Shown here: in pieces, positions 1 through 64,000 of the stretch | Numbering within the stretch: position 1 is the first letter of the stretch | How the letters are laid out: each line of letters opens with the position of its first letter | Assembly: GCF_900109465.1 (NCBI RefSeq) | Contig: NZ_FOAZ01000009.1 | Coordinates: 278,847 to 342,846, forward strand | DNA from: Streptacidiphilus jiangxiensis | GTDB lineage: Bacteria; Actinomycetota; Actinomycetes; Streptomycetales; Streptomycetaceae | Length of the DNA: 64,000 bases | Direction of reading: 5' to 3' | Position numbers and translations under genes: made by a program | The notes under the pieces: generated by a model | What the model saw: only the letters and a program-made list of their open reading frames with translations | Databases searched by the model: none | What the model was told of the DNA's origin: nothing

Positions 1-281
1 TGGCGACGGTGGACCTGGCCGGCACCATGGCGGTCACCTGGAAGAAGGCCGGTGGGGCGACCGTCGGCTCTTCCCAGATCACGTGGACGGCGACTCGGCT
101 GAACCTCGGGAGCGTGGTGTTCACCGGCACCGTGTCCTCGGGACTGTTCAAAGGGGCGGCCGCGTCCGTTTCCGGCCTCTCGGCGGACGCGGTGACCAGT
201 GTGAACGGTGGATGCATGGGGAGTTCGCCGCTCACGAGCGTCCGCACCACGGAGTCGTACCTGCGGCTCACGCAGAAGTGA
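1..281 (+). CDS. C-terminal end of a putative secreted/cell-surface protein (5' end outside window)
   Basis: An open frame runs in from the left edge and ends at TGA 279-281. The visible 90 or so residues are rich in Ser, Thr, Val and Gly with alternating hydrophobic residues, as in a beta-sandwich. One Cys lies in an NGGCMGS segment near the end and the protein closes with YLRLTQK. The window shows only the 3' end, so a signal peptide cannot be checked. The GTG at position 9 is in frame but is probably internal. I do not recognise a named family; secretion is inferred from composition only. Confidence 0.5.
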   Translation, partial: ATVDLAGTMAVTWKKAGGATVGSSQITWTATRLNLGSVVFTGTVSSGLFKGAAASVSGLSADAVTSVNGGCMGSSPLTSVRTTESYLRLTQK

Positions 282-1083
282 CCGGCGCGAGAAGCGGTCG
301 ACTCAGATGTGTCATATGTGAAATACTACTGCGCACCGAGGTGGGTCGATCGATCGGAGACTGACGGTGGCGCGGCCATGGAGCAGTGTCCTGGGTGTCC
401 GCGCCCTGAGCCTCCGGGGCCGCGAGAGCCGAAGGCCGCGCCGTCGGTGACGGCCCAGGAGACGGCGCCGCGGGGCGCGCTGAGCACGCGCGAGCCCGCC
501 GAGCCGCGGACCGGCAGGCCGTTGGTGCGGTCGCCGCAGGCGCGGACGCCGAGCACGAAGTGGCAGGGGCCGAGGTCGCCGTCCTCGTCCGGCAGCTCCA
601 AGGTCGAGGCCTGCCCCGCTCGTTGGCACGTCCAACCCTTGACGTCGGTCGGCCGGGTGCCGGTCGGCCGACTGCCGGGCTGCGGCGAGCTCCCGCGGGC
701 TGTGCTCGGCGCGCAGCCGGTCCAGGGAGTGACGGTTCTCAGCGGCGAACATCGACGGGCTCCGCAGGCGGGGCCGAGCCGGCGCGGGGGGACGAGTGCG
801 AGGACCGCGTCCGGATTTCCGCCGCCGACGGAGAATGCTCGGGCGAGGTAAATCTTCCGGTCCCGACGACAATTCCCGCCCGGGGTTCGGGGAAGCGGGG
901 AGCCTCCTGGGACGCACCCTTGAATCGGACCATTCCGGCACCTACCAGCCAGGTGGACAGGCCTGGTTGATGCGGGTGTTGACGCCGCCGCCTTTTCCGT
1001 GGCTAGATTTCGGGGCGGCCGGAACGCCCGCATTCGCCGGTGCCGGTTCATTCGTTCACCCACTCCCTCGAAATGGCAGTCAC
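282..1083. other. about 800-bp stretch with no convincing gene
   Basis: Frames are open on both strands, but none has a ribosome-binding site with a recognisable protein. The plus frame from 309 and the minus frame 1063-326 share the same wobble positions, so base composition cannot separate them. The minus frame has one protein-like stretch (LELPDEDGDLGPCHFVLGV, then ACGDRTNGLPVRG) that could be the relic of a lost gene. The segment around 305-330 is unusually AT-rich for this DNA and may be promoter-like. Confidence 0.4.
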
Positions 1084-2481
1084 ATGGCCGATGCGACCAG
1101 TCTGGATAAACCGCTCCGGGCGGCGGAGGACGTCGGGGTGGTGCGACCGCGACGGGTCCTCGTGGCGGCGAGCCTGGCGACCGGCATGTGCGTCATCGAC
1201 ATCAGCATCGTCAACGTCGCGATCCCGGCGATCCGGGCGGACCTGCGGGCGGGCCTTCCGATGATGCAGCTCGTCGTCGACGCCTATGTGGTCGTCATGG
1301 CGGGTCTGGTGCTGGCCGGTGCCGCCCTGGTCGGTCGGTACGGGGCCGTCGCGATGTTCCGTCTCGGGGTGGCTGTCTTCGGGACCACGTCGGTGCTGTG
1401 CGGTCTGGCGCCGGACGGGCCGGCGCTGGTGGCCGCACGTGTGCTGCAGGGACTGGGCGGGGTCCTGCTGACCCCTGCCACGCTGGTGATGCTCACCGAC
1501 ACCTACCCGGACGGGGAACAGCGCGCCAAGGCGATGTCGGTGTGGGCGATGGTCGCCGGCAGCCCGGCGGCCTTCGGCCCCGTCCTGGGCGGCGCGCTGG
1601 TCACGGCGGTCGGGTGGCGCAGCATCTTCCTCGTCAACGTGCCCGCGGTGGTGGCGATCCTGTGGCTGTCGTCCCGGAACATGCCCCGCGGCCGGGCGAG
1701 CGCCACCCGGCAGCCCCAGGACTGGCCGGGCCAACTGCTGGCGGTCGTCGCCCTCGGCGGCCTCGCCCTCGCCCTGACGGAGGGACGCGAGCTGGGCTGG
1801 ACCTCCGCTCTTCCTGCCGCCGCGACGGCCACGGCCGTGCTGGCCCTCGGCGCGTTCGTCGTGCGGCAGCGCCGCTGCGCGCACCCGATGATCCCCGGTG
1901 ACCTGCTCCGTGCACCCGGCTTCCGCAGCTTCGCCGTCCTCGGACTGTTGCTCTTCGCCGGCTACTACGGGCTGGTCTTCTCCGTCAGCGTCTTCCTCCA
2001 ACAGGTGCGCGGCTACGGGCCGGTCACCACCGGCGTCTGCTTCCTGGCCTCGGCGCTGCCGATCACGCTGATGCCACTGGTGGCGGGACGCGTCCACGCC
2101 CGACTGGGCGCGCCTCGGGTCCTGGGCATCGGCGCGCTGCTGACGCTCCTCGGTGGCGTCGTGCTGACCGTCGTCGGCGGCGACGCCCCGGTCGGCACCT
2201 GCGGCGGACTGTTCTTCATCGGCCTCGGCTTCGGGCTGGTCACTGTTCCTCAGATCACCCTGACGCTGGCCAACGTCCCGCCGCACCGTTCGGCGATCGC
2301 CGCCGGACTGATGTCGGCGGGACGCTCGACGGGCACCACGATCGGTGTCGCGCTGCTCGGCGGCCTCCAGGCGGGCCCTGGGATCACCGCCCCGGCTTTC
2401 GCGGCCGTCGTCATCTACCTGCTCATGGCGCTGGCGCTGGGCGTCGGCAGCCGCGCGCTCCCCGCCGCCGCGCCTGCGTGA
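1084..2481 (+). CDS. DHA2-family MFS drug:H+ antiporter (EmrB/QacA type)
   Basis: A 465-residue integral membrane protein, the usual length for 14-helix exporters of small toxic molecules driven by proton exchange. The first helix holds the DHA2 motif D1 (IDISIVNVAIPAI). The antiporter motif C appears as SPAAFGPVLGGALV in helix 5. Hydrophobic segments continue to the C-terminal GVGSRAL region. The frame stays open upstream to 796, but the ATG at 1084 is the first start that gives a normal MFS N-terminus; no strong ribosome-binding site precedes it. The gene converges on pepP with 33 bp between the stops. The substrate cannot be read from the sequence, and no local regulator is adjacent on the 5' side. 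Confidence 0.88.
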   Translation: MADATSLDKPLRAAEDVGVVRPRRVLVAASLATGMCVIDISIVNVAIPAIRADLRAGLPMMQLVVDAYVVVMAGLVLAGAALVGRYGAVAMFRLGVAVFGTTSVLCGLAPDGPALVAARVLQGLGGVLLTPATLVMLTDTYPDGEQRAKAMSVWAMVAGSPAAFGPVLGGALVTAVGWRSIFLVNVPAVVAILWLSSRNMPRGRASATRQPQDWPGQLLAVVALGGLALALTEGRELGWTSALPAAATATAVLALGAFVVRQRRCAHPMIPGDLLRAPGFRSFAVLGLLLFAGYYGLVFSVSVFLQQVRGYGPVTTGVCFLASALPITLMPLVAGRVHARLGAPRVLGIGALLTLLGGVVLTVVGGDAPVGTCGGLFFIGLGFGLVTVPQITLTLANVPPHRSAIAAGLMSAGRSTGTTIGVALLGGLQAGPGITAPAFAAVVIYLLMALALGVGSRALPAAAPA

Positions 2482-2514
2482 CGCCCGGCCGCCGCCGTTC
2501 TCGGGCCAGGGGGA

Positions 2515-3978
2515 TCAGCCGCGCAGCGCGGCCATCCAGGCCTCGACCTCGTCCGGCGTGCGCGGCAGGGCCGCGGAGAGGTTCTCGTTGCCGGCTTCGG
2601 TGACCAGGATGTCGTCCTCGATCCGCACGCCGATGCCGCGGTACTCCTCGGGCACCGACAGGTCGTCGGACTGGAAGTACAGGCCCGGCTCGACGGTCAG
2701 CACCATGCCCGGCTCCAGGGTGCCGTCGACGTAGGAGGCGTTGGGGGCCACGGCGCAGTCGTGGACGTCCATGCCGATCATGTGGCCGGTGCCCGCCAGC
2801 GTCCAGCGGCGGTGCAGGCCCAGCTCGAAGGCCTCCTGCACCGACCGCCCGCCCAACAGGCCCCAGGCCACCAGGTGCTCGGCCATGGTCCACTGCGCGG
2901 CGTGGTGGAAGTCCCGGTAGGCGGCGCCCGGCTTGACGGCCGCGATGCCCGCCTCCTGGGCGGCGAGGACCGCCTCGTAGACGCGGCGCTGGATCGCGCT
3001 GAACCGGCCGCTGACCGGCAGGGTGCGGGTGACGTCGGCGGTGTAGAGGGTGCGGGTCTCCACGCCCGCGTCGAGCAGCAGCAGGTCGCCGGGGCGCGCC
3101 TCGCCGTCGTTGCGAACCCAGTGCAGGGTCGTCGCGTGTGGGCCCGCGGCCGCGATCGTCAGGTAGCCGAGGTCGTTGCCCTCGATGCGGGCGCGCAGGA
3201 AGAAGGTGCCCTCCACCGCGCGCTCCAGGGTGGGCGAGTCGGTCGCCAGCATGCGGACCACGTCCTCGAAGCCGTGGGCGGTGGCCGTGCAGGCGTGGCG
3301 CAGTTCGCCGATCTCGAACTCGTCCTTGACCAGGCGCATCTCGGACAGGAAGGTGCGGAACTCCGCGTCGCGCTCGGCGGCGAGTTCCACGTCCGCGACG
3401 CCCCGCAGGGCGGCCTCGATGCCCGCGTCGTAGCCGCGCAGCACCCGGACCGGGCCGTCGGCCGCGCCCAACTGCTCGGCCAGAGTGCGCACGTCGCGGC
3501 AGGACAGGCCGAGCAGGCGCTCGTTCTCGGTCAGGCTGTTGCGGCGGCCGGTCCACAGCTCGCCGTGGTAGTCCAGCCAGAACTCCCCGTTGTCGCGGTC
3601 GGATCGGGGCCGCACGTAGGCGAACGCCTGGTGCCCGCCGTCCGCGACCGGCTCCAGCACCAGTACCGCGTCCTCGGACTGGTCGCCCGTCAGGTAGACG
3701 TAGTCGGAGGAGGGGCGGAAGGGGTAGTCGACGTCGTTGACGCGGACCTTGGGGTTGCCCGCCGGGACGACCAGCAACTCGCCGGGGAACCGGGCGGAGA
3801 GCGCGGCGCGGCGGCGCGCGGTGTGGGCTGCCTGGGGGAGCGGTTCCAGGTCGAGCCGCTCGGTGTCGGCCCAGCCCTGGCGCATGTGCGCGGCGAGCTC
3901 CTCGCTCACCCCCCGGTAGAGGCCGTTCTTGCGCTTCGTGCGCTCGTCGTCGGGGGCGCCAGAGGTCCGCTCGGTCAC
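2515..3978 (-). CDS. pepP: Aminopeptidase P family protein (M24B, Xaa-Pro aminopeptidase)
   Basis: A cytoplasmic metallopeptidase of 487 residues that removes an N-terminal residue preceding proline. An N-terminal creatinase-like domain (about 55-215) is followed by the pita-bread M24 catalytic domain. All five metal ligands can be placed: D303 and D315 (LLLLDAGV...DVTRTL), H399 (GTGHMIGMDVHD), E430 (LTVEPGLYF) and E454 (VRIEDDILV). The GTG start at 3978 has a good ribosome-binding site (AGGAG) a few bases upstream and leaves a 109-bp gap to the divergent XRE-cupin gene. That gap carries a near-perfect 20-bp palindrome, so the neighbouring regulator may control this gene. Confidence 0.93.
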   Translation of the reverse strand: MTERTSGAPDDERTKRKNGLYRGVSEELAAHMRQGWADTERLDLEPLPQAAHTARRRAALSARFPGELLVVPAGNPKVRVNDVDYPFRPSSDYVYLTGDQSEDAVLVLEPVADGGHQAFAYVRPRSDRDNGEFWLDYHGELWTGRRNSLTENERLLGLSCRDVRTLAEQLGAADGPVRVLRGYDAGIEAALRGVADVELAAERDAEFRTFLSEMRLVKDEFEIGELRHACTATAHGFEDVVRMLATDSPTLERAVEGTFFLRARIEGNDLGYLTIAAAGPHATTLHWVRNDGEARPGDLLLLDAGVETRTLYTADVTRTLPVSGRFSAIQRRVYEAVLAAQEAGIAAVKPGAAYRDFHHAAQWTMAEHLVAWGLLGGRSVQEAFELGLHRRWTLAGTGHMIGMDVHDCAVAPNASYVDGTLEPGMVLTVEPGLYFQSDDLSVPEEYRGIGVRIEDDILVTEAGNENLSAALPRTPDEVEAWMAALRG

Positions 3979-4046
3979 AACCGTCTCCTGGGTCGAAAGG
4001 TCCGCACTGCCCGGCGGCTGGGATATTGATCCAGTCGGGGCATTGC

Positions 4047-4066
4047 CCGTACGGTATACCGAACGG
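4047..4066. promoter_or_regulatory. 20-bp near-perfect palindrome between pepP and the XRE-cupin gene
   Basis: CCGTACGGTATACCGAACGG pairs with itself at 9 of 10 positions around a central TA. It overlaps a possible -10 (TATACC) for the rightward regulator gene. A related element, 15 of 20 identical in reverse complement, lies just after the regulator at 4700-4719. This is the expected layout for an autoregulatory operator that also covers the divergent pepP promoter. Confidence 0.65.
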
Positions 4067-4087
4067 CAGGCGGAGAGAAGAGGAAGT

Positions 4088-4684
4088 GTGAGTGCCACCG
4101 AGGGCTCGGTCCGGGACGTGCTGGCCGCCAACCTGAAGCAGGTCCGCGCACGGCGCGGCCTGTCCCTGTCGGAGGTTTCACGGCGCTCGGGGATCGGCAA
4201 GGCCACCCTCTCCCAGCTGGAGTCGGGCACCGGCAATCCCACCATCGAGACGGTCTTCAGCCTGGCCCGGGTGCTGGAGGTGCCGATCTCGGACCTGGTG
4301 GAGCGCAGGCCCGCCGCCGGTCTGACGGTGGTACGGGCGCAGGACGCGGAGGTCCTGCGCGGGGAGGGCGTCGACCTGCGCTCACTGCGCCGTTTCGAGG
4401 TCGGCGACGGCGTCTTCGAGCTCTACGACCAGCAGGTGCGCGCCGGTTGCACGCAGGAGTCGCTGGGCCACGGCGGCACCGAGCACACCGTCGTCCAGGC
4501 AGGCCGGCTCGGCGTGCGGGTGGACGGCCAGGAGGTGGAGCTCGGGCCCGGCGACTACGTGGGCTTCGACGCGTCCGCACCGCACGCCTACACCGCGCTG
4601 GACGGCACCGTCCGCTCGGTGCTGCTCATCCAGTACCCGGCCCGGCCCCGGCCGCACCTGGCCGGCCCGGACGACGAGGACTGA
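4088..4684 (+). CDS. XRE-family regulator with C-terminal cupin domain
   Basis: A 198-residue DNA-binding protein. A lambda-repressor-type helix-turn-helix covers about residues 10-68 (LKQVRARRGLSLSEVSRRSGIGKATLSQLESG). A cupin fold follows at about 110-190 (GGTEHTVVQAGRLGVRVDGQEVELGPGDYVGFDASAPHAY) and probably senses a small ligand. This architecture is common in regulators of amino-acid, polyamine or xenobiotic metabolism. The GTG at 4088 follows an AGAAGAGGAA ribosome-binding site. Other GTGs at 4086 and 4092 are in other frames. The gene is divergent from pepP and flanked on both sides by related palindromes, which suggests autoregulation. Confidence 0.88.
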   Translation: MSATEGSVRDVLAANLKQVRARRGLSLSEVSRRSGIGKATLSQLESGTGNPTIETVFSLARVLEVPISDLVERRPAAGLTVVRAQDAEVLRGEGVDLRSLRRFEVGDGVFELYDQQVRAGCTQESLGHGGTEHTVVQAGRLGVRVDGQEVELGPGDYVGFDASAPHAYTALDGTVRSVLLIQYPARPRPHLAGPDDED

Positions 4685-4699
4685 TCCTCCCGCTCTCAG

Positions 4700-4719
4700 G
4701 TGTTCGGTCTATCGAACGG
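4700..4719. promoter_or_regulatory. Second copy of the XRE-cupin operator-like element
   Basis: GTGTTCGGTCTATCGAACGG matches the reverse complement of the 4047-4066 palindrome at 15 of 20 positions and keeps the TTCGGT...CGAACGG core. It begins 16 bp after the regulator stop codon. No intact gene starts here. The only coding trace is an amidase relic on the minus strand, whose former operon may explain the site. Confidence 0.45.
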
Positions 4720-4729
4720 TTGAGGGCGG

Positions 4730-4905
4730 GCTCGGCCGCACGTAGCGGCGGCCGAACTCGGCCTCCGGCACGGCTCCGGCCCGCAACGGCGCGTCCTCCC
4801 AGGGCGCTCGCCCACCGGCTGCACGCCGATCGGAGGGCCGTTGTCGGCGAAGCCCGGCGGCAGCGGCAGCGGCAGCGACATCGCCGGCTGGCCGGTGGCG
4901 GAGCG
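4730..4905 (-). pseudogene. C-terminal relic of an amidase-signature enzyme
   Basis: Read on the minus strand, about 4905-4815 encodes ATGQPAMSLPLPL followed by FADNGPPIGVQPVGERP. This resembles the conserved C-terminal segment of amidase-signature enzymes (typically TGQPAISVP...GLPIGVQLVG). After a frame change the reading continues as WEDAPLRAGAVPEAEFGRRYVRP to about 4738. The catalytic Ser-Ser-Lys core is absent, and the upstream part has dissolved into GGC/GCGAGG low-complexity repeats (4856-4953). It is therefore a short frameshifted remnant. The assignment rests on one conserved block and is moderate at best. Confidence 0.4.
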
Positions 4906-4975
4906 AGGGCGGCGGCGAGGGCGAGGGCGACGGCGAGCGCGACGGCGATGGGCGGAGCTCGCCAACTCGGCTTTC

Positions 4976-5033
4976 CAAGCGATTGCTTGACATGGCGTCG
5001 GGCAGGCGCCGATACTCCAAGCATGTCCTTGGA
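4976..5033 (+). promoter_or_regulatory. Promoter and twin inverted repeats for the leaderless ArsR gene
   Basis: A strong sigma-70-type promoter is visible: -35 TTGACA at 4987-4992, an 18-bp spacer, and -10 GATACT at 5011-5016. The ATG at 5023 lies only 6 nt after the -10, so the transcript should be leaderless. One perfect repeat (CAAGC-4-GCTTG, 4976-4989) overlaps the -35. A second (TCCAAG-6-CTTGGA, 5016-5033) covers the transcription and translation start. Both share the half-site CCAAG, as expected for a dimeric ArsR repressor. Confidence 0.75.
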
Positions 5034-5607
5034 ATCTGGCCCCGCCACTCCGGCGGACCCCGCCGGCAGCGCCGTGGCACTGCGGGCCCTCGCCCACCCG
5101 CACCGCCTGGCGATTCGCGAACTGCTGACCAGGCAAGGCCCGTTGAGTGCCGCCGAGGCGGCGCGGGAGCTTGGCATCAGCCAGGCGCTGGCCTCCCACC
5201 ACCTGCGCCTGATGGCCAAGTACGGCCTCGTCCTCCCGGCCGCCGCACGCGACCAGCGGGAGCGGCGGTGGCGTCTCGCCAACGCCGAACTGTCCCTCGG
5301 CGGCGGCGAAAAGCAGGGTGTCGAGGTGGAGCAGGCCACCCAGGCCCTCGAACGGCTCTACCTGGAGCGGGCCCTGACCCGGTTCACCCGCTGGCAGGAG
5401 CAGCGGGAGAGCAGCCCCCGCGCGTGGCAGGACCAGGCCGGCCTGAGCGACAGTCTGCTGCGGATGACCGTCGACGAGCTCGCCGAGTTCAACCGCGCGG
5501 TGCAGGCGCTGCTGACCCCCTTCGTGCAGCGCGCCGCGGAGCCCGGGCGACAGCCGGCGAACGCCCAACCCGTGGCGATCACCATCCTCGTGACACCGGG
5601 CAGTTGA
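5023..5607 (+). CDS. ArsR-family winged-helix regulator
   Basis: A 194-residue transcription factor. The ArsR winged helix spans about residues 15-95 (LRALAHPHRLAIRELLTRQGPLSAAEAARELGISQALASHHLRLM). A helical C-terminal region (about 100-175) resembles the dimerisation part of larger ArsR proteins. There is no obvious metal-binding cysteine cluster, so the inducer is probably an organic molecule. The ATG at 5023 is fixed by the leaderless promoter just upstream. The gene precedes an MFS exporter on the same strand by 37 bp, which suggests an autoregulated regulator-exporter operon. Confidence 0.86.
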   Translation: MSLESGPATPADPAGSAVALRALAHPHRLAIRELLTRQGPLSAAEAARELGISQALASHHLRLMAKYGLVLPAAARDQRERRWRLANAELSLGGGEKQGVEVEQATQALERLYLERALTRFTRWQEQRESSPRAWQDQAGLSDSLLRMTVDELAEFNRAVQALLTPFVQRAAEPGRQPANAQPVAITILVTPGS

Positions 5608-5644
5608 ACTCCCCCTCGGCAGACACCTCGTAGTCAGGACCCCG

Positions 5645-6859
5645 ATGCGCACCCTGCTGACCCACCGCGACGCCCTGCTCTTCCTGGGCGCTCAGAGCCT
5701 GTCCCAGTTCGGCGACAACGCGATGCTGCTGGTTCTCGGCGTCTGGGCGAAGACCCTCACCCACAGCAACGCCTCGGCCGGGCTCGTCTACTTCGCTCTG
5801 ACCGTCCCTACGCTCGCGGCACCCCTCGGCGGGATGCTGGTCGACCGGGTCCGGCGACGCCCGCTGCTCGTCGCGGGCAACCTCGCGACCGGCACGGCCG
5901 TCCTGTGCCTCCTGGCCGTCCACGACGCGGGCGGCATGGCACTCCTCTACGCGGTGGCGCTGGTCTACGGCGCGTCCCGCAGCGTCCTTGGCGCCGCGCA
6001 GTCGGCGCTGCTCACCACGCTGCTCCCGGCCGAGCTGCTCGCCCCCGCGAACGCGGCCCTGCAGACCACGAGCCGCTCCCTGCGGTTGCTCGCACCGCTC
6101 GCGGGTGCCGGCCTCTTCGCCGCGTTCGGGGCGGGCCCGGTGATCTGGATCGACGTCACCACGTTCGCCGTAGCGGCCGCCGCGACCGCGGCTCTCACCC
6201 ACCGCGAGGCACGCCCCACGCCCACCCCGGCCGGCACGCGCTGGAGCGAGCGCGTCCTCGCGGGCAGCCACCACCTGCTGGCCCGCGGCCCGCTGCGGGA
6301 CGTGACGCTCGCGGCCGCGGCCGCGATGCTCGTCCTCGGCTTCGGCGAGACGATCGTCTTCGCCGTCGTCGGCACCGGCCTGCACCGCCCGCCCGCCTTC
6401 CTCGGCGTGCTGCTGACCCTCCAGGGCATCGGCGCCGTCCTCGGCGGGCTGACCGCCGCAGCCGTCATCCGGCGTCTCGGCGACGTCCACGCGGCCGCGC
6501 TCGGCATGGCGGCCTGCGCCCTGGGCAACGCCTGCTACCTCACCCCGTGGCTCGGCACGGTCACGGCGGGCTTCGCCGTCAACGGTCTCGCCACCAGCTG
6601 GGTCGCCGTCGCCTTCGTCACCACCTTCCAGTCGCGCACCCCCAAGGACCTCCAGGGCCGCGTCTACGCCGCCGCCGACCTGCTCACCAGCGGCCCCCAG
6701 GCCCTCTCCATCGCCGTCGGCGCCGCGCTGGTCGGTGTGCTGGACTACCGCGTCCTGCTGCTGGCCATGACCACCGTCCCCGCCGCCGCCGCGCTCCGCC
6801 TGCGCCTCCGCTCTGCGGCCCGCCCCGCGGCGCCGGTCGCCGACGGTGCCGCGGGATAG
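5645..6859 (+). CDS. MFS transporter, enterobactin-exporter-like (MFS_3 type)
   Basis: A 404-residue membrane protein with about 12 hydrophobic helices. The cytoplasmic loop after helix 2 has motif A as GGMLVDRVRRRPLLV. The N-terminal FLGAQSLSQFGDNAMLLVLGVW and the overall pattern match the MFS_3 group, which includes enterobactin and macrolide exporters. AGGA before the ATG at 5645 serves as ribosome-binding site. It follows the ArsR gene closely, so it is probably the transporter that ArsR controls. The C-terminus is an Ala/Arg/Pro-rich tail. The substrate is unknown. Confidence 0.85.
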   Translation: MRTLLTHRDALLFLGAQSLSQFGDNAMLLVLGVWAKTLTHSNASAGLVYFALTVPTLAAPLGGMLVDRVRRRPLLVAGNLATGTAVLCLLAVHDAGGMALLYAVALVYGASRSVLGAAQSALLTTLLPAELLAPANAALQTTSRSLRLLAPLAGAGLFAAFGAGPVIWIDVTTFAVAAAATAALTHREARPTPTPAGTRWSERVLAGSHHLLARGPLRDVTLAAAAAMLVLGFGETIVFAVVGTGLHRPPAFLGVLLTLQGIGAVLGGLTAAAVIRRLGDVHAAALGMAACALGNACYLTPWLGTVTAGFAVNGLATSWVAVAFVTTFQSRTPKDLQGRVYAAADLLTSGPQALSIAVGAALVGVLDYRVLLLAMTTVPAAAALRLRLRSAARPAAPVADGAAG

Positions 6860-6897
6860 GCTGCCGGGAAGCTGCAGCACGACCGGAGTGTGAGGGC

Positions 6898-7851
6898 ATG
6901 TCCGACTTCCTCGTGATCGGCGAGAGCGTCGCCGACATCGTCCGCGCGCCCGGGCGGGCGGACGTGCCGCATCCCGGGGGCAGTCCGGCCAACGTCGCCT
7001 ACGGCCTGGCCCGGCTCGGGCACGACGCCACGCTGCTGACGCAGCTCGGCGACGACGCGATGGGTGGGCTGATCCGCGCCCACCTGGAGTCGGCAGGGGT
7101 GCGGTTGACGGACGACGGGCAGCGAGGCGTCCGGACGCCGACCGCCGTGGTGTCGCTCGACGGGGACGGGAAGGCGTCGTACGCCTTCGACATCGCGTGG
7201 ACGCTGCGGCCGGTGGCGCTTGCCGGGCCACCGCCTGCGCACGTCCACCTCGGCTCCATCGCCGCAGTGGCCCACCCCGGAGCCGATGCGGCGCTCGCCC
7301 TGGTCGAGGAGCTGCGCGAGCACGCCACCGTCAGCTACGACCCGAACGTGCGCCCCGCGCTGATGGGGGAGCGGGCGGAGGCGCTACGGCAGGTGGAGCG
7401 CTGCGTCGCCGCCGCGGACGTGGTCAAGGCCAGTGACGAGGACCTGTCCTGGCTCTACCCGGACGAGCCGGAGGCGTCGGTGGCCGCCCGCTGGCTGGCG
7501 GCAGGCCCCTCGCTCGTCCTCGCGACGCGCGGCGCCGCCGGAGCCGTGGCCTACACCCGGACCCACACCGTCGCGGCCCCGGCGGGCCGGGCCACGGTGG
7601 TGGACACGGTCGGCGCGGGCGACTCCTTCATGTCCGCCACCCTCCACACTCTGCGCGCTCTGGCCCCGGACCGCGCCGGGCTCGCCGCCCTCGACCGGGC
7701 CGGGCTCGCGACCGTGCTGCACTGGGCGACGGTGGCGGCCGCGCTCACCGTCTCCCGTGCCGGCGCCAACCCACCGACGGCTGCGGAACTGGCCGCCACG
7801 CCGGCATCGGTGTCCCGCGGCCCGGAAGGCCGTATGATCACGGGCGGTTGA
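6898..7851 (+). CDS. PfkB-family carbohydrate kinase (fructokinase-like)
   Basis: A 317-residue cytosolic sugar kinase that transfers phosphate from ATP to a sugar. The first PfkB signature is seen as HPGGSPANVAYGLARLG (residues 25-41). The second, DTVGAGDSF (236-244), contains the GAGD anion hole and catalytic D242. Length and the N-terminal LVIGESVADIVRAPG are typical of fructokinase-like members, but specificity cannot be read directly. A GAGG ribosome-binding site lies very close to the ATG at 6898, with a second GGAG 10 nt upstream. It is 38 bp after the MFS gene, so co-transcription is possible, although no sugar importer is nearby. Confidence 0.88.
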   Translation: MSDFLVIGESVADIVRAPGRADVPHPGGSPANVAYGLARLGHDATLLTQLGDDAMGGLIRAHLESAGVRLTDDGQRGVRTPTAVVSLDGDGKASYAFDIAWTLRPVALAGPPPAHVHLGSIAAVAHPGADAALALVEELREHATVSYDPNVRPALMGERAEALRQVERCVAAADVVKASDEDLSWLYPDEPEASVAARWLAAGPSLVLATRGAAGAVAYTRTHTVAAPAGRATVVDTVGAGDSFMSATLHTLRALAPDRAGLAALDRAGLATVLHWATVAAALTVSRAGANPPTAAELAATPASVSRGPEGRMITGG

Positions 7852-7859
7852 CCGGTCAA
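7833..7859 (+). promoter_or_regulatory. Possible promoter and 12-bp palindrome before the 303-residue membrane protein
   Basis: The end of the kinase gene contains TATGAT (7833-7838), a near-consensus -10, although no convincing -35 is present. The perfect palindrome TTGACCGGTCAA occupies 7848-7859, straddling the kinase stop codon. A GGGGGA ribosome-binding site follows. The next gene may therefore have its own regulated promoter. Confidence 0.35.
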
Positions 7860-7875
7860 GGGGGATGACGCAACC

Positions 7876-8787
7876 GTGATCAGTGGGTCCGCAAACGCTG
7901 CACACGCAGTTCCGTCGGTGGTCGTTCAATCCGGCCGGACGAGGGCCTGGTTGACCCAGGACGGGATCCTCTGGGAGCCGGGCGGACGGAGCGACGAGGA
8001 GCGTCGGTTGATCCCGTACCGCGCGATCCGCAGCGTGACGGCCGAGCCCGACCGCCGTCGAAGCTGCGCACTGCGGATCGAGGCCGTCCTCTCGGAGTCC
8101 GCGGCATCGGAGATCTTCGCCCTGCGCTGCGGGCGCAACGACGGGATCGCCTTCGCGGACGTGGTCACCCGCCTGCTGCCGCACCCGGCCGCGGCCGAGG
8201 CGGCGACGGACGCGGCGACGGACGCGGCGACGGACGTAATGACGGGCGCGGAACGGAAGACGACGGGCGCCGCGCTCTGGTGGTGGTCGGGCGGCGCGCT
8301 GGGCGCCGCGTGGCTCGCCCAGTTGCTGTACGTGTTGTCCGAGCACCGGAACGACGCGGTCCTCGGCACTGTGGTGGGTCTCGTCCTCTGGGGGGCGCTC
8401 GGCTTCATGATCTTCTGTGCGCGCGTCATCCTGGGCGGCGCCTGGCGGGCTTGGCGGTACGGAGTCCACTTCGAGTCCCGCTTCGTTTCCACCCGGATCA
8501 AGCGCAGCCGCCAGTACAACAGTGCCACCCGATCCTCCACCACCTCCACCACCGTGCTGGACGCTTACGAGTTCGTCGACCTGCACGGTCGGGTTCGGCA
8601 CTACGAGAGCACAGGCAAACGCAGGCCGACGCGCACGGTGCTGGCCGTGTCGGGGGACGAGGGCACGGCCGACACCGCCCTCGGCACTTATCTGCTGGCG
8701 GTGTTCGTGTCCGTGCTGTACTTCCCGCTCGCCTTCCTGGTGGGCGTACTGGCCGTGGTGTGTGTTCCGGGGATCGCTCTCGAGTAG
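7876..8787 (+). CDS. Membrane protein of unknown function
   Basis: A 303-residue protein with three parts. The soluble N-terminal domain (1-105; VVVQSGRTRAWLTQDGILWEP) looks beta-rich and PH-like. A linker contains three direct copies of the tripeptide ATD encoded by GCGACGGAC repeats (about 8212-8236). Two or three hydrophobic segments follow near residues 132-195, and a last one at the C-terminus (LLAVFVSVLYFPLAFLVGVLAVVCV). The region between these helices (about 196-265) is soluble, with a Ser/Thr-rich stretch. The GTG at 7876 follows a GGGGGA ribosome-binding site. No family was recognised. Confidence 0.75.
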   Translation: MISGSANAAHAVPSVVVQSGRTRAWLTQDGILWEPGGRSDEERRLIPYRAIRSVTAEPDRRRSCALRIEAVLSESAASEIFALRCGRNDGIAFADVVTRLLPHPAAAEAATDAATDAATDVMTGAERKTTGAALWWWSGGALGAAWLAQLLYVLSEHRNDAVLGTVVGLVLWGALGFMIFCARVILGGAWRAWRYGVHFESRFVSTRIKRSRQYNSATRSSTTSTTVLDAYEFVDLHGRVRHYESTGKRRPTRTVLAVSGDEGTADTALGTYLLAVFVSVLYFPLAFLVGVLAVVCVPGIALE

Positions 8788-8856
8788 GTCCAGGGGCAGG
8801 AAGCGGGGCCGGCGGAGACCGTTCCTTACGGGCCTGCCACCGGTCACGATGGCCGG

Positions 8857-9417
8857 GTGAACCTCGAAGTCGTCTTCGCCGGTGACCACGTTCGTCTTGC
8901 GGAGCCTGTCCTCGCGTCGGCCGACCTCGCGCCGGGGAGCGTCATCCCTGCGACGGCGATACGCGACGCCGACCCGGATGCCGTTCCACCGGAAATCCGT
9001 ACCGTCTCGGGCAGGACTGTCTTCGTGTCAGCGGTACAACGTGCCGAACTGGAACGCTTCTGCCTCGCCAACCGGATCCGTCTGCAGTCCAGGCCGAACG
9101 TATGGGGAGACCTTCTCGAACCGTTTCTCGACACCGAGTTCACTCCCGAGCGCAGGACCGTAACTCAGGCACGTCTGAGCCAGGTCGGTCTGGATGAGGA
9201 CGCGGTGGCCGGCATCAGGGCGAAGGTCGCCCCACTCATGGTCGCCTACAACGCGATGCACTGGGACTGGTGCGACCTCGGCCTCGCCGACCTCATGGAC
9301 GCGGCAACCGCCCCGTGGATTCCCGAGGACCGGCAGATCAAGCCCGCCGAAAGATCTGCCTTCTGCACCTGGGCCATGAAGATCGCGGATCTCGGCCACT
9401 CCCACGACAGACCCTAG
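8857..9417 (+). CDS. Hypothetical protein, 186 residues
   Basis: A soluble-looking protein with codon use like its neighbours. The N-terminal half has short beta-like segments (VVFAGDHVRLAEPVL...VFVSAVQRAELERFC). The C-terminal half is helical and Trp-rich (WDWCDLGLADLMDAATAPWIP) and ends in an acidic/His tail. The GTG at 8857 is the best start; CACGAT lies 7 nt upstream and could be a weak -10 for a leaderless message. The stop overlaps that of a small minus-strand lipoprotein ORF. I do not recognise the family. Confidence 0.65.
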   Translation: MNLEVVFAGDHVRLAEPVLASADLAPGSVIPATAIRDADPDAVPPEIRTVSGRTVFVSAVQRAELERFCLANRIRLQSRPNVWGDLLEPFLDTEFTPERRTVTQARLSQVGLDEDAVAGIRAKVAPLMVAYNAMHWDWCDLGLADLMDAATAPWIPEDRQIKPAERSAFCTWAMKIADLGHSHDRP

Positions 9418-9596
9418 CTACAGCTGACCCGGACGGACGACGCAGCCCTTGTCCGCGGCCGGCGCGCCAGCCGGAGTGGGGCCCGGTCGGTGGCGGCCGG
9501 GGTGGCCCCGTCCAGGGTCGGGCCGGCCGGATCGCAGGCGGGGAGGCCGAGCGCGAGCGCGCCGACCGCGATCACCAGGGTGGGGATCCGCTTCAT
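9414..9596 (-). CDS. Possible small lipoprotein
   Basis: A 60-residue frame begins MKRIPTLVIAVGALALGLPAC: a short positive n-region, a hydrophobic core and a lipobox-like LPAC with Cys at about residue 21. It then runs as a short hydrophilic Pro/Arg-rich tail. The tail composition looks frame-shifted rather than selected, so this may be the 5' end of a decayed lipoprotein gene. Its stop overlaps the stop of the convergent 186-residue gene by a few bases. The predicted location is the outer face of the membrane. Confidence 0.4.
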   Translation of the reverse strand: MKRIPTLVIAVGALALGLPACDPAGPTLDGATPAATDRAPLRLARRPRTRAASSVRVSCS

Positions 9597-9771
9597 GCCC
9601 CGCAGCCTGCTGCCTCGGTCGAGGTGGCGTCAGGGAAGTCGCCGGACCGTGACCGAACGGGCGAGCGAGCCCGGAGAGGGTCAGCCGCACGATCCGCTCC
9701 GCCGTGAACGCGCCGCGAATGCGCCGCGGGTGCGTTCGCGGGGATCGCCGGTGATCGGGGAGACTGCCGGG

Positions 9772-12363
9772 GTGAACCCCGCCTGGCTCGACCTGCCCGT
9801 CCGTACCGCCGTGCCCGCGCTCTGGCGCGCCCTGGAGGAGCGTGGGGCGGCCGTGCTGGAGGCGCCGCCCGGGACGGGGAAGACGACGCTGGTGCCGCTC
9901 GCGCTCGCGGGGTTGGTGGAGGGACTGCCCCGGGAGGTGGAGGACGGCGCGCACGCGCGGCGGGTGTTGGTGGCCGAACCGCGGCGGCTGGCGGTGCGGG
10001 CGGCGGCGCGGCGGATGGCGTGGTTGTTGGGGGAGCCCGTGGGGGAGCGGGTCGGGTTCACGGTGCGCGGGGAGCGGAAGGTCGGGCCGCGGACCGTCGT
10101 CGAGGTCGTCACCACCGGGGTGCTGCTGCAGCGCCTCCAACGTGACCAGGAGCTGGCGGGGGTGGACCTCGTCCTGCTCGACGAGTGCCACGAGCGGCAC
10201 TTGGACGCGGACACCGCGCTGGCCTTCCTGCTGGACGTGCGGGCCGCCCTGCGGCCCGAACTGCAGCTGGTGTGCGCCTCGGCGACCTCCGACACCGCCG
10301 CCTGGGCCCGCCTGCTCGGCGGGGAAGCCGGGGAGCCCGCGCCGATCGTCGAGGCCCACGGCATCCAGCACCCCGTGGACGTGGTCTGGTCGCCGCCCCC
10401 GCGCCCGGTCCGGCCGCCGCAGGGCCTGCGGACGGACCCGGCCCTGCTGGAGCACGTCGCCGCGACCGTGCTGCGGGCCCTGCGCGAACGCGACGGCGAC
10501 GTGCTCTGCTTCCTCCCCGGCACGGGCGAGATCGCCCGGGTCGCCGGGCTGCTCGGCGCCGTGCGCGACACCGTGGACGTGTTGCAGCTGCACGGTCGCG
10601 CCGACCGTGCCGTGCAGGACGCCGCGCTCTCCCCCGGCGCCCGGCGCCGCGTGGTGCTGACCACGTCCGTCGCCGAGTCGTCGCTGACGGTCCCGGGCGT
10701 GCGCAGCGTCGTGGACTGCGGGCTGGCCCGCGAGCCGCGGACCGACCACGCACGGGGCCTGGCCGGGCTGGTCACCGTGCGGTCCTCCCTGGCGACCGGG
10801 CGGCAGCGCGCCGGTCGCGCGGGACGGGAGGCGCCCGGCGCGGTCTACCGCTGCTGGGCCGAGGCCGAGGACGCGCTGGCGCGGGCGCTGCCGACACCGG
10901 AGATCATGCAGGCGGACCTCACCTCCTTCGCGCTGCAGACCGCCTGCTGGGGTGCGCCCGGTGCCACCGGGCTCGCTCTGCCCGACGCTCCGCCGTCCGG
11001 CGCGATGGCCGCCGCGCACACGACGCTCGCGGCCCTGGGCGCCGTCGACGCCGAGGGGCGGGCGACCGGACGGGGCGTCCGCATCGCCCGCACCGGCCTG
11101 CACCCCCGCCTCGGCCGGGCGCTGCTGGACGGGGCAGCGCTGGTCGGCGAGCAGCAGGCAGCCGAGCTGGTGGCGCTGCTCTCCGAGGAACCGCCGCGCT
11201 CGCTGGGCGAGGACCTCGCCGCGGTCCGCCGCGCGGTGCGCGGCAGCAAGGACCCCTACGCGGCACGCTGGCGCGAGGAGGTCCGGCGGCTGCGCCGGCA
11301 TCCGGACGCCGAGGAGCCGCCGCAGCAGGTCGGCGACGCCGCCGCGGCCGGGCTGATCGCGGGGCTGGCGTTCCCCGAGCGTATCGCCAGGGCGCGCACC
11401 CCCAAGGCCGGGCAGCCCAGGCCCGAGCCGGGCGCGCCGGCCGCCTACCTGATGGCTTCCGGCACCGCCGCCGCGACCGGCGCGGGCTCGGCCCTGTCCG
11501 GCGCGGAGTGGATCGCGGTGGCGGTCGCCGACCGCCCGGCCGGATCGCCCTCGGCGCGGGTCCAGTTGGCCGCCGTCACCGACGAGGCCACCGCCCGGCG
11601 CTGTGCGGCGGCGCTGCTGACGGACCGTGACGAGGTGCGCTGGGCGGTGCCCCCGGGGTCGCGTCGCGGCGAGGTGGCGGCCCGCCGAGTGGCGTCCCTG
11701 GGCGCGGTCGAGCTCGCCACCGAGCCGATCGCGGCGCCGGATCCGGCGCTGCTGCGGGCGGCGCTGCTGGAGGGACTGGCCACCGAGGGCGTCGGCGAGC
11801 TGCTGACCTGGTCGGCCGAGGCGACCGGTCTGCGGCAGCGCATGGCGTTCCTGCACCGCGTGATCGGCGACCCGTGGCCGGGGGTCGACGACCGCTCGCT
11901 GCTGGAGCGGGCCGGGGACTGGCTGGAGCCGGAGCTCTCCCGCGCCCGCCGCCGCACCGACCTGGAACGGATCCCCACCGCCACGGCCCTGGCCCGGCTG
12001 CTGCCCTGGGCCTCCGGCGCGGCCGGTCGCCTCGACGAACTCGCGCCCGAGCGGATCACCGTCCCCACCGGCTCCCGGATCCGCGTCGACTACTCCACCG
12101 ACCAGCCGTTCCTGGCGGTCAAGTTGCAGGAGCTCTTCGGCTGGCAGGACGCGCCCCGGCTCGCCGACGGCCGCGTCCCGCTGACGATCCACCTGCTCTC
12201 CCCGGCGGGCCGTCCGGCCGCCGTCACCGGCGACCTGGCGTCGTTCTGGCGCGAGGGCTACCGCGCTGTCCGCGCCGAACTGCGCGGCCGGTACCCCCGT
12301 CACCCGTGGCCGGAGGACCCGACCGCCGCCGAACCCACCCGCCGGGCCAACCCGCGGCGCTGA
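9772..12363 (+). CDS. hrpB: ATP-dependent RNA helicase HrpB
   Basis: A DEAH/RHA-type helicase of 863 residues, close to the normal family length. All core motifs are visible: Walker A EAPPGTGKTT (30-39), motif II DECH in LLDECHERHLDADT, motif III SAT, motif V TTSVAESSLTVPGV, and motif VI RQRAGRAGRE. The C-terminal HrpB_C domain ends the protein (HLLSPAGRPAAVTGDLASFWREGY). GTG 9772 gives the family-like start VNPAWLDLPV; GTG at 9751 in the same frame is an alternative. The frame is open further upstream to 9490, but that part is low complexity. Bacterial HrpB function is poorly defined. The long minus-strand frame across this gene is its shadow. Confidence 0.93.
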   Translation: MNPAWLDLPVRTAVPALWRALEERGAAVLEAPPGTGKTTLVPLALAGLVEGLPREVEDGAHARRVLVAEPRRLAVRAAARRMAWLLGEPVGERVGFTVRGERKVGPRTVVEVVTTGVLLQRLQRDQELAGVDLVLLDECHERHLDADTALAFLLDVRAALRPELQLVCASATSDTAAWARLLGGEAGEPAPIVEAHGIQHPVDVVWSPPPRPVRPPQGLRTDPALLEHVAATVLRALRERDGDVLCFLPGTGEIARVAGLLGAVRDTVDVLQLHGRADRAVQDAALSPGARRRVVLTTSVAESSLTVPGVRSVVDCGLAREPRTDHARGLAGLVTVRSSLATGRQRAGRAGREAPGAVYRCWAEAEDALARALPTPEIMQADLTSFALQTACWGAPGATGLALPDAPPSGAMAAAHTTLAALGAVDAEGRATGRGVRIARTGLHPRLGRALLDGAALVGEQQAAELVALLSEEPPRSLGEDLAAVRRAVRGSKDPYAARWREEVRRLRRHPDAEEPPQQVGDAAAAGLIAGLAFPERIARARTPKAGQPRPEPGAPAAYLMASGTAAATGAGSALSGAEWIAVAVADRPAGSPSARVQLAAVTDEATARRCAAALLTDRDEVRWAVPPGSRRGEVAARRVASLGAVELATEPIAAPDPALLRAALLEGLATEGVGELLTWSAEATGLRQRMAFLHRVIGDPWPGVDDRSLLERAGDWLEPELSRARRRTDLERIPTATALARLLPWASGAAGRLDELAPERITVPTGSRIRVDYSTDQPFLAVKLQELFGWQDAPRLADGRVPLTIHLLSPAGRPAAVTGDLASFWREGYRAVRAELRGRYPRHPWPEDPTAAEPTRRANPRR

Positions 12364-12389
12364 CCGGCCCGTCCGATCGAGCCGGGTGT

Positions 12390-13367
12390 TCAGTTCTCAG
12401 GGTGCTCGCGCAGCCAGGCGAGGACCTGGCCGGCGTGCGCGTTGGGCGGGAAGATCGGGTAGAAGACGTGCTCGATCACCCCGTCGCGGACGACCAGCGT
12501 GATCCGCTTGAACAGCGTCATCCCGTCCACCTCGAAGGTGGGCAGGTCGAGCGCGGCGGCGAGGGCCAGCCGCGTGTCCGAGAGCATCGCGAACGGCAGC
12601 CGCAGACGCTCCACCAGCTCGCGCTGGTAGGCGGTGTCCTGACTGGAGAGGCCGAAGACCCGCCGGGCGCCGGCGTCCAGCAGCTCCTGGTGGTGGTCGC
12701 GGAAGTCGCACGCCTCGGTGGTGCAGCCGCGGGCGCCGGGGATGGCGTCCCAGCCGTCGGGCAGGTCCGCCTCCGGGTGGCCCGTGAGGGGGTAGAGGTA
12801 GAGGACCGTGCGGCCGGTGCCGAGGGCGGCGAGGGCGACGCGCTTCCCGTCCGTGCCGGCCAGGGTCAGTTCCGGGGCGGACCGACCGACGAGGTGGTCG
12901 GCCGCGCCGTCGTCCTGCGGGACGGGGAGGTTCTCGGGAAGCCGGTACAGGTCGCTCATCTGGTGCTCTCCATGGTGCGTCTGGGTCGTCCGGTCCGGCG
13001 GCGGGGTGCCGCCGTTGCGATGAGCGGCCTCGCGCAGCTGCGCGACCAGCGTCCGCCGACGGGACGACAGCGCGTCGATCCGCTCGGTCAGTTCGTCGAT
13101 CGCCGCCCGGTAGCCGGCCAGCGACGCCGGGCAGTCGTCGGCGTGCTCCCGCCCGGACGCCAGGCAGTCCAGGAAGGGCCGCGTCCGGTCGACCGCGATG
13201 CCGAGGCCGCTCAGGGCCCGGATCTCCGCCACGACGCGGACGTCGTGCTCGTCGTAGTCGCGGTAGCCGTTGGCCAACCGGCGCGGGGTGACCAGTCCCA
13301 GCGACTCGTAGTAGCGAATCGCCTTGATGGTCACACCGGCGCGGCCGGCCACGTCGCTGATCTTCAT
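12390..13367 (-). CDS. MerR-family regulator fused in frame to a PrxQ-type peroxiredoxin
   Basis: One uninterrupted frame of 325 codons. Residues 1-70 are a MerR winged helix (MKISDVAGRAGVTIKAIRYYESLGLVTPRRL), 70-115 a dimerisation helix with three Cys, and 115-136 a linker. From Met137 the sequence is a complete peroxiredoxin (MSDLYRLPENLPVPQDDGAADHL) with the PrxQ pair GCTTEAC in IPGARGCTTEACDFRDH. Peroxiredoxins reduce peroxides through this cysteine pair. The peroxiredoxin part has its own GGAGAG 6 nt before ATG 12959, so both a fusion and a free 189-residue enzyme could be made. ATG 13376 is an alternative start but has almost no spacer. The upstream promoter is typical of MerR control. 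Confidence 0.85.
   Translation of the reverse strand: MKISDVAGRAGVTIKAIRYYESLGLVTPRRLANGYRDYDEHDVRVVAEIRALSGLGIAVDRTRPFLDCLASGREHADDCPASLAGYRAAIDELTERIDALSSRRRTLVAQLREAAHRNGGTPPPDRTTQTHHGEHQMSDLYRLPENLPVPQDDGAADHLVGRSAPELTLAGTDGKRVALAALGTGRTVLYLYPLTGHPEADLPDGWDAIPGARGCTTEACDFRDHHQELLDAGARRVFGLSSQDTAYQRELVERLRLPFAMLSDTRLALAAALDLPTFEVDGMTLFKRITLVVRDGVIEHVFYPIFPPNAHAGQVLAWLREHPEN
12957..12971 (-). promoter_or_regulatory. Internal ribosome-binding site and start for a free peroxiredoxin
   Basis: On the minus strand GGAGAG (12971-12966) lies 6 nt before ATG (12959-12957). That ATG begins the sequence that looks like a normal free-standing PrxQ start (MSDLYRLPENL). It is in frame with the MerR coding region and no stop intervenes. 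Internal initiation would give a 189-residue peroxiredoxin. Confidence 0.6.
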
Positions 13368-13386
13368 GCCGCTCATCTCCAGGAAC

Positions 13387-13416
13387 GCTAAACCCTGCCC
13401 CTTGGGGCAAGGTCAA
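13387..13416 (-). promoter_or_regulatory. MerR-type promoter with operator inside the spacer
   Basis: Read on the minus strand: -35 TTGACC (13416-13411), an 18-19 bp spacer, and -10 TTTAGC (13392-13387). The spacer consists of an inverted repeat, CCTTGCCCC-AA-GGGGCAGGG, with one mismatch (13412-13393). An operator embedded in an over-long spacer is the hallmark of promoters activated by MerR proteins through DNA distortion. The overall layout resembles CueR/ZntR-type sites. The -35 overlaps the stop codon of the upstream permease gene. Confidence 0.8.
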
Positions 13417-14741
13417 CCCTGTCCGGAGACTTTCACGGACCGGCCCACCGGCCAAACCCTGCGCAGGCCGGTCAGCAGGACCGCCGCGACGGTCCCGGCC
13501 ACCACGCCGCTGCCCAGCACGCTGCGGGGCGCGTCCGGGAGCCCGGCGTAGAGGCCGGGCGCCACCACCGGCAGCAGACCCGCCGTCAGGGCGAGGCCGA
13601 CGACGAGCGCGTCCGCGTCGGGGGCGTTCTCACGGGCGCCGAGGCGCTGCTGACCGAGAAGCCGGACGCCCAGCACGGTGATCGTCGCGTAGACCACCAG
13701 CGCCGAGCCCGCCACCACGGTCGTCGGCAGCGCCGCCACCACCCGTGAGAGCGGCGACAGCACACCCGCCGCGATCAGCAGGACACCCGCCGCCGCGGTG
13801 ACGTAGCGGCTGCGGACGCCGGTGAGGGTCGTGACGCCGATGTTCTCCGAGCTCGTCACCATCGGCGGCGCACCGAGCACGCCGCCCACCAGCGAGACCA
13901 GCGCGTCCGCGCGTGCCACCCGGGGAACGTCCCGGCCGAGGTCGGGCACCTCGCTGTTGAGCGCCGTCTGGCCGGTGGCCTCGGCCAGCGAGGAGAGGCT
14001 GAACAGCAGCAGCGGCAGCGCGGCCGACAGGTCGAACCGGGGCGTGCCGTAAGGCAGCGGCTGCGGCAGCGAGACGCCGGCCCCGCCGGTCGGGGCGAAC
14101 GAGGCCAGGCCGCAGGCGACGGCGACCACGGCGCCGCCCACCAGCCCGACGAGCACCGCCGACTGTCGCCAGGCGCCGCGCAGCAGCAGGTGGGCCGCGA
14201 GGGTCAGTACGACGGTCAGACCCGCGGCGGCCAGGGCGCGTGGCCCGGCCTGCCCGCCCGGGCCGGTCAGCAGCTGCGCGGAGATCCGGACCATCGAGAT
14301 CCCGACGAGCAGCACCGTCACGCCCGTCACCAGCGGCGGGAAGAGCCGGACGACCTTGCCGTACAGCGGAGTGACGGCGAGCAGCACGGCCGCCGCCAGC
14401 AGGACCGAGCCGGAGGCCACGGCCGGGCCGTGGTCGCGCGCGACCTGGAGGAAGAGCGCGGTCGCGGCGCCGCCCGGCAGCATCACGAACGGCAGCCGGG
14501 CGCCGAACCCCCACAGCCCGAGCGACTGCAGGACCGAGCCCGCACCGGACAGCAGCAGTACGGCGCCGAGCAGGGAGGAGGTCTGGCCGGGCGTCAGACG
14601 CAGCGTGGTGGCGGCGAGGAACACCGTGGAGACGGGCGTGGCGGCCATCGCGACCACGTGCTGCACCGCGAGCGGGACCAGGCGACGCAACGGGGGACGC
14701 GCGTCGACGGCGGGCGTGGGCGGGGGCGTGGGCGTCGTCAC
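13413..14741 (-). CDS. NCS2-family nucleobase (xanthine/uracil-type) permease
   Basis: A 442-residue membrane protein with about 12-14 hydrophobic segments, probably importing a purine or pyrimidine base with a cation. The NCS2 signature near TM10 is present as PPMVTSSENIGVTTLTGVRSRYV-like sequence (the SENIG core). The N-terminal PLAVQHVVAMAATPVSTVFL also matches the family, including the QH pair in TM1. Start GTG 14741 overlaps the arylsulfotransferase stop by 4 bp (GTGA), showing translational coupling. The 3' end overlaps the MerR promoter. The partner gene does not point to an obvious base-salvage role, so the true substrate may be unusual. Confidence 0.85.
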   Translation of the reverse strand: MTTPTPPPTPAVDARPPLRRLVPLAVQHVVAMAATPVSTVFLAATTLRLTPGQTSSLLGAVLLLSGAGSVLQSLGLWGFGARLPFVMLPGGAATALFLQVARDHGPAVASGSVLLAAAVLLAVTPLYGKVVRLFPPLVTGVTVLLVGISMVRISAQLLTGPGGQAGPRALAAAGLTVVLTLAAHLLLRGAWRQSAVLVGLVGGAVVAVACGLASFAPTGGAGVSLPQPLPYGTPRFDLSAALPLLLFSLSSLAEATGQTALNSEVPDLGRDVPRVARADALVSLVGGVLGAPPMVTSSENIGVTTLTGVRSRYVTAAAGVLLIAAGVLSPLSRVVAALPTTVVAGSALVVYATITVLGVRLLGQQRLGARENAPDADALVVGLALTAGLLPVVAPGLYAGLPDAPRSVLGSGVVAGTVAAVLLTGLRRVWPVGRSVKVSGQG

Positions 14742-15862
14742 GGGCGGGCGTCCAGCCACGGGATCTCCTCGGGGGCGTGACGGTAGGCGCGGAAGACGGC
14801 GTTGGGCTCGGCGGGGAAGAGCGAGCGGACCTCGGACTCGGTGTACGCGCCGAAGTGCGGCACGACGTACTCCCAGCACAGGTAGCCGTCCGCGGTCACC
14901 TCGAACAGGCGGCCCGCCGGCGAGTCGGTGACCAGGGTGGTGCCGCCCGGCAGCCGCTGCGCGGAGCCCATGAACGGCGCGAAGAAGGACTCCTTGGCCG
15001 GGTCGTGGTACTCCCAGGCGACCTTGCCGGAGGCGCGGTCGATCTCGACGACGCGCGAGTACGGCACGTCGTGGCCGGGCCGGAAGACGCCGTTGTCGAA
15101 GACGAGCAGGCGGCCGTCGGCCTGTTCGGTGGGGTGGTGCTGCTGCGAGACGGTGCCGGGTTCGGAGCGCCACAGGATCTCGCCGGTGGTCCGGCTGATC
15201 ACGACCACGGCGGAGACGCTGCGCAGACTGGCCAGCACGTTGCCGTCGGCGAGCGGCGTGACGCTGTTGATCAGCGGCCAGTGTTCGCGTGCGTAGTCCG
15301 GGTGGAGGGGGTAGGCGTCGCGGTCGAGGTGGTCCGCGGCACGCCAGGTCCAGCGGGGCGAGCCGTCGGGGCCGACCTCGGTGACGGTGTCGGCCCACAC
15401 GGTGTCTCCGCCGGCCTCGGAGCCGGGGACGCCGCCGCGCACCGCCGCGGCCTCGGCGCCGCGCAGCGGCTCGACCCCGGTGTACAGGACGCCGCCGTCG
15501 TCGAGGTGGTGGGCGTCGTGGTGCTGGCGCGGGTCGCGGTGCTCCCACAGGACCGTGCCGTCCGCGGCGGCGCGGAGCATCACGCCGCCCCGGTACTTGT
15601 GCCACATCGGGAAGAGCGCCGCCTCGCCGGGCAGCACGCCGTTGTAGGCGAGCTCGCCCCCACGCACGATCCGGGCGTGGCGGCCGGGGCGGTAGGGGAG
15701 GTGCCAGCGGTGGGCCTCACGGCCCGCGAGATCCACCAGGTACACGGCGCCGCCGCCGGTCAGCGGGGCGAAGAGGGTGAACCCGGGGAAGGCGGCGTCC
15801 GGATCGAGGGCGATGAGCCCGGTGCCGCGGCGGCGGCGCTGGTTCTGGTCGACTCGGGACAT
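14738..15862 (-). CDS. Arylsulfotransferase family protein (ASST-like)
   Basis: A 374-residue beta-propeller-type protein. It has repeated blade motifs such as GTVLWEHRDPRQHHDAHHLDDGG, GEILWRSEPGTVSQQHHPTEQADGRLLVFDNG and KVAWEYHDP, rich in His and Asp, as in arylsulfotransferase (ASST) proteins. The best-studied members move sulfate between phenolic compounds without PAPS. No signal peptide or lipobox is visible, so it should act in the cytoplasm. The ATG at 15862 is the first gene of a two-gene operon with the NCS2 permease (4-bp overlap). Divergent tandem palindromes and an XRE-cupin regulator lie upstream. The exact catalytic His cannot be assigned by eye. Confidence 0.78.
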   Translation of the reverse strand: MSRVDQNQRRRRGTGLIALDPDAAFPGFTLFAPLTGGGAVYLVDLAGREAHRWHLPYRPGRHARIVRGGELAYNGVLPGEAALFPMWHKYRGGVMLRAAADGTVLWEHRDPRQHHDAHHLDDGGVLYTGVEPLRGAEAAAVRGGVPGSEAGGDTVWADTVTEVGPDGSPRWTWRAADHLDRDAYPLHPDYAREHWPLINSVTPLADGNVLASLRSVSAVVVISRTTGEILWRSEPGTVSQQHHPTEQADGRLLVFDNGVFRPGHDVPYSRVVEIDRASGKVAWEYHDPAKESFFAPFMGSAQRLPGGTTLVTDSPAGRLFEVTADGYLCWEYVVPHFGAYTESEVRSLFPAEPNAVFRAYRHAPEEIPWLDARP

Positions 15863-15877
15863 GACGACGAACTCCTG

Positions 15878-15911
15878 TCAAAGATTGTTTGATGAGCTCA
15901 AAGTGCTTTGA
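15878..15911. promoter_or_regulatory. Tandem palindromes between the ASST/permease operon and the XRE-cupin gene
   Basis: Two perfect inverted repeats share the half-site TCAAA/TTTGA: TCAAA-5-TTTGA at 15878-15892 and TCAAAGTGCTTTGA at 15898-15911. Their left ends are 20 bp apart, so bound dimers would lie roughly on one face of the helix. They lie 16 bp upstream of the ASST start and 89 bp before the regulator start. They are strong candidate operators for the XRE-cupin protein. Confidence 0.7.
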
Positions 15912-16000
15912 CCCTAGGAGTGTCCTGTGACGACTGTGTTGCAGCCGTGCGAAACGTGCCGGGAGGGTGCGTAAGGTGGCTGCAGGGAGGAGCGGTGATC

Positions 16001-16558
16001 ATGGACGAATCGGAACAGGGGGAGGCGCGCCTGGGCGGCGCCGTCCGGCGCCGGCGCCGAAGCCTCGACCTGACGCTGGCCCAGGTCGCCCTGCGCACCG
16101 GCCTGTCGGCCCCGTTCCTCAGCCAGGTCGAGAACGCCCGCGCCCGCCCGAGCATGCGCTCGCTCCAGCGCATCGCCGACGGGCTGGAGACCACCGCCGT
16201 CGACCTGCTCGCGGCCGCCGACGCCGTCGACCGCCCGGTCGACCTGGTCCGGTCGTCCGACGACGACGCGGGCCTGGCCCGGGACGCCGGGACGCGCAGC
16301 CTGGTGCGCGGCCGACGGCAGCTCCACGCCCTGGAGTTCACCGGTGAGCACGCAGCGGACCGGGAGTTCCTGCACCCCAACGACGAGCTGCTCCACGTCG
16401 TCGACGGAACGGTCGAGGTCGAGGCCGACGGCCGGGTCCACCTGCTGCGCCGGGGCGACACGCTCTACCTGGCCGGCGGGGTCCGGCACCGCTGGCGCAG
16501 CACCGCCCCCGACACCCGCCTGCTCGTCGTCGCGGTCTCCGACCACGTCACGGCGTGA
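16001..16558 (+). CDS. XRE-family regulator with cupin domain
   Basis: A 185-residue regulator. The helix-turn-helix is at about residues 10-65 (VRRRRRSLDLTLAQVALRTGLSAPFLSQVENARARPSMRSLQRIA). The cupin covers about 105-180 (LHPNDELLHVVDGTVEVEADGRVHLLRRGDTLYLAGGVRHRWRS). ATG 16001 has an AGGAG 8 nt upstream; GTG 15995 is in frame but only 2 nt from the AGGAG. It is divergent from the permease/arylsulfotransferase operon and is the likely binder of the tandem TCAAA palindromes. It shares its architecture with the regulator at 4088-4684 but has different half-sites. Confidence 0.87.
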   Translation: MDESEQGEARLGGAVRRRRRSLDLTLAQVALRTGLSAPFLSQVENARARPSMRSLQRIADGLETTAVDLLAAADAVDRPVDLVRSSDDDAGLARDAGTRSLVRGRRQLHALEFTGEHAADREFLHPNDELLHVVDGTVEVEADGRVHLLRRGDTLYLAGGVRHRWRSTAPDTRLLVVAVSDHVTA

Positions 16559-16636
16559 GCCCGTCCGCGTGACGGACACGCCGTGTGGTCGGGAGGGACC
16601 GGCCCGAATGCGACAATCGTGCTTATCGTCGTGGGC

Positions 16637-17509
16637 ATGCTCGTCGAACGGCGTTTGATGCTGCGCAGGGCGGCCCAGGTCGCCCTGGCCGGAGGAGTGA
16701 CCGCTGCGACCGCGTGGGCCGCGGCGGAGTTCGGGTCGAGGCCGAAACAGGCTCCGCGCGCGTGGGCCGACCCGGCCGCGGTGCGGTGGGTCGCGAACCA
16801 GCCCGCGATCGTGCGCCGGGCCGACTGGGACACCGTCGCCCCGCACAAGGGTCCGCTGCCCGCGCCGCGTTACGCGAGCGGGGTGCGGGCCGCCTTCGTG
16901 CACCACACCGACAGCGGGAACGAGTACGGGGCGGGGGAGGTCCCGGACATCATCTGGAGCATCTTCGACGACCACACGGGCCGTCAGGGCTGGGACGACA
17001 TCGGCTACAACTTCCTGGTCGACCGGTTCGGCACCGTCTACGAGGGGCGCCACGGCGGGATCGACCAGCCGGTGATCGGTGCGCACGTCAGCGGATTCAA
17101 CGTCGGCACCGTCGGGATCGCCGCGATCGGCACCTTCACCGAAGGGACCGAGGTGCCCGCGGCGATGCTGCGGGCCATCAGCGGCCTGGCGGCGTGGAAG
17201 CTGAGCCTCGGCGGCGTGGACGCACTGTCGACGACGACGCTCACCTGCTGCGACTCGCTCAGCCGCTACCGCGCCGGCAGCCGGGCCACCTTCGCGGCGG
17301 TCTCGGGCCACACCGACGCGGACTGCACCTACTGCCCCGGCTCCTCGCTCTACGCGGCGCTGCCGCGGATCCGTCAGGCGGCGGCGGCCGTCCAGCGGGC
17401 CACCACCCACCCGGTCTTCGGCCCCCAGCGCCCGATGCTGCTGGCCCGGCCGGACGCCCGTCCCTGTTCGGCCGGTGGGGACTCGGCGCCACCGCCGTCG
17501 TGCGGGTGA
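16637..17509 (+). CDS. PGRP-type N-acetylmuramoyl-L-alanine amidase, exported
   Basis: A 290-residue protein with an N-terminal twin-Arg-like signal (ERRLMLRRAAQVALAGGVTAATAWAAAE). It is followed by a peptidoglycan-recognition/amidase_2 domain (about 55-260). Zinc-site elements are visible: AAFVHHTDSGN supplies the first His, and SGHTDADCTYCPG the later His and Cys. The DDIGYNFLVDRFGTVYEGRHGG block is a family signature. It should cut the amide bond between muramic acid and the stem peptide outside the cell. ATG 16637 and GTG 16631 are both possible starts. Next gene starts 142 bp downstream. Confidence 0.87.
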   Translation: MLVERRLMLRRAAQVALAGGVTAATAWAAAEFGSRPKQAPRAWADPAAVRWVANQPAIVRRADWDTVAPHKGPLPAPRYASGVRAAFVHHTDSGNEYGAGEVPDIIWSIFDDHTGRQGWDDIGYNFLVDRFGTVYEGRHGGIDQPVIGAHVSGFNVGTVGIAAIGTFTEGTEVPAAMLRAISGLAAWKLSLGGVDALSTTTLTCCDSLSRYRAGSRATFAAVSGHTDADCTYCPGSSLYAALPRIRQAAAAVQRATTHPVFGPQRPMLLARPDARPCSAGGDSAPPPSCG

Positions 17510-17651
17510 TTCGACGCCGGATCAGGTGTCACCCGTCGCCGGGCACGGCATGGATGCAGTCAGACAAGCCGATGAACGGCAGGCGCCCGAGGTCGCAGAC
17601 CGCGCCTGGCCGCCTCGGTGCCATGCCGCCGCCCGGGACGAGGGAACCACC

Positions 17652-18851
17652 ATGACCACCACCGACGAAGCCCCCGCCAAGCCACCGCGAGGGCGCCGTC
17701 GGCGCCTGCTGCCGTGGAAGCACCGCCGCGACCTGACCCCCGGTCAGCTGCGCCGCCGCCGGATCGTGACGCGCAGCGTGCTCGCGGTGGGAGTGGTGTG
17801 CACCGCCTGGCTCGGCTGGTCGGTCGGCCAGGCCCTGACCTACCCCGGCAGGGACGGGGTCGAGGCCCGGCTCGCGGAGTGGGGGCGCGACCACGACCTC
17901 GGCCTCGTGGTCAACCAACTCGAGGACTGGCAGTACGCGCTGGACCCGCCCCGCGTCGGCGGATCGCTCTCGCCGGAGGCGCTGGAGCGGATGCGGGCGA
18001 CGCAGAGCGCGAGCGCGGCGACCGCCGTCCCCCTGCAGGCCCCGATGCCGACCAGCGTCACCCCCCGGCTCCCCGGCGAGGGTGTCTGGCGGACGCTGGT
18101 CAGCTACCACGGCCTGCCGCTCGTCCAGGGCACCTACGTGCGCCCCGACACCGAGCACACCTCCTACGAGGCCGCGGTGGCCTGGATCAGCGCCGCGCAC
18201 GCGACCTTCCACCTGCATCCCGGCTTCATGGAGCCCGGCGGCAGCTTCGCCGTCCCGCCGACCATCCCCGTCGGGCAGCGCACCGGGCTCATGGCCACCT
18301 GGAACGGCGGTTTCCGGATCACCGACGGCACCTCGAAGGGCGGCTTCTACCTCGACGGCCGCACCGACGGGACCCTGCGCGACGGCGCCGCCTCGGAGGT
18401 GTTCTACCGCGACGGGTCCATCCGGATCGGCACCTGGGGGCGGGACGTGCGGATGACCCCGGACGTGGTCGGGGTCCGGCAGTGCCTGAAGCTCATGGTC
18501 GACGGCGGGCGGCTCGCCGACGACATCGACGTGCCCTACCAGTACGGCTGGGCGTACCAGGGCAAGAAGTTCGTCGAGCGCTCCGGCGTCGGGGTCACCG
18601 CCAAGGGCGACATCGTCATGGTCGTCGGCCAGGCCCTGTCCGCCCGCACCCTCGCCGAACTCATGCAGCACGCCGGCGCCGTCCGCGCGATGCCGCTCGA
18701 CATGAACGGCGCCTGGCCGTCTTTCATGAGCTACGACTCGACCGTCTCCCGGACCGACCCCAAGCCCAGCAACATCCTGGACTTCGGCGAGGCCGCCGAC
18801 CGCTACTACACCCAGGCCACCCGGGACTTCGTCGCGGTCTACGCCAAGTAG
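17652..18851 (+). CDS. Phosphodiester glycosidase family protein (NAGPA/DUF2233 type), membrane-anchored
   Basis: A 399-residue protein. After a basic N-terminus (KPPRGRRRRLLPWKHRRDLTP) one transmembrane helix lies at about 42-62, so the large C-terminal domain should face outside. The domain has motifs of the phosphodiester alpha-GlcNAcase-like family: GLMATWNGGFRITDGTSKGGF and MPLDMNGAWPSFMSY, where Asn/Gly/Asp-rich loops form the active site. Relatives cut sugar-phosphodiester bonds in envelope polymers. The GAGGGAACC ribosome-binding site supports ATG 17652. It follows an amidase gene, so both may act on cell-wall material. The true substrate is not known. Confidence 0.78.
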   Translation: MTTTDEAPAKPPRGRRRRLLPWKHRRDLTPGQLRRRRIVTRSVLAVGVVCTAWLGWSVGQALTYPGRDGVEARLAEWGRDHDLGLVVNQLEDWQYALDPPRVGGSLSPEALERMRATQSASAATAVPLQAPMPTSVTPRLPGEGVWRTLVSYHGLPLVQGTYVRPDTEHTSYEAAVAWISAAHATFHLHPGFMEPGGSFAVPPTIPVGQRTGLMATWNGGFRITDGTSKGGFYLDGRTDGTLRDGAASEVFYRDGSIRIGTWGRDVRMTPDVVGVRQCLKLMVDGGRLADDIDVPYQYGWAYQGKKFVERSGVGVTAKGDIVMVVGQALSARTLAELMQHAGAVRAMPLDMNGAWPSFMSYDSTVSRTDPKPSNILDFGEAADRYYTQATRDFVAVYAK

Positions 18852-18867
18852 GCCCGGCAGGTCACCG

Positions 18868-18900
18868 TCACTGCGACGTCACTGCGACGTCACTGCGACG
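18868..18900 (+). repeat. Three perfect 11-bp tandem copies
   Basis: TCACTGCGACG is repeated three times without change (18868-18878, 18879-18889, 18890-18900). The array sits between two convergent genes, and the last copy supplies the stop codon of the minus-strand gene (TCA = TGA). It is too short and has no spacers, so it is not a CRISPR. Confidence 0.8.
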
Positions 18901-19153
18901 CGGGGACGGGGGCGGCGCCCTCGTCCTCCGCCTCCGCAGCCTGGCGCAGCAGCAGGTGGGCGACGGCGCGCGCCTCGTCCGGGGTGAGCCCCGCCCAGGC
19001 GCGCGACCGCCCGCCGGGCTCCGGGCCGACGTCCAGCGTCACCCGCGCGTGGGCCCGCGAGCCCAGCGCCACCCGGAACTCGCCCACACGGATCCGCCGC
19101 CCGCACGCCGTCGTGAACTCCTGCCGCCGACTGCGGCCCACGCCCTCGTCCAT
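18890..19153 (-). CDS. Small hypothetical protein, 87 residues
   Basis: A compact soluble protein with beta-like N-terminal half (RRQEFTTACGRRIRVGEFRVALGSRAHARVTLDVGPEP) and a helical half with WAGLTPDEARAVAHLLLRQAAEAEDEG. The C-terminal part resembles helices of small streptomycete proteins with a 'LTPDEAR' helix. The ATG at 19153 has GGTGAGG 8 nt upstream; GTG 19162 is an alternative. The stop codon lies in the 11-bp tandem repeat. Function unknown. Confidence 0.6.
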   Translation of the reverse strand: MDEGVGRSRRQEFTTACGRRIRVGEFRVALGSRAHARVTLDVGPEPGGRSRAWAGLTPDEARAVAHLLLRQAAEAEDEGAAPVPASQ

Positions 19154-19293
19154 CGTCCTCACCTCACCGGGAACCCCTCGCGAACACCCGGATCAACCCC
19201 GGCCGGACCCCGCGCATTCCGGGGCGGGCCTCGGTCCGGCGGCCGCCGCGGACGGGCGTGGTCGGGCAGCCGCCGGCTGTCGGTGGCCGGTGT

Positions 19294-19309
19294 TACGTTC
19301 TGCGTCATG
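19294..19309 (+). promoter_or_regulatory. Leaderless promoter of the SMI1-like gene
   Basis: -10 TACGTT (19294-19299) is followed by 7 nt and the ATG at 19307. No ribosome-binding site is present. The -35 region is not conserved. Confidence 0.45.
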
Positions 19310-20833
19310 ACCGATCACGCACTACGGCTGCTTCGGCAGGACCGCCGCCTGGCGGAACTGGCGGCCTTCCCCTTCGATTTCGACCTGGACCGGGCCGTCC
19401 ACGGCCATGTCGAGGAGGTCCGCCTCGCCTCGGGCGGGCCGCTGGAGACGGTGGCCGGGGACGACACCGGCGGTACGTACTTCGTGTGCGCGGACGGCTC
19501 CGTGCTCTACGCGGACTCCGAAGGCGCCGCGGGGATCATCGGCTCCAGCGTCGACGAGGCCCTGGAGCTCGTGATCGGACTGCCCGGCTGGCGCGGGTAC
19601 GCGCGTCTGTCGCCGGACGACGGCGAGGACAAGATCCTCACCTGTGTCGCGGAGGCCGAGGACGAGATCCGCGAGTACTACGGAATCGACGAGGAGCGGG
19701 CCGAGCTCCGCACGGCGATGGGCTTCCCGGAGCGCTCCCCGGCCGAGTTGGTGGGCAGGCTGCATGCCGCACTGCTGCGCACCGAGCCGGGCTACGTCCT
19801 GCTCAACGCGGACGAGGGGTGTGCCTACGAGCGGATCGGCCCGGCCGGCCCCCCGCTGTGGGAGCCGGTGCTCGCGGCGGGCCGCGCCGATCTCGCCCGG
19901 CTCCGGGACGGCGACCGTTCGGCCTGGCGGGACGTCGCCGAGGATCCGACGCGTCGCCGGATCACCCTGCGGGCAGCGCAGTTCGACCGGGCCGAGGGCG
20001 ATCAGGAGTTGCTGCGTCATCTGCTGCGGCACGAGGCACGCTCGTCGATGACGGACGAGCTGCGGCTCGCGGCCGTGCTGGTGGGGCTGCGCGGGGACAC
20101 CGGGGACCTGCCCCTGTTGCTCGCGGTCCGGGAGACGGACTTCGACACCGCGTGCGGCCTGGGCGGCATGCCGGAACCGGGTGCGAGCGCGGACGAGTTG
20201 CAGCAGTGGGCGCGGGCGCTCGACGAGTCGATGTTCGGGACGGACCCGTCGGACGAGCCGGTCTCCACATGGATCGATCTGGCGCGATGCCAGGGGATGA
20301 CGGATCTCGCACGGGTGACGCTGATCCGCGAACTCGACAGCATCTCCATGGACCAGAGCAGACTCCGTCGCCCTGAGGCGCCCCGCACGTTGGACACGGC
20401 TCCGCTGAGCGGGCTCGCCCGGGACTTCCAGGAACTCGGCGATCTTCCCCAGGCGCTGCGCGCCCAGCGCCTGTACGCCGCCCTTCAGGACACGGCATGG
20501 GACCGGGCCTCGGCCCGGCACACCCTGGCCTGCCTGGAGCGGGAGGCGGGCCAACTGCCCCAGGCGGTGGCGAGCCTCGCCGCCGTCCGCGGTGCCCTGT
20601 TCAACCCGGGCGACGACTCCCTGCGCCACTGGCAGCAGGTCAACCTCGGCCGCTTCATCGCCGAGGAGCACTACCGGCTCACCCTCGCCCTCGTGGACGC
20701 GTGTCGCCCCGAGGAGGCCCGTGCCCTCCTCGCGGCCGCGGATGCCGTCCTGGGTGAGCTCTCGGAGCACGCGGCCAACGGCATCCGCGAGCTCGCCGAG
20801 CGGACCGCTGCGCGGGTGCGGGAGGCCGGCTGA
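19307..20833 (+). CDS. SMI1/KNR4-like N-terminus with helical repeat C-terminus, function unknown
   Basis: A 508-residue cytosolic protein. The N-terminal part (about 20-115) contains GGTYFVCADGSVLYADSEGAAGIIGSSVDEALELVIGLPGW, which resembles the SUKH/SMI1 fold often seen in toxin-immunity proteins. A long helical region follows, with TPR-like units toward the C-terminus (LARDFQELGDLPQALRAQRLYAALQDTAWDRASARHTLACLEREAGQ). The ATG at 19307 is set by a -10 (TACGTT) 7 nt upstream. No toxin gene was found next to it, so an immunity role is only a possibility. Acidic throughout. Confidence 0.72.
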   Translation: MTDHALRLLRQDRRLAELAAFPFDFDLDRAVHGHVEEVRLASGGPLETVAGDDTGGTYFVCADGSVLYADSEGAAGIIGSSVDEALELVIGLPGWRGYARLSPDDGEDKILTCVAEAEDEIREYYGIDEERAELRTAMGFPERSPAELVGRLHAALLRTEPGYVLLNADEGCAYERIGPAGPPLWEPVLAAGRADLARLRDGDRSAWRDVAEDPTRRRITLRAAQFDRAEGDQELLRHLLRHEARSSMTDELRLAAVLVGLRGDTGDLPLLLAVRETDFDTACGLGGMPEPGASADELQQWARALDESMFGTDPSDEPVSTWIDLARCQGMTDLARVTLIRELDSISMDQSRLRRPEAPRTLDTAPLSGLARDFQELGDLPQALRAQRLYAALQDTAWDRASARHTLACLEREAGQLPQAVASLAAVRGALFNPGDDSLRHWQQVNLGRFIAEEHYRLTLALVDACRPEEARALLAAADAVLGELSEHAANGIRELAERTAARVREAG

Positions 20834-20948
20834 GACCGAAGCCGACCTGGACGGCATCCCTGCGTGTGCGGCTCTTGGCCGGGCCCCCGTCCCGGCGGTC
20901 ACGGGGGATGGTGCCGCCGGGACGGGGAGTGCGGCGGGCGGGGAGCCG

Positions 20949-21203
20949 TCAGTCCTTCGCCGGCTCGATGGAGTCCAGCAGCGCGGTCAGGCGCTCCGCC
21001 GTGTCCTGGTTGACCCGCCCGAGCATGATCAGGGGTTTGTTGCCGAGTGGATGGTCGGCGTGCAGGGACGGCAGCGTGATGCCGTGGCGGCCGAGCGCGG
21101 CGCGCAGTTCGGTCGCCAGCGTCTCGCCGAGGCGATTGCCGTCGACGGGCCGTGGTGCGGGGGTGGCGCGCACGGAGGCGGCCTCGTCGGTGGGTGATGG
21201 CAT
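20949..21203 (-). CDS. Small hypothetical protein, 84 residues
   Basis: An N-terminal flexible stretch is followed by a folded part with helix, strand and helix (GETLATELRAALGRHGITLPSLHADHPLGNKPLIMLGRVNQDTAERLTALLDSIE). Third codon positions are strongly G/C. A GAGGGG ribosome-binding site lies 10 nt before the ATG at 21203. I recognise no family; length and composition suggest a small soluble accessory protein. Confidence 0.6.
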   Translation of the reverse strand: MPSPTDEAASVRATPAPRPVDGNRLGETLATELRAALGRHGITLPSLHADHPLGNKPLIMLGRVNQDTAERLTALLDSIEPAKD

Positions 21204-21530
21204 GGGTGTGGAACCCCTCGGGTCGAGCGGTGGCGTGCGGTCTGCCGTGTCCAGAATGCCGCTGACCGGCGGCTATTGACATCAAGTCCAGCAGAGTTGG
21301 CATGTGCCATTCGGCCACGGACAGCGGGGGTGGCGAACCGGCGGCGATCCTTCGGGTCGTCGGGGTGATACCCCCGGCGGGCATGCACGGGGGGCGCCCG
21401 GGCGCAGAGATCCGCTCCCGCGTGCTCCCGGGCGGCGACCGGACGCCGGTTCCGGACCGCACGCTCGGGTATGCCGTGACCGGGCCGACCCGAGCGGGGC
21501 GGCCGTACGGCCTCGACGCGGGGAGTGGAC
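21204..21530. other. 327-bp intergenic region with promoter-like elements
   Basis: It separates divergent small genes. TTGACA at about 21276-21281 and the perfect 12-bp palindrome TGGCATGTGCCA at 21298-21309 are the only notable elements. The remainder (21310-21524) is GC-rich, with open frames but no credible protein. Confidence 0.4.
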
Positions 21531-21752
21531 ATGGACCAGCGTGAGACGAGCCGGCTGGAGCCGGTGGCGACGTTCTGCGGCAACTGCGACTGCGGCTGCC
21601 CGCAGCTCTTCGTCGACCCGAGCGCCCCCGCGGAGCGCCGGGTGGTGCTGACCGACGACTTCGGCCAGCGGATCCAGATGAGCGCCGACCAGTTCGCCTC
21701 CTTGGTCGAGGAGGCGAAGGCGGGCCACCTCGACTCGGCCGCGAAGGCATAG
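21531..21752 (+). CDS. Small Cys-rich conserved protein (CGNCDCGC)
   Basis: A 73-residue protein with FCGNCDCGCPQLFVDP near residues 16-31, giving a CxxCxCxC cluster, followed by ERRVVLTDDFGQRIQMSADQFASLVEEAKAGHLD. From memory, very similar small proteins are common in streptomycetes without an assigned role. Four closely spaced Cys suggest binding of zinc or an iron-sulfur cluster, or a precursor peptide. GGAG lies 5 nt before ATG 21531; the in-frame GTG at 21525 overlaps it. The gene converges on the DUF5937 regulator with only 5 bp between stops. Confidence 0.75.
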   Translation: MDQRETSRLEPVATFCGNCDCGCPQLFVDPSAPAERRVVLTDDFGQRIQMSADQFASLVEEAKAGHLDSAAKA

Positions 21753-21757
21753 CCGGA

Positions 21758-22747
21758 TCACGGCGTCAGCCGGTCGCCCAGGGCGCTGCGCCGGTAGAGG
21801 ACCTGGCGTCCCTGCCGGGCCCGGGCGACCAGGCCGGTCGCGTGCAGCACCTGCAGGTGCTGGGAGACGGCACTCGGGGTGACCTCGAGGCGGCGGGCGA
21901 GCTCGACCGTGGGCAGCGGCTCCGCGAGAAGGACGAGCAGCCGGGCCCGCGGAGCGCCCAGCAGTGAGACGAGCGCCTCGGCCGCGGGCGGGGGAGTCGG
22001 CGCCCACAGCGTCGCCGTGCCGCGGCACGGGTAGACCAGCGACGGCGCCTCGTCCGGGCTGACGGGCGGCGCCGGCTTGTGGGCGAAGACCGACGGCATC
22101 AGCAGCAGTCCGCGCCCCGCGGCCGCGACACGGTGACGGCTGATCATCTGGCTGATGTGCAGCACGCCGTCGTCCCAGCGCAGGTTCGGGTGCATGTCGG
22201 CGAAGAGCAGTCGGGCCCCGCCGGTGGCCAGCCGACGGGCGCGGTAGGTCATGTCGGCCTCGACCACGAGGCGGATCTGCGGCCAACCGGGGGCGACGGC
22301 GAGCTCCCAGTACTGCTGCAGAAGGTCGCAGACGGCGTCCCGGAGAGCCGCGACGTGGCCTTCGTTCTCGGTGGCACCGGCACCGGTCCCGGCAGCGGCG
22401 AGCGCGGCGGGCAGCGGGTCCGGCGCGTGGGCCAGGACCAGGTCGTGGCGGACCCGGGCGGGGGGCGTGCGCCGCACCAGGGCGAGCTCGGCCTCGAAGG
22501 CGGGCGCGAACTGTGTCGGATTGGGCGTCAGGAAGTCCGGGATGGTACGCCTGCGCGCGACCAGCGACATCAGCAGCCCGGTGTCGATGCCGTCGAGTCG
22601 GCCGAGCACCGCTCTGCGCCAGGGCAGGTGCACCGCGGACAGGCCGGGGTCCTGCAGCACGCGCAGGCTCATCAGCGTCTCGTGCAAGGGCGAGACCGCG
22701 AACCTCGTGTCCGCCAGGTCCTCGACGCCGAGCTCGAAGCTGATCAT
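21758..22747 (-). CDS. ArsR-type HTH regulator with DUF5937 N-terminal domain
   Basis: A 329-residue regulator. The N-terminal two thirds is the DUF5937-type domain (MISFELGVEDLADTRFAVSPLHETLMSLRVLQDPG). The C-terminal 75 residues form an ArsR winged helix (LLVLLAEPLPTVELARRLEVTPSAVSQHLQVLHATGLVARARQGRQVLYRRS). The ATG at 22747 matches the family start. It is divergent from an MFS exporter with only 56 bp between them. A paralogous pair sits at 33.4-35.6 kb. The large N-terminal domain probably senses the exporter substrate. Confidence 0.88.
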   Translation of the reverse strand: MISFELGVEDLADTRFAVSPLHETLMSLRVLQDPGLSAVHLPWRRAVLGRLDGIDTGLLMSLVARRRTIPDFLTPNPTQFAPAFEAELALVRRTPPARVRHDLVLAHAPDPLPAALAAAGTGAGATENEGHVAALRDAVCDLLQQYWELAVAPGWPQIRLVVEADMTYRARRLATGGARLLFADMHPNLRWDDGVLHISQMISRHRVAAAGRGLLLMPSVFAHKPAPPVSPDEAPSLVYPCRGTATLWAPTPPPAAEALVSLLGAPRARLLVLLAEPLPTVELARRLEVTPSAVSQHLQVLHATGLVARARQGRQVLYRRSALGDRLTP

Positions 22748-22803
22748 TAAGCTCCAGGCTACATCGATGGGCCGGTGCGCGGGGATGCCCTGCACTGGAA
22801 CGC

Positions 22804-24030
22804 ATGACACAGACAGGACGGCCGAGCCGTCGCCTGACGCTCGTGCTCGCCGTGGTGTGCGGCGTGGCGGTGGGGAACGTCTACTTCCCGCAGGCCCTGA
22901 CACCGGTCGCCGCGGCCTCGTTGCACGTCCCCGCCGACGCGGCTGCGCTCGCGGTGACGGCCACGCAGGTCGGCTACACGGTCGGCATCGTGCTGCTGGC
23001 GCCGCTCAGCGATCGGCTGCCGAACCGGTCCCTGTTGGTCGCCCTGCTCGTGCTCAGCGGTGCCGGTCTGGTGGCGGCAGGGTGCGCACCGGCGCTCCCC
23101 GTGCTGGTGGTCGCCGGCGGGCTCGTCGGGCTCACCTCCGTGGCCGCCCAGGTCGTCGGCCCGCTGGCGGCGTCGCTCACGGCGGCCGACCGCCAGGGAT
23201 CGGTGATCGGCATCCTGCTCAGCGGCTCCACCGGCGGCATGCTGCTGGCGCGCGCCTTCAGCGGGACGCTCGGTCAGTGGCTGGGCTGGCGCGCTCCCTA
23301 CCTCGTCGCGGCGGCGGCGACGCTGCTGCTGGCGGCCGTCGTCCGCCTGGCCGTGCCGCCGGGCGTGCCACCGGCGCGCGAGCCCTACCGGACACTGCTG
23401 ACCGAGCCGCTGCGGCTGCTGCGCGCCGAGCCCTCCCTGCGTCACGCGAGCCTCAACCAGGCGGCCGTCTTCGGCGGTTTCTCGGCCGCCTGGACCGGCC
23501 TGGCCTTCCTGCTCACCGGTCCGTCCTACCGGCTCGGGGCCGCGTCCGTCGGTACGTTCGCCCTCGTCGGCGCGGCGACGATGTGCTGCACCCCGTTCGT
23601 CGGCCGCCTCGTGGACCGCCGCGGGCCCGACGGGGTGAACCTGGTCTGCATCGTCGGCGTGCTCGCCTCCGCCGCGCTGCTCGTCGCCGGAACCGGGGGC
23701 GGCGCCGTGGGTTTGGCGGCACTGACCTTCGGCATGCTGCTCCTCGACGTCGCGATGCAGTCGGGCATGGTGGCCAACCAGGCCCGGGTCTACGCCCTGC
23801 GCCCGAACGCCCGTGGCCGACTGAAGACCGCTTACATGACCTGCGCCTACAGCGGCGGAAGCGCCGGGAGTTGGCTCGGCGCGCAGCTGTGGGGCCGGGC
23901 CGGCTGGCCGGGCGTCTGCGCGCTGCTCGCCCTGCTGGCCGGGCTCGCCCTGACCGGTCACCTGCTCGCCGTCCATCGCCGGAGCAGCGGTGCGGCCGAG
24001 GCGCCCGCCCCGGCGAACGGCCCGGCGTGA
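22804..24030 (+). CDS. MFS transporter (12-helix exporter)
   Basis: A 408-residue membrane protein with about 12 helices. The first helix carries the VGNVYFPQ element known from NepI/YybF-like exporters. Motif A is APLSDRLPNRSLLVALLVLSG. The central loop is short (about 185-215), which fits 12 rather than 14 helices. The ATG at 22804 lies 56 bp from the divergent DUF5937 regulator, its likely controller. The stop is separated from the convergent PQQ-propeller gene by 3 bp only. Substrate unknown. Confidence 0.86.
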   Translation: MTQTGRPSRRLTLVLAVVCGVAVGNVYFPQALTPVAAASLHVPADAAALAVTATQVGYTVGIVLLAPLSDRLPNRSLLVALLVLSGAGLVAAGCAPALPVLVVAGGLVGLTSVAAQVVGPLAASLTAADRQGSVIGILLSGSTGGMLLARAFSGTLGQWLGWRAPYLVAAAATLLLAAVVRLAVPPGVPPAREPYRTLLTEPLRLLRAEPSLRHASLNQAAVFGGFSAAWTGLAFLLTGPSYRLGAASVGTFALVGAATMCCTPFVGRLVDRRGPDGVNLVCIVGVLASAALLVAGTGGGAVGLAALTFGMLLLDVAMQSGMVANQARVYALRPNARGRLKTAYMTCAYSGGSAGSWLGAQLWGRAGWPGVCALLALLAGLALTGHLLAVHRRSSGAAEAPAPANGPA

Positions 24031-24033
24031 GCC

Positions 24034-25674
24034 TCACTGCAGGGGCAGCACCACCAGCGTGTTGCCCTGCAGCGCCGCGACCACGGTGGCGGCCGGGTCG
24101 TTGGCGATGTCCCACGGCTGGGTCGTCGTGCCTGGCTCGCTGTAGCTCCAGCGGTGCGAGCCGTCGGAGGTGGACAGCACCCAGAAGCCGTCCGTGCCCG
24201 AGGCGGCCGGGACGGCCAGGACGTCGGGGCCGCAGAGCGCGATCGCGCCGCCGTCGGTGCGCAGGGCGCCGGGCGAGGCGCGCCACAGGACCTTGCCGGT
24301 GGCCGCGTCGACCGCCATCACGGCGTTGGCCGGGCCGAGTTCGGTCGTGTAGAGGGTGCGGCCGTCGGGGGAGAGCAGGGAGTTGCCGAAGTGGTTGGCG
24401 GGCGTGCTGGGCTCGATCCCCCACCGTTTGGCACCCGTCCGGGCGTCCCAGGCGACGGTCTTGCGGCGCGTGGTGAAGAACAGCCCGAGCGGCTCGGAGA
24501 CGGCGTTGAACGCCACGCCCTTCGCGCCGATGCCCGGCTCGGAACCGATGTTGACGTCCCACAGGGCCTTGCCGGTGGCGGGGTCGCGGCCCGTCACGTG
24601 GTCGGCGATGTCGACGCTGAACACCAGCGGCCCCTGGCCGGCGAGGTAGGTCGGCTGGACGACCGCCAGGGTGCCGAGGCCGGGCTGGTGCCACAACAGC
24701 TGGTTGGTCGTCGCGTCCCAGGCGGCGACCGTGGCCGGGGCGCTGTTGGCCAGCCCGTCCCCACCGGGGTTGTAGGTGCCCCAGGTGTAGACGGTGTTGC
24801 CGTTGGTGGCCTCCACGACCAGGACGTACACGCCGGTGCCCGGGCCGAGGTCGCCGCTCTTGCGACCGGTGGCCGGGTCCAGGACGAGGACGGTGCCCAT
24901 CTCCTCGCGCATCACGACGTGGTTCCCGGCAACGTAGGCGTGTGTCACGTCGAGCGCCGCGACGCCGGGATACGTCCAGCTCAGGGTCCCCTTGGCCTGG
25001 TCGTACGCCTGCAGGTCGGCGATCTCGGTGGCGTCCTTGGTCACGTTGGCCTTGACCAGTACCTTGCCCGCCGCCAGCACGGGCCGCTCCTGCGAGGCCC
25101 GGTTGAGGCTGATCCGCCACAGCGGCTGCGGCGCGGTCCCGGGCGCGTGGGACGCCGGGGGCGAGGCGACGGTGGAGGCGGTGGGCTCGGCGGGCCGCGA
25201 GGAGGTACCGGCCCCCGGCCAGCCGCTCGCCCTGCCGTGCCCGGAGCCCGTGCCGCCGCGGGTCAGCGCGTATCCGAGGGCGGTGCCGCCCGCGAGGACC
25301 ACACCGGCCCCGATGCTCCACAGCAGGTGCCGTCGCCCGTGGTCGACGGCGGTCGGCTCCAGGCTGCCGCCGGTGGCGAGCGGGTCCGGGAGAGTGGGGT
25401 GCACCGGAGCGCCGGAGGCCCGCGCCGACTGCTGCGCGGGGATCCACCCGCCGGGCTGGGCGGTGGCCGCGGGTTCACCCGGGCCTTGGGACGGCCATCC
25501 CGTCGGGCCTTGGGACGGCTGCCCGGGCGGGCCCGGGGGCTGCTGCTGGTTCGGCCAGGACCATCTCGGTGCGGCGGGGGTCGCGGGTGGGCCCGTAGGG
25601 CTCGGCTGGGCAGGGGGATACGCGTCCGGCCCGGGTCGGGACGTGCCGAACTCGCCCCCGTGGTCTGGCTGCAC
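24034..25674 (-). CDS. Membrane-anchored PQQ-type beta-propeller protein
   Basis: A 546-residue protein. The N-terminal 110 residues are Pro/Gln/Gly-rich and disordered (PTGWPSQGPGEPAATAQPGGW). One transmembrane helix follows at about residues 117-136 (RRHLLWSIGAGVVLAGGTALGYAL). The rest is a beta-propeller with PQQ-like blades (AATGKVLWRASPGALRTDGGAIALCGPDVLAVPAAS). It has no kinase domain but is organised like the kinase encoded just upstream. The GTG at 25674 follows a GGAAGAGAAG ribosome-binding site. An in-frame ATG at 25719 would add residues read from the adjacent 16-bp tandem repeat, so it is less likely. Confidence 0.8.
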   Translation of the reverse strand: MQPDHGGEFGTSRPGPDAYPPAQPSPTGPPATPAAPRWSWPNQQQPPGPPGQPSQGPTGWPSQGPGEPAATAQPGGWIPAQQSARASGAPVHPTLPDPLATGGSLEPTAVDHGRRHLLWSIGAGVVLAGGTALGYALTRGGTGSGHGRASGWPGAGTSSRPAEPTASTVASPPASHAPGTAPQPLWRISLNRASQERPVLAAGKVLVKANVTKDATEIADLQAYDQAKGTLSWTYPGVAALDVTHAYVAGNHVVMREEMGTVLVLDPATGRKSGDLGPGTGVYVLVVEATNGNTVYTWGTYNPGGDGLANSAPATVAAWDATTNQLLWHQPGLGTLAVVQPTYLAGQGPLVFSVDIADHVTGRDPATGKALWDVNIGSEPGIGAKGVAFNAVSEPLGLFFTTRRKTVAWDARTGAKRWGIEPSTPANHFGNSLLSPDGRTLYTTELGPANAVMAVDAATGKVLWRASPGALRTDGGAIALCGPDVLAVPAASGTDGFWVLSTSDGSHRWSYSEPGTTTQPWDIANDPAATVVAALQGNTLVVLPLQ

Positions 25675-25694
25675 CTTCTCTTCCTTCCTCGTCA

Positions 25695-25726
25695 GTCGGT
25701 CATTCCGTCGGTCGGTCATTCCGTCG
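25695..25726 (+). repeat. Two perfect 16-bp tandem copies plus degenerate tail
   Basis: GTCGGTCATTCCGTCG occurs at 25695-25710 and 25711-25726. Weaker copies of the GTCGGTC/GTCCGT core continue to about 25765. The array fills the gap between the kinase gene and the propeller gene on the same strand, so it may form part of their intergenic mRNA. Confidence 0.75.
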
Positions 25727-25759
25727 GCCGGTCCGTCCGTCGGTCCGTTCCTGGGTCCG

Positions 25760-28126
25760 TCAGTCGGCGGGCAGCGCCGCCAGGACGCCGCTGCCGGTCA
25801 GCGCGAGGACGACGCCCGCGCTCGGTACCGCCGTCAGCCGCCACTCGTTGCCGGAGTCGTCGCTGCTGTCCCGGTACTGCCATTCGTCGCCGCCGTCGGC
25901 GGACTTCAGCGCCACCAGCACCGGCTGCCCGGTGACCCCGAGCAGGATCAGGCCGCCCGCCAGCACCGGGCGGTGGTAGGTCGGGTTGGGGTAGTCGATG
26001 GTCCAGCGGGTCTGCCCGGAGCGGACGTCGGAGGCGACGAGCTGGCCGACGCCGTTGTGGACGCAGTAGGCGCGGGTGCCGTCCGCGCTGAGCGCGGTGG
26101 GGCTGTAGGAGTCCTGCCCGCCGTCGGCGGTGAGGCTGCCCTGGGACCAGAGGTGCGTTCCGGTCGACGGGTTCCATGCCGTCAGCCGGCCGCGGGCCGC
26201 CAGCAGGACGCCGCTCGCGAGGGTGAGGTCGACCGGCGGGTTGCCGGCGAGGTCGCTGCTCTCCCCGAGGCCGGCGGTCCACCGGACCGCGCCGGAGGCG
26301 ACCGTACGGGCGGTCAACTGGTGGGTGTGGTCGGCGAGGACGACCTGCTGGTCGTCGGCGACGGCGGAGGAGGGCAGGGCGTGGTCGCCGGTGCCGGTCT
26401 GCTGCTGCCACAGCCGGGCGCCGTCGGCGACCCGCACCGCGGTGAGCGTGTAGGCGGCGGGACCGCCGGTCCCGGGGGTGGCCGAGACCTGTCGGCCGAG
26501 CACGAACGCGGTCGAGGCATTGACCGTCAGTACGGACATGAAGACGTGGCCGGGATCCGGCGGGACGGTCCGCACCGGGCTGCCCGTCGCGGCGTCCACC
26601 ACGACCAGGCCTCCGTCGCGGTTGACGGCCAGCACGTCGGTGCCGAAGGCGGTCAGGTCGTTCAGGTCCCCGTACCCGGGGTCGCTCCAGCGCTGTCGGC
26701 CGGTGGCCAGGTCGAGCCCGGTCAGGGTGGCGACCCCGACGCTGCCAGCGTTGTCCTCGGTCTTCACCAGCACCGTCTGCCCGACCACCAGGGGCGTGGC
26801 GTCGGCAGGCTTGGTCAGTCGCACGCTCCACACCGGCTCGGGCGCGACACCCGCCGGTCGGGCGGACGGCTTGACGCTGAAGCCGCCCGAGGGACCGGCC
26901 GCTCCCGCTCCGCGACCGCCGCCGCCCGCGTTCGCGTGCGTCTTGCCGGTGAGGTCGTAGGCGAGCACGGCGCCGCCGCCGACCAGCGCGGTGCCGGCGG
27001 CGGCCAGCACTCCGGCGAGCAGTCGACGTCGCGACGGCGAGGCCGGCCCGGGGGAGGTGACGCCCTCGTGGCCCGGGGAGAGCAGCACCGTCCCGTCCCT
27101 GGGCCCGCCGTCGGACCAGGCCATCGAGGGCCCCGGGACGCCGTCGGCGGGCGTCGGCGCTCCCGGTCCCCAGCCGCCGGGGCTGCCGTGTCCGCCGAGG
27201 TCGCCGCCGCGCGCGCCGGGCGGGAGGCGGTTCGGCGACTCCAGGTCGACCAACTGGGCGGCGGCGCGGGCGATCGCCGCGGTCACCGGGCCGGGCAGCC
27301 ATGCTCCCGTCAGTGCGGCGGTGGCGCCCTGCGGGCACAGCACGGCCGCGAGGTCGCGTGGCGCCGGGCGCCGTGCGGGGTCCTTGGCGAAGCAGGGCGC
27401 GAGGATGTGCGTGAGGGCGGCCGGGACACCGGTCAGGTCGGGTTGGCCGTGGACGACCTGGTAGAGCTGGCCGGCCGCGCTGCCCTCGCCGAAGGGCGCC
27501 CGGCCCGTCGCGGCGTTGGCCAGCACGGAGGCGAGAGCGAACACGTCCCCGGCGGGTCCGGTTGCCGCACCCGAGGCCTGCTCGGGTGACATGAACCCCG
27601 GTGAGCCGACGACCACGCCGGTCCCGGTGATCCTGGTCCCGTCGACGGCCCGCGCGATGCCGAAGTCGATGACCCGCGGGCCCTCCGGCGAGAGCAGCAC
27701 GTTGCCGGGCTTGAGGTCGCGGTGGACCAGCCCGGCGGCGTGGATGCCGACCAGCGCCTCGGCGAGCCCCGCGCCCAGCGCCCGCACGCTCGACTCGGGC
27801 AGCGGCCCGTGGTCGGCCAACGCCTCGCCCAGCGTGGGGCCGAGGATGTAGGCGGTGGCCAGCCAGGGGGTCTGCGCCTCGGTGTCGGCGTCGACGACGG
27901 GCACCGTCCACCGGCTCGAGACAGCCCGGGCCATCTCGACCTCACGCGCGAACCGTTCGCGGAACTCGTCGTCCGAACTCAGGTCCTGGCGTACGACCTT
28001 GACCGCGACGGTCCGGCCCGTGGACGAGTGCGCCAGGTAGACCCGTCCCATCCCGCCGGCACCCAGCCGGGCCAGCAGCCGGTACTGTCCCAGCTGCCGT
28101 GGGTCGGAGTCCTGCAGTGGCCGCAC
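25760..28126 (-). CDS. Ser/Thr protein kinase with extracellular PQQ-propeller sensor
   Basis: A 788-residue transmembrane kinase. The N-terminal Hanks-type domain (about 15-265) has the G-loop LGAGGMGRVYLA, K43 (AVKVV), catalytic D137 in VHRDLKPGNVLL, D154 of DFG, and SPGFMSPEQA. A Gly/Pro linker leads to a transmembrane helix at about 369-390. The extracellular part has PQQ-like blades (GLDLATGRQRWSDPGYGDL, VASGAVRWTAGLGESSD). GTG 28126 follows GAGGGGG with 7-nt spacing; ATG 28180 in frame is an alternative. The next gene on the strand encodes a similar propeller without a kinase, a possible partner or decoy. Confidence 0.9.
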   Translation of the reverse strand: MRPLQDSDPRQLGQYRLLARLGAGGMGRVYLAHSSTGRTVAVKVVRQDLSSDDEFRERFAREVEMARAVSSRWTVPVVDADTEAQTPWLATAYILGPTLGEALADHGPLPESSVRALGAGLAEALVGIHAAGLVHRDLKPGNVLLSPEGPRVIDFGIARAVDGTRITGTGVVVGSPGFMSPEQASGAATGPAGDVFALASVLANAATGRAPFGEGSAAGQLYQVVHGQPDLTGVPAALTHILAPCFAKDPARRPAPRDLAAVLCPQGATAALTGAWLPGPVTAAIARAAAQLVDLESPNRLPPGARGGDLGGHGSPGGWGPGAPTPADGVPGPSMAWSDGGPRDGTVLLSPGHEGVTSPGPASPSRRRLLAGVLAAAGTALVGGGAVLAYDLTGKTHANAGGGGRGAGAAGPSGGFSVKPSARPAGVAPEPVWSVRLTKPADATPLVVGQTVLVKTEDNAGSVGVATLTGLDLATGRQRWSDPGYGDLNDLTAFGTDVLAVNRDGGLVVVDAATGSPVRTVPPDPGHVFMSVLTVNASTAFVLGRQVSATPGTGGPAAYTLTAVRVADGARLWQQQTGTGDHALPSSAVADDQQVVLADHTHQLTARTVASGAVRWTAGLGESSDLAGNPPVDLTLASGVLLAARGRLTAWNPSTGTHLWSQGSLTADGGQDSYSPTALSADGTRAYCVHNGVGQLVASDVRSGQTRWTIDYPNPTYHRPVLAGGLILLGVTGQPVLVALKSADGGDEWQYRDSSDDSGNEWRLTAVPSAGVVLALTGSGVLAALPAD

Positions 28127-28278
28127 GCGTGTCCCCCTCGATCGCCGTCGCCTGGCACCCCCTGACGCAGGCTCACGCATCGTAGTGGTACGGATGCGAA
28201 CCTCGCGACGGCGGAGTGACCGAGTATCACAGTACGGAATGGATGGTCGTGGCGCGCAAGGTGTCACGGATCGCGAGA

Positions 28279-28824
28279 TCAGGAACTGAGTTGTGAGATC
28301 CGCGTCGCGAAGGCGGTGAACTCACCCACGGCCGCCATCATGGCGTTCCCGGTCCGGTGCAGGCCCGTCACATCCTGACGGCCGGCCGCGGGGACGCAGG
28401 TGGTGGCCGCCAGGTGCAGATCCGCCAGGGCCTTGGACCACTGCGTCTCGGCGGCGGCGTCCGGCACCGGCCGGTGTTGTTGCAGGGTGACGACAACCTG
28501 GGCCAGACCGGTGCACCGCGCCGGGAGGTCGGCGAAGTCCAGGCGCTGGATGTCGGTCACGACCGGCCGCACGGCAGCGGTGATCGCGCTGGTGTCCGGG
28601 TTGCCGACCTCGTCGAGCCATGCGCCCAGCACCGCCCGCTCCTCGGACGGGGGCGTCGCCGCGAACGTGGGTGCCGGGGCGGGCGTCGAGGGCGACGCGG
28701 ACGTCGTCGCCGCACCGGCGGAGGCCTGCGGAGAAGGCCCAGGGCCGCCACTGCATCCCGCTGCCAGGCATGCCACTGCTGCCGCGGCTGCGGCGCGCGC
28801 TGCGCCGCCCATGATGATGATCAT
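28279..28824 (-). CDS. Secreted lipoprotein of unknown function
   Basis: A 181-residue protein with a lipoprotein signal (MIIIMGGAARAAAAAAVACLAAGC; lipobox LAAGC). A Ser/Thr/Pro/Ala linker (25-60) and an all-helical domain follow (SEERAVLGAWLDEVGNPDTSAITAAVRPVVTDIQRLDFADLPARCTGLAQ). Two Cys in the mature domain could form a disulfide. It is probably anchored to the outer membrane face. The -10 TACACT lies 6 nt upstream of ATG 28824, so the mRNA is probably leaderless; ATG 28812 is also in frame. The gene is divergent from the redox two-component operon. Confidence 0.75.
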   Translation of the reverse strand: MIIIMGGAARAAAAAAVACLAAGCSGGPGPSPQASAGAATTSASPSTPAPAPTFAATPPSEERAVLGAWLDEVGNPDTSAITAAVRPVVTDIQRLDFADLPARCTGLAQVVVTLQQHRPVPDAAAETQWSKALADLHLAATTCVPAAGRQDVTGLHRTGNAMMAAVGEFTAFATRISQLSS

Positions 28825-28830
28825 GGCGCG

Positions 28831-28836
28831 AGTGTA
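28831..28836 (-). promoter_or_regulatory. -10 box of a leaderless promoter
   Basis: On the minus strand TACACT (28836-28831) is followed by 6 nt and ATG 28824. This matches the TANNNT-N6/7-start pattern seen at several genes in this window. No good -35 is visible. Confidence 0.5.
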
Positions 28837-28972
28837 GGGTCCCCGCCCCAGGGCGGCCCTGGATCGGCCGCTTCGCTGCCGATTCGGAACGCGCCGTGGT
28901 GCGCACCGGCACGGGGACTGGAAAGGTGGTGCCCACAAGCCACAGCCCTGCGACAGCTCCGGGTGGTGAACC

Positions 28973-30649
28973 ATGGCAGAGGCCGCCGACGCGGTGCGGA
29001 CCGTGATCGTGACCGTGGACGACGATCCCGCCGTCTCCCGTGCGGTGGCCAGGGACCTGCGCCGCCGCTACGGGGACCGCTACCGGGTGGTCCGTGCCGA
29101 GTCCGGCGCGTCCGCGCTGGAGGCCCTGCGGGAGCTGAAGCTGCGCGGCGTGCCGGTGGCGGCGATCCTCGCCGACTACCGGATGCCGCAGATGAACGGC
29201 ATCGAGTTCCTGGAGGAGGCGCTCGACCTCTACCCGGGTGCGCGCCGGGTGCTGCTGACCGCCTACGCGGACACCGACGCCGCCATCGACGCCATCAATG
29301 TCGTCGACCTCGACCACTACCTGCTCAAGCCGTGGGAGCCGCCCGAGGAGAAGCTCTACCCGGTCGTCGACGACCTGCTGGAGTCGTGGCGGGTCACCGA
29401 CGGCCTGGCCGTGGACACCACCAAGGTCGTCGGCCACCGCTGGTCGGCGCAGTCCTCGCAGATCCGCGAGTTCCTGGCCCGCAACCAGGTGCCCTACCGG
29501 TGGTACTCCAGCGAGGAGCCCGAGGGCAGGCGGCTGCTGGCCGCCGCGGGGGAGTCGGGGCTACGGCTGCCGCTGGTGGTCACCCCCGGCGGCACGGTGC
29601 TCGTCGAGCCGTCGGAGCGGGACCTGGCCGCGCAGGTGGGGTTGTCGACGACCCCTGCGGCCGACTTCTACGACCTGGTCGTCGTCGGTGGCGGCCCGGC
29701 CGGGCTCGGCGCGGCCGTCTACGGGGCCTCGGAGGGGTTGCGGACGGTCCTGGTGGAGCGCGAGGCGACGGGCGGCCAGGCCGGGCAGAGCTCCCGCATC
29801 GAGAACTACCTCGGCTTCCCCGACGGCGTCTCCGGCGCCCAGCTGACCGAGCGGGCCCGGCGCCAGGCCACCAAGTTCGGCGCGGAACTGCTCACCGCCT
29901 GCAAGGTCACCGGCCTGGAGGTGAACGGCGCCGCCCGCACCCTGCGGTTCGCCGACGGCGCCGCCGTCTCCGCGCAGGCCGTGATCCTGGCGACGGGCGT
30001 CTCCTACCGGCAGCTGAACGTGCCGGGCGCGGCCGAGCTGACCGGGCGCGGGGTCTTCTACGGTTCGGCTCTGACCGAGGCGGCGGCCTGCCAGGGGCAG
30101 GACGTCTACATCGTCGGCGGCGCGAACTCCGCCGGTCAGGCCGCGATGTTCCTGTCACGGACGGCCCGGCGGGTCACGCTGCTGGTGCGGGCGTCGCAGC
30201 TGGCCGCGTCGATGTCGTACTACCTGCTGCAGCGGGTCCAGGACTCCTCGAAGATCGAGGTGCGCACCGACACGGTCGTGGAGACAGCGCACGGCGAGGA
30301 GCACCTGGAGGGGCTGACCCTGCGCAACCGGGCCACCGGCGAGGCCGAGCGGGTCGACGCGCAGTGGCTGTACGTCTTCATCGGCGCCGAGCCGCTCACC
30401 GACTGGCTGGACGGCACCGTGCTGCGCGACGCGCACGGCTTCGTGCTGACCGGTCCCGACCTGACCGCCGACGGGCGCCCGCCCGCCGGCTGGACCCTGG
30501 ACCGGCCGCCGTACCACCTGGAGACCAGCGTGCCGGGTGTCTTCGCCGCGGGCGACGTGCGCGCGGAGTCCGCCAAACGGGTCGCCTCCGCCGTCGGGGA
30601 GGGCGCCATGGCCGTCATGCTCGCGCACCGCTACCTGGAGCAGTCATGA
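28973..30649 (+). CDS. Response-regulator / thioredoxin-fold / thioredoxin-reductase-like flavoprotein fusion
   Basis: A 558-residue protein of three modules. Residues 8-135 form a receiver domain with phospho-acceptor D68 (ILADYRMPQMNG), acidic D16-D18 and K119. Residues 150-225 look like a thioredoxin/glutaredoxin fold (WSAQSSQIREFLARNQVPYRWY...LRLPLVV), but the usual CxxC is SAQS-like. Residues 232-555 form a TrxR-like FAD/NAD(P)H domain (VVVGGGPAGLGAA, VGGANSAGQA, FAAGDVR), where the redox CxxC is replaced by FYGSALTEAAAC. It should bind FAD, but without the standard cysteines its electron acceptor is unclear. It is the first of three genes joined by ATGA overlaps. Confidence 0.92.
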   Translation: MAEAADAVRTVIVTVDDDPAVSRAVARDLRRRYGDRYRVVRAESGASALEALRELKLRGVPVAAILADYRMPQMNGIEFLEEALDLYPGARRVLLTAYADTDAAIDAINVVDLDHYLLKPWEPPEEKLYPVVDDLLESWRVTDGLAVDTTKVVGHRWSAQSSQIREFLARNQVPYRWYSSEEPEGRRLLAAAGESGLRLPLVVTPGGTVLVEPSERDLAAQVGLSTTPAADFYDLVVVGGGPAGLGAAVYGASEGLRTVLVEREATGGQAGQSSRIENYLGFPDGVSGAQLTERARRQATKFGAELLTACKVTGLEVNGAARTLRFADGAAVSAQAVILATGVSYRQLNVPGAAELTGRGVFYGSALTEAAACQGQDVYIVGGANSAGQAAMFLSRTARRVTLLVRASQLAASMSYYLLQRVQDSSKIEVRTDTVVETAHGEEHLEGLTLRNRATGEAERVDAQWLYVFIGAEPLTDWLDGTVLRDAHGFVLTGPDLTADGRPPAGWTLDRPPYHLETSVPGVFAAGDVRAESAKRVASAVGEGAMAVMLAHRYLEQS

Positions 30650-32133
30650 CCACCCGCCCGGCCGGTCCGGCCCTGTGCAGCGAGGAGGAGCTGCGCACGC
30701 TCTTCCTCTTCGAGAAGCTCACCCCCGAGCAGCTCCGCCGCCTGTGCCGGGACGGCCACGTCCAGTGGTTCGAGCCGGGCCCGGTGTACCGCGAGGGCGA
30801 CCCGGCCGAGAACCTGTACGTCCTTTTCCACGGCACCGTCGTGCTCTCGCGCGACGTCGGAGGCCAGGAGGTCGACGTCAGCCGCACCTCCGCGCCCGGG
30901 GTCTACGCCGGGGCCTTCCAGGCCTACCTGGGCGACCAGGTGCCGCAGGTCTACAACAACACGCTGCGGGTGACCGAGCGGTCCCGCTTCTTCGTCCTGC
31001 CCGCGGACGCCTTCGCGGAGGTCATGCACGCCTGGTTCCCGATGGCGGTCCACCTGCTGGAGGGTCTGTTCTTCGGCTTCAAGACCGCGCAGGAGGCCAT
31101 CGGCCAGCGCGAACGACTGCTCGCCCTGGGCTCGGTGACGGCCGGGCTGACCCACGAGCTCAACAACCCGGCGGCGGCCGCGATGCGCGCCACGGCGACG
31201 CTGCGCGAACGCATCGCCCGGACCCGCCGCGAGTTCGGCGCGCTCGCTGCGAAGCCGCCGCACGGGGAGGAACTCTCCTGTCTGGGCGAGCTGCAGGACC
31301 TGACGATCGGTCGGATGGGCCGGGGCGAGCCGCTCGGGCCGCTCGAGGCGGCGGATCGTGAGGACGAGGTCGACGACTGGTTGGCGGACCACGACGTCGC
31401 CGACGCCTCCCAGTTGGCACCGGTCCTGGTCCAGGCCGGGCTGGGCACCGACTGGTTGGAGGAGATCGCCGACGCCGTCCCCGAGCCCCTGCTGCCCGGA
31501 ACGCTGGACTGGCTCGGCTGCACCGTCGAGTCCGAACTGCTGCTGGGCGAGATCGAGGACGCCACCCACCGCGTCTCCGCGCTGGTGGGCGCGGCCAAGC
31601 AGTACAGCCAGCTGGACCGGGTGCCGTACCGCAACGCCGACGTGCACGAGCTGTTGGACAGCACGCTGCTGCTCCTCGACGGGAAGCTCAGCCCCGGGAT
31701 CACTGTCGTGCGCGACTACGACCGCGCCCTGCCGACCGTCCCCGGCTACCCCGCCGAACTCAACCAGGTCTGGACGAACCTCATCGACAACGCCGCCTGG
31801 GCCATGCGCAACACCGGCGACGGGACCGGAACCCTCACCGTGCGCACCGCGCGGGACGGCGACCGGGTGCTCGTGGAGTTCCGCGACACCGGGCCCGGCG
31901 TCCCCGCCGAGATCCAGAGCCGGGTCTTCGACCCGTTCTTCACCACCAAGCCGGTCGGCGAGGGCACGGGCCTCGGTCTGGACATCTCCTGGCGCATCGT
32001 GGTCACCCGGCACGGCGGCGACCTGCGCCTCACGTCCTCCCCGGGGGACACCCGCTTCCAGATCCGCCTGCCCGTCGACCCCCCACCGTCCGAGTCCGCT
32101 GTGACGACCGATCCGAAACAGGAGCCGCGATGA
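30646..32133 (+). CDS. Soluble sensor histidine kinase with cyclic-nucleotide-binding-type domain
   Basis: A 495-residue cytosolic kinase. Residues 18-135 form a cNMP/CRP-like sensor domain (LFEKLTPEQLRRLCRDG, GDPAENLYVLFHGTVVLS). The H box is GSVTAGLTHELNNPAAAAM with H170. After a long helical insert (190-305) come the N box (NQVWTNLIDNAAWAM), G1 (DTGPGVP), F box (FDPFFTTKPVG) and G2 (EGTGLGL). There are no membrane helices. The ATG overlaps the stop of the receiver-flavoprotein gene by 4 bp (ATGA), which makes that receiver its likely phosphorylation target. It also overlaps the next gene by ATGA. Confidence 0.9.
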   Translation: MTTRPAGPALCSEEELRTLFLFEKLTPEQLRRLCRDGHVQWFEPGPVYREGDPAENLYVLFHGTVVLSRDVGGQEVDVSRTSAPGVYAGAFQAYLGDQVPQVYNNTLRVTERSRFFVLPADAFAEVMHAWFPMAVHLLEGLFFGFKTAQEAIGQRERLLALGSVTAGLTHELNNPAAAAMRATATLRERIARTRREFGALAAKPPHGEELSCLGELQDLTIGRMGRGEPLGPLEAADREDEVDDWLADHDVADASQLAPVLVQAGLGTDWLEEIADAVPEPLLPGTLDWLGCTVESELLLGEIEDATHRVSALVGAAKQYSQLDRVPYRNADVHELLDSTLLLLDGKLSPGITVVRDYDRALPTVPGYPAELNQVWTNLIDNAAWAMRNTGDGTGTLTVRTARDGDRVLVEFRDTGPGVPAEIQSRVFDPFFTTKPVGEGTGLGLDISWRIVVTRHGGDLRLTSSPGDTRFQIRLPVDPPPSESAVTTDPKQEPR

Positions 32134-32483
32134 GCGCCGAGAGCCCGATCGACCCCACCGTCCCGCCGAGCGGCACCGGCTGCGTCGAATGCGACGCGGC
32201 CGGCGGCTGGTGGCTCCACCTGCGCCGCTGCGCGCGCTGCGGCCACATCGGCTGCTGCGACGACTCGCCGTCCAAGCACGCCACCGCACACGCCAAGGAG
32301 ACCGGCCACCCGGTGATCCGCAGCTTCGAACCGGGCGAGGTCTGGTTCTGGAACTACGACACCTCGGAGTTCTACGAATCCGGCCCCGACCTCGCCGCCC
32401 CCGACAGCCACCCCTTGGACCAACCCGTCCCCGGCCCGGCCGGCCGCGTCCCGGCCGACTGGTCCCAGCGGATCGGCGGTTGA
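32130..32483 (+). CDS. UBP-type zinc-finger protein
   Basis: A 117-residue protein with the UBP (BUZ) zinc-finger pattern: C18/C21, C34/C37, C42/C43, H50, H54 and H60 (GCVECDAAGGWWLHLRRC, GHIGCCDDSPSKHATAHAKETGH). In eukaryotes this fold binds the free C-terminal GlyGly of ubiquitin; bacteria like this lack ubiquitin, so a different partner or a purely structural role is likely. After the finger, VIRSFEPGEVWFWNYDTSEFYES continues the family pattern. The ATG overlaps the kinase stop by 4 bp, so all three proteins should be made together. Confidence 0.9.
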   Translation: MSAESPIDPTVPPSGTGCVECDAAGGWWLHLRRCARCGHIGCCDDSPSKHATAHAKETGHPVIRSFEPGEVWFWNYDTSEFYESGPDLAAPDSHPLDQPVPGPAGRVPADWSQRIGG

Positions 32484-32498
32484 GGGCCTGCGGCCGAC

Positions 32499-33275
32499 TC
32501 AGCCCGGACAGACGAGTGACCCGAGCGGCGGACAGGGAACGACCAGCGTGCTGACGCCAGGGCGCTCGACGAAGGCGCGGGCGGTGGCGGCCTGGCGGCG
32601 CTGGGAGTCCAGGTCGTCGGCTCGCCAGGCGTCCTGGCGGGCGCGGGAGTCGTTCCGGTTGTAGGAGACGGCGCTGATGGAGGCGTTCCCCCCGGCGCGG
32701 CTGATCTTGGCCTTCATGATGGCGCGTTGGAGCGCGGTCTGCGTGGCGGCGAGGTCGATCCGGGCGATCCGGACGCCGGGGGTGTTCGGCACCCGGGTCG
32801 GGATGAAGGCCTGGGGGAGCCGGGAGATCCCCATGTCGAGGCGGCCGATGTTCTCGGTGGAGGCCCTCGCGGCGTCCCGGGACATGTGGTGCATCTCCTG
32901 GTGTATCCAGGTGAGTTCGTCGAGGTCGGCCATGGTGATCCGGATCCGCTCGTAGATCGCTCGGAAGCGGGGGTCCTCGTGCAGCGGCCGGAGCGCGGAA
33001 GCGTGGAGGGCGACGCAGTCGTTGAACCCGGCCGTGACGGCGGCGTCGAGATGGGACAGCGCCCGGTCGATCTGCCGGTGCAGGAAGGCCACGGCGGCGA
33101 GCCCGCTGTGCCCGGCGCCGACCAGCCAGGCCGCGTCCGGACCGAGCGCGGTGGCGCGCGCGATGACGTCGTGGAGGCCCTTGGCGACGTCGGCGGCCGA
33201 GGCCGCCGGATTGGTCAGGTTCGCCACCAGCAGCTCATGGACGCGGGAGGCGAGCGAGTTGATGGTGTCGACCAT
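32499..33275 (-). CDS. Hypothetical protein with TPR-like helical domain
   Basis: A 258-residue protein. The N-terminal 120 residues are helical and TPR-like (AVAFLHRQIDRALSHLDAAVTAGFNDCVALHASALRPLHEDPRFRAIYERI). A middle segment is Arg/Asp-rich. The C-terminal part is Ala/Gln/Arg-rich (TQTALQRAIMKAKISRAGGNASISAVSYNRNDSRARQDAWRADDLDSQRRQ). The ATG at 33275 has GAGGAG 4 nt upstream. The gene converges on the UBP zinc-finger gene, 15 bp apart. No family name is certain. Confidence 0.68.
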   Translation of the reverse strand: MVDTINSLASRVHELLVANLTNPAASAADVAKGLHDVIARATALGPDAAWLVGAGHSGLAAVAFLHRQIDRALSHLDAAVTAGFNDCVALHASALRPLHEDPRFRAIYERIRITMADLDELTWIHQEMHHMSRDAARASTENIGRLDMGISRLPQAFIPTRVPNTPGVRIARIDLAATQTALQRAIMKAKISRAGGNASISAVSYNRNDSRARQDAWRADDLDSQRRQAATARAFVERPGVSTLVVPCPPLGSLVCPG

Positions 33276-33415
33276 GGAACTCCTCGGGCTGGGACGGCAC
33301 ATGCGGTCGGTCGGCACCAACGTACGGCAACGGTCGGACAATGCCGGGTGCCAACCGTGCACAGCCGGCCCCTGCTCGAGGTGTGCACCCGCCGCTCCCC
33401 GAGCGCGGCCGTGCG

Positions 33416-34567
33416 TCAAGAGAGCCGTCGGGCCAGCAGCGCGGTGACCGTCAGGGAGGCGGCCGCGGTCAGTGTCATGCCGATGGCCGGGGACGTGAGT
33501 TGGGCGGCGGTGCCCGCCGCAGTGGCGCCGAGGCCCTGCATGGCGAGCATGCCGGAGCTGTGCAGGCCGAGGGCGTGGCCGCTCGACTCGTCCGGGGTGA
33601 GCGCCAGCAGGCGGTCCTGGAGGAGCAGGCCGGACCCGTAGCCGACGGTGGCGATCGCCACCAGGACCGCTGCCGCCGCCGGGGCCGGACGCAGAGCGAA
33701 GAGCAGGTAGGGAGCGGCGAGCAGAGCGCACAGCGGGACCGCGGCCCGGTGGCGCCAGGACGAGGGGAGCAGACGTCCCACCACCGCGTCCCCGAGGAGC
33801 ATGCCGAGCGCCCCGACGGCGAAGAGCAGCCCCGCGCTCCCCGGCGCGTAGGGGACGTAGAGCGACTCCACCCCGACCACCAGTCCGTTCGGGACCCAGA
33901 GCGCGAGCAGCACGCTGCGGCGCGAAGGGGAGGACCACAGCCTGGCGTTGGCGCGCCAGGTCTGCGGGACCGAGGGGCGGCCGGTGGCGCGCGGCGGGCG
34001 CGGACGCAGACCGAAGCGGGTCGTCGCTGCTGCCGCCAGGTGCAGGGCGGCCGCGGCGAGCAGCGCGCCGCGTGGTGAGAGCGTCGCCACGAGCAGGCCG
34101 CCGACCGCGAAGCCGCCGATCTGGACCGCCCCGGCGCACATGCCGAACACCGAACGGCCGAGCAGGTAGCCCGTGCGTGGCAGGATCTCGTGGAGCAGGC
34201 CGTAGCGGACGCCGCCGCCGACCGATCCGGCCAGGCCCAGCGCGAGCAGCACCGCGAAGAGCGCCCACACGGGCAGCCCCCGGATCGCTTGGAGCCCGGT
34301 GGCCAGGGCCGAGAGCAGGTCGAGGACGGTCAGCGTCGCGCGCGGCGGCAGCCGGTCCGCTCCGGACAGCACCGTGGCCGCGCCCAGCAGCTGGGCCAGG
34401 GCGGGTCCGAACATGGCGAGGGAGGAGAGCAGCGGGGAGCCGGTCCGGTCGAGGACGAGCAGGCCGAGGGCGAGCCCGCCGACCGTCTGCGCGCCGGTCA
34501 GTCCTGCGAAGGCGAGCAGCAGCGGGGTGAACTCCGGGGTGCGGAAGAGGTCGCGGTAGGTGCGCAT
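33416..34567 (-). CDS. MFS transporter (12-helix exporter)
   Basis: A 383-residue membrane protein, on the short side for MFS, with about 11-12 helices. It begins MRTYRDLFRTPEFTPLLLAFAGLTGAQTVGGLALGLLVL, a start common for small streptomycete exporters. The motif A region is poorly conserved. Conserved GXRYGLLHEILPRTGYLLGRSVFG and GLHSSGMLAMQGLGATAAGTAAQ segments are visible. It is divergent from a DUF5937 regulator with 63 bp between starts. Together they are paralogous in organisation to the pair at 21.8-24.0 kb. Substrate unknown. Confidence 0.8.
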   Translation of the reverse strand: MRTYRDLFRTPEFTPLLLAFAGLTGAQTVGGLALGLLVLDRTGSPLLSSLAMFGPALAQLLGAATVLSGADRLPPRATLTVLDLLSALATGLQAIRGLPVWALFAVLLALGLAGSVGGGVRYGLLHEILPRTGYLLGRSVFGMCAGAVQIGGFAVGGLLVATLSPRGALLAAAALHLAAAATTRFGLRPRPPRATGRPSVPQTWRANARLWSSPSRRSVLLALWVPNGLVVGVESLYVPYAPGSAGLLFAVGALGMLLGDAVVGRLLPSSWRHRAAVPLCALLAAPYLLFALRPAPAAAAVLVAIATVGYGSGLLLQDRLLALTPDESSGHALGLHSSGMLAMQGLGATAAGTAAQLTSPAIGMTLTAAASLTVTALLARRLS

Positions 34568-34608
34568 GGGCGGGGAGTCTGTCTGGCATGATCGGCGGGG
34601 CGTGAGAC

Positions 34609-34626
34609 TTTCGCACGGAGGCGAAA
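34609..34626. promoter_or_regulatory. Inverted repeat TTTCGC-6-GCGAAA in the MFS/DUF5937 intergenic region
   Basis: Perfect 6-bp arms at 34609-34614 and 34621-34626 with a 6-bp spacer. The right arm overlaps the GGAGG ribosome-binding site of the regulator (34617-34621). It is a good candidate operator for autoregulation and control of the divergent exporter. Confidence 0.6.
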
Positions 34627-34630
34627 CCAC

Positions 34631-35626
34631 ATGGGTTGGTGGCAGGTCAGCGCGGACACGCTCGCCGGGAGCCGGTTCGTGACCTCGCCCCTCGCCGAGA
34701 CGGTCGCGGCGCTGAAGACCCTGCATGACGCGAAGGCGGCCCACCCAGGTGAGCGCGCCTGGTTGGACGCCCATCTGGCCGACTACCGGGCCTGGTTGGC
34801 CGCCGACCCGATCACGGCGGCGCTGGTCGAGACGGCGCTCGGGGCGCGCTGGAACGCGACCTTCCTCACGCCGACGCCGTCAGGGGACGGGGCGGGGTTC
34901 GAGGAGGAGCTCGCCCGGATCCGCCGCACGCCCGCAGAGGTCGCCCGCGCCGATCTGGTGGAGTCGTCGGACGGGCGGCTGCCCGCCGGGCTGCTGGATC
35001 GCAAGGACCTGCCGGGGCGGGCCGCCGATCTGCTGGAGCGGGTGTGGCGCGAGAGCGTCCGGCCGACCTGGCCGCGGCGCCGCGGCATCGCCGAGGCGGA
35101 CGTCGTCGCCCGCACCACGCGGCTCGCCGCGGGCGGCTGGGCCGCCGCGCTGGCCGACATGCGTCCGGGGATGCGCTGGCTGGGCGGCGACCGCCTGCAG
35201 ATCACCACCCGGGAGAGCCCGCCGCTGGAACTGGCGGGGGTGAGCCTGCTGTTCGTCCCGGTGACCTTCGCCCGGAGCTGGGTCTGCTGGGACGTGACCA
35301 CGGACACCGTCCCTGCCGCATCCGGGCGCCGGTTTGCGGTGGTGTATCCGTGTTCGGGCGTCCTGGCCGCCGCGGCGGACGGTGCGGGCGCGCCCGGCGC
35401 GCTGGCGGCACTGCTCGGCTCGGCCAGGGCCGAGCTGCTCGCGTGGCTGGAGAGTCCGTGCAGCACCACGCAGTTGGTCGCTCTCACCGGCCTGCCGCTG
35501 GGCTCGGTCGGCCGCCATCTGCGGATCCTGCGGGAGGCCCGCCTGGTCGAACGCCGCCGCGCCGGCCGGTCCGTGCTCTACTACCGCACGACGGCGGGCC
35601 AGGCTCTGCTGGACGCGCAGGGGTAG
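34631..35626 (+). CDS. ArsR-type HTH regulator with DUF5937 N-terminal domain (second copy)
   Basis: A 331-residue regulator with the same plan as the protein at 21758-22747. The N-terminal DUF5937-like domain (MGWWQVSADTLAGSRFVTSPLAETVAALKTLHDAKAAHPG) ends in a C-terminal winged helix (LLAWLESPCSTTQLVALTGLPLGSVGRHLRILREARLVERRRAGRSVLYYR). The ATG at 34631 has GGAGG 9 nt upstream, lying inside the TTTCGC/GCGAAA repeat. It probably represses itself and the divergent MFS gene. The two regulators diverge in the ligand domain, so they should answer to different compounds. Confidence 0.85.
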   Translation: MGWWQVSADTLAGSRFVTSPLAETVAALKTLHDAKAAHPGERAWLDAHLADYRAWLAADPITAALVETALGARWNATFLTPTPSGDGAGFEEELARIRRTPAEVARADLVESSDGRLPAGLLDRKDLPGRAADLLERVWRESVRPTWPRRRGIAEADVVARTTRLAAGGWAAALADMRPGMRWLGGDRLQITTRESPPLELAGVSLLFVPVTFARSWVCWDVTTDTVPAASGRRFAVVYPCSGVLAAAADGAGAPGALAALLGSARAELLAWLESPCSTTQLVALTGLPLGSVGRHLRILREARLVERRRAGRSVLYYRTTAGQALLDAQG

Positions 35627-35677
35627 CGGTTGCGCGTGCCGTGAAGGCGCGTGCTCGCCCGGGCTCCGCCGCCCGCC

Positions 35678-36085
35678 TCACTGCTCGCGCAGGCGCTGAT
35701 GCCACCAAGGACCCGCCGGGGGCAGCGGTTCCGCGAGAGTCCGGCGCAGGAGTTCGCCGTCCAGTCGGTCGACGATCACGCGCAGATCGGCGCGGGCCCG
35801 AGGCGGTAGCGCGAGCAAGGCCGTCTCGAGCGTGTCGCGGGCCGAGACCACGTCACAGCACGGGCAGTTCGCCCACGGGAGATAGAGCACTCTCCCTGGG
35901 CTCCTGAGGAATCGGCGGAGTGTCACGAGCGCATCGAAAACTGCGCCCGACCACAGTCTCCCGGCCTCGAGCCGAGTCACCGCCGCCTGTGAGCCGCGGG
36001 CGAGACCGTCGATCTGCTCGCGTCGCCGATCTCTGTCACGAGGGCGTCGTGGAGCGCGCACAGCGCTGGGCGGCCTACGCGGCAT
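35678..36085 (-). CDS. Hypothetical conserved protein with CPCC motif
   Basis: A 135-residue protein. A very basic N-terminal 30 residues (MPRRPPSAVRAPRRPRDRDRRREQID) is followed by a conserved-looking core: RLWSGAVFDALVTLRRFLRSPGRVLYLPWANCPCCDVVSARDTLETALLALPPRARADLRVIVDRLD. The CPCC pair may bind metal or form a disulfide. AAGGGG precedes the ATG at 36085. Proteins of this type are, to my recollection, widespread small streptomycete proteins without a role. Confidence 0.68.
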   Translation of the reverse strand: MPRRPPSAVRAPRRPRDRDRRREQIDGLARGSQAAVTRLEAGRLWSGAVFDALVTLRRFLRSPGRVLYLPWANCPCCDVVSARDTLETALLALPPRARADLRVIVDRLDGELLRRTLAEPLPPAGPWWHQRLREQ

Positions 36086-36220
36086 TGCCCCTTCGGGTCG
36101 TCATGGCTGGATTCTGCCATGCGTCGGGGCGCCGACGGGGGCGAGTTTCTCCGGTCGCCATCGGCGTTGTCGAGATGGACGCTGCCGCCTCCCCCTTCGC
36201 GGCTCGCGGTGGCGGTGGGC

Positions 36221-36487
36221 TCACCTGGCGCGGGAGCCGTGCTCGCGTTCGGTGTGGCCGCCCCAGATGCCCCACTCCTGGTGGCGCAGGGCCCAGGTGC
36301 GGCACTGGTGGCGGCGCCGGTCGGGGCAGGCGTCGCAGAGGCGGCGGGCCTGGGCGACGCGTGTGGTGCGCTGGAGGGTGGACTCGGCCGCGTCGTCCGG
36401 GGCGAAGAACAGGTCGGGCTGCCGGGTGCAGGGCAGGACCTCGTCCGCTGTGGGGGGTACGAACGCCGGGACGTGGAGGACGGTCAT
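36221..36487 (-). CDS. WhiB-like protein with atypical cysteine spacing
   Basis: An 88-residue Wbl-type transcription factor. Four Cys for an iron-sulfur cluster are C20 (LPCTRQPDLFF), C51 and C54 (RRLCDACPDRR) and C62 (QCRTWAL). The spacing C54-x7-C62 is two residues longer than the usual CxxCx5C. The GIWGGHTE turn follows at 73-80, then a short basic tail REHGSRAR, much shorter than in most Wbl proteins. The ATG at 36487 overlaps the stop of a 58-residue membrane protein by 4 bp. It may bind a sigma factor as other Wbl proteins do. A degraded DNA-binding tail is possible. Confidence 0.85.
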   Translation of the reverse strand: MTVLHVPAFVPPTADEVLPCTRQPDLFFAPDDAAESTLQRTTRVAQARRLCDACPDRRRHQCRTWALRHQEWGIWGGHTEREHGSRAR

Positions 36488-36660
36488 GGCGCGACGGCCT
36501 GGAGGGCGGCCAGCGAGATGATCGTCGAGAGCAGGACGAGGAGCACGGCCACGCCGACGACGACGTGCCGGCGTGCGAGCTCGTGTCGCTCGTCCGCGTC
36601 GAGCAGTGCGCGCAGGTGGGGCGGGATGGTGTCGATCTGGGCTGCCTGGTGGGGACGCAC
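36484..36660 (-). CDS. 58-residue single-pass membrane protein coupled to the Wbl gene
   Basis: A gene shorter than most detection limits. GTG 36660 has GAGGAG followed by ATTCCC. The protein runs VRPHQAAQIDTIPPHLRA, LLDADERHELARRHVV, then VGVAVLLVLLSTIISLAALQ and ends AVAP. An acidic/basic cytosolic part (1-34) leads into one helix (35-55). Its TGA overlaps the ATG of the WhiB-like gene (ATGA), so translation should be coupled. Function unknown; the pairing suggests a membrane tether or regulator of the Wbl protein. Confidence 0.7.
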   Translation of the reverse strand: MRPHQAAQIDTIPPHLRALLDADERHELARRHVVVGVAVLLVLLSTIISLAALQAVAP

Positions 36661-36817
36661 GGGAATCTCCTCGGGGTGCGCGGCGTGCTGCGGGGGTCAG
36701 GGAGTGACCACCTCGTCCACGCTAGGCACGCCGTACGGGGCCGGGCAGTGGCCGAGGGCCTGTCGTGCGCGTGCCGTTGGACCCGGTCGGGCGGTTCGGA
36801 AGGGGCAATCCTCCCGC

Positions 36818-36847
36818 CACAATTGGTCCAGACCAATTGTGTATCAT
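36818..36847 (+). promoter_or_regulatory. 24-bp perfect palindrome and -10 for the GntR-type regulator
   Basis: Arms CACAATTGGTC (36818-36828) and GACCAATTGTG (36831-36841) are exact inverses around a central CA. The inner TGGTCCAGACCA resembles HutC/DasR-type operators (TGGTCTAGACCA). TATCAT at 36842-36847 directly follows and could be the -10, so bound repressor would block the promoter. It lies between the GntR gene and the leftward Wbl cassette. Confidence 0.8.
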
Positions 36848-36902
36848 GGCCCTGCGCCATCCACTTTGACGATGCATGGACAAGACCTGTGGGGGGTCAT
36901 AC

Positions 36903-37997
36903 ATGCCGGCCAGCAAGCGGTCCACGTCGGATCGCCACAAGTACGCACGCATCGCCGACCAGATCGGGGAAGCCATCGGCCGCGGAGAGTTCCCGCCGGG
37001 CCACAACATCCCCTCGGAGCGGGACCTCGCCGAGCGCTTCGGCGCCAACCGGCAGACGATCCGCGCCGCCGTCCTGCGGCTCCGCGCCGAGGGACGCCTG
37101 GCGAGCGACAGTCTCGGCACCCACGTGCTGCCGCCGCCCGCCGGGACCGGGGAGGAGCAGGACGAGTTCCCCGGCCTGCTCGTCCCCGCCCGCGGGCCGG
37201 TGCGCGCCCGTGGCAGGCTCAGCGAACTCCAGGGCCGGGCAAGGGAGGTGGAGCTCCCGGCCGAGCACGAGTCGGTGGTGTTCGAGCACGACGTCGAGTC
37301 GCCGGAGGCGGTCCGCCTCCAGCGGTCCGTCTCCACCTTCCATCCGCTCCTCGTGGACCGGACGCCCGCCCTTGCGGGCGCGCTCGTCCGCCTGCGGACG
37401 CGGGCCGACGGCGCCTCGGGCCCGGCCACCGAGCTCGACCTGCGCGACCTGCACCGGGGGCTGCGCACCGCCTTCCCCGCCCTGCGCCGCACCGACCGGG
37501 TCCACGTGCAGGCCGCCGATCCGGCGGCCACCGGGTCGGTCCGGGTCGAGCGGGTGCTCCAGAGCCCCGGTGGGCCCGTGCTCCTGCGGACGGTCTTCCA
37601 CCTCGACGGTTCCACCGTCCTGCTGCCGTCGGCGCCGCTCGCTCCCGGCGCGCCCGGCGGCGAGCAGGAGCCGCTCGTGCTCACTCCCGCCGAACGCGCC
37701 TGGCTCGAGGCCTGGACCCTGCCGGGCGCGACCTCGCGAGCGCTGGCGATCCGGGCGCGCATCGTGCTGGCCTGCGACCGGTCCACGATCCGCGACGCGG
37801 CCGAGGCGCTGCGGCTCAACCCCGATCTCGTCCGCGCCTGGCTCGCCCGCTTCCGCGCGGGCGGACCCCAGGCGCTGCGCCAGCGGGTCAAGTCGGCCCG
37901 CGGCCCCGGCGACGGTCACGGCGACGAGCAGCGCCCGCGCCCCGGACCGGGGGCCACCCGGCGTGCCGCACTCCCGCTCGGGGCGCCCGCCGCCTGA
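36903..37997 (+). CDS. GntR-family regulator with extra C-terminal IS630-like helix-turn-helix
   Basis: A 364-residue protein. The N-terminal GntR winged helix (about 18-80) reads IADQIGEAIGRGEFPPGHNIPSERDLAERFGANRQTIRAAVLRLRAEGRL. The middle (90-255) resembles the HutC-type UTRA ligand domain only weakly. A second helix-turn-helix follows at about 265-340 (LTPAERAWLEAWTLPGATSRALAIRARIVLACDRSTIRDAAEALRLNPDLVRAWLARFRAGG), like the N-terminus of IS630-family transposases. ATG 36903 has GGGGGG 6 nt upstream; ATG 36876 is an alternative. A perfect palindrome sits just upstream. The final 30 residues are Pro/Arg-rich and disordered. Confidence 0.82.
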   Translation: MPASKRSTSDRHKYARIADQIGEAIGRGEFPPGHNIPSERDLAERFGANRQTIRAAVLRLRAEGRLASDSLGTHVLPPPAGTGEEQDEFPGLLVPARGPVRARGRLSELQGRAREVELPAEHESVVFEHDVESPEAVRLQRSVSTFHPLLVDRTPALAGALVRLRTRADGASGPATELDLRDLHRGLRTAFPALRRTDRVHVQAADPAATGSVRVERVLQSPGGPVLLRTVFHLDGSTVLLPSAPLAPGAPGGEQEPLVLTPAERAWLEAWTLPGATSRALAIRARIVLACDRSTIRDAAEALRLNPDLVRAWLARFRAGGPQALRQRVKSARGPGDGHGDEQRPRPGPGATRRAALPLGAPAA

Positions 37998-38012
37998 GGC
38001 CGGTCACTCCGG

Positions 38013-38369
38013 TCAGGCGGGCTGCCACAGCTCGATCCGGCGGCCCTCGGGATCGGTGACCCAGCCGAACGTGCCCACCCCGTCCATCTCCTGTGTCTCC
38101 GCGTCCACGTCCGCGCCCTTGGCCCGCAGCTGCGCGAGCATCGCATCCAGGTCGCGGACGCGGAAGTTGAGCATGATCTGCTGGGTCGGGGAGCCGAAGT
38201 AGTCGGTGCCGGGCTCGAAGGTGGCGAACACCGTCGGGCCCGCGTCCGGGTGCCACAGGCCGTTCTCGTCCGCGTCCAGACCGAGGCAGTCCCGGTACCA
38301 GGCACCCAGGGCCTCCGGATCGGCGACGGAGCGCAGGAAGTAACCACCAATACCAAGCACGCGTTCCAT
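38013..38369 (-). CDS. VOC/glyoxalase superfamily protein
   Basis: A 118-residue single-domain protein with two beta-alpha-beta-beta-beta units: VLGIGGYFLRSVADPEALGAWYRDCLGLDADENGLW and IMLNFRVRDLDAMLAQLRAKGADVDAETQEMDGVGTFGWVTDPEGRRIELWQP. The terminal Glu of RIELWQP is the usual metal ligand position. Members isomerise or cleave small substrates or bind antibiotics; the activity is not evident here. Start ATG 38369. It converges on the GntR-type gene. Confidence 0.85.
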   Translation of the reverse strand: MERVLGIGGYFLRSVADPEALGAWYRDCLGLDADENGLWHPDAGPTVFATFEPGTDYFGSPTQQIMLNFRVRDLDAMLAQLRAKGADVDAETQEMDGVGTFGWVTDPEGRRIELWQPA

Positions 38370-38514
38370 ACCGTCATGCTGCCAGGCCGCGCATGGCATC
38401 GTGGGCCGACGGGCCGGTACGAGGGGAGACGTCGGAGTGGGCCGGCACGTCCGGAGCCGGTGCCTGGCATGGGGGGCGAAGCCGGCGGGCCAGGCCGCAC
38501 TATGATCGGCGGCC

Positions 38515-38790
38515 ATGGAATCCTCGCCACCGCAGGACGTCGTCGTCGGCAACAGCGTCGTCTCCTTCGACGGGCGCGTGCTGGAGCTGTTCGGGCATGC
38601 CGCCAGGCAAGGGAACCGCGTGCATGTCGCGCTGGTGACGGGCGTCGTCGTCCACGACACGCAGGCCGTGGTCACCGTCCGGGGTGGCACCGACTACACG
38701 GTGGTGCTGTCCGGGGTCGACGAGGCGACGAAGGCCGGGGTGCGCGCGCTGATGGAGCGGGTCGCGCAGGCCGCAGGCCTCACCAGCTGA
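38515..38790 (+). CDS. Small hypothetical protein, 91 residues
   Basis: A beta-rich protein (VVVGNSVVSFDGRVLELFGHAARQGNRVHVALVTGVVVHD, AVVTVRGGTDYTVVLSGVDEATKAGVRALMERV) that resembles small PH-like domains of actinobacteria: five or six strands and a closing helix. No signal peptide or membrane helix. The ATG at 38515 lacks a clear ribosome-binding site. The stop overlaps the convergent nuclease/phosphatase-family gene by 11 bp. Confidence 0.68.
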   Translation: MESSPPQDVVVGNSVVSFDGRVLELFGHAARQGNRVHVALVTGVVVHDTQAVVTVRGGTDYTVVLSGVDEATKAGVRALMERVAQAAGLTS

Positions 38791-39889
38791 GACGGGCGGC
38801 GATCGGCAGGTGGTCGCTGGTGGTGGCCGGCAGGATCCAGGAGCTGTCCGGGGTGAGGCCGCGCACCAGGATCTGGTCGATGCGCACCATCGGGAACGCC
38901 GCCGGCCAGGTGAAGCCGAAGCCGTTCCCGGCCGCGACCTGGGCCGAGCGCAGCTGCGAGGTGAGGCCGCCGAGCTCGCGGTCGTCGACGGTGCCGTTCA
39001 GGTCGCCGAGGAGCAGCACCCGCGGGCTCGGATCGGCGGCGACGGCCGCGGCCAGCGCCTGCACGCCGATGTCCCGCGAGGTGGTCCAGAAGCCCGTCCG
39101 GGGCGTCACCCGGACCGATCCCAGATGCGCCACGTACACCGTGAGCGGGCCCCGGTCCGTGGCCACCGTGGTGCGCAGCGCGCGGTTCGCGGTCAGCTTG
39201 GCGGCGGCCGGCTTCCGGGCCGCCAGCGGTCCGAAGTCCATGATGTCGATCGTCCGGGTGTCGGACAGCGGCAGCCTGCTCCACAGACCGACCGTGCCCT
39301 GCACCGTGTGGTACGGGTACGTGCCGGCCAGCCCCCGCTCGTAGTCGGCGGTGGCCCGCGGGGTCAGCTCGACCAGGGCCAGCAGGGACGCGCCGGAGCG
39401 GGCCAGGGAGCGGGCGGTGCCGGCCGGGTCCGGGTTGCCGGCGTTGACGTTCTGCTCGGCGACGGTGAGGTCGCCGCCCGCGTGGGACTTGTCGGCCAGC
39501 AGCCCGCCGAAGAGCGTCACCCACGCCACCACCGGCAGCAGCAGCGCGACCACCGTGGCGGGGGAGCGGCGCCACAGCGCCGCCGCCAGCAGCAGCGGGA
39601 CGAACCCGCCGAACCACGGCAGCAACGTCTCCACCAGGCTGCCCAGATTCCCGAACCCGTTCGGCAGCTGTCCGTGCAGCAGCATCAACAGGCCCAGCAG
39701 CAGCGCCGACGCCGTGAGCAGCGGGCCGCGCCGCCAGGTCCCGGGCCGGGCTGCGGCCCGCGCCCCACGGCGGACCAGGCCGCGGACGCGACCACGGGCG
39801 CGCGCCGCCCGGGAGGTCCCGGAGGCGGCGTCGCCACCGTCCGATCGGTGGTCGTTCGAGGGCGGCGCGGTGGGCGGAGTGCTGGTCAT
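38780..39889 (-). CDS. Membrane-anchored endonuclease/exonuclease/phosphatase (EEP) family protein
   Basis: A 369-residue protein. A basic disordered N-terminus (1-55) precedes two or three transmembrane helices (about 60-135: LLTASALLLGLLMLLHG, FVPLLLAAALW, VVALLLPVVAWVTLFGGLLA). The EEP domain covers about 145-369: TVAEQNVNAGN (metal-binding N), LLALVELTPRA (Glu), LLLGDLNGTVDD (DxN) and the final TTSDHLPIAARLSW (SDH). The domain probably faces outside and hydrolyses phosphodiesters or phosphomonoesters. ATG 39889 is preferred; ATG 39904 is also in frame. Divergent from the OmpR-type regulator. Confidence 0.85.
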   Translation of the reverse strand: MTSTPPTAPPSNDHRSDGGDAASGTSRAARARGRVRGLVRRGARAAARPGTWRRGPLLTASALLLGLLMLLHGQLPNGFGNLGSLVETLLPWFGGFVPLLLAAALWRRSPATVVALLLPVVAWVTLFGGLLADKSHAGGDLTVAEQNVNAGNPDPAGTARSLARSGASLLALVELTPRATADYERGLAGTYPYHTVQGTVGLWSRLPLSDTRTIDIMDFGPLAARKPAAAKLTANRALRTTVATDRGPLTVYVAHLGSVRVTPRTGFWTTSRDIGVQALAAAVAADPSPRVLLLGDLNGTVDDRELGGLTSQLRSAQVAAGNGFGFTWPAAFPMVRIDQILVRGLTPDSSWILPATTSDHLPIAARLSW

Positions 39890-39923
39890 GGCGCCAGTCA
39901 ACACGGCTCGCCGTTGTCGGCGC

Positions 39924-39975
39924 GTATGCGGAATTCGATACGCCGCGCATACACGCCTGCTCGTAGCATCAGGGG
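39924..39975 (+). promoter_or_regulatory. Leaderless promoter and inverted repeat of the two-component operon
   Basis: -10 TAGCAT (39964-39969) lies 6 nt before ATG 39976. A 7-bp inverted repeat, GTATGCG (39924-39930) and CGCATAC (39946-39952), sits upstream and could be a site for the response regulator itself or control the divergent gene. Confidence 0.5.
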
Positions 39976-40674
39976 ATGCGCGTGCTGATCGTCGAGGACG
40001 AACCCTTCCTGGCCGAGGCCGTCCGTGACGGTCTGCGTCTCGAGGCCATCGCCGCCGACATCGCGGGCGACGGCGACACCGCCCTGGAGATGCTGAGCGT
40101 CAACAGCTACGACATCGCCGTCCTCGACCGTGACATCCCCGGGCCGTCGGGGGACGAGATCGCCCGGCGCATCGTCGCGTCCGGCAGCGGCATGCCGATC
40201 CTGATGCTCACCGCCGCCGACCGGCTGGACGACAAGGCCTCCGGGTTCGAGCTCGGCGCCGACGACTACCTCACCAAGCCGTTCGCCCTGCAGGAGCTCG
40301 CGTTGCGGCTACGCGCCCTGGACCGCAGGCGCGGCCACAGCAGGCCGCCCGTGCGGGAGATCGCGGGTCTGCGCGTGGACCCGTTCCGGCGCGAGGTCTA
40401 CCGCGACGGGCGTTACGTGCCGCTCACCCGCAAGCAGTTCGCGGTGCTCGACGTCCTCGTCGCCGCCGAGGGCGGCGTCGTCAGCGCCGAGGAGCTGCTG
40501 GAACGCGCCTGGGACGCGAACACCGACCCGTTCACCAACGCCGTGCGCATCACCGTCTCCGCGCTGCGCAAGCGCCTGGGCGAGCCGTGGATCGTCGCGA
40601 CCGTGCCGGGCGTCGGGTACCGGATCGACGCGCCCCCGCAGGATGACCGCGCCGACGGGGCGGCCCGTGGATAG
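39976..40674 (+). CDS. OmpR/PhoB-family response regulator
   Basis: A 232-residue regulator. Receiver domain 1-115 with acidic pair E7/D8 (LIVEDEPF), phospho-acceptor in VLDRDIPG and K in DDYLTKPF. The winged-helix output domain covers about 128-218 (VPLTRKQFAVLDVLVAAEGGVVSAEELLERAWDANTDPFTNAVRITVSALRKRLG, VPGVGYRID). The aspartate of VLDRD is preceded by the normal strand. It overlaps the histidine kinase gene by 32 bp. Expression appears leaderless. The target genes are not evident from context. Confidence 0.92.
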   Translation: MRVLIVEDEPFLAEAVRDGLRLEAIAADIAGDGDTALEMLSVNSYDIAVLDRDIPGPSGDEIARRIVASGSGMPILMLTAADRLDDKASGFELGADDYLTKPFALQELALRLRALDRRRGHSRPPVREIAGLRVDPFRREVYRDGRYVPLTRKQFAVLDVLVAAEGGVVSAEELLERAWDANTDPFTNAVRITVSALRKRLGEPWIVATVPGVGYRIDAPPQDDRADGAARG

Positions 40675-41803
40675 GGCGCCGGGGCCGAGCGTCCGGCTCC
40701 GGCTGACGCTCAGCTACACCGGGTTCCTGCTGCTGGCCGGCGTGCTGCTGCTCGCCGCGGTGTGGGTGTTCCTGCTGCGCTACGTCCCCGAGCGCGCGCT
40801 GATCGTGCCCGGCTCCACCGGTGGCACCGCCACTCCGGGCGTCTTCCCCGTCCGGTCCGAGCTGCTGCGCGTGTTCGCGCCGCGGGCGGCCGTCGTGATG
40901 GCGGTCCTGCTGCTGCTCGGCCTGGTCGGCGGATGGTTCCTGGCCGGTCGCATGCTCGCACCCGTCGCGCGGATCACCGACGCCACCCGCCTGGCCGCGA
41001 CCGGATCGCTCTCCCACCGGATCCGGCTGCCCGGCCGCCGCGACGAGTTCCGCGAGCTCGCGGACGCCTTCGACACCATGCTGGCCCGGCTCGACGCCCA
41101 CGTCGCCGAGCAACGCAGGTTCGCGGCAAACGCCTCGCACGAGCTGCGCACCCCGCTGGCGACCACGAAGGCACTGCTGGAGGTGGCCCGCACCGATCCC
41201 GACCGCGACACCGAAGAGCTCCTGGCCCGCCTGCAGGTCGTCAACACCCGAGCGATCGACCTCACCGAGGCGCTGCTGCTGCTCGGCCGCGCCGAGCAGC
41301 GGAGCTTCACCCGCGAGCGGGTCGACCTGTCCCTGGCGGCCGAGGAGGCCACCGAGACGCTCCTGCCGTTGGCGGAGAAGCACGGCGTCGCTCTCGAGAC
41401 CGGCGGCGAGCTGACCACCCTCACCGTCGGATCGCCCGCGCTGCTGCTGCAACTGACCACGAATCTGGTGCACAACGCGATCGTCCACAACCTGCCGACG
41501 GGCGGCCGGGTGTGGATCGACACCGCCGTGCGGGGCGACCGCGCCCTGCTCACCGTGGAGAACACCGGGGAGCAGCTCACCGCGGCACAGGTCGCGACCT
41601 TGACCGAGCCGTTCCGGCGCGGCACCGAGCGGGTCCACAGCGACCACGCCGGGGTAGGCCTCGGCCTCGCCATCGTGCGCAGCATCGCCCAGGCGCACGA
41701 CGGCGCCCTCGCGCTGACCCCGCGACCGGGTGGTGGGCTGCGCGTCACCGTGGGCCTGCCGGCGGCGGAGGCCCCGACCGGTGGCGGTCAGACGCGCGCG
41801 TAG
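40643..41803 (+). CDS. Two-component sensor histidine kinase
   Basis: A 386-residue membrane kinase. Two helices (about 22-43 and 84-103) flank a short extracellular loop. A HAMP domain follows (LAGRMLAPVARITDATRLAATGSLSHRI). The H box is FAANASHELRTPLATTKALLEV. N box NLVHNAIVHN, G1 VENTG and G2 GVGLGLAIVRSIAQAH complete the ATPase. The small sensor loop (about 40 residues) suggests sensing at or in the membrane. ATG 40643 overlaps the regulator gene; GTG 40667 is an alternative. The 3' end overlaps the convergent reductase gene by 16 bp. Confidence 0.92.
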   Translation: MTAPTGRPVDRAPGPSVRLRLTLSYTGFLLLAGVLLLAAVWVFLLRYVPERALIVPGSTGGTATPGVFPVRSELLRVFAPRAAVVMAVLLLLGLVGGWFLAGRMLAPVARITDATRLAATGSLSHRIRLPGRRDEFRELADAFDTMLARLDAHVAEQRRFAANASHELRTPLATTKALLEVARTDPDRDTEELLARLQVVNTRAIDLTEALLLLGRAEQRSFTRERVDLSLAAEEATETLLPLAEKHGVALETGGELTTLTVGSPALLLQLTTNLVHNAIVHNLPTGGRVWIDTAVRGDRALLTVENTGEQLTAAQVATLTEPFRRGTERVHSDHAGVGLGLAIVRSIAQAHDGALALTPRPGGGLRVTVGLPAAEAPTGGGQTRA

Positions 41804-42345
41804 CGCTCGTAGAGAATGCGCGAGGGGAACGTCCTGGCCTCCAGCAGCTCCAGCCGCAGCGGCTCGGTGAGTGGCGGCAGGTAGGGCGTGCCGCCGCCGA
41901 GGACGATCGGACAGCGGAAGATCCGCAGCTCGTCCACGAGGCCGAGCGTGACGGCCGCGCCCGCGAGCTCGGCGCCGCCGATCTCGACGGGTCCGTCGGA
42001 TGCGTCGAGGGTCGCTTCGATCTCCTCGGCCAGCGGGGCGCGGGCGAGGCGCGCGTTGCCCTGGACGCTGTGAAGGGTGCGGCTGAAGACGACCTTCGGC
42101 AGCGCGGACCAGACGTCGGCGAAGGCGGCTCCGGCCTCGCTGCCGCGCAGGGAGGGGTCGGTCTCCCACACCAGCATCGTCTCGTAGAGTCGGCGGCCCA
42201 ACAGCGTGGCACCGAGCTCGCTGACCCGGGCGAGGTGGGCGCGGAACAGTTCCTCGTCGGGGGCCGACCAGTCGATCCGGCCCTCGCGGTCGGCGACGAA
42301 GCCGTCCACCGAGACGGTCATCGAGTACAGCAGCTTCGCGCGTGA
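41788..42345 (-). CDS. Dihydrofolate-reductase-family protein (RibD C-terminal type)
   Basis: A 185-residue protein with the RibD_C/DHFR-like fold: LLYSMTVSVDGFVADREGRIDWSAPDEELF, LLGRRLYETMLVWE, KVVFSRTLHSVQGNARL, VEIGGAELAGAAVTLGLVDELRIFRCPIVLGGGTPYLPP. It is probably an NAD(P)H-dependent reductase, with unknown substrate. Such genes are common in streptomycetes and are not true folate enzymes. The GTG at 42345 with GGAGAG upstream is preferred over ATG 42381. Convergent with the histidine kinase. Confidence 0.85.
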   Translation of the reverse strand, partial: SRAKLLYSMTVSVDGFVADREGRIDWSAPDEELFRAHLARVSELGATLLGRRLYETMLVWETDPSLRGSEAGAAFADVWSALPKVVFSRTLHSVQGNARLARAPLAEEIEATLDASDGPVEIGGAELAGAAVTLGLVDELRIFRCPIVLGGGTPYLPPLTEPLRLELLEARTFPSRILYERYARV

Positions 42346-42488
42346 CACCGGGCTCTCCGTCCCTGCGGGCTGGTGGTCCACCGCCCGATGCTACGGCCAC
42401 GCCCGCCCTCCCCGGTCCCGCCGGACCGGGGAGGGCGGGTGCCAGGGCCCGTCCGGCGGACAGGCCCTGGTCCGACCGGGTGGACCGG

Positions 42489-43652
42489 TCAGTTCGCGGC
42501 GCTCCAGGTGGGGCTCTCGGCGATCGCCGTCAGCTGGGCGATGCTCAGCACCGGGGTCGGGCGCGTGCGGGTGCCGTCCGGGCCGACGCTGTTGAGGGCG
42601 ATGACCGTGACGATGGAGTGCCCCCGGTACACGGCCACCCAGTACTGCTCGGTGCCCGCGTGGGGACCGGCGACCTTCTTGACGCCGAGCCAGCCACCGC
42701 CGGGCAGGGCCGTCGCGTGCGGGAACTGCTTGTGGAACCGGCTCGACAGGAAGGCCGCCGAGTTCGAGGAGTCGACGGTGTTGTAGACACTGCCGCGGCC
42801 GTGGGCGTCCCGCAGCACCATCGTGTTGCCGGGCTCGGGGAACATGCTTCCCGTGGCCCCGGAGATGCTGAAGCCCGCGGGGATCAGCCGGTAGAAGATC
42901 GCGCCGATGCCGTCGGGGCCGAACGGGGTGTTGAGGTTGCTCGGCTGGGCGTCGGCCGCGGGGATCTCGTTCATCACCCGGGTCCACACCGGGCTGGTGG
43001 CCGCGGCCTGCAGCTGGGCGAGCGTCAGCGGCGGGTTGACGCGGGTGGCGGGCTGCTTGTCGTAGACGGAGTTGGACTCCTGGAGCACGACCCGGCCGCC
43101 GTCGTGGCGGGCGTAGGTGGCGGTCCAGATGCGCTCCCAGCCGCCCTGCGGGTTCGGGTAGTCCTGCCGCGTCAGGTTGAGCACGGCGCCGCCGGCCAGG
43201 TGCTCCACGGTGCAGTGCCGGTTGCTGCCCGAAGGCCCGACCGGCTTGCAGGTGAACGGCTCCAGGTGGGCGTCGGGCCGGTTCCAGCGGGTGACGTCCA
43301 CCCAGATGCCCGCCGGGCCGTGCCCGTCGTCGTACTTGACCCAGGCCGTCGGCTCGTACAGGCCGTCGCCGTAGGGGCTCGGCCACCCCTTGTCCTTGAG
43401 GCCGCGCCCGGTCCCGTCGCTGACCTTGCCGTGCGCGGGCAGCACGTGGGTGAGCAGGGCGACCATCTGCGGGCCGGTGACGCTGCCCCCGGCCGCGCTC
43501 TGCGCCGGGTGGGCGGCGGGCCGAGTGGCGGCCATCGCGCTCGGCAGCACCGCCCCGGCCGTGGCCACGGCCGCGGTCACGGCTGCGGCCGCCACGGCCC
43601 GCCGTCGTATGGACCGCCCGCGCGGTGCGGCACTCGTCTGATCAGGGATCAC
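42489..43652 (-). CDS. Secreted protein of unknown function
   Basis: A 387-residue protein with a clear export signal (SIRRRAVAAAAVTAAVATAGAVLPSAMAA; cleavage near residue 42-45). The mature part has two halves of similar plan. Each starts with a helix of the type VTGPQMVALLTHVLP or LTLAQLQAAATSPVW, and each includes a block such as CKPVGPSGSNRHCTVEHLAGGAVLNLTRQDYPNPQGGWERIWTATYARHDGGRVVLQE with one Cys pair. This could be a duplicated domain. GTG 43652 has AGGGAA upstream. I do not recognise the family. It follows the collagenase gene on the same strand. Confidence 0.7.
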   Translation of the reverse strand: MIPDQTSAAPRGRSIRRRAVAAAAVTAAVATAGAVLPSAMAATRPAAHPAQSAAGGSVTGPQMVALLTHVLPAHGKVSDGTGRGLKDKGWPSPYGDGLYEPTAWVKYDDGHGPAGIWVDVTRWNRPDAHLEPFTCKPVGPSGSNRHCTVEHLAGGAVLNLTRQDYPNPQGGWERIWTATYARHDGGRVVLQESNSVYDKQPATRVNPPLTLAQLQAAATSPVWTRVMNEIPAADAQPSNLNTPFGPDGIGAIFYRLIPAGFSISGATGSMFPEPGNTMVLRDAHGRGSVYNTVDSSNSAAFLSSRFHKQFPHATALPGGGWLGVKKVAGPHAGTEQYWVAVYRGHSIVTVIALNSVGPDGTRTRPTPVLSIAQLTAIAESPTWSAAN

Positions 43653-43684
43653 GCTTTGTTCCCTCACGTTCGTCAGGACGGGCC

Positions 43685-43709
43685 GGTGACCACCGTCGCG
43701 GTGGTCACC
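43685..43709 (-). terminator. Strong hairpin between the collagenase and secreted-protein genes
   Basis: Arms GGTGACCACCG (43685-43695) and CGGTGGTCACC (43699-43709) are perfect inverses with a 3-nt loop TCG. It lies 60 bp after the collagenase stop, so it probably ends that transcript. No T-run follows, as is usual in actinomycetes. An operator for the downstream gene is the alternative. Confidence 0.65.
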
Positions 43710-43769
43710 GAGCCCCTTCACTGACTGAACACGAACGACGTCGGGAAAACGTTGGGGTCGGTGTTCGGG

Positions 43770-46028
43770 TCAGTACCGCGTGGTGAGGGTGGCGCCGCTG
43801 AAGTCCGTCTGCGCGTACAGGCTGATGTAGCGGTATCCGGCCTGGGTGTTGCTGACGGTGAGCGTCTGCGTGGTGCCGTTGTCGAACGAGCCCTGGGTGT
43901 AGGTGCCGGGAGCGGCCCAGGTGTCCGGGTCGTAGAGGAGGTAGGCGGTGCCGGTGCCGCCGCTGGTGCTGACGGTCAGGGTCGAGGTGCCGGCCGGGAG
44001 CCAGAGCCAGTAGTAGGCGACGTTGCCCTGGGTCTCGGGCTGGACGGCCCGGTAGCAGTTCTGGCCCATCTCCTGGGGGTTGGTCGACGTGCACGGCGAG
44101 GCGCCGGTGGCGAGGGAGCCGAGCCAGGAGTCGAAGTCGGCATCGTAGGCGGTGCCGATGGAGTTGTAGACCGCGTAGCCGCCCGTGTAGTCGCCGGTGC
44201 GGAAGTGGGCCAGCATGGCGGCCACGACGTCGGGGTGACGTTCGACCATGTAGCGGACGGCGAGGTAGCCCCAGGCGTAGGTGCGGGTCTGGTCGCTGTT
44301 GGTGTAGGTGTTCTGGAAGAGCGTGCTGAGGGCGTAGGTGTGCTTGGGGGCCTCGCCCAGCGCCCAGGTGTCGGTGACGCCGCGGTAGGTGTAGGAGACG
44401 TACTCCGCGACACCTTCGATCCACCACACGTCGGGGACGGCGATCTGCTGCGAGAAGGTGCCCTTCATGTCGTAGCGGCCGTCGAGGGCGTGCGTGTACT
44501 CGTGGTTGAGGTTCCAGATCCGGGCGGTGAAGCCGTTGTCGGTGGGCCACTGGTAGGTCAGCGAGAGCGGCTGGTTGGTCGGGTCGGTCGGGTTGCCGAC
44601 GAGGGTGATGCCGCCGTTGTTGGTGCTGACGCCGTAGATCCCGCCGGCGTAGGTCTGGTAGTCCTGCTGGCTGGCGAAGACGACCATCTGCAGGGACGAC
44701 TCGTACTGGCCGGGGATGGGCCCGTTGTCCTTCACCAGGCCGTGGACGAAGGCGTCCTGGTGCTCCAGGCTGGTGCAGACGGCAGCGAGGTCGGCGGCGG
44801 TGAGCGACTGGGCGCGGATGGTGTGGGTGGCGTCGCAGGTGTGGCTGATCGGCAGTGCGGCGGCCGTCAGTTGCTGCGGCAGGTTGCACACGCCGTAGTA
44901 GGCGCAGTTGCCCTGGTCGTAGTAGGCGGCCATGCCGGCGACGCCGACCCAGAGCGGTGCGGTGGGGCCGGTGATGGAGGAGGCGTCGAGGAGGCCCTTG
45001 ATCAGCGGGCGGACCGTGGCCTGCAGGGCCGCGTGCTCGATGAAGCGGGACGCCTCCAGGCCGGCGTTGGCGTCGAGGAACGACTGCGCGGTGCCGAGCA
45101 GGCCGGTGTGGTTCAGCGCGAAGGTGTCGAGGGTGGTGATGATGCTCGGATCGGCGGTGACGGCGGCGACGTAGTCCGGGTTCTGGTGCCCACGGAACAG
45201 CGGCGTGAACACGCTGTTGACGAAGTTCGTCATGTACCACGAGGAGTTGTACGCGCTGGTGTAGGCGTTCAGCACCCGCGCGTAGGTGCCCAGGTAGCGG
45301 GCCTGCAGGTTGGCGCTGTCACTGAGGATCATCATCTCGCCGGCGACCTGGCCGTTCCCGTCGCTGACGTCCAGGAAGTGCGGGCTCGCGACGAAGGTGT
45401 CCAGGGCCGAGGCCACCGCCCCGGTCAGCGTGGCGTCGTAACTGCCGACGTCGGTGCCGTCGTACCACTGCACGTAGTACCCGGCCTGCAGGAAATAGCC
45501 CAACTCGTAGGCGCCGCCCGAGTCGTCGCCGGTGTAGCCGGCCGCGACGCTCTTGAGGCCGTTGGCTATGGTCAGCATCTGGTTCTCGCTGAAGACCGCG
45601 GCGGCGGTCGGCCCGGTGAGCGGGAACAGCGTGTTGAGGCAGTCCTGGCCCGCGGACTCCACGAAGGAGACGAGTGCCGCCCCGGTTCTGCCGCTGAAGT
45701 CCGCCGGGGTGCAGGAGGCGGCGGTGGCTGCGGCGTGGGCGAGTGCGGCGTGCGTGTGCGGCTTGCTCCTGGGTGCGGTCAGCGGGCTGTGCGGGGGCAG
45801 CAGGGCGGCCGGCAGCCGATGGTCCTGCACGGCGGACTGGCTGGAGGTGCCGAGTGTGGCGGTCCCGCTGGGCGGCAGCAGCCGCGACACGGCGTGCGTC
45901 GGTTTGGGTCGGGGGGCCGGCCGGGTCGCCGGGGCGGCGAGGCTCGGTGTGGCGAGCAGGCCGACGAGGGCTGTGCTCGCTGCGGCGACGCCTGCCAGGA
46001 ATCTGGGCAGACGCAAGGATTGACGCAT
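43770..46028 (-). CDS. Secreted M9-family collagenase
   Basis: A 752-residue zinc peptidase. Signal peptide 1-31 (LVGLLATPSLAA). A Pro-rich pro-region leads into the peptidase_M9N activator domain (about 105-400: CTPADFSGRTGAALVSFVE, FSENQMLTIANGLK). The catalytic domain has HEYTH (509-513; two zinc His and catalytic Glu) and the third ligand in WWIEGVAEYVS (E538 or E542). A pre-peptidase C-terminal (PPC) domain closes the protein (TQGNVAYYWLWLPAGTSTLTVST). It should digest collagen-like proteins outside the cell. ATG 46028 has GGAG 6 nt upstream. A strong hairpin follows the gene. Confidence 0.92.
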   Translation of the reverse strand: MRQSLRLPRFLAGVAAASTALVGLLATPSLAAPATRPAPRPKPTHAVSRLLPPSGTATLGTSSQSAVQDHRLPAALLPPHSPLTAPRSKPHTHAALAHAAATAASCTPADFSGRTGAALVSFVESAGQDCLNTLFPLTGPTAAAVFSENQMLTIANGLKSVAAGYTGDDSGGAYELGYFLQAGYYVQWYDGTDVGSYDATLTGAVASALDTFVASPHFLDVSDGNGQVAGEMMILSDSANLQARYLGTYARVLNAYTSAYNSSWYMTNFVNSVFTPLFRGHQNPDYVAAVTADPSIITTLDTFALNHTGLLGTAQSFLDANAGLEASRFIEHAALQATVRPLIKGLLDASSITGPTAPLWVGVAGMAAYYDQGNCAYYGVCNLPQQLTAAALPISHTCDATHTIRAQSLTAADLAAVCTSLEHQDAFVHGLVKDNGPIPGQYESSLQMVVFASQQDYQTYAGGIYGVSTNNGGITLVGNPTDPTNQPLSLTYQWPTDNGFTARIWNLNHEYTHALDGRYDMKGTFSQQIAVPDVWWIEGVAEYVSYTYRGVTDTWALGEAPKHTYALSTLFQNTYTNSDQTRTYAWGYLAVRYMVERHPDVVAAMLAHFRTGDYTGGYAVYNSIGTAYDADFDSWLGSLATGASPCTSTNPQEMGQNCYRAVQPETQGNVAYYWLWLPAGTSTLTVSTSGGTGTAYLLYDPDTWAAPGTYTQGSFDNGTTQTLTVSNTQAGYRYISLYAQTDFSGATLTTRY

Positions 46029-46147
46029 GGTCAACTCCGGGCGGTGGGAGGGTCGGGTGGGGGACGACGCCCTCGTGCGGCTCGGGCGGGCGGGGCGCCG
46101 ACGCACCGTCTCACGCGGTTCACCCGGCGTTCAATAGCGTGTGACAT

Positions 46148-46197
46148 GCCATATGGCTCAATGGCCATGCGCTCCGTGCATGCCCTCCGTGCATGCC
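46148..46197. repeat. Palindrome and 13-bp tandem duplication upstream of the collagenase gene
   Basis: GCCATATGGC is a perfect 10-bp palindrome at 46148-46157. CTCCGTGCATGCC occurs twice head to tail at 46172-46184 and 46185-46197. They lie between the collagenase start and the end of the LysR gene, so they may be collagenase control sites, perhaps for that LysR protein. Confidence 0.5.
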
Positions 46198-46225
46198 CCG
46201 ACCGGTCGGGACGTGCGGCCGGCAG

Positions 46226-47167
46226 TCAGAGCCAGGAAGCGCAGGCCTGCAGGTGCGACGCCTGGGTGATCAGGTCCCGGTAGGCGGCGGTGGCGGCGCC
46301 GAGAAGCGTCTCCGCGAGCTCCTCGTCCACGCGGTCGCGGTGCCACAGCAGGACGTAGCGGCAGCGCAGCGGACGGCCGGTCAGCGGCTTGATGACGACA
46401 CCCGGTACGGGGACGCGGGTGGCCTGGACCGCCGCCACTCCCAGCCCCTGGGCGACCATGTCCTGGAGCTGGAGCGTGTCGCCCAGGAACTCGTGGACCG
46501 GCGCCGGACGGAACCCGGCGTCCTGGCACGCCCCGTAGAACACCTCGTGCCACCCGGCCCCGTCGTCGGGGGTGAGAAACCAGGCGTCCTCGGCGAGCTC
46601 CCCGAGGGCCACCTCGGGACGCTGCCGCAGCCGGTGCCCGCTCGGCAGTGCGACGAACGACGGCTCTGTCACGATGCCCCGTCCGGTGACCGACTCCGGA
46701 AGGCACAGCTCCTGGCCCGGATAGTCCGCCGCGATCGCCGCGTCCAGCCGGCCCTGCTCCAGCAGCGCCACCATGGCGGGCGAGCCGTAGGCGCTGTTCA
46801 ACTGCAGCCCCAGGTCCGGGAGTCGGCTGTGCACCCGGCTCACCATGCCCGGCAGGATCGGAGTGTTCGTCGCCGCGAGCCGCAATCCGGGGCGCGTGCC
46901 CCGGTGGCGGCTCGCGGCGCGGCGCGCGAGGGCGTCGGCGTGGGCGAGCACCTCGCCCGCCTCGGCGAGAAGTTCGGCGCCGTACGCGGTGGGCTCGACG
47001 CCGGACGGGCCGCGCTGGAACAGCGTCTCGCCGAAGTACTCCTCGATCCTGCGCAGTTGCCGACTGATCGCGGGCTGCGAGTAACCCAGCACCACCGCGG
47101 CCCGACTGACGCTGCCGGCTTCGGCGATGGCGCGGAGCGTGCGCAGGTGGTGCAGTTCCAGGTTCAT
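46226..47167 (-). CDS. LysR-family transcriptional regulator
   Basis: A 313-residue regulator. The winged helix (1-60) reads MNLELHHLRTLRAIAEAGSVSRAAVVLGYSQPAISRQLRRIEEYFGETLFQRG. The substrate-binding domain follows (about 92-300). ATG 47167 fits the family exactly. On the same strand downstream lies the collagenase gene, and upstream the afsA relic. Unlike most LysR genes it is not divergent from a target; the palindrome at 46148-46157 in front of the collagenase gene could be its site. Confidence 0.9.
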   Translation of the reverse strand: MNLELHHLRTLRAIAEAGSVSRAAVVLGYSQPAISRQLRRIEEYFGETLFQRGPSGVEPTAYGAELLAEAGEVLAHADALARRAASRHRGTRPGLRLAATNTPILPGMVSRVHSRLPDLGLQLNSAYGSPAMVALLEQGRLDAAIAADYPGQELCLPESVTGRGIVTEPSFVALPSGHRLRQRPEVALGELAEDAWFLTPDDGAGWHEVFYGACQDAGFRPAPVHEFLGDTLQLQDMVAQGLGVAAVQATRVPVPGVVIKPLTGRPLRCRYVLLWHRDRVDEELAETLLGAATAAYRDLITQASHLQACASWL

Positions 47168-47291
47168 CGCAGCATCCTCGTCGTCCCGCCCTCGCCGTCG
47201 CCGCATGCTAGCGCCGTGGCCGGCCAGGTCGACCGTGCTGTGCCGCCCCGTTCCGCCGCGCCTCGCACCCCGGGCCCCGCGCGCCGTGGCG

Positions 47292-47876
47292 TCACGGCAG
47301 GTCGAGGTCGACCTCCGCCACCGCGTCGCCGTCCTGCTCGAAGGTCACGCGGGCGCCGTGAGGGCGTGGCTCGTGCCGCAGCAGGACCGGGCCGTCCCAC
47401 TCGCAGAACCGGGTGGTTCTCAGCGTCAGGCCCGGAACGGCGTCCGGGCGGGCCGTCGTCGAGCCGAGCAGGCGCGAGCACTGGCGGGCCGCCTCCAGCA
47501 GCACCATCCCCGGGACGTGGTCGCTGGGGTGGTCGAACCAGACCGGGTGGCCGTCGTCCTCCACGTGCAGGCGCAGCCGGCCCTCCGGGGTGCGGGCGAG
47601 CAGCACGTCGCAGGCGTCGCGGACCCCGACCTGGTCGGCGGTCGGGCGGAGCCCGGCGGCGGGGGAGGCGGCCGTCGGACGCGCGGCCAGCCGGGGGCCG
47701 CGCAGTCGGCGGTAGGCGGCGTCGGACACGACGGAGGCGTGCCCGGTGCACCGGGCGAACTCCACGCCGTCGTGGGAGAGGAGGGCCTCCAGGGTGAACC
47801 CGCGCAGTGGTCCGCGGGTGGGCTCGAGGTCGAGGCGGACCAGCGCCGTCAGGTCCCAGGCTCCGCTGTGAATGTG
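47292..47876 (-). pseudogene. 5'-truncated afsA-like gene (gamma-butyrolactone synthase type)
   Basis: About 195 codons match the C-terminal part of AfsA proteins. The second hotdog domain is present (VWFDHPSDHVPGMVLLEAARQ; AfsA consensus FDHPxDHVPGMxLLEAARQ). So is the end of the first (LEALLSHDGVEFARCTGHASVVSDAAYRRLRG). The first 100 or so residues are missing. Upstream of about 47876 the frame stays open, but with out-of-frame composition, and 29 bp further begins a transposase 3' end on the other strand. Full AfsA condenses a beta-ketoacyl chain with dihydroxyacetone phosphate. This copy should be inactive. Confidence 0.8.
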
Positions 47877-47904
47877 ACGGCGCAGGTGGTGCGCGTCCGT
47901 CCGG

Positions 47905-48191
47905 GTCGAGCACCAGCTCCGACGGTGGACGTCGTGGCACCGCTGGGTCACCCTCGCGATGCTCGCGCACGCCTTTCTGGCCGTCACCAGTGCAGAAGAG
48001 CGCGGCCACCGGCCCGCTCCGACGGGTCCGGTCCCGCTGACCTGCAACGAGATCCAGCATCTCTTCGCGGCCCTGGCCGCCCGGCCCGCCCACGAGGTTG
48101 CCCACCGCCTCACTGGTCCCACTGGAGGCGACGCCATCAGGCCAGAGCGCGCCGCAGCCACAACGAGCGTCAGAGGACCGACCACCCGTGA
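47905..48191 (+). mobile_element. Frameshifted 3' end of an IS701-like transposase gene
   Basis: The plus strand encodes VEHQLRRWTSWHRWVTLAMLAHAFLAVTSAEERGHRPAPTG, then PLTCNEIQHLFAALAARPAHEVAHRL. A frameshift near 48108 moves the reading to HWSHWRRRHQARARRSHNERQ and TGA at 48189-48191. The ending resembles streptomycete IS701-family transposases (WRRRHQARARR). The N-terminal catalytic part is absent, and no terminal repeats were found. It adjoins the truncated afsA gene, so a former insertion followed by decay is likely. Confidence 0.68.
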
Positions 48192-48208
48192 GCGCGACAA
48201 CAGATCGA

Positions 48209-48751
48209 TCAGTCAGTGCACAGGATCCGGCGCTCGTGCGCTCTGGCATTCGGTCCGGTGCCAGGTCCGTCCGCCTCGTGCGCGGTGGGATCGGCCGCGC
48301 CGTCCATCAGCCCGGCCGCGTACATCATGGCCTCAGCGACCAGGCGTGCGTGGTCTTCCTCCAGGTCCGGCATGAAGTGGCGCAGGGTGTCGATCCTCGC
48401 CTGGCCCGACAAGCCTGCCGCGACGAGCAGGACGGCGCGCTCCGATCGCCCCGGACCGGTCGCCTCGAACGCGCGGCCGTCACGACTGAGCTCCAGCACC
48501 TTCGCCAGCGCCTCATCGAAGTGCGTGGACGCCCACGGACGCGGCCGATCGCCCTCCAGCCTGATGAAACCGTTGCCGACGAGCCACTGTCGCAGAGTGC
48601 CGACCTGGAAGATCAAGCGCTCGGCGGCTTCCACCTGCCACACCGTGCTCGCACCGCGCATCAGCAGCCGGTACAACTCATCGGGGTCTTCCGGAAGGTC
48701 TCCGCTCTCCGTCGCCATCGCGCCGCTACTCCCGACCTCGATCACCGCCAT
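48209..48751 (-). CDS. Hypothetical protein, 180 residues
   Basis: A mainly helical acidic protein (PEDPDELYRLLMRGASTVWQVEAAERLIFQVGTLRQWLVGNGFIRLEGDRPRPWASTHFDEALAKVLELSRDG). The ATG at 48751 gives MAVIEVGSSG; ATG 48718 (MATESGDLPEDP) is an alternative and ATG-less extensions reach 48838. No signal or membrane helix. No family recognised. It lies beside the transposase relic, so it may be part of the same transferred segment. Confidence 0.58.
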   Translation of the reverse strand: MAVIEVGSSGAMATESGDLPEDPDELYRLLMRGASTVWQVEAAERLIFQVGTLRQWLVGNGFIRLEGDRPRPWASTHFDEALAKVLELSRDGRAFEATGPGRSERAVLLVAAGLSGQARIDTLRHFMPDLEEDHARLVAEAMMYAAGLMDGAADPTAHEADGPGTGPNARAHERRILCTD

Positions 48752-49246
48752 ACCTGTGCCGCGCGATCGTACGCCACGCCCAGCAGCAAGATCGCGATCT
48801 ACAGCTGGAGTACTAGGCTCCGTCCGACAAATGGTCACTGGGTCGTGGTGCGGCCCAGTTCAACTGCCTTGCCGTTCGGGGCACCAGCCGGTGATCCCGG
48901 GCCGGTGCCAGAACAGGCAGAACGAAGGCGACGGGAAGAGTCGCACGCCAGCGGCTTGCTGCTCGTACCGCCGGACTCGGGACGCTGGGAGGTAGTCCTT
49001 CAGGCCGGAGTGCACATCGCCTGAGCCGATTCGTGACGGACCCCGCCTCCGACGTCGGCGGCATGCCTCGTCGAGTGGCCGAGATTGAAGGCGTGCTGTC
49101 CGTCAGTCGGAGGCCGCGCCAGGGGCCGGTGAGCAGCGTGGTGTGACAGCCCTGTCGCGGCACTGATCCGTCGGGCGGCGTCGCACCTCCCCATAGGGTA
49201 GGACGTCAGGCTCTCGCATCGTTCGTCGTCCGTGGCTGGAAGAACC
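48752..49246. other. about 495-bp region without a supported gene
   Basis: Base composition is slightly less GC-biased at the third position than elsewhere. A plus frame ends ASGLLLVPPDSGRWEVVLQAGVHIA before TGA at 49022-49024, but it has no start, ribosome-binding site or recognisable domain. It may be debris from the same decayed island as the afsA and transposase relics. Confidence 0.4.
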
Positions 49247-50344
49247 GTGACCATCTCCGTCCGTCTCGTCACCACCATCGCCGCTCCCATGGACCCGGCG
49301 TCCTCAGGGGCTCCGCAGGTCCTGCACTGGCCCGATCGCAGGTTTCTCGTTCAGCGTGACGACACCGAAGTGGTGGCCCTCGACATGGACGTGCTCCCCG
49401 CTGGTCGAGCCTCCGAGGTCCGTTTCCCGGCGCCCTGGCCGCGCCGCTTCGGATCGGTGACGGTGTCGCCGGAGCGGGATGCCGCGGTGTTCGCGGGCGT
49501 GCACGCGGTGCGTTCGGTGGACGCGACCGGTGCGACGCGCTGGGAGGTGCGGCATGGCTGCTGGTGCGGAGGTTGCCCGCTCTTGCACCCATCCTTCGAC
49601 GCATACGCGCACGACGAAGACCATCTCTACGCTGACGGCGGCTCAGTCGCCGTGAGTGCGGGCGGCAGGCTTGTCTGGGCGCACGTCCGGGCACCGCTGG
49701 GCGGCGACGGGGACACGGAGGACGACCAGGAACTATGGGTGGTCTTGGACGCCATGGACGGAAGAGTCCTGGGGCGCGTGAACACCACGACCGCGGCCTC
49801 CCACTCCGAGCACACTCCCCATCTGGATCCGGCGCAGATGGGGCTGAGTGTCGGCGAGGGCGAGGAGGGATCGCCCGCGCTGTGGGGACGCTGGGACGGG
49901 CGGCAACTGACCGCCGCGCAGATCGGGTTCGATCTGGTCCTCCTCGCGGTGAGCCCGGCCGGCCGGCACCTCCTGACCGTCGACGCCGGGCAGTGGTCGC
50001 TCGGCCTCCACCGGGCGGAGGACGGCTCACTCCTGCGAGAACTGAACGCCCAGGGCACGGTGCCGTCGCACCCGCGTGACACGGGCGACGACAGGGTCTA
50101 CTGGGACTACGACGCGGCCTTCGTGGATGAGAACACCATCGTTGCCGGCACCTCCGAGTGCGACGCCCCGCACGGCACGGCCCGCCATTGGCTGGTCGAC
50201 GTGCAGGAGATGACCCTGCGCGGCGAAATCTCCTACCCCTTCCTTGTCTCCGGGCCGGCCCGTTCTGCGGGGGACGGCGCGTGGTACACGGTCTCCAAGG
50301 ACCGGACGGCTGTGCATCTGTGGAAGTTGGCCGGCGAGATCTGA
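49247..50344 (+). CDS. Beta-propeller-like hypothetical protein
   Basis: A 365-residue protein with repeated strand-turn-strand segments ending in VVALDMDVLP, AAVFAGVHAVRSVDATGATRWEVRHG, GGSVAVSAGGRLVWAHVRAP and LLTVDAGQWSLGLHRAEDGSLLRELNAQG. This fits a WD40- or YVTN-like propeller. A CWCGGCP cluster sits near residue 104. GTG 49247 has GGAAG 4 nt upstream; ATG 49289 and GTG 49232 are alternatives. No signal peptide. Function unknown. Confidence 0.7.
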   Translation: MTISVRLVTTIAAPMDPASSGAPQVLHWPDRRFLVQRDDTEVVALDMDVLPAGRASEVRFPAPWPRRFGSVTVSPERDAAVFAGVHAVRSVDATGATRWEVRHGCWCGGCPLLHPSFDAYAHDEDHLYADGGSVAVSAGGRLVWAHVRAPLGGDGDTEDDQELWVVLDAMDGRVLGRVNTTTAASHSEHTPHLDPAQMGLSVGEGEEGSPALWGRWDGRQLTAAQIGFDLVLLAVSPAGRHLLTVDAGQWSLGLHRAEDGSLLRELNAQGTVPSHPRDTGDDRVYWDYDAAFVDENTIVAGTSECDAPHGTARHWLVDVQEMTLRGEISYPFLVSGPARSAGDGAWYTVSKDRTAVHLWKLAGEI

Positions 50345-50383
50345 CGCCGGCCGGGTCATGCCCTGACCGTTCGCCGAACGGCA

Positions 50384-50411
50384 GACCGACGTCGGGTTGA
50401 CCGACGTCGGG
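50384..50411. repeat. Twin 13-bp direct repeats, each holding the palindrome CCGACGTCGG
   Basis: GACCGACGTCGGG occurs at 50384-50396 and 50399-50411, separated by TT. Each contains a perfect 10-bp palindrome. They lie between convergent genes, 68 bp past the TetR stop. They may be part of a terminator or an unassigned regulator site. Confidence 0.55.
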
Positions 50412-50478
50412 AGCGCCGTGCGCGGGCGGTTACGTCTTCGGGCCGTCGAACGCTCCGCGGTGGTCGAAAGAGCCGTGG

Positions 50479-51102
50479 TCAGTGGCGTCTCCTGCGGACG
50501 CGCGGGATGCGGTCGAAGACGGCCGCCGCGCGCTCGGCCTGGGCGAAGAGGTCCGCAGGGCGGCTGCGGTCCTGGTCGAGGTGGGTGAGGGTCTCCAGGC
50601 CGAGGTAGAACGCCACCGCCGCGCGCGCCGCGACGGGGATCCTGACCAGGGTGGCGAGCGGCTTGCCGCGCAGCAGCGTGGTCAGCAGCTCCTCGGCCAG
50701 TTGCTCGAAGCGGGTGGTCTCGACGGCGAGCCGGTCGGCGAGCCGGGTGCCGGGGCGGGCGCCGCCGTAGATCTCGCAGACGGCGGCGACGTGACCGCTC
50801 GCCACGTCCTCGGCGTACAGCTCGCGCAGGATGCGGACGGCAGGGCGAGCCCGGTCGACTCCGTCGAGGGCCTCGCGGTAGCGGCCGAGACGGCCGGTGC
50901 AGCTGTGGGTGAGGGCGGCGACGATCAGGTCGTCCAGGTCGTCGAAGTGGTAGTAGATGACGCCGGGCGCGAAATCGCCGCACTGCGCGACCGCGCGGGC
51001 GGTGGTGCCGCCGAACCCGTGGGCGGCCAGGCAGGCCAGCGCGGCCTCGACGACGCGGGTGCGGGTGTCCGACCGGCGCTCGGTCCGTCCGGGCTCAGAC
51101 AA
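50479..51102 (-). CDS. TetR-family regulator, TTG start, coupled to the desaturase gene
   Basis: A 207-residue regulator. The helix-turn-helix is at about 15-60 (RVVEAALACLAAHGFGGTTARAVAQCGDFAPGVIYYHFDDLDDLIVAAL). The ligand domain covers 75-190. The only workable start is TTG 51102, which overlaps the last 8 bp of the desaturase gene, so it is translated by coupling. It closes a three-gene operon. The palindrome over the operon start (53456-53470) is its most likely operator, giving feedback control of the pigment genes. Confidence 0.86.
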   Translation of the reverse strand: MSEPGRTERRSDTRTRVVEAALACLAAHGFGGTTARAVAQCGDFAPGVIYYHFDDLDDLIVAALTHSCTGRLGRYREALDGVDRARPAVRILRELYAEDVASGHVAAVCEIYGGARPGTRLADRLAVETTRFEQLAEELLTTLLRGKPLATLVRIPVAARAAVAFYLGLETLTHLDQDRSRPADLFAQAERAAAVFDRIPRVRRRRH

Positions 51103-51931
51103 CGCGCACCGGCCGGACGCCGTGGCCGCTCAGGTAGCCGTCGAGACGGCGGGCCAGCTCCGGCAGGTGGTGGCTGGGGACCTCGGGGTACAAGTGGTGC
51201 TCCAGGTGGTAGGTCAGTTCCAGGAAGAGCGCCGGTACGAGGCGACCCCGCAGTGTGCGGGTCCAGGTCAACGGCGAGTCCCCGTAACCGTGGTGGGGAA
51301 GGTACACGGTCAGCAGCGGATACACCCAGCTGCCGACGGTGACCAGGCACGCGTAGAGCAGCACGCCGGGAGCGTCGGGCCACAGGAGCGCCCCGGCCGC
51401 GAACGCGACGAAGGGGGCCGCCGCCTCGGCGAGCAGCCACCGCCGTGCGGCGGCGGAGCCGGCGCGCCGGTAGGCCCACCACCACAGGCGCGGCAGGAAG
51501 ACCGGGCCCTGGCAGATCGCGCCGAGCAGACCGAGGTCGGCCGGGGCTCCCTCGGGATCGTCGTGGTGCGGGAAGAACCCGTGGTGGCGGGTGTGCGTGG
51601 CCCGGTAGGCGTGACCGCTCTCCAGCAGGAAGAGCCCCAGGACGAACAGCGCCGCCTCCGTGGCCCGCGCGGAGAGGCCGAGCGTGCGGTGCACCACGTC
51701 GTGCGTCGTCGTCACGACGCAGACGAACACCGCGAAGACGAGCGGCGGTGTGGCCCACCACCATCCCAGCCCGGCGGCGACGGCGAAGAGCGCGACGCAA
51801 CCGGCGGGACGGGTCAGTGCGACGATGCGCTGTCGGGGCGAGGTCCGCAGCAGGTCCTCGCCGAGCTCGGTCAACGTCGGCGCGTCGGACGGGCGGTGGC
51901 GCGGGTTGCGGGCGGCCGCCGGGGCGGTCAC
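51095..51931 (-). CDS. Membrane fatty-acid-desaturase-type di-iron enzyme, possibly a carotenoid ketolase/hydroxylase
   Basis: A 278-residue membrane enzyme with three His boxes: HDVVH (77-81), HTRHH (113-117; followed by H122/H123) and HLEHH (242-246). These bind two irons that activate oxygen. Several helices lie between the boxes. Coupling (GTGA, 4 bp) to a phytoene-desaturase-like gene suggests a carotenoid rather than a lipid substrate, as in CrtW-type ketolases. That is an inference from context. The gene also overlaps TetR. No crtE or crtB gene is present in this window. Confidence 0.85.
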   Translation of the reverse strand: MTAPAAARNPRHRPSDAPTLTELGEDLLRTSPRQRIVALTRPAGCVALFAVAAGLGWWWATPPLVFAVFVCVVTTTHDVVHRTLGLSARATEAALFVLGLFLLESGHAYRATHTRHHGFFPHHDDPEGAPADLGLLGAICQGPVFLPRLWWWAYRRAGSAAARRWLLAEAAAPFVAFAAGALLWPDAPGVLLYACLVTVGSWVYPLLTVYLPHHGYGDSPLTWTRTLRGRLVPALFLELTYHLEHHLYPEVPSHHLPELARRLDGYLSGHGVRPVRVV

Positions 51932-53469
51932 CGGCGGAACCCCCGCTCGCGCAGCATGCCCTCCGCGACGATCCGACTGGAGAGCACGCAGGCGACCGTC
52001 CCGAGACCGGGCCAGGTGGAGTCGCCCACGAGCCACAGTCCGCTGCCGCGTCCGGCGAGGTCGTGCGGAACGGCGTGCTGGTTGGCGTTGCCCGGGTGCT
52101 GGCGCGGGCCGCCCACGGCCCCGAACGGGCGCTGGGCGAACCGCGCGTAGGCCCGCGGTGTCGCCACCGAGGCGTAGACGGCACGTTCCCCCAGCTGCGG
52201 ATAGGCCTGCCGGGCCCGGGCGACCAGGTGCTCGCCGAGCTCCTTCTTCCGCTGCTGGTACGCCGGTTCGTCCAGGCCCCGCCAGGAGGACAGCTCGGTG
52301 TGGGTGGAGAGCATCACGGCCCGGTGGCCGGGTGGCGCACTGGCCGTGTCGCCCGCGGCGGAGACGGACACGAACATGTTGTTCCCCTCCCCGAGCGGGC
52401 GCGTGTAGCTGTCCAGCAGTTGATGATGTGTCATCTCCTGGCCCGCGACCTCCCCCTCCGGCACGCCGAGGAAGACGACGCACGCGCCGCCGAGCGCGTC
52501 CGCGTCACGACGCACGAAGCGGGCGAGCCGCGCGGCGAGCGGGAGGCCCGCGCAGACGCGGGCGGCGCTCTGCGCGGGGACGGCGAGGACCACGCGGCGG
52601 GCGGCGACCACCCCGCGCCGGGTCGTGACCGTGTAGGCGCCCGGTCGGCCCGCCACCGCCGTGACCATGGACGCGAAGCGGATCTGCCCGCCCAGCTCGC
52701 GGTAGCGGGACAGCAGTCCGCGCCAGAACCCGTGCATCCCGCCGGAGTGCCGGTACAGTCCGGCGCCCCGGATGGTCACCCCGAGTGCGGCGTTGATCAA
52801 CGGCGCCCGGTCCAGCCCCGCATGCACGGTGTCCTCCACGAGCATGGCGAGCAGGCCGGTCAGCGGAGCGTCCTCACGCAGGCCGTGACGGCGCAGCGCG
52901 TCGCCCATCGTCCAGGTGACGTACCGCGCCAGGGGCAGCTGGCCCAGTCCCACGGCCCGGGCGTCGCGCCAGGCCGTCGCGGGGTCGCGTACCGGCAGCG
53001 TCACGCCTGCGCGGCTGGCGCGCCAGAAGACGTCGGCCAGCTCGTCGAGCAGCGCCCAGAACCGCCGGTGCGCCTCGGTGTCACCGAGGACCCGCAGGCG
53101 CTCGGTGTGCCAGCGCTGCGGATCCCGGTACAGCACCAGGTCGCGGTCCGGGAGGAAGGCGCGGTAGCCGGGCAGCGGCTCCGCGTCCAGCGGACCCAGG
53201 CCCACGCTTGTCAGCAGTTCGGCGCCGACCCCGCCCGGGCCGAAGTCGACGAGCGTGGTCGCGCCCACGTCGAAGGAGAAGCCGCGCTTGCGGAACCAGC
53301 CCGCGCACCCGCCGGGATGGCCGTGCGCCTCCAGCACCACGGTCGACAGTCCGGCCGCCTGCAGCCGCAACGCCGTCGCCATCCCGGCCAGTCCCGCGCC
53401 GACGACCGCGACGTCCACCGCTCCGTCGGCCGGCTCACCATCTGTTCTCTGAACGGATGTTCTGAACAT
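51928..53469 (-). CDS. Phytoene-desaturase-like FAD-dependent oxidoreductase (CrtI/CrtO family)
   Basis: A 513-residue flavoprotein. The FAD-binding Rossmann motif is DVAVVGAGLAGMATAL, followed by VVLEAHGHPGG. The C-terminal signature is GLWLVGDSTWPGLGTVACVLSSRIVAEGML, typical of CrtI-type enzymes. It oxidises or isomerises a polyene substrate. ATG 53469 lies within a perfect 15-bp palindrome, 6 nt after a -10, so the message is probably leaderless. It is first of a three-gene operon with the desaturase and TetR genes. Whether it acts as desaturase or ketolase (CrtO) cannot be decided here. Confidence 0.87.
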   Translation of the reverse strand: MFRTSVQRTDGEPADGAVDVAVVGAGLAGMATALRLQAAGLSTVVLEAHGHPGGCAGWFRKRGFSFDVGATTLVDFGPGGVGAELLTSVGLGPLDAEPLPGYRAFLPDRDLVLYRDPQRWHTERLRVLGDTEAHRRFWALLDELADVFWRASRAGVTLPVRDPATAWRDARAVGLGQLPLARYVTWTMGDALRRHGLREDAPLTGLLAMLVEDTVHAGLDRAPLINAALGVTIRGAGLYRHSGGMHGFWRGLLSRYRELGGQIRFASMVTAVAGRPGAYTVTTRRGVVAARRVVLAVPAQSAARVCAGLPLAARLARFVRRDADALGGACVVFLGVPEGEVAGQEMTHHQLLDSYTRPLGEGNNMFVSVSAAGDTASAPPGHRAVMLSTHTELSSWRGLDEPAYQQRKKELGEHLVARARQAYPQLGERAVYASVATPRAYARFAQRPFGAVGGPRQHPGNANQHAVPHDLAGRGSGLWLVGDSTWPGLGTVACVLSSRIVAEGMLRERGFRR

Positions 53470-53504
53470 CTGTCCAAAGTCGACGCCGAGGCCGAAGGAG
53501 TCAA
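53456..53504 (-). promoter_or_regulatory. Leaderless promoter with TetR-type palindrome over the start codon
   Basis: On the minus strand: -35 TTGACT (53504-53499), 17-bp spacer, -10 GACTTT (53481-53476), 6 nt, then ATG 53469. The 15-bp palindrome GATGTTC-T-GAACATC (53456-53470) covers the start codon. A related half-site GTTCTCTGAAC lies just inside the gene. A repressor bound here would block transcription start; the operon's own TetR is the natural candidate. Confidence 0.7.
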
Positions 53505-53537
53505 TGGCGGGGCGTCAAGAAGGAGGTGCCTCTCCGT

Positions 53538-53693
53538 TTAGCGGGGCGCGGCGCCCGGCGCGGCGTCCGGGCGTTCCAGCTGCTCGGCGTCCTCGTCGGG
53601 GCGCGTGAACCGGCCGTCGCCGAAGACGTCGCCCAGCACCGGGCGATCGGGACCGACCGTCCGGAGCCCGACGATCCGGATTTCTTCGGACAT
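53538..53693 (-). CDS. 51-residue acidic small protein
   Basis: ATG 53693, preceded by AGAGGGT, opens a frame reading MSEEIRIVGLRTVGPDRP, VLGDVFGDGRFTRPDEDAEQ and LERPDAAPGAAPR. The first half looks ordered with Val/Ile/Gly strands; the tail is acidic then Pro/Ala-rich. It is short for an enzyme and has the leader/core look of a precursor peptide, but it has no Cys. It stands between the pigment operon and, on the opposite strand, TPR and M16-like protease genes. Function unknown. Confidence 0.5.
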   Translation of the reverse strand: MSEEIRIVGLRTVGPDRPVLGDVFGDGRFTRPDEDAEQLERPDAAPGAAPR

Positions 53694-53776
53694 ACCCTCT
53701 GACCAGCCCCGACAGCGACAGCGGCCGAGCCGAAGCCGAGTGGGAGGACGCGGTCCCGCCTCGCTAGGATCCGGCC

Positions 53777-54727
53777 ATGCCACCGGCCGCACCCCTGCCT
53801 CCGCCCGACTTCGACATCGTCTCCGCGCACCCGGAGGTCGGCTGGCTGCGCCAGGCCGCCGCGTCCGGCGACTGGCCCTCGATCCGCCAGTACGTCGCGT
53901 CGCTGCCGCCGGGAACGGACCGGACGTTCGTCGTGAAGGCCGTCGGCGAGGTCGCCGGGGTCGAGCATCCGCTGCGCCAGTTGGTGCACGCGGCACCGGA
54001 CGACGTGCTCGCCCTGACGCTGCTCGGCACGCGCCTGGTCGAGATGGGTTCGGAGATACGCACCGCCAAGGGCGCCGAGCACGTCAGCCGCGAGCAGTTC
54101 GCCGCCTTCCACGAGCACCTGCGCCAGGCCGAGCCACTGCTGATCCGGGCCACCGCCCTCGACCCGACGTTCGACCCGGCCTGGGCCGAGCGGCTCAGCA
54201 CCGCCAAGGGCCTGCAGCTCGGCCAGAACGAGGCCCGCCGCCGCTACGACCGCCTCGTCGCGGCCCACCCCGGCCACTTCACCGGGCAGGCCCGGCTGCT
54301 GCAGCAGCTGTGCCCCAAGTGGGGCGGCAACTGGGACGACGCCCACGCCTTCGCCCAGGAATGCCTGCGCACCGCGCAGCCGGGCAGCCTCAACGCCGGC
54401 CTGCTCGCCGAACTCCACCTGGAGCGCTGGCTCGACGCCGGACGCGGCGACAAGGGTGCCGCCTACCTGCGGCAGCCGCACGTCCTCGCCGAGCTCGTGC
54501 ACGCCGCCGACTGCTCCGTCGCCCACCCGGCGTTCCGGCGCACCCACGGGTGGGTGACCGTGCAGGGCTGTTTCGCCGCCCTGTTCGCGCTGGCCGGCGA
54601 CCAGCAGCGGGCCGCCTGGCACTTCCGCGCGCTGGGCAACCTCGCCACCAGCTACCCGTGGGGCTACCTGGGGAACCCCGCGCAGTCCTACACCAAGTAC
54701 CGCGACGCCGCACTGGCGAGAGGCTGA
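53777..54727 (+). CDS. TPR-like helical protein paired with the M16-like protease
   Basis: A 316-residue all-helical protein with TPR-like units: GWLRQAAASGDWPSIRQYVASLPPGTDRTFVVKAVGEVAGVEHPLRQLVHAAPDDVLALTLLGTRLVEMG, HLRQAEPLLIRATALDPTFDPAWAERLSTAKGLQLGQNEARRRYDRLVAAHPGHFTGQARLLQQLC. No signal peptide. ATG 53777 follows a weak ribosome-binding site. It ends 8 bp before the protease start, so the two are co-transcribed and may form a complex. Family name uncertain. Confidence 0.75.
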   Translation: MPPAAPLPPPDFDIVSAHPEVGWLRQAAASGDWPSIRQYVASLPPGTDRTFVVKAVGEVAGVEHPLRQLVHAAPDDVLALTLLGTRLVEMGSEIRTAKGAEHVSREQFAAFHEHLRQAEPLLIRATALDPTFDPAWAERLSTAKGLQLGQNEARRRYDRLVAAHPGHFTGQARLLQQLCPKWGGNWDDAHAFAQECLRTAQPGSLNAGLLAELHLERWLDAGRGDKGAAYLRQPHVLAELVHAADCSVAHPAFRRTHGWVTVQGCFAALFALAGDQQRAAWHFRALGNLATSYPWGYLGNPAQSYTKYRDAALARG

Positions 54728-54735
54728 GCCGACCC

Positions 54736-56463
54736 GTGAGCCCTTCCTTCCACTCCACCGAGGTCGACGGCATCCCGGCGCTGTTCGCCCACCGCCCCGG
54801 ACCCATGCGGGCCGGCCTGGTCTTCCGTGTCGGCGTGGCCGACGAGACGCTGGCGAGCACCGGGATCACCCACCTGACGGAGCATCTCGCGCTGCACCGG
54901 CAGGGCCTGGCGGACTACCACTTCAACGGCGTCACCAAGGCCACCTTCACCCACTTCCTCGTCGAGGGCGACCAGCGCGAGGTCGTCGCCTACCTCAACG
55001 GCGTCTGCTCCTCCCTCGTCGACCTTCCGATGGACCGGCTGGAGGTGGAGAAGGAGATCCTGCGTACCGAGGCGGCGAGCCGCAATCCGGGCCAGCTCCC
55101 ACTGTGGCGCTACGGCGCCCAGGGGCACGGGCTCATCAGCTACCCCGAGTGGGGCCTCGGCCCGCTGCGGCCCGACGACGTCCGCGCCTGGGCCGACCAG
55201 TGGTTCACCCGCGACAACGCGGTGCTCTGGATCGCCGGTGAGCAGTTCCCGGCCGGGCTGGATCTCAAGCTCCCCGCCGGTGCCTGGCGCCCGCTGCCCC
55301 CCGTCACCAGCGCCCTGCCGACCACGCCCGCGTACTTCTCCGACGGCAAGGGCGGCGTCCTCGCCGACTTCCAGGTCACCGAGTCCATCGCGGCCGAGGC
55401 CTACGCGGCGGTCCTGGAACGCGAGTTGTTCCGCGCGCTGCGCCAGGAGGGCGGCTGGTCCTACACCGCCGCCACGGACTACGTCGCGCGCGGAGACGGC
55501 TACGCGATGCTGACCGCCTTCGCCGACGCGCTGCCCAAGAAGCAGGATGCGGTGCTGGGCGGGTTCGTCGACGTGCTGGCCAAGCTGCAGGTCGGGCGCA
55601 TCGAGCAGGCGGACCTGGACGCGGCCCGCAGCCGTCTCGACGCCGCCCTGACCGCGCCCGACGCGGCGGCCAAACGCCTGCCCGGCGCCGCCGAGAACTA
55701 CCTGACGGGCCGCCCGGTCGTCGAACTCGACCAGGTCCGGGCCGAGCTGTGGTCCCTCACCCCGGCCCACCTGCACGCCGTGGCCACCGAGGCGGCGGGC
55801 ACGGCGCTGCTGCAGGTGCCGTCCGGGCACGGAGCGAAGTGGGCCGGCTTCGTGCCCGCGCCCACCCAGTCGACCGGCGCGGTCGCCGGGCGCAGCTTCC
55901 CGTCGGTCGCGAAGGACGGGACGGCGCTCGTCGTGGGGCCGGAGGGCGTGAGCTTCACCGCGCCCGATCTGTACGTGACGGTCCGCTACCGCGACTGCGC
56001 CGCAAAGCTCAGCTGGCCCGACGGCGGGCGCCGCCTGATCGGCACCGACGGCCTCACCGTCGAGATCGAGCCCGCGCAGTACGGCCTCGACGCCCAGACG
56101 ATGGCCGGCGTCGACGCCGCCGTCCACCCGTCCGCCACCGTCTGGCTGCCTCCGCGCCAGAACCGCCCGCAGGTCAGGACCTCCGCAACGCCGGCTGCCG
56201 CCACGAACGCGGTGGTGAGCGGCAGCGGGAAGGGGAAGCGACCGACCACCGAGCGGACCCGCGCGCAGACCGTGGTCCTCGTCGTGTTCCTCCTCCTGTC
56301 GATCCCGTGGTCCGGGCTCGCGCTGCTGGTCACCGCGTTCGGCGCCAGTGATCCGCAGACCAGCACCAGCGACTGGATCGTCGTGACCGTCTTCTTCTGG
56401 GTGGTCGCCGCCCTGCTGGCCTGGCCGGCGATCCGCGTCCTGCGCCGCACCCGGCGTCGGTGA
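54736..56463 (+). CDS. M16-like zinc protease domain protein with C-terminal membrane anchor
   Basis: A 575-residue protein. The N-terminal domain has the inverted zinc motif HxxEH as H46-L-T-E49-H50 (ITHLTEHLALH). The distal Glu is in the helix DRLEVEKEILRTEAASRNPG (103-112). An M16_C-like second half follows (VLERELFRALRQEGGWSYTAATDYVARGDGY). A regulatory-looking domain then leads to two transmembrane helices near the C-terminus (VVLVVFLLLSIPWSGLALLVTAFG; WIVVTVFFWVVAALLAWP). No signal peptide, so the protease half should be cytosolic. GTG 54736 starts 8 bp after the TPR gene. Confidence 0.82.
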   Translation: MSPSFHSTEVDGIPALFAHRPGPMRAGLVFRVGVADETLASTGITHLTEHLALHRQGLADYHFNGVTKATFTHFLVEGDQREVVAYLNGVCSSLVDLPMDRLEVEKEILRTEAASRNPGQLPLWRYGAQGHGLISYPEWGLGPLRPDDVRAWADQWFTRDNAVLWIAGEQFPAGLDLKLPAGAWRPLPPVTSALPTTPAYFSDGKGGVLADFQVTESIAAEAYAAVLERELFRALRQEGGWSYTAATDYVARGDGYAMLTAFADALPKKQDAVLGGFVDVLAKLQVGRIEQADLDAARSRLDAALTAPDAAAKRLPGAAENYLTGRPVVELDQVRAELWSLTPAHLHAVATEAAGTALLQVPSGHGAKWAGFVPAPTQSTGAVAGRSFPSVAKDGTALVVGPEGVSFTAPDLYVTVRYRDCAAKLSWPDGGRRLIGTDGLTVEIEPAQYGLDAQTMAGVDAAVHPSATVWLPPRQNRPQVRTSATPAAATNAVVSGSGKGKRPTTERTRAQTVVLVVFLLLSIPWSGLALLVTAFGASDPQTSTSDWIVVTVFFWVVAALLAWPAIRVLRRTRRR

Positions 56464-56544
56464 CGGGCCGGAAGTTGCCTGGAAGATCAAGGACTTGACT
56501 AGACTCTGGGACGGAAGAACAGGCCGAGGCGGGGAGTGCGGACG

Positions 56545-57393
56545 ATGAGCGCGGGGGATCTGGTTATGGGAGGTCCGGGTCAGGACGGGCCGCTCAGCAC
56601 CCGGATACGGCAGGACGTGCCGCACAGCGCCCGGATGTACGACTACTTCCTCGGCGGCAAGGACCACTACGCGGTGGACCGCGAGGCCGCCGAGCGGGTG
56701 CTCCAGGTCTTCCCCAACATGCGGACCGCCGTCCGGGCCAACCGGGCGTTCATGCGCCGCTCGACCCGGGCGCTGGCCCAGCAGGGCCTGCGGCAGTGGC
56801 TCGACATCGGGACGGGCATCCCCACCTCCCCGAACCTGCACGAGGTGGCGCAGTCCGTGGCCCCGGACGTGCGGGTGGTGTACGTGGACAACGACCCCGT
56901 CGTCCTCGCCCACTCCCGGGCGCTGATGACCAGCCGCCCCGAGGGCCGTACGGCCTACCTCCACGGCGACGTGCACGATCCCGCCGCGATCCTGGGCGCC
57001 CCGCAGCTGGCCGAGACACTCGACCTGGGTCGGCCGGTGGTGCTGTCGATGGTGGCCCTGCTGCACTTCGTGCCGGACCTCGCCGAGGCCCGGTCCATCG
57101 TCGACCGGCTGCTGGCACCGCTCCCGACCGGCTCCGCGCTGGTGCTCTCGCACGCCACCGCCGAGCTCGACCCCGAGGGCGCGCCGAAGGTCCAGGAGAT
57201 CTACAACGCCGCCGGCACCAGCTTGCAGCTGCGCTCGCAGGCCGAGTTCGCCACGCTCTTCGAGGGCCTGAGGCTGTTGGAGCCGGGCATCGTCACGGCC
57301 CACCGCTGGCGTCCCGACGACGCCGACCCGCTGCCGGTCGGCGTGACGGACGCGCAGGTGTCGTTCTATGCGGCGGTCGGGATCAAGGAGTAG
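56545..57393 (+). CDS. SAM-dependent methyltransferase, SAV2177/DUF574 family
   Basis: A 282-residue protein with the family-specific start (VPHSARMYDYFLGGKDHYAVDREAAERVLQVFPNMRTAVRANRAFMRRSTRALAQQGLRQWLDIGTGIPT). The SAM-binding loop is WLDIGTGIP and the second strand is VVYVDNDPVVLAHSRALM. Such proteins are very numerous in streptomycetes and their substrates are mostly unknown. ATG 56545 has GGGGAG 8 nt upstream; GTG 56536 is an alternative. TAGACT at about 56500 could be the -10. Confidence 0.88.
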   Translation: MSAGDLVMGGPGQDGPLSTRIRQDVPHSARMYDYFLGGKDHYAVDREAAERVLQVFPNMRTAVRANRAFMRRSTRALAQQGLRQWLDIGTGIPTSPNLHEVAQSVAPDVRVVYVDNDPVVLAHSRALMTSRPEGRTAYLHGDVHDPAAILGAPQLAETLDLGRPVVLSMVALLHFVPDLAEARSIVDRLLAPLPTGSALVLSHATAELDPEGAPKVQEIYNAAGTSLQLRSQAEFATLFEGLRLLEPGIVTAHRWRPDDADPLPVGVTDAQVSFYAAVGIKE

Positions 57394-57400
57394 AGATCCA

Positions 57401-57434
57401 CTGACAGGAGATGTCAGGAGAGCCCGCCTAGCCT
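57401..57434 (+). promoter_or_regulatory. Inverted repeat and leaderless promoter of the NIPSNAP gene
   Basis: CTGACA (57401-57406) and TGTCAG (57412-57417) form a perfect repeat with 5-bp spacer. The -10 TAGCCT (57429-57434) lies 7 nt before ATG 57442. The repeat is placed where a repressor or activator would touch the -35 region. Confidence 0.5.
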
Positions 57435-57441
57435 GCGGCGC

Positions 57442-58068
57442 ATGGACGACTTCTCCTCCTCCCTCTCCTCTCTCGGCCTCGACACCGACCTCGGCCACGG
57501 CTTCGGGCGCACGGGCATCGTGGAGCTTCGGCAGTACACGCTGCACCCGGGTGCCCGGGAGACCCTGATCGAGCTGTTCGAGCGCGAGTTCGTGGGCGGC
57601 CAGCAGGCCGTCGGGATCGCGGTCGGCGGCCGGTTCCGCGACCTGGACGACCCGGACCGCTTCGTATGGCTGCGCGCCTTCCCCGACATGGCCCACCGCC
57701 GCCGCGCGTTGGAGGCCTTCTACTACGGCCCCGTCTGGCGCGCGCACCGGGACGTGGCCAACGCCACCATGGTCGACAGCGACAACGTCCTGCTGCTGCG
57801 CGGCCCGGGCTTCACCGTCCCGTCGGGCACGGGCGAGGTGACCGCGACGATCTGCCACCCGTCGGACGAGACCGCTTTCGACGCCTACGCCGCACAGCAC
57901 CTCACGCCTGGCCACGCGCTGCACCGCACCGAGCACGCCGAGAACGACTTCCCGGCGCTGCCGGTGCGCACGGGAGAGGAGGTCCGGGTCTGGTTCGGCG
58001 GGGCCGAGCCCGCACCGTGGCCGTCGCAGCGGCTGCGGCTGGAGCCCGTCAGCACGCTTCCGTCGTAG
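57442..58068 (+). CDS. NIPSNAP family protein
   Basis: A 208-residue protein with two ferredoxin-like dimeric alpha-beta barrel halves. The first starts GIVELRQYTLHPGARETLIELFEREFVGGQQAVGIAVGGRFRDLDDPDRFVWLRAFPDMAHRRRALEAFYYGPVWRAHRDVANATMVDSDNVLLL, a clear NIPSNAP block. The function of bacterial members is undefined. ATG 57442 follows a leaderless -10. The first 24 residues are additional to the usual family start at about MGIVELRQY. Convergent with a methyltransferase, 2 bp apart. Confidence 0.88.
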   Translation: MDDFSSSLSSLGLDTDLGHGFGRTGIVELRQYTLHPGARETLIELFEREFVGGQQAVGIAVGGRFRDLDDPDRFVWLRAFPDMAHRRRALEAFYYGPVWRAHRDVANATMVDSDNVLLLRGPGFTVPSGTGEVTATICHPSDETAFDAYAAQHLTPGHALHRTEHAENDFPALPVRTGEEVRVWFGGAEPAPWPSQRLRLEPVSTLPS

Positions 58069-58070
58069 CG

Positions 58071-58751
58071 TCAGGACGGACGGAGGGCCTGGTAGTAGTT
58101 CACCCGGCCGAGGACGGGGTGCCGGCTCGTGGTGACGAGAACGGCGTCGAGGCCGGCCGCCTCCAGCAGCGGCAGTACCTGGTCGTCCGTGCCCTCCTCG
58201 GCCTCGAAGTGGCCCGACTTCATCAGGCGGGAGGCCAGGTAGCCGTGCAGCCCGGCTCTCGTGCCGGTGAAGTCGACCAGGTGCAGCCGGCCTCCCGGGC
58301 GCAGGACGCGCCGGACCTCGGCGGCGGCCTCGGCCTTCGCCTCGTCGTCGAGGTGGTGGAGCATCAGCGCGGACAGCACCTGGTCGAAGTCGCCGTCGGC
58401 GTAGGACAGGCGCTGGGCGTAGCCGGCCTCGAAGCGGATGCCGGCGAGTCCGGCGGCCTTGCGTCGGGCGACGTCCAGTGCGAGGGGATCGGGGTCGGAG
58501 CCGGTCAGGTCGACGCCCGGATGGGCCCGCTTGGCGGCCAGGGTCAGGTTGCCGGTGCCGCAGCCGATCTCCAGCACACGCAGTCCGTCGGTGAGGCCCG
58601 CTTGGGCGATCAGCGTCCGGTGGAGCCTGCCCGCGCCCAGCAGTGCGGTGAGCCGGTCGTAGAACGGCAGCAGCGCGTCACGCCCGGCGGCGGGCAGGTA
58701 GTCGTGGTTCCGGGCCCCCGTCGGAGCGGGAGTGGGATGATTCTTCGCCAT
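58071..58751 (-). CDS. Class I SAM-dependent methyltransferase
   Basis: A 226-residue methyltransferase. Motif I is RVLEIGCGTGNLTLAAK, motif II DLTGSDPDPLALDVARRK, motif III FDQVLSALMLHHLDDEAKAEAAAEVRRVLRPGGRLHLVDF. The start region AKNHPTPAPTGARNHDYLPAAGRDALLPFYDRLTALLG resembles UbiE/COQ5-like and arsenite-type SAM enzymes. ATG 58751 is next to GGAGG; ATG 58760 is an alternative. Divergent from the AraC regulator, which probably controls it. Confidence 0.88.
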   Translation of the reverse strand: MAKNHPTPAPTGARNHDYLPAAGRDALLPFYDRLTALLGAGRLHRTLIAQAGLTDGLRVLEIGCGTGNLTLAAKRAHPGVDLTGSDPDPLALDVARRKAAGLAGIRFEAGYAQRLSYADGDFDQVLSALMLHHLDDEAKAEAAAEVRRVLRPGGRLHLVDFTGTRAGLHGYLASRLMKSGHFEAEEGTDDQVLPLLEAAGLDAVLVTTSRHPVLGRVNYYQALRPS

Positions 58752-58812
58752 GTCCTCCATGGTGATCCGCAGGTTGGGTGCACAGTCGGTGGATTCTCGG
58801 CAGAACTCGGAC

Positions 58813-58828
58813 TATCTTCGGTACCGTG
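58813..58828 (+). promoter_or_regulatory. Leaderless promoter of the AraC-type gene
   Basis: -10 TATCTT (58813-58818) is followed by 7 nt and GTG 58826. No ribosome-binding site precedes the GTG. The spacing supports GTG over ATG 58838 as start. Confidence 0.5.
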
Positions 58829-59749
58829 CCAGCCGACATGGCGAGCCCGGTCCGCTACCGGGCCGGAGTGCCCGTCTACGCCTACCGGGTCGGTCCCGCG
58901 ACGCCGCCGGTGTCGGTGCTGCGGTTCGATCCGGGGAGGCAGCCCGGACACGGACGGCGCCACATCCACGACTTCCCGGTGCTCATGTACGTCGAGCGCG
59001 CCGGGCGGGGCGAGGCGGCCGGTGCGCTCGGCCCGCTCGGGCCGCTCGGGCCGGTGGTGGACGGTGACGCCTTCGTGGTGGCCCCCGGCGCGGTGATCGA
59101 CCCGACCGCCGTCGCCGCCTTCAGCATCGGCCAGGGCGTGTTCTTCGATCCCACGGCGCTCGGCAGCGACGAGCAGGCGCCGTGGTCGCCCTGGCGGGCG
59201 CATCCGCTTCTGCTCCCGTTCCTGCACCGCATCCCGGGCGGGCTGCTGCGCCTGCACGTGCCACCGGCCCGGCAGCCCGTCTGGGCGGCGACGATCGCCG
59301 CCATCGAGACCGAGCTCGCCGAGCGGGCGGAGGGCTACCGGCAGGCCGTCCTCGCACACCTGACCCTGCTCCTCGTCGACGTCGCCCGGCTGGCCACGGA
59401 CGTGGTCGCCGACCTGCGGCGCAGTAACGAACCGCTGCTGGCCGAGGTGTTCGAGGTGATCGAGCGGCGCTTCGCCGAACCCCTCTCGCTGCGCGACGTC
59501 GCCGACGCCGTCGGACTGAGTCCGGGGCACCTGACCACGGTGGTGCGGCAGCGCACCGGACGCACCGTCGTCGACTGGATCACCGAGCGCCGGATGGCAC
59601 AGGCGCGGCGACTGCTGTCGGGCACGGACCTCCCCGTCGCCGAGATCGCCCGCCGGGTCGGCCTGCCGGACCCGGGCTACTTCGCGCGCGTCTTCCGCGC
59701 CGCCCACGGCACCACCCCGCGCGCCTGGCGCCGCGACACCCACGGGTGA
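58826..59749 (+). CDS. AraC-family transcriptional regulator
   Basis: A 307-residue regulator. The N-terminal cupin-like sensing domain (15-130) includes HIHDFPVLMYVERAGRG and contains a perfect triple Leu-Gly-Pro repeat (LGPLGPLGP). The C-terminal double helix-turn-helix (about 205-302) reads FEVIERRFAEPLSLRDVADAVGLSPGHLTTVVRQRTGRTVVDWITERRMAQARRLLSGTDLPVAEIARRVGLPDPGYFARVFRAAHGTTPRAWRR. It is divergent from a methyltransferase gene, the probable target. Ligand unknown. Confidence 0.9.
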   Translation: MPADMASPVRYRAGVPVYAYRVGPATPPVSVLRFDPGRQPGHGRRHIHDFPVLMYVERAGRGEAAGALGPLGPLGPVVDGDAFVVAPGAVIDPTAVAAFSIGQGVFFDPTALGSDEQAPWSPWRAHPLLLPFLHRIPGGLLRLHVPPARQPVWAATIAAIETELAERAEGYRQAVLAHLTLLLVDVARLATDVVADLRRSNEPLLAEVFEVIERRFAEPLSLRDVADAVGLSPGHLTTVVRQRTGRTVVDWITERRMAQARRLLSGTDLPVAEIARRVGLPDPGYFARVFRAAHGTTPRAWRRDTHG

Positions 59750-59931
59750 GTCCGTCTGTCCGGCACTTGATCCGTGGAGTGCCGAGTGCCGACCGGGCGC
59801 GGGCCACCGTCCAGGCGGGGGAGCGGCTGGACCCGCTTGCGCGCGACAGCCCCGGCGGCGTCGGCGGCGTCGACGGCGTCGGCAGGTAGAGGCGCGCTTG
59901 AGTGTGTGCGTGTCGGTCCGTCCGCGCCGCC

Positions 59932-59947
59932 TAGACTCGACCGTGTG
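59932..59947 (+). promoter_or_regulatory. Leaderless promoter of the 59-residue gene
   Basis: -10 TAGACT (59932-59937) is followed by 7 nt and GTG 59945. A second GTG at 59943 is out of frame. Confidence 0.5.
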
Positions 59948-60124
59948 GCCGACCTGCACGACGCTGACGCTGTGACAGCCGCGAATGCCGAGATCGAGGC
60001 GTTCATACGGCGGTGCGGCGGACGCATCCCTGACACTGCCCAGCCCGAGTACCAGCGACTCGTCCGCGCCTACCTCCGTGCCGTCAACGGCGGCGAGGGC
60101 GAGAACCAGCCGCTCGCCGCCTAG
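59945..60124 (+). CDS. 59-residue hypothetical protein
   Basis: GTG 59945 opens VADLHDADAVTAANAEIEAF, then IRRCGGRIPDTAQPEYQRLV and RAYLRAVNGGEGENQPLAA. Two helices surround a Gly/Pro loop with one Cys. From memory this is the pattern of small streptomycete proteins with a TAANAEIxxFIxxRGG motif. A -10 at 59932-59937 gives a leaderless message. Soluble; no role known. Confidence 0.62.
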   Translation: MADLHDADAVTAANAEIEAFIRRCGGRIPDTAQPEYQRLVRAYLRAVNGGEGENQPLAA

Positions 60125-60145
60125 CTCGGCCGAACCGCGGACCGC

Positions 60146-60868
60146 CTACACGGTGAAGGTCTCGCCGGAGCGGTAGGCGCGCAGGGTGATGTCCCGGTGG
60201 GGGCCCTCCGCGCGCACGACGTGGACGCGGCCCGGACCGGAGACGTGGGCCGTTTCGCCGTCGACGGTGACCAGGGTGTTCTCGTCGATCGCCACGCCAC
60301 AGGGCGCCGCGCCGACGGCGACGGCCTCGATGAGGCGGGGGAGCGTCCCCCACTGCGCGGCGTGCACCTCGACCGTGAAGGGGAGGAGCCCGAGGCCCGG
60401 ACGGACCTCGATCTCCTCCAGGTCCTCGGCGGTCTCCTCCGGGCAGATCGCGGTCCCCTGCGACAGCCAGCCCCCGACGAGCGCCGCGTCCGCGGCGACG
60501 GCGGCGCCGGCCGAGAAGCCGGCGTACGGGATGTTCCGGGTGGTCAGCAAGGAGCGCACCTCGGCGCGGACCGGGGCCAGCACCTCCTGGTACGCCGGGG
60601 TCAACCCACCGCAGACCAGCAGCGCGTCCGCGCCGTCCAGCGACGCGGGATCGAAGGCACCCCCGACGGGCACCAGGACCGGAACGGGCCTGCAGGGAGC
60701 GACCTTGCGCAGTGCGGCCTCGAACCGTGCGAAGTACTCGGGGCCGTCGCCCTCGTCGATCAGCAGACACGCCACCACCGGCTCCGGCCCGGCGGCGGTG
60801 AGGAACGGCCCGTAGACCTGATCCGCCGCCTCGTCGTTCCAGCCCCCGCCGATCAGATACGTGGTCAA
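60146..60868 (-). CDS. Peptidase S51-like / type 1 glutamine amidotransferase-like protein
   Basis: A 240-residue protein of the S51 (alpha-aspartyl dipeptidase/cyanophycinase-like) superfamily. Nucleophile S119 is in YAGFSAGAAVAADAAL. The N-terminal TTYLIGGGWND and VCGGLTPAYQEVL are family features. Later CGVAIDENTLVTVDGETAHVSGPGRVHVV is typical. It may cleave Asp-containing peptides. The TTG at 60868 (TTG ACC ACG) with AGGGAA upstream is the best start; no ATG or GTG suits the family start. Confidence 0.84.
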   Translation of the reverse strand: MTTYLIGGGWNDEAADQVYGPFLTAAGPEPVVACLLIDEGDGPEYFARFEAALRKVAPCRPVPVLVPVGGAFDPASLDGADALLVCGGLTPAYQEVLAPVRAEVRSLLTTRNIPYAGFSAGAAVAADAALVGGWLSQGTAICPEETAEDLEEIEVRPGLGLLPFTVEVHAAQWGTLPRLIEAVAVGAAPCGVAIDENTLVTVDGETAHVSGPGRVHVVRAEGPHRDITLRAYRSGETFTV

Positions 60869-61164
60869 CTCGGTTCCCTTTTCGCCGTTCGTGCCGATTT
60901 CCCCTGCGGTGCAGCCTCGGACCCTAGCAAGCCGCCGAGCACCGGGGCGAAGGCATTTGCGGGCGGCCCTGCCGTCACAGGCCTCGAGGGCGAGGCCCTG
61001 CACAGAAGAATGCGGTCGCTGTCGTCCAGGAGGAGCGCACCGACCCCGTGGCGCAGCTTCGTCGAACGCACCCCGACACGCGACCCGGGACACGGCACAG
61101 CGCGCCCGCCGCGCGGCAAGCTGAGACTGTCGGGCGGATCGCGGAGGAAGCGAGGAGTGCACGG

Positions 61165-61476
61165 ATGGCGGCGACGTTGACGGTGACGCACAAGTCGATC
61201 GGGGCCGAGGTCCGGCGCGGAGCGTACGACGTCCTGGTCGACGGGCGGCGGGTCGGGGCGGTCGAGATGAACCAGACCTTCGAGACCTCGCTCGAACCCG
61301 GCCCGCACACGCTCCAGGTCCGAGAGGGCCGCAAGGCCAGCGGAGTCGAGGCGTTCGAGGCCGCGGACGGCGCGACCGTCGCGTTCCGGTGCACGGGCAA
61401 GAGGTTTCTGCCGCTGTTCCTCGCGTCGTTCGTGGCTCCCCGGCTGGCGCTCGTGCTCAGGCGCGTGCAGGCGTAG
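61165..61476 (+). CDS. Small beta-rich protein with C-terminal hydrophobic segment
   Basis: A 103-residue protein. Its core (VTHKSIGAEVRRGAYDVLVDGRRVGAVEMNQTFETSLEPGPHTLQVREGRKASGVEAFEAADGATVAFRC) looks like a PEGA-type or similar small beta-sandwich. A C-terminal hydrophobic stretch (RFLPLFLASFVAPRLALVLRR) could touch the membrane. GAGGAG lies 7 nt before ATG 61165. The frame continues upstream to 61048 without support. Function unknown. Confidence 0.75.
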   Translation: MAATLTVTHKSIGAEVRRGAYDVLVDGRRVGAVEMNQTFETSLEPGPHTLQVREGRKASGVEAFEAADGATVAFRCTGKRFLPLFLASFVAPRLALVLRRVQA

Positions 61477-61501
61477 GGGGCGGACCGGCAAGCGGACCGG
61501 G

Positions 61502-62080
61502 TCAGACGACGGAGTCCCGCCTCGGGTCGACGGGGTTGATGGCCTGCTCCTCGAAGCGGACCTCGAGGGCCTCGAGCCCCTGCTCCCGGCGGAAGTCCTT
61601 CTCGGCCTCGGTGATCGGCAGCAGCCACAGGATCCGGGCGTGGGCCCCGCCCTCCCAGTTGCAGACCTCGAAGTCGGGCCCGAAGGGGTAGGGCAGGCTC
61701 ACCAGGTAGTGGTCGCAGGCGGAGTCGTCGAGCCATGGCCTGCCGATGGGCACCGTGTGTCCGACGTCGAGGCGCTGGGTGGCCGGCCCGCAGTGGTAGT
61801 AGGCGTTCATGGTGATGCTCTCCCGGTTGAGCCACTCGTCACGCGGCGCCGCGAGACAGAACTCCAGGCCGTGCCCGTGGTGCTGCGTGGCCTCCCAGCA
61901 GCCCGAGGTGACGTACAGCCACCAGTCGCCGGCACGCGCCGGATGGACCCGCAGGATCCGGAAGCCAGGCACGAGGGCCTTGATCGGCCCCCTGACCCCC
62001 GGGAGTTCGTCGACGGTGCGTCCGGGAAACCTCTGTCGGAGGTGGGCGAGGAGAGCGGCACGTGCGGCGTTGTCGGACAC
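61502..62080 (-). CDS. Suppressor-of-fused (SUFU)-domain protein
   Basis: A 192-residue protein with the bacterial SUFU domain: LEFCLAAPRDEWLNRESITMNAYYH, DDSACDHYLVSLPYPFGPDFEVCNWEGGAHARILWLLPITEAEKDFRREQGLEALEVRFEEQAINPVDPRRDSVV. The closing NPVDPRRDSVV is diagnostic. In bacteria such proteins have been proposed as immunity factors for polymorphic toxins; no toxin gene is adjacent. GTG 62080 is the best start. It is convergent with the gene at 61165. Confidence 0.86.
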   Translation of the reverse strand: MSDNAARAALLAHLRQRFPGRTVDELPGVRGPIKALVPGFRILRVHPARAGDWWLYVTSGCWEATQHHGHGLEFCLAAPRDEWLNRESITMNAYYHCGPATQRLDVGHTVPIGRPWLDDSACDHYLVSLPYPFGPDFEVCNWEGGAHARILWLLPITEAEKDFRREQGLEALEVRFEEQAINPVDPRRDSVV

Positions 62081-62123
62081 CCGAGCATGATGCCCGAAGG
62101 CGTGGCCGCCGACCTGCCCGGGG

Positions 62124-62798
62124 TCATCCCGGGTGCCCGTCCGCGCCGTGGTCGTCGGGCAGCCCGAACAACGGCAGACACGGGGCCAGGCCGCTGACCG
62201 ACACGGGGACCTGCTCGTGCTCCCGCCAGCGGTCACGCGTCAGGCGCAGGCGCCGTGAGGTCACGGGACGGCCGCGGACCACGTGGTGTCCGACGCCGTC
62301 GAGGTCGTAGCCGAGCTTCCGGGACACGGCGAAGGAAGTGTCGTTGTCGGCGAAGGCTCCGGATGTTGCCTCCCGTGCGTCCAGGCCGCCGAAGGCCAGG
62401 CGCAGGACGGCGGCGCGCATCTCCGTGCCGATCCCGCTGCCCTGGTGCCGTGCGCCGAGCCAGGAGCCGGTCCTCACCTGCCGAAGGACGGCGAAGTCGC
62501 GGGCGGCGACGGTCTGCAGGCCGACCACCTGGCCCTCCGCGAAGACGGCGAGGTTCAACGCCCAGTTGTCCGGCGACCAGGTCCCCCGGCGCAGCCAGTG
62601 GTGCTGCACCACCGAGCGGGCCCGCTGCGCCGGGGGCAGGTCGGTCCACGGCACGAGGAAGGGCATCCGGTCCGGGGCGTGGATGCCTTCGGCCGCGAGG
62701 TCGGCCAGGGCGGCCAGCTCGTGGTCGTCGGGAAGGCGGAGCTCCAGGCGCGGCGTGGTGAGACGCAGCCCCAGGAGGGGCCAGTGATCGATCAGCAT
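62124..62798 (-). CDS. GNAT-family acetyltransferase (RimJ/RimL type)
   Basis: A 224-residue protein. The RimJ-like start LTTPRLELRLPDDHELAALADLA is followed by a GNAT core (VVGLQTVAARDFAVLRQVRTGSWLGARHQGSGIGTEMRAAVLRLAFGGLDAREATSGAFADNDTSFAVSRKLGYDLDGVGHHVVRG). The acetyl-CoA loop is GARHQGSGIGTEMR. It probably acetylates an amine, either the N-terminus of a protein or a small molecule. ATG 62798. Its C-terminal 25 residues extend past the usual fold end. Confidence 0.88.
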   Translation of the reverse strand: MLIDHWPLLGLRLTTPRLELRLPDDHELAALADLAAEGIHAPDRMPFLVPWTDLPPAQRARSVVQHHWLRRGTWSPDNWALNLAVFAEGQVVGLQTVAARDFAVLRQVRTGSWLGARHQGSGIGTEMRAAVLRLAFGGLDAREATSGAFADNDTSFAVSRKLGYDLDGVGHHVVRGRPVTSRRLRLTRDRWREHEQVPVSVSGLAPCLPLFGLPDDHGADGHPG

Positions 62799-62859
62799 GC
62801 GTCATTGTCGGAGACGACGACGGTGCCGGGCATCCGATTTCCTCGGCGATTCAGGAGCC

Positions 62860-62958
62860 TCACGCATCCAGGCGTGCCTGTTCGTGGTCGGTGTGCCACT
62901 GCTCCCACTGCCGGGCGAAGTCGTCGTCCCCGGAACGGCTTTCGTGGCTGGTCGTCAT
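62860..62958 (-). pseudogene. N-terminal stub of a DUF1684-type protein
   Basis: ATG 62958 with AGGAG in front opens MTTSHESRSGDDDFARQWEQW, then HTDHEQARLDA and a stop. The stub resembles the first 32 residues of DUF1684 proteins (WxxWHxxHExxRxxPxGxL), which normally continue for about 200 more. After the stop the downstream DNA (62799-62859) has no matching continuation. It follows a luciferase-like monooxygenase gene, the usual partner as I remember it. A translated 32-residue peptide is possible but not likely to be functional. Confidence 0.55.
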
Positions 62959-62975
62959 GGCTGCTCCTGTTCGGG

Positions 62976-64000
62976 TCATCGCCGCTCCCACTCCTCGGCG
63001 AGCAGCTCGTAGGAGTGGATGCGGTCCTCGTGGTCGTGGGTGATGGTGGTGATGATGAGCTCGTCCGCGCCGGTGGCGTCGCGCAGGGTTTCCAGCTGGT
63101 CGGCGACCTGCCGCGGGGAGCCGACGAACTGGGTGTCGGTGCGGTCGACCACCAGCGCCCGGTCGGCGTCGGTCCAGGTGTGGTCGCGGGCCTCGGCCGG
63201 GGTGGGGAAGGGGATCGCGCCGTCGCCGCTGCGGATGCTGCGCACCCACGGGCCGTAGCCGGCGGCGAGTTCGCGCGCGGTGGCCTCGTCCTCGGCCACC
63301 ACGACGTCGGCGGAGACGCTGACATGGGGGCGGTCCAGCTCGACGGAGGCGCGGAACGCGGCGCGGTAGGCGTCGACGGCCTCCAGGACGGTGGCCGGAC
63401 TGACGTGGTAGTTGGCGGCGAAGCGCAGTCCGTGCGCACCGGCGACCTCGGCGCTGATGCCGGCGCTGCTGCCGAGGATCCACACCTGGAGGTCGGCGCC
63501 CTCGCCGGGCACGACATGCGCCTCGACGCCGTCGGCCGTCGCGTACGTACCGGCGAGCAGGGCGAGGATGTCGGCGATCTGTTCGTCGTAGGGCTGGGAC
63601 TGCGCGCCGGGCAGTTGGAGCAGCCGCTGGTGCAGGGCGAAGCGCGGGTGCCGCAGCAGGTGCTCGTACGAGAACCGGGGCGGGATCCGCAGGCCGCCCG
63701 GGGTGAGGCCGTCGACGACGGGCGCGCCGCCGCCGACGAGGGCCGGCTCGCGGGCAGGGACCCGCGGGGCGGCGGCCTTGGGGGCGCCGGAGCCGCCGGA
63801 GCGGCCGAGGCCGAGGTCGAAACGGCCCGGGTGGAGGGCGTCGAGCAGGCCGAACTCCTCGACGGTGGCCAAGGCGGTGCGGTGGCCCAGCTGGACGGCG
63901 CCCGCGCCGAGGCGGATGGTCGAGGTCGCGGCCGCGGTGAGGGCCAGGACGACGGCGGGGGAGGTGCCGGCGACACCGGGGTTGAGGTGGTGCTCGGCGA
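62976..64000 (-). CDS. LLM-class flavin-dependent oxidoreductase (5' end outside window)
   Basis: At least 341 residues of a bacterial-luciferase-like TIM-barrel monooxygenase. Visible blocks: AEHHLNPGVAGTSPAVVLALTAAATSTIRLGAGAVQLGHRTALATVEEFGLLDALHPGRFDLGLGRSGG, LQVWILGSSAGISAEVAGAHGLRFAANYH, and QFVGSPRQVADQLETLRDATGADELIITTITHDHEDRIHSYELLAEEW. These match the MsnO8-type group of F/FMN-dependent enzymes. It runs off the right edge. The truncated DUF1684 stub starts 18 bp after its stop on the same strand. Confidence 0.9.
   Translation of the reverse strand, partial: AEHHLNPGVAGTSPAVVLALTAAATSTIRLGAGAVQLGHRTALATVEEFGLLDALHPGRFDLGLGRSGGSGAPKAAAPRVPAREPALVGGGAPVVDGLTPGGLRIPPRFSYEHLLRHPRFALHQRLLQLPGAQSQPYDEQIADILALLAGTYATADGVEAHVVPGEGADLQVWILGSSAGISAEVAGAHGLRFAANYHVSPATVLEAVDAYRAAFRASVELDRPHVSVSADVVVAEDEATARELAAGYGPWVRSIRSGDGAIPFPTPAEARDHTWTDADRALVVDRTDTQFVGSPRQVADQLETLRDATGADELIITTITHDHEDRIHSYELLAEEWERR

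Follow-up and report, generated by a model that had tools for sequence, protein, structure and literature searches.

A putative two-component pair with a thioredoxin reductase-like output and an adjoining UBP-type zinc finger in Streptacidiphilus jiangxiensis

Why should a response regulator carrying a thioredoxin reductase (TrxR)-like flavoprotein, a soluble histidine kinase and a UBP-type zinc finger be encoded together in Streptacidiphilus jiangxiensis? In the 64,000-nucleotide stretch of DNA analysed here (the window), three forward-strand open reading frames occupying positions 28973-32483 overlap by ATGA. The reading that we favour, with a probability of roughly 60%, is that of a response regulator with a CxxC-less TrxR-like output, whose D68 is likely phosphorylated by the kinase and for which the finger is a predicted docking adaptor.

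The three genes and the regulator's domains

Open reading frames, Pfam and structural models assign to the first gene (28973..30649; all coordinates are on the forward strand) a 558-residue protein made of a receiver, a thioredoxin/glutaredoxin-like linker and a TrxR-like FAD/NAD(P)H region, and to the second (30646..32133) a 495-residue soluble histidine kinase with a CRP-like domain, a DHp region containing H170 and an ATPase domain; the third (32130..32483) encodes, by Pfam and sequence matches, a UBP-type zinc-finger protein of 117 residues. The ATGA overlaps lie at 30646-30649 and 32130-32133, and both the coupling and the domain content proposed in the earlier note agree with these assignments. 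The same -4 overlap recurs in 31 of the 83 regulator/kinase and 10 of the 17 kinase/finger same-strand pairs counted at gaps below 400 bases (one split finger being entered twice among the 17), and the flavoprotein has 119 other homologues among the matches listed, with 96-100% coverage and 79-92% identity. The three-gene layout is therefore not due to chance. A role in anti-phage defence was considered and rejected, as PADLOC matched none of the three.

The receiver (29006..29344; Pfam PF00072, Response_reg, residues 12-124) has the complete residue set of a response regulator, namely an acidic pair within D16-D18, the phosphoacceptor D68 (codon GAC, 29174-29176), T96 and K119. In an alignment of 63 receiver-intact sequences D17, D68, T96 and K119 are invariant, and D16 is kept in at least 90%. 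Residues 150-221 (29420..29635) form the linker, whose order of secondary-structure elements in the AlphaFold2 model (beta-alpha-beta-alpha-beta-beta-alpha; mean pLDDT 89.8) is that of the thioredoxin/glutaredoxin fold. We infer this fold from the model since neither Pfam (at E 0.1) nor a sequence search of the PDB (at E 10) matched the linker; structure comparison of the whole flavoprotein model gave matches that were all taken by the TrxR domain.

The TrxR-like region (29666..30646; Pyr_redox_2, residues 233-544) displays the FAD motif GGGPAGLG and the NAD(P)H motif GGANSA, intact as in the earlier note, has the fold of canonical thioredoxin reductases and scores 235.2 bits against NCBIfam TIGR01292, below the cut-off of 343.45. 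Both redox CxxC pairs are indeed lost, the would-be sites reading SAQS in the linker and FYGSALTEAAAC in the flavin domain; what finds no support is that the loss would be special to this locus, as it extends to the whole family. No CxxC occurs at the linker site in 146 aligned family sequences, the canonical TrxR CxxC is absent from its usual place in the window and in the family sequences displayed beside it in one alignment, and only 5 of the 146 have such a motif at any position of the TrxR part. Among the family's cysteines the best conserved is C373 (30089..30091), found in all ten cNMP-type sequences, in 72 of 97 receiver-type (REC-type) sequences with a kinase nearby (the remaining 25 having another residue or, in one case, a gap) and in 2 of 24 sequences with a pseudo-receiver.

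The kinase and its pairing with the regulator

Pfam recognizes a cNMP_binding domain (residues 47-127; 30784..31026) and a HATPase_c domain (residues 369-478, E 6.4e-23; 31750..32079) in the kinase, and a hydropathy scan found no membrane-like stretch (best 19-residue value, 1.2), consistent with the soluble protein described earlier. The predicted phosphoacceptor, H170 (codon CAC, 31153..31155) in the motif HELNNP, is a histidine in all 97 adjacent kinases aligned, which were drawn from 113 matches after the exclusion of 16 for length, a stop or distance. The N-box (374-382) and G boxes are also conserved, the spacing from the histidine to the N-box having a median of 204 residues among kinases in which both motifs were found. 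Between the two long DHp helices the model places four short ones as an insert (about residues 202-279; 31249..31482), a block predicted with pLDDT values of 82-98. Pfam has no match for residues 199-278, nor does HisKA (PF00512) match the window kinase, although it weakly matches that of one other locus (L063, E 0.016); structure comparison of the kinase covers mainly the ATP domain. As for the CRP-like domain, pattern searches showed it to lack the Glu/Arg phosphate-binding signature of cyclic-nucleotide sensors, the GE and R-x-A elements of the phosphate cassette being both absent. Across the 97 kinases, a simple pattern found both elements in 8, one in 42 and neither in 47. The missing cassette residues argue against cAMP sensing, which we rejected, and against the earlier description of a CRP-type sensor in so far as it implied a cyclic nucleotide.

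That kinase and regulator form a dedicated pair is supported by the state of the receiver in a sample of 197 Actinomycetota genomes. Scoring five receiver residues, with positions 17/18 as the acidic pair, found the full set in all 24 evaluable REC-TrxR genes that lie beside the kinase and in 1 of 20 that do not (p 1.4e-11); with the 16/17 pair, tried afterwards and cleaner, none of the 20 unpaired receivers was intact (p 5.7e-13), the p values from this sample, here and below, ignoring phylogenetic kinship. Four loci that were not covered (L106, L119, L133 and L146) and ten cNMP-type or partial sequences had been set aside beforehand. Where D68 falls in a degenerate receiver varies with the alignment (two of them disagree for some sequences, such as that of L055), so T96 and K119 were also scored alone; both were kept in 25 of 25 receivers with a kinase and 2 of 22 without. 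As this comparison shows at the level of sequence, kinase and intact receiver are retained together, and in the Actinomycetota sample loss of the kinase goes with a degenerate receiver.

Overlapping or near-contiguous kinase and REC-TrxR genes recur in several phyla. A further set of 80 GTDB loci, the best 80 of at least 586, gives a biased view of receiver conservation because the receiver motif partly served as the search pattern; it holds 14 intact receivers (15 by the 16/17 pair) with no same-strand kinase within 3 kb, three of which have a kinase on the opposite strand. Two of the three points on which the earlier note had made its proposal depend, a recurring gene order in other genomes and a D68 conserved in kinase-paired members, were borne out, and its suggestion of an output other than DNA binding is likewise supported.

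The UBP finger and alternative readings

The finger (zf-UBP, residues 18-82, E 2.9e-14; 32181..32375) is intact, as previously noted: its Cys/His zinc ligands are present, as are W28, W74 and Y76, and the zinc-ligand columns are retained in 74-77 of 79 aligned fingers. Its association with the flavoprotein family is marked. Among the 197 Actinomycetota genomes, fingers are present in 34 of 41 genomes with the family versus 12 of 156 others (p 3e-21), in Pup-positive and Pup-negative genomes alike; the 41, which take 36 REC-type and 9 cNMP-type genomes together, were compiled by hand among the matches listed, with at most seven candidates scored per genome. This count leaves out G135, where the gene is broken and a kinase lies alongside, and three weaker genomes; with all of these included the figures are 34/11/12/140 (p 1.0e-18). 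At family rank, fingers occur in 21 of 55 families, including all 17 with the flavoprotein. Sixty-one of the 64 finger places found were retrieved (60 stretches), the remainder being that of the window and two weak matches; cNMP-type membership rests on match range and alignment, with Pfam run on L073 and L083 only. In cyanobacteria a finger is found in 9 of 20 REC-TrxR genomes versus 4 of 115 sampled ones, the latter not sorted by REC-TrxR content, and this enrichment may partly be a larger-genome effect. Fingers adjoin the kinase-regulator pair in several phyla, though in the Actinomycetota sample at only 10 of the 26 loci with a paired kinase, and at one locus (L081) kinase and finger are fused in a single protein. 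Co-occurrence, adjacency and fusion together uphold the functional link between finger and pair that had been proposed from the window.

Exceptions to this association leave some room for a passenger finger, some small zinc protein of general use that shares the operon but not the function. Twelve of 46 finger genomes have no flavoprotein of the family and 6 of 36 REC-type genomes no finger at all; 16 of the 26 kinase-paired loci have no adjacent finger, close fingers unaccompanied by the pair were seen in the stretches retrieved at L040, L042, L047, L049, L050 and L058, and one finger lies inside a gene annotated as a cation:proton antiporter. All six of these pair-less loci nevertheless belong to genomes carrying a family flavoprotein elsewhere, and the co-occurrence in two phyla, the kinase-finger fusion and the presence of fingers next to the cNMP-fused sister enzyme and to family TrxR-like genes on plasmids make a passenger improbable. 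We regard as more doubtful still a finger that binds the C-terminal tail of Pup or of a ubiquitin-like protein and so couples redox control to protein tagging. It does retain the zinc ligands and the aromatic residues of the pocket, Pup is present in the window's genome and is associated with fingers over the 197 genomes (p 4.8e-7) as well as in those lacking a flavoprotein of the family (9/47/3/97, p 0.009), and some cNMP-type loci lie inside chaperone/ClpB operons. Yet the arginine of the UBP pocket that holds the tail of ubiquitin, R221 in what we take to be the USP5 numbering, is replaced by H39 in the window (codon 32244-32246) and by His in 61 of the 79 fingers (Arg in 3), so that the C-terminal tail or modifier of the earlier note, if read as a ubiquitin-like tail, is unsupported. 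In addition, a Pup match is missing from 11 of the 46 genomes with a finger, the presence of Pup has no predictive value for the finger among flavoprotein-bearing genomes (p 0.36), fingers adjoin the pair also in a cyanobacterium and in acidobacteria, and a GG C-terminus is found in none of 146 family flavoproteins (4 of 113 kinases). Tested against Pup presence, pocket residues and C-termini, this reading found no support and was rejected. No ligand of a bacterial UBP finger was found in the literature and structures searched.

A different objection concerns the direction of the signal: the flavoprotein might sense redox state or NAD(P)H and not work as an enzyme, its flavin domain informing receiver and kinase about the nucleotide pool, so that the signal travels from flavin to kinase. 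This we consider unlikely, if somewhat less so than a passenger finger, given that the FAD and NAD(P)H motifs are conserved and that a related enzyme of the cNMP type, ATII-TrxR, turns over, using NADPH/NADH and reducing DTNB and thioredoxin according to the accessible part of its description (PMC6544261). No biochemistry of a REC-type TrxR was found in the literature searched.

Proposed mechanism and relation to known systems

Under the preferred reading of a phosphorylation-controlled flavoenzyme, a signal from the cytosol would act on the CRP-like domain, and possibly also on the DHp insert, to set the autophosphorylation of H170; to judge by the residues of the CRP-like domain, this signal is probably not cAMP. 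The phosphate would pass from H170 to D68, and the phosphorylated receiver would turn the cysteine-less linker against the NAD(P)H/FAD module, thereby opening or closing electron flow from NAD(P)H by way of FAD. With no CxxC available, the flavin would pass its electrons, either directly or via C373, to a partner thiol protein, and the finger may bring a target or the kinase to the flavoenzyme. By analogy with the cNMP-fused sister branch, where trxA is a neighbour, the neighbourhood suggests thioredoxin as that partner. The gene order trxA-UBP-TrxR is found in Rhodococcus, with homologous clusters at L073 and L140, and a search of 204 loci for chaperone and thioredoxin neighbours found GrpE, DnaJ, CbpM, ClpB and TrxA together at L073, L140 and L243, and CbpM, ClpB and TrxA at L151. 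None of these four loci is of the REC type by its matches, the cNMP-type assignment being by Pfam for L073, by annotation for L151 and by similarity only for L140 and L243. Isolated neighbours are ClpB at L154, TrxA at L044 and GrpE at the REC-like L213. A bolder and improbable version of the scheme would have the phosphorelay switch a one-cysteine, CxxC-less thiol-redox flavoenzyme to which a finger unrelated to ubiquitin, as targeting subunit, delivers oxidised or misfolded clients or their thioredoxin. A two-component system would then govern protein repair, and the sister enzyme with a fused CRP-like domain, encoded in dnaK-clpB-trxA operons, would be the one-component counterpart.

The response regulators studied so far mostly control genes, second messengers or motility. 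If the preferred reading is true, phosphorylation of a widespread regulator with a flavin output gives bacteria direct control of NAD(P)H-driven redox chemistry, bypassing genes, and bacterial UBP fingers gain a function, with a role for this finger outside ubiquitin. The receiver pattern, intact with a kinase and degenerate without, provides a natural control, so that three purified proteins would be enough to put the idea to the test.

We found no description of the three-gene set in the literature searched, although several of its parts are known. REC-TrxB response regulators have an architecture identical to that of the window flavoprotein, and the NCBI name 'fused response regulator/thioredoxin-disulfide reductase' appears on at least 4 of 120 homologues among the matches listed. 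One TrxB-type regulator is reported in one thermophilic cyanobacterium (PMC9953108, accessible part); the accessible parts of such accounts mention neither a partner kinase nor a missing CxxC nor a UBP finger, all of which are found in the window set. The cNMP-TrxR enzymes exemplified by ATII-TrxR share a homologous linker and TrxR part but fuse the CRP-like domain directly, with no receiver and no kinase; the ten compared here, which exclude the ATII sequence itself, have no CxxC, all carry C373 and in some cases adjoin a UBP finger. Bacterial ZF-UBP domains were reportedly placed by Burroughs, Iyer and Aravind in 2011 (Mol Biosyst 7:2261) in a cyclic-nucleotide-dependent redox signalling system. 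The linkage of ZF-UBP, TrxR-like enzyme and CRP-like domain is also found here, but the window's CRP-like domain has no phosphate-binding signature. Among solved UBP fingers, that of the window matches 2ida, a 'Hypothetical protein' that we take to be bacterial, with E 9.5e-25, and USP5 (2g43, 6dxh) with about 2e-5, the USP5 finger having an arginine (R221) where the window finger has histidine. REC-TrxR regulators and cNMP-TrxR enzymes are thus already published and a bacterial ZF-UBP redox system already proposed; newly seen are the predicted four-helix DHp insert, the CRP-like domain devoid of a cAMP signature and the histidine in place of the tail-binding arginine.

Organization and distribution of the three-gene set

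The set lies on the plus strand and encodes, by Pfam, a flavoprotein with receiver and pyridine-nucleotide oxidoreductase domains (28973-30649), a histidine kinase with a CRP-like domain and a HATPase domain (30646-32133) and a zf-UBP finger protein (32130-32483). The ORF coordinates bear out the earlier note's claim that ATGA overlaps couple all three genes. Among the matches listed for the first protein, Kitasatospora and Streptacidiphilus supply the best ones with a named source (up to 92% identity), so the genome most likely belongs to the Streptomycetaceae. The 9.5 Mb genome holding the window carries two extra UBP fingers, near 2015 of G000:C86 (L061) and near 561941 of G000:C84 (L084), and neither a TrxR-like gene of the family nor a kinase was found in the stretches surrounding them. 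Elsewhere in the window, the minus-strand ORF at 25760-28267 reads by eye as a Ser/Thr protein kinase that also carries a PQQ-like propeller; its neighbour (24034-25719, minus strand) seems to have a membrane part and a propeller but no kinase.

When named genomes were scanned, at least 586 loci emerged, and the best 80 of them come, by record title, from Acidobacteriota, Cyanobacteriota, Actinomycetota, Chloroflexota, Deinococcota, Bacteroidota, Pseudomonadota, Verrucomicrobiota, Gemmatimonadota and one archaeal MAG; the stated origin may be mistaken for the many MAG contigs among them. Within these best 80, this type of kinase lies within 3 kb on the same strand at 64 loci and on the opposite strand at three; the 13 without a kinase are an upper bound, since several contigs stop close by. 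A finger occurs within 6 kb at 12 of the 80. The order regulator-kinase-finger, which the earlier note proposed to seek in other genomes, recurs in streptomycetes, two acidobacteria (L158, L171) and one cyanobacterium (L194). Mucilaginibacter (L232) has kinase-regulator-finger and a Chloroflexi MAG (L206) finger-regulator. Plasmids of Deinococcus, Nostoc and Gloeothece carry regulator and kinase, with no finger found within the stretch; all three genes reside on a Streptomyces fungicidicus plasmid and, with 4-base overlaps, on a Tsukamurella plasmid (L239:1826-7110). The Tsukamurella set is followed by genes for S-(hydroxymethyl)mycothiol dehydrogenase and an MBL hydrolase, neighbours that hint at formaldehyde or mycothiol stress.

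Retention of the receiver and cysteines of the flavoprotein family

Our phylum sample comprised 197 genomes of Actinomycetota (195 of them high-quality; statistics without phylogenetic correction), with 60 stretches examined around fingers and 46 around flavoproteins. The finger is present in 46 genomes and a REC-like TrxR, assigned by hand from the match list, in 36. When pairing was defined as a kinase on the same strand within 3 kb of the REC-like gene, all five receiver residues (acidic pair, D68, T96, K119) were intact in 24/24 evaluable paired genes versus 1/20 unpaired ones (Fisher p 1.4e-11; four further genes were not evaluable). The sole intact unpaired receiver, L131, belongs to a gene carrying an internal stop, and with the acidic pair taken as residues 16/17 the counts become 24/24 and 0/20. 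T96 is kept in 3 of 22 unpaired receiver rows. As judged from these sequences, kinase and receiver appear to belong together in the phylum sample, the receiver decaying where the kinase is absent. In a third class, a CRP-like domain replaces the receiver (Pfam on L073 and L083), and no adjoining kinase was found. In all six genomes of the window's own bacterial family with the REC type, the kinase adjoins the regulator and the finger the kinase; two other sampled genomes of that family lack the REC type. One of these six finger genes (L101:9145-9490) is split between two frames, through sequencing error or decay.

Both CxxC pairs are indeed missing from the window protein, as the earlier note observed, and this is no local peculiarity: with partial rows included, the linker CxxC is found in 0/146 family rows and a CxxC anywhere in the TrxR part in 5/146, which marks the loss as characteristic of the whole family and not as local decay. 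The most conserved cysteine is C373 (of EAAAC), kept in 72/97 REC-type rows with a kinase nearby, 10/11 intact-receiver rows without one, 10/10 cNMP-type rows and 2/4 other rows, and in only 2/24 pseudo-receiver rows. In the structure model it ends helix 367-373 directly before the NAD(P)H strand, off the canonical dithiol place. A cysteine at column 334 occurs in 47% of the kinase-paired class and 91% of the 11 unpaired rows, with no such conservation among cNMP-type rows. Most of L117-L139 form a second REC-like TrxR branch with degenerate receivers, C373 mostly absent and no kinase found nearby; two genomes (G013, G028) hold several copies each of the wider flavoprotein family.

Candidate ligands of the finger and the kinase sensor

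Finger and flavoprotein family (REC-like or cNMP) occur together in 34 genomes, the family alone in 7, the finger alone in 12 and neither in 144 (p 3.0e-21; including four weaker genomes gives 1.0e-18). Most fingers in the phylum sample sit apart from family genes within the stretches examined. Outside Actinomycetota, 24 of the 44 REC-TrxR genomes drawn from the 80 loci have a finger; in cyanobacteria the figure is 9/20, versus 4/115 of a phylum sample with the centre left out. One ORF (L081:5974-7641, minus strand) encodes the histidine kinase with a UBP finger fused at its C-terminus, and this locus has another finger gene, upstream of that for the regulator.

The earlier note had the finger recognizing a C-terminal tail or protein modifier. 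The zinc-ligand columns are kept in 74-77 of the 79 finger rows, and matches to the USP5 aromatic pocket are frequent (W28 64/79, W74 70/79, Y76 55/79); by sequence match, 2ida is a solved structure of a close relative. Pup and finger are moreover associated over all 197 genomes, and among family-less ones (9/47/3/97, p 0.009). Reading of a ubiquitin or Pup tail is nevertheless disfavoured: the position of USP5 R221, which we take to be the arginine gripping the ubiquitin tail, holds His in 61/79 rows and Arg in 3/79, and among family-bearing genomes Pup adds nothing as a predictor of the finger (p 0.36). The finger-family link itself holds within Pup-positive (26/4/9/47, p 1.4e-10) and Pup-negative genomes (8/3/3/97, p 5.7e-8; order as for the whole sample). 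As for the kinase sensor, a simple pattern test found neither phosphate-cassette mark, GE or R-x-A, in the CRP-like domain of the window kinase, so that its ligand is probably not cAMP. Both marks occur in 8/97 kinases (e.g. L063, L087) and one of the two in 42/97.

Likely electron acceptor and relation to described systems

PMC6544261 describes ATII-TrxR, a cNMP-type enzyme of brine-pool source that uses both NADPH and NADH, reduces DTNB and thioredoxin, and has cysteine pairs named by its authors as redox centres; we liken it to the cNMP-type family members from this published description. Rhodococcus has clpB-trxA-UBP followed by a TrxR-like gene, and L073 and L140 hold similar clusters. 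Given thioredoxin reduction by ATII-TrxR and the trxA neighbours, our best guess by analogy is that the REC-type enzyme would pass electrons to a thiol protein. No clpB-trxA-type cluster was found at the REC-type loci examined. At two Rhodococcus plasmid loci (L243, L151), L073 and L140, a receiver-less TrxR-like gene adjoins all or part of grpE-dnaJ-cbpM-clpB-trxA; a UBP finger is present at the first three and was not seen at L140.

REC-TrxR regulators have been described before (PMC5847659), one is listed in a table of PMC9953108, and a table of PMC2716373 gives EC 1.8.1.9 for a two-component database. NCBI protein names among the listed homologues likewise already denote REC-TrxR regulators. 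A ZF-UBP redox idea was reportedly published in 2011, and the kinase-paired form may already figure in that proposal. Systems of this kind are thus known but little tested; to them our analysis adds the co-retention and decay of kinase and receiver, a genome-wide coupling of finger and family independent of gene order, the conserved lone cysteine C373, a predicted DHp insert in the kinase, and evidence against the cAMP and ubiquitin-tail readings.
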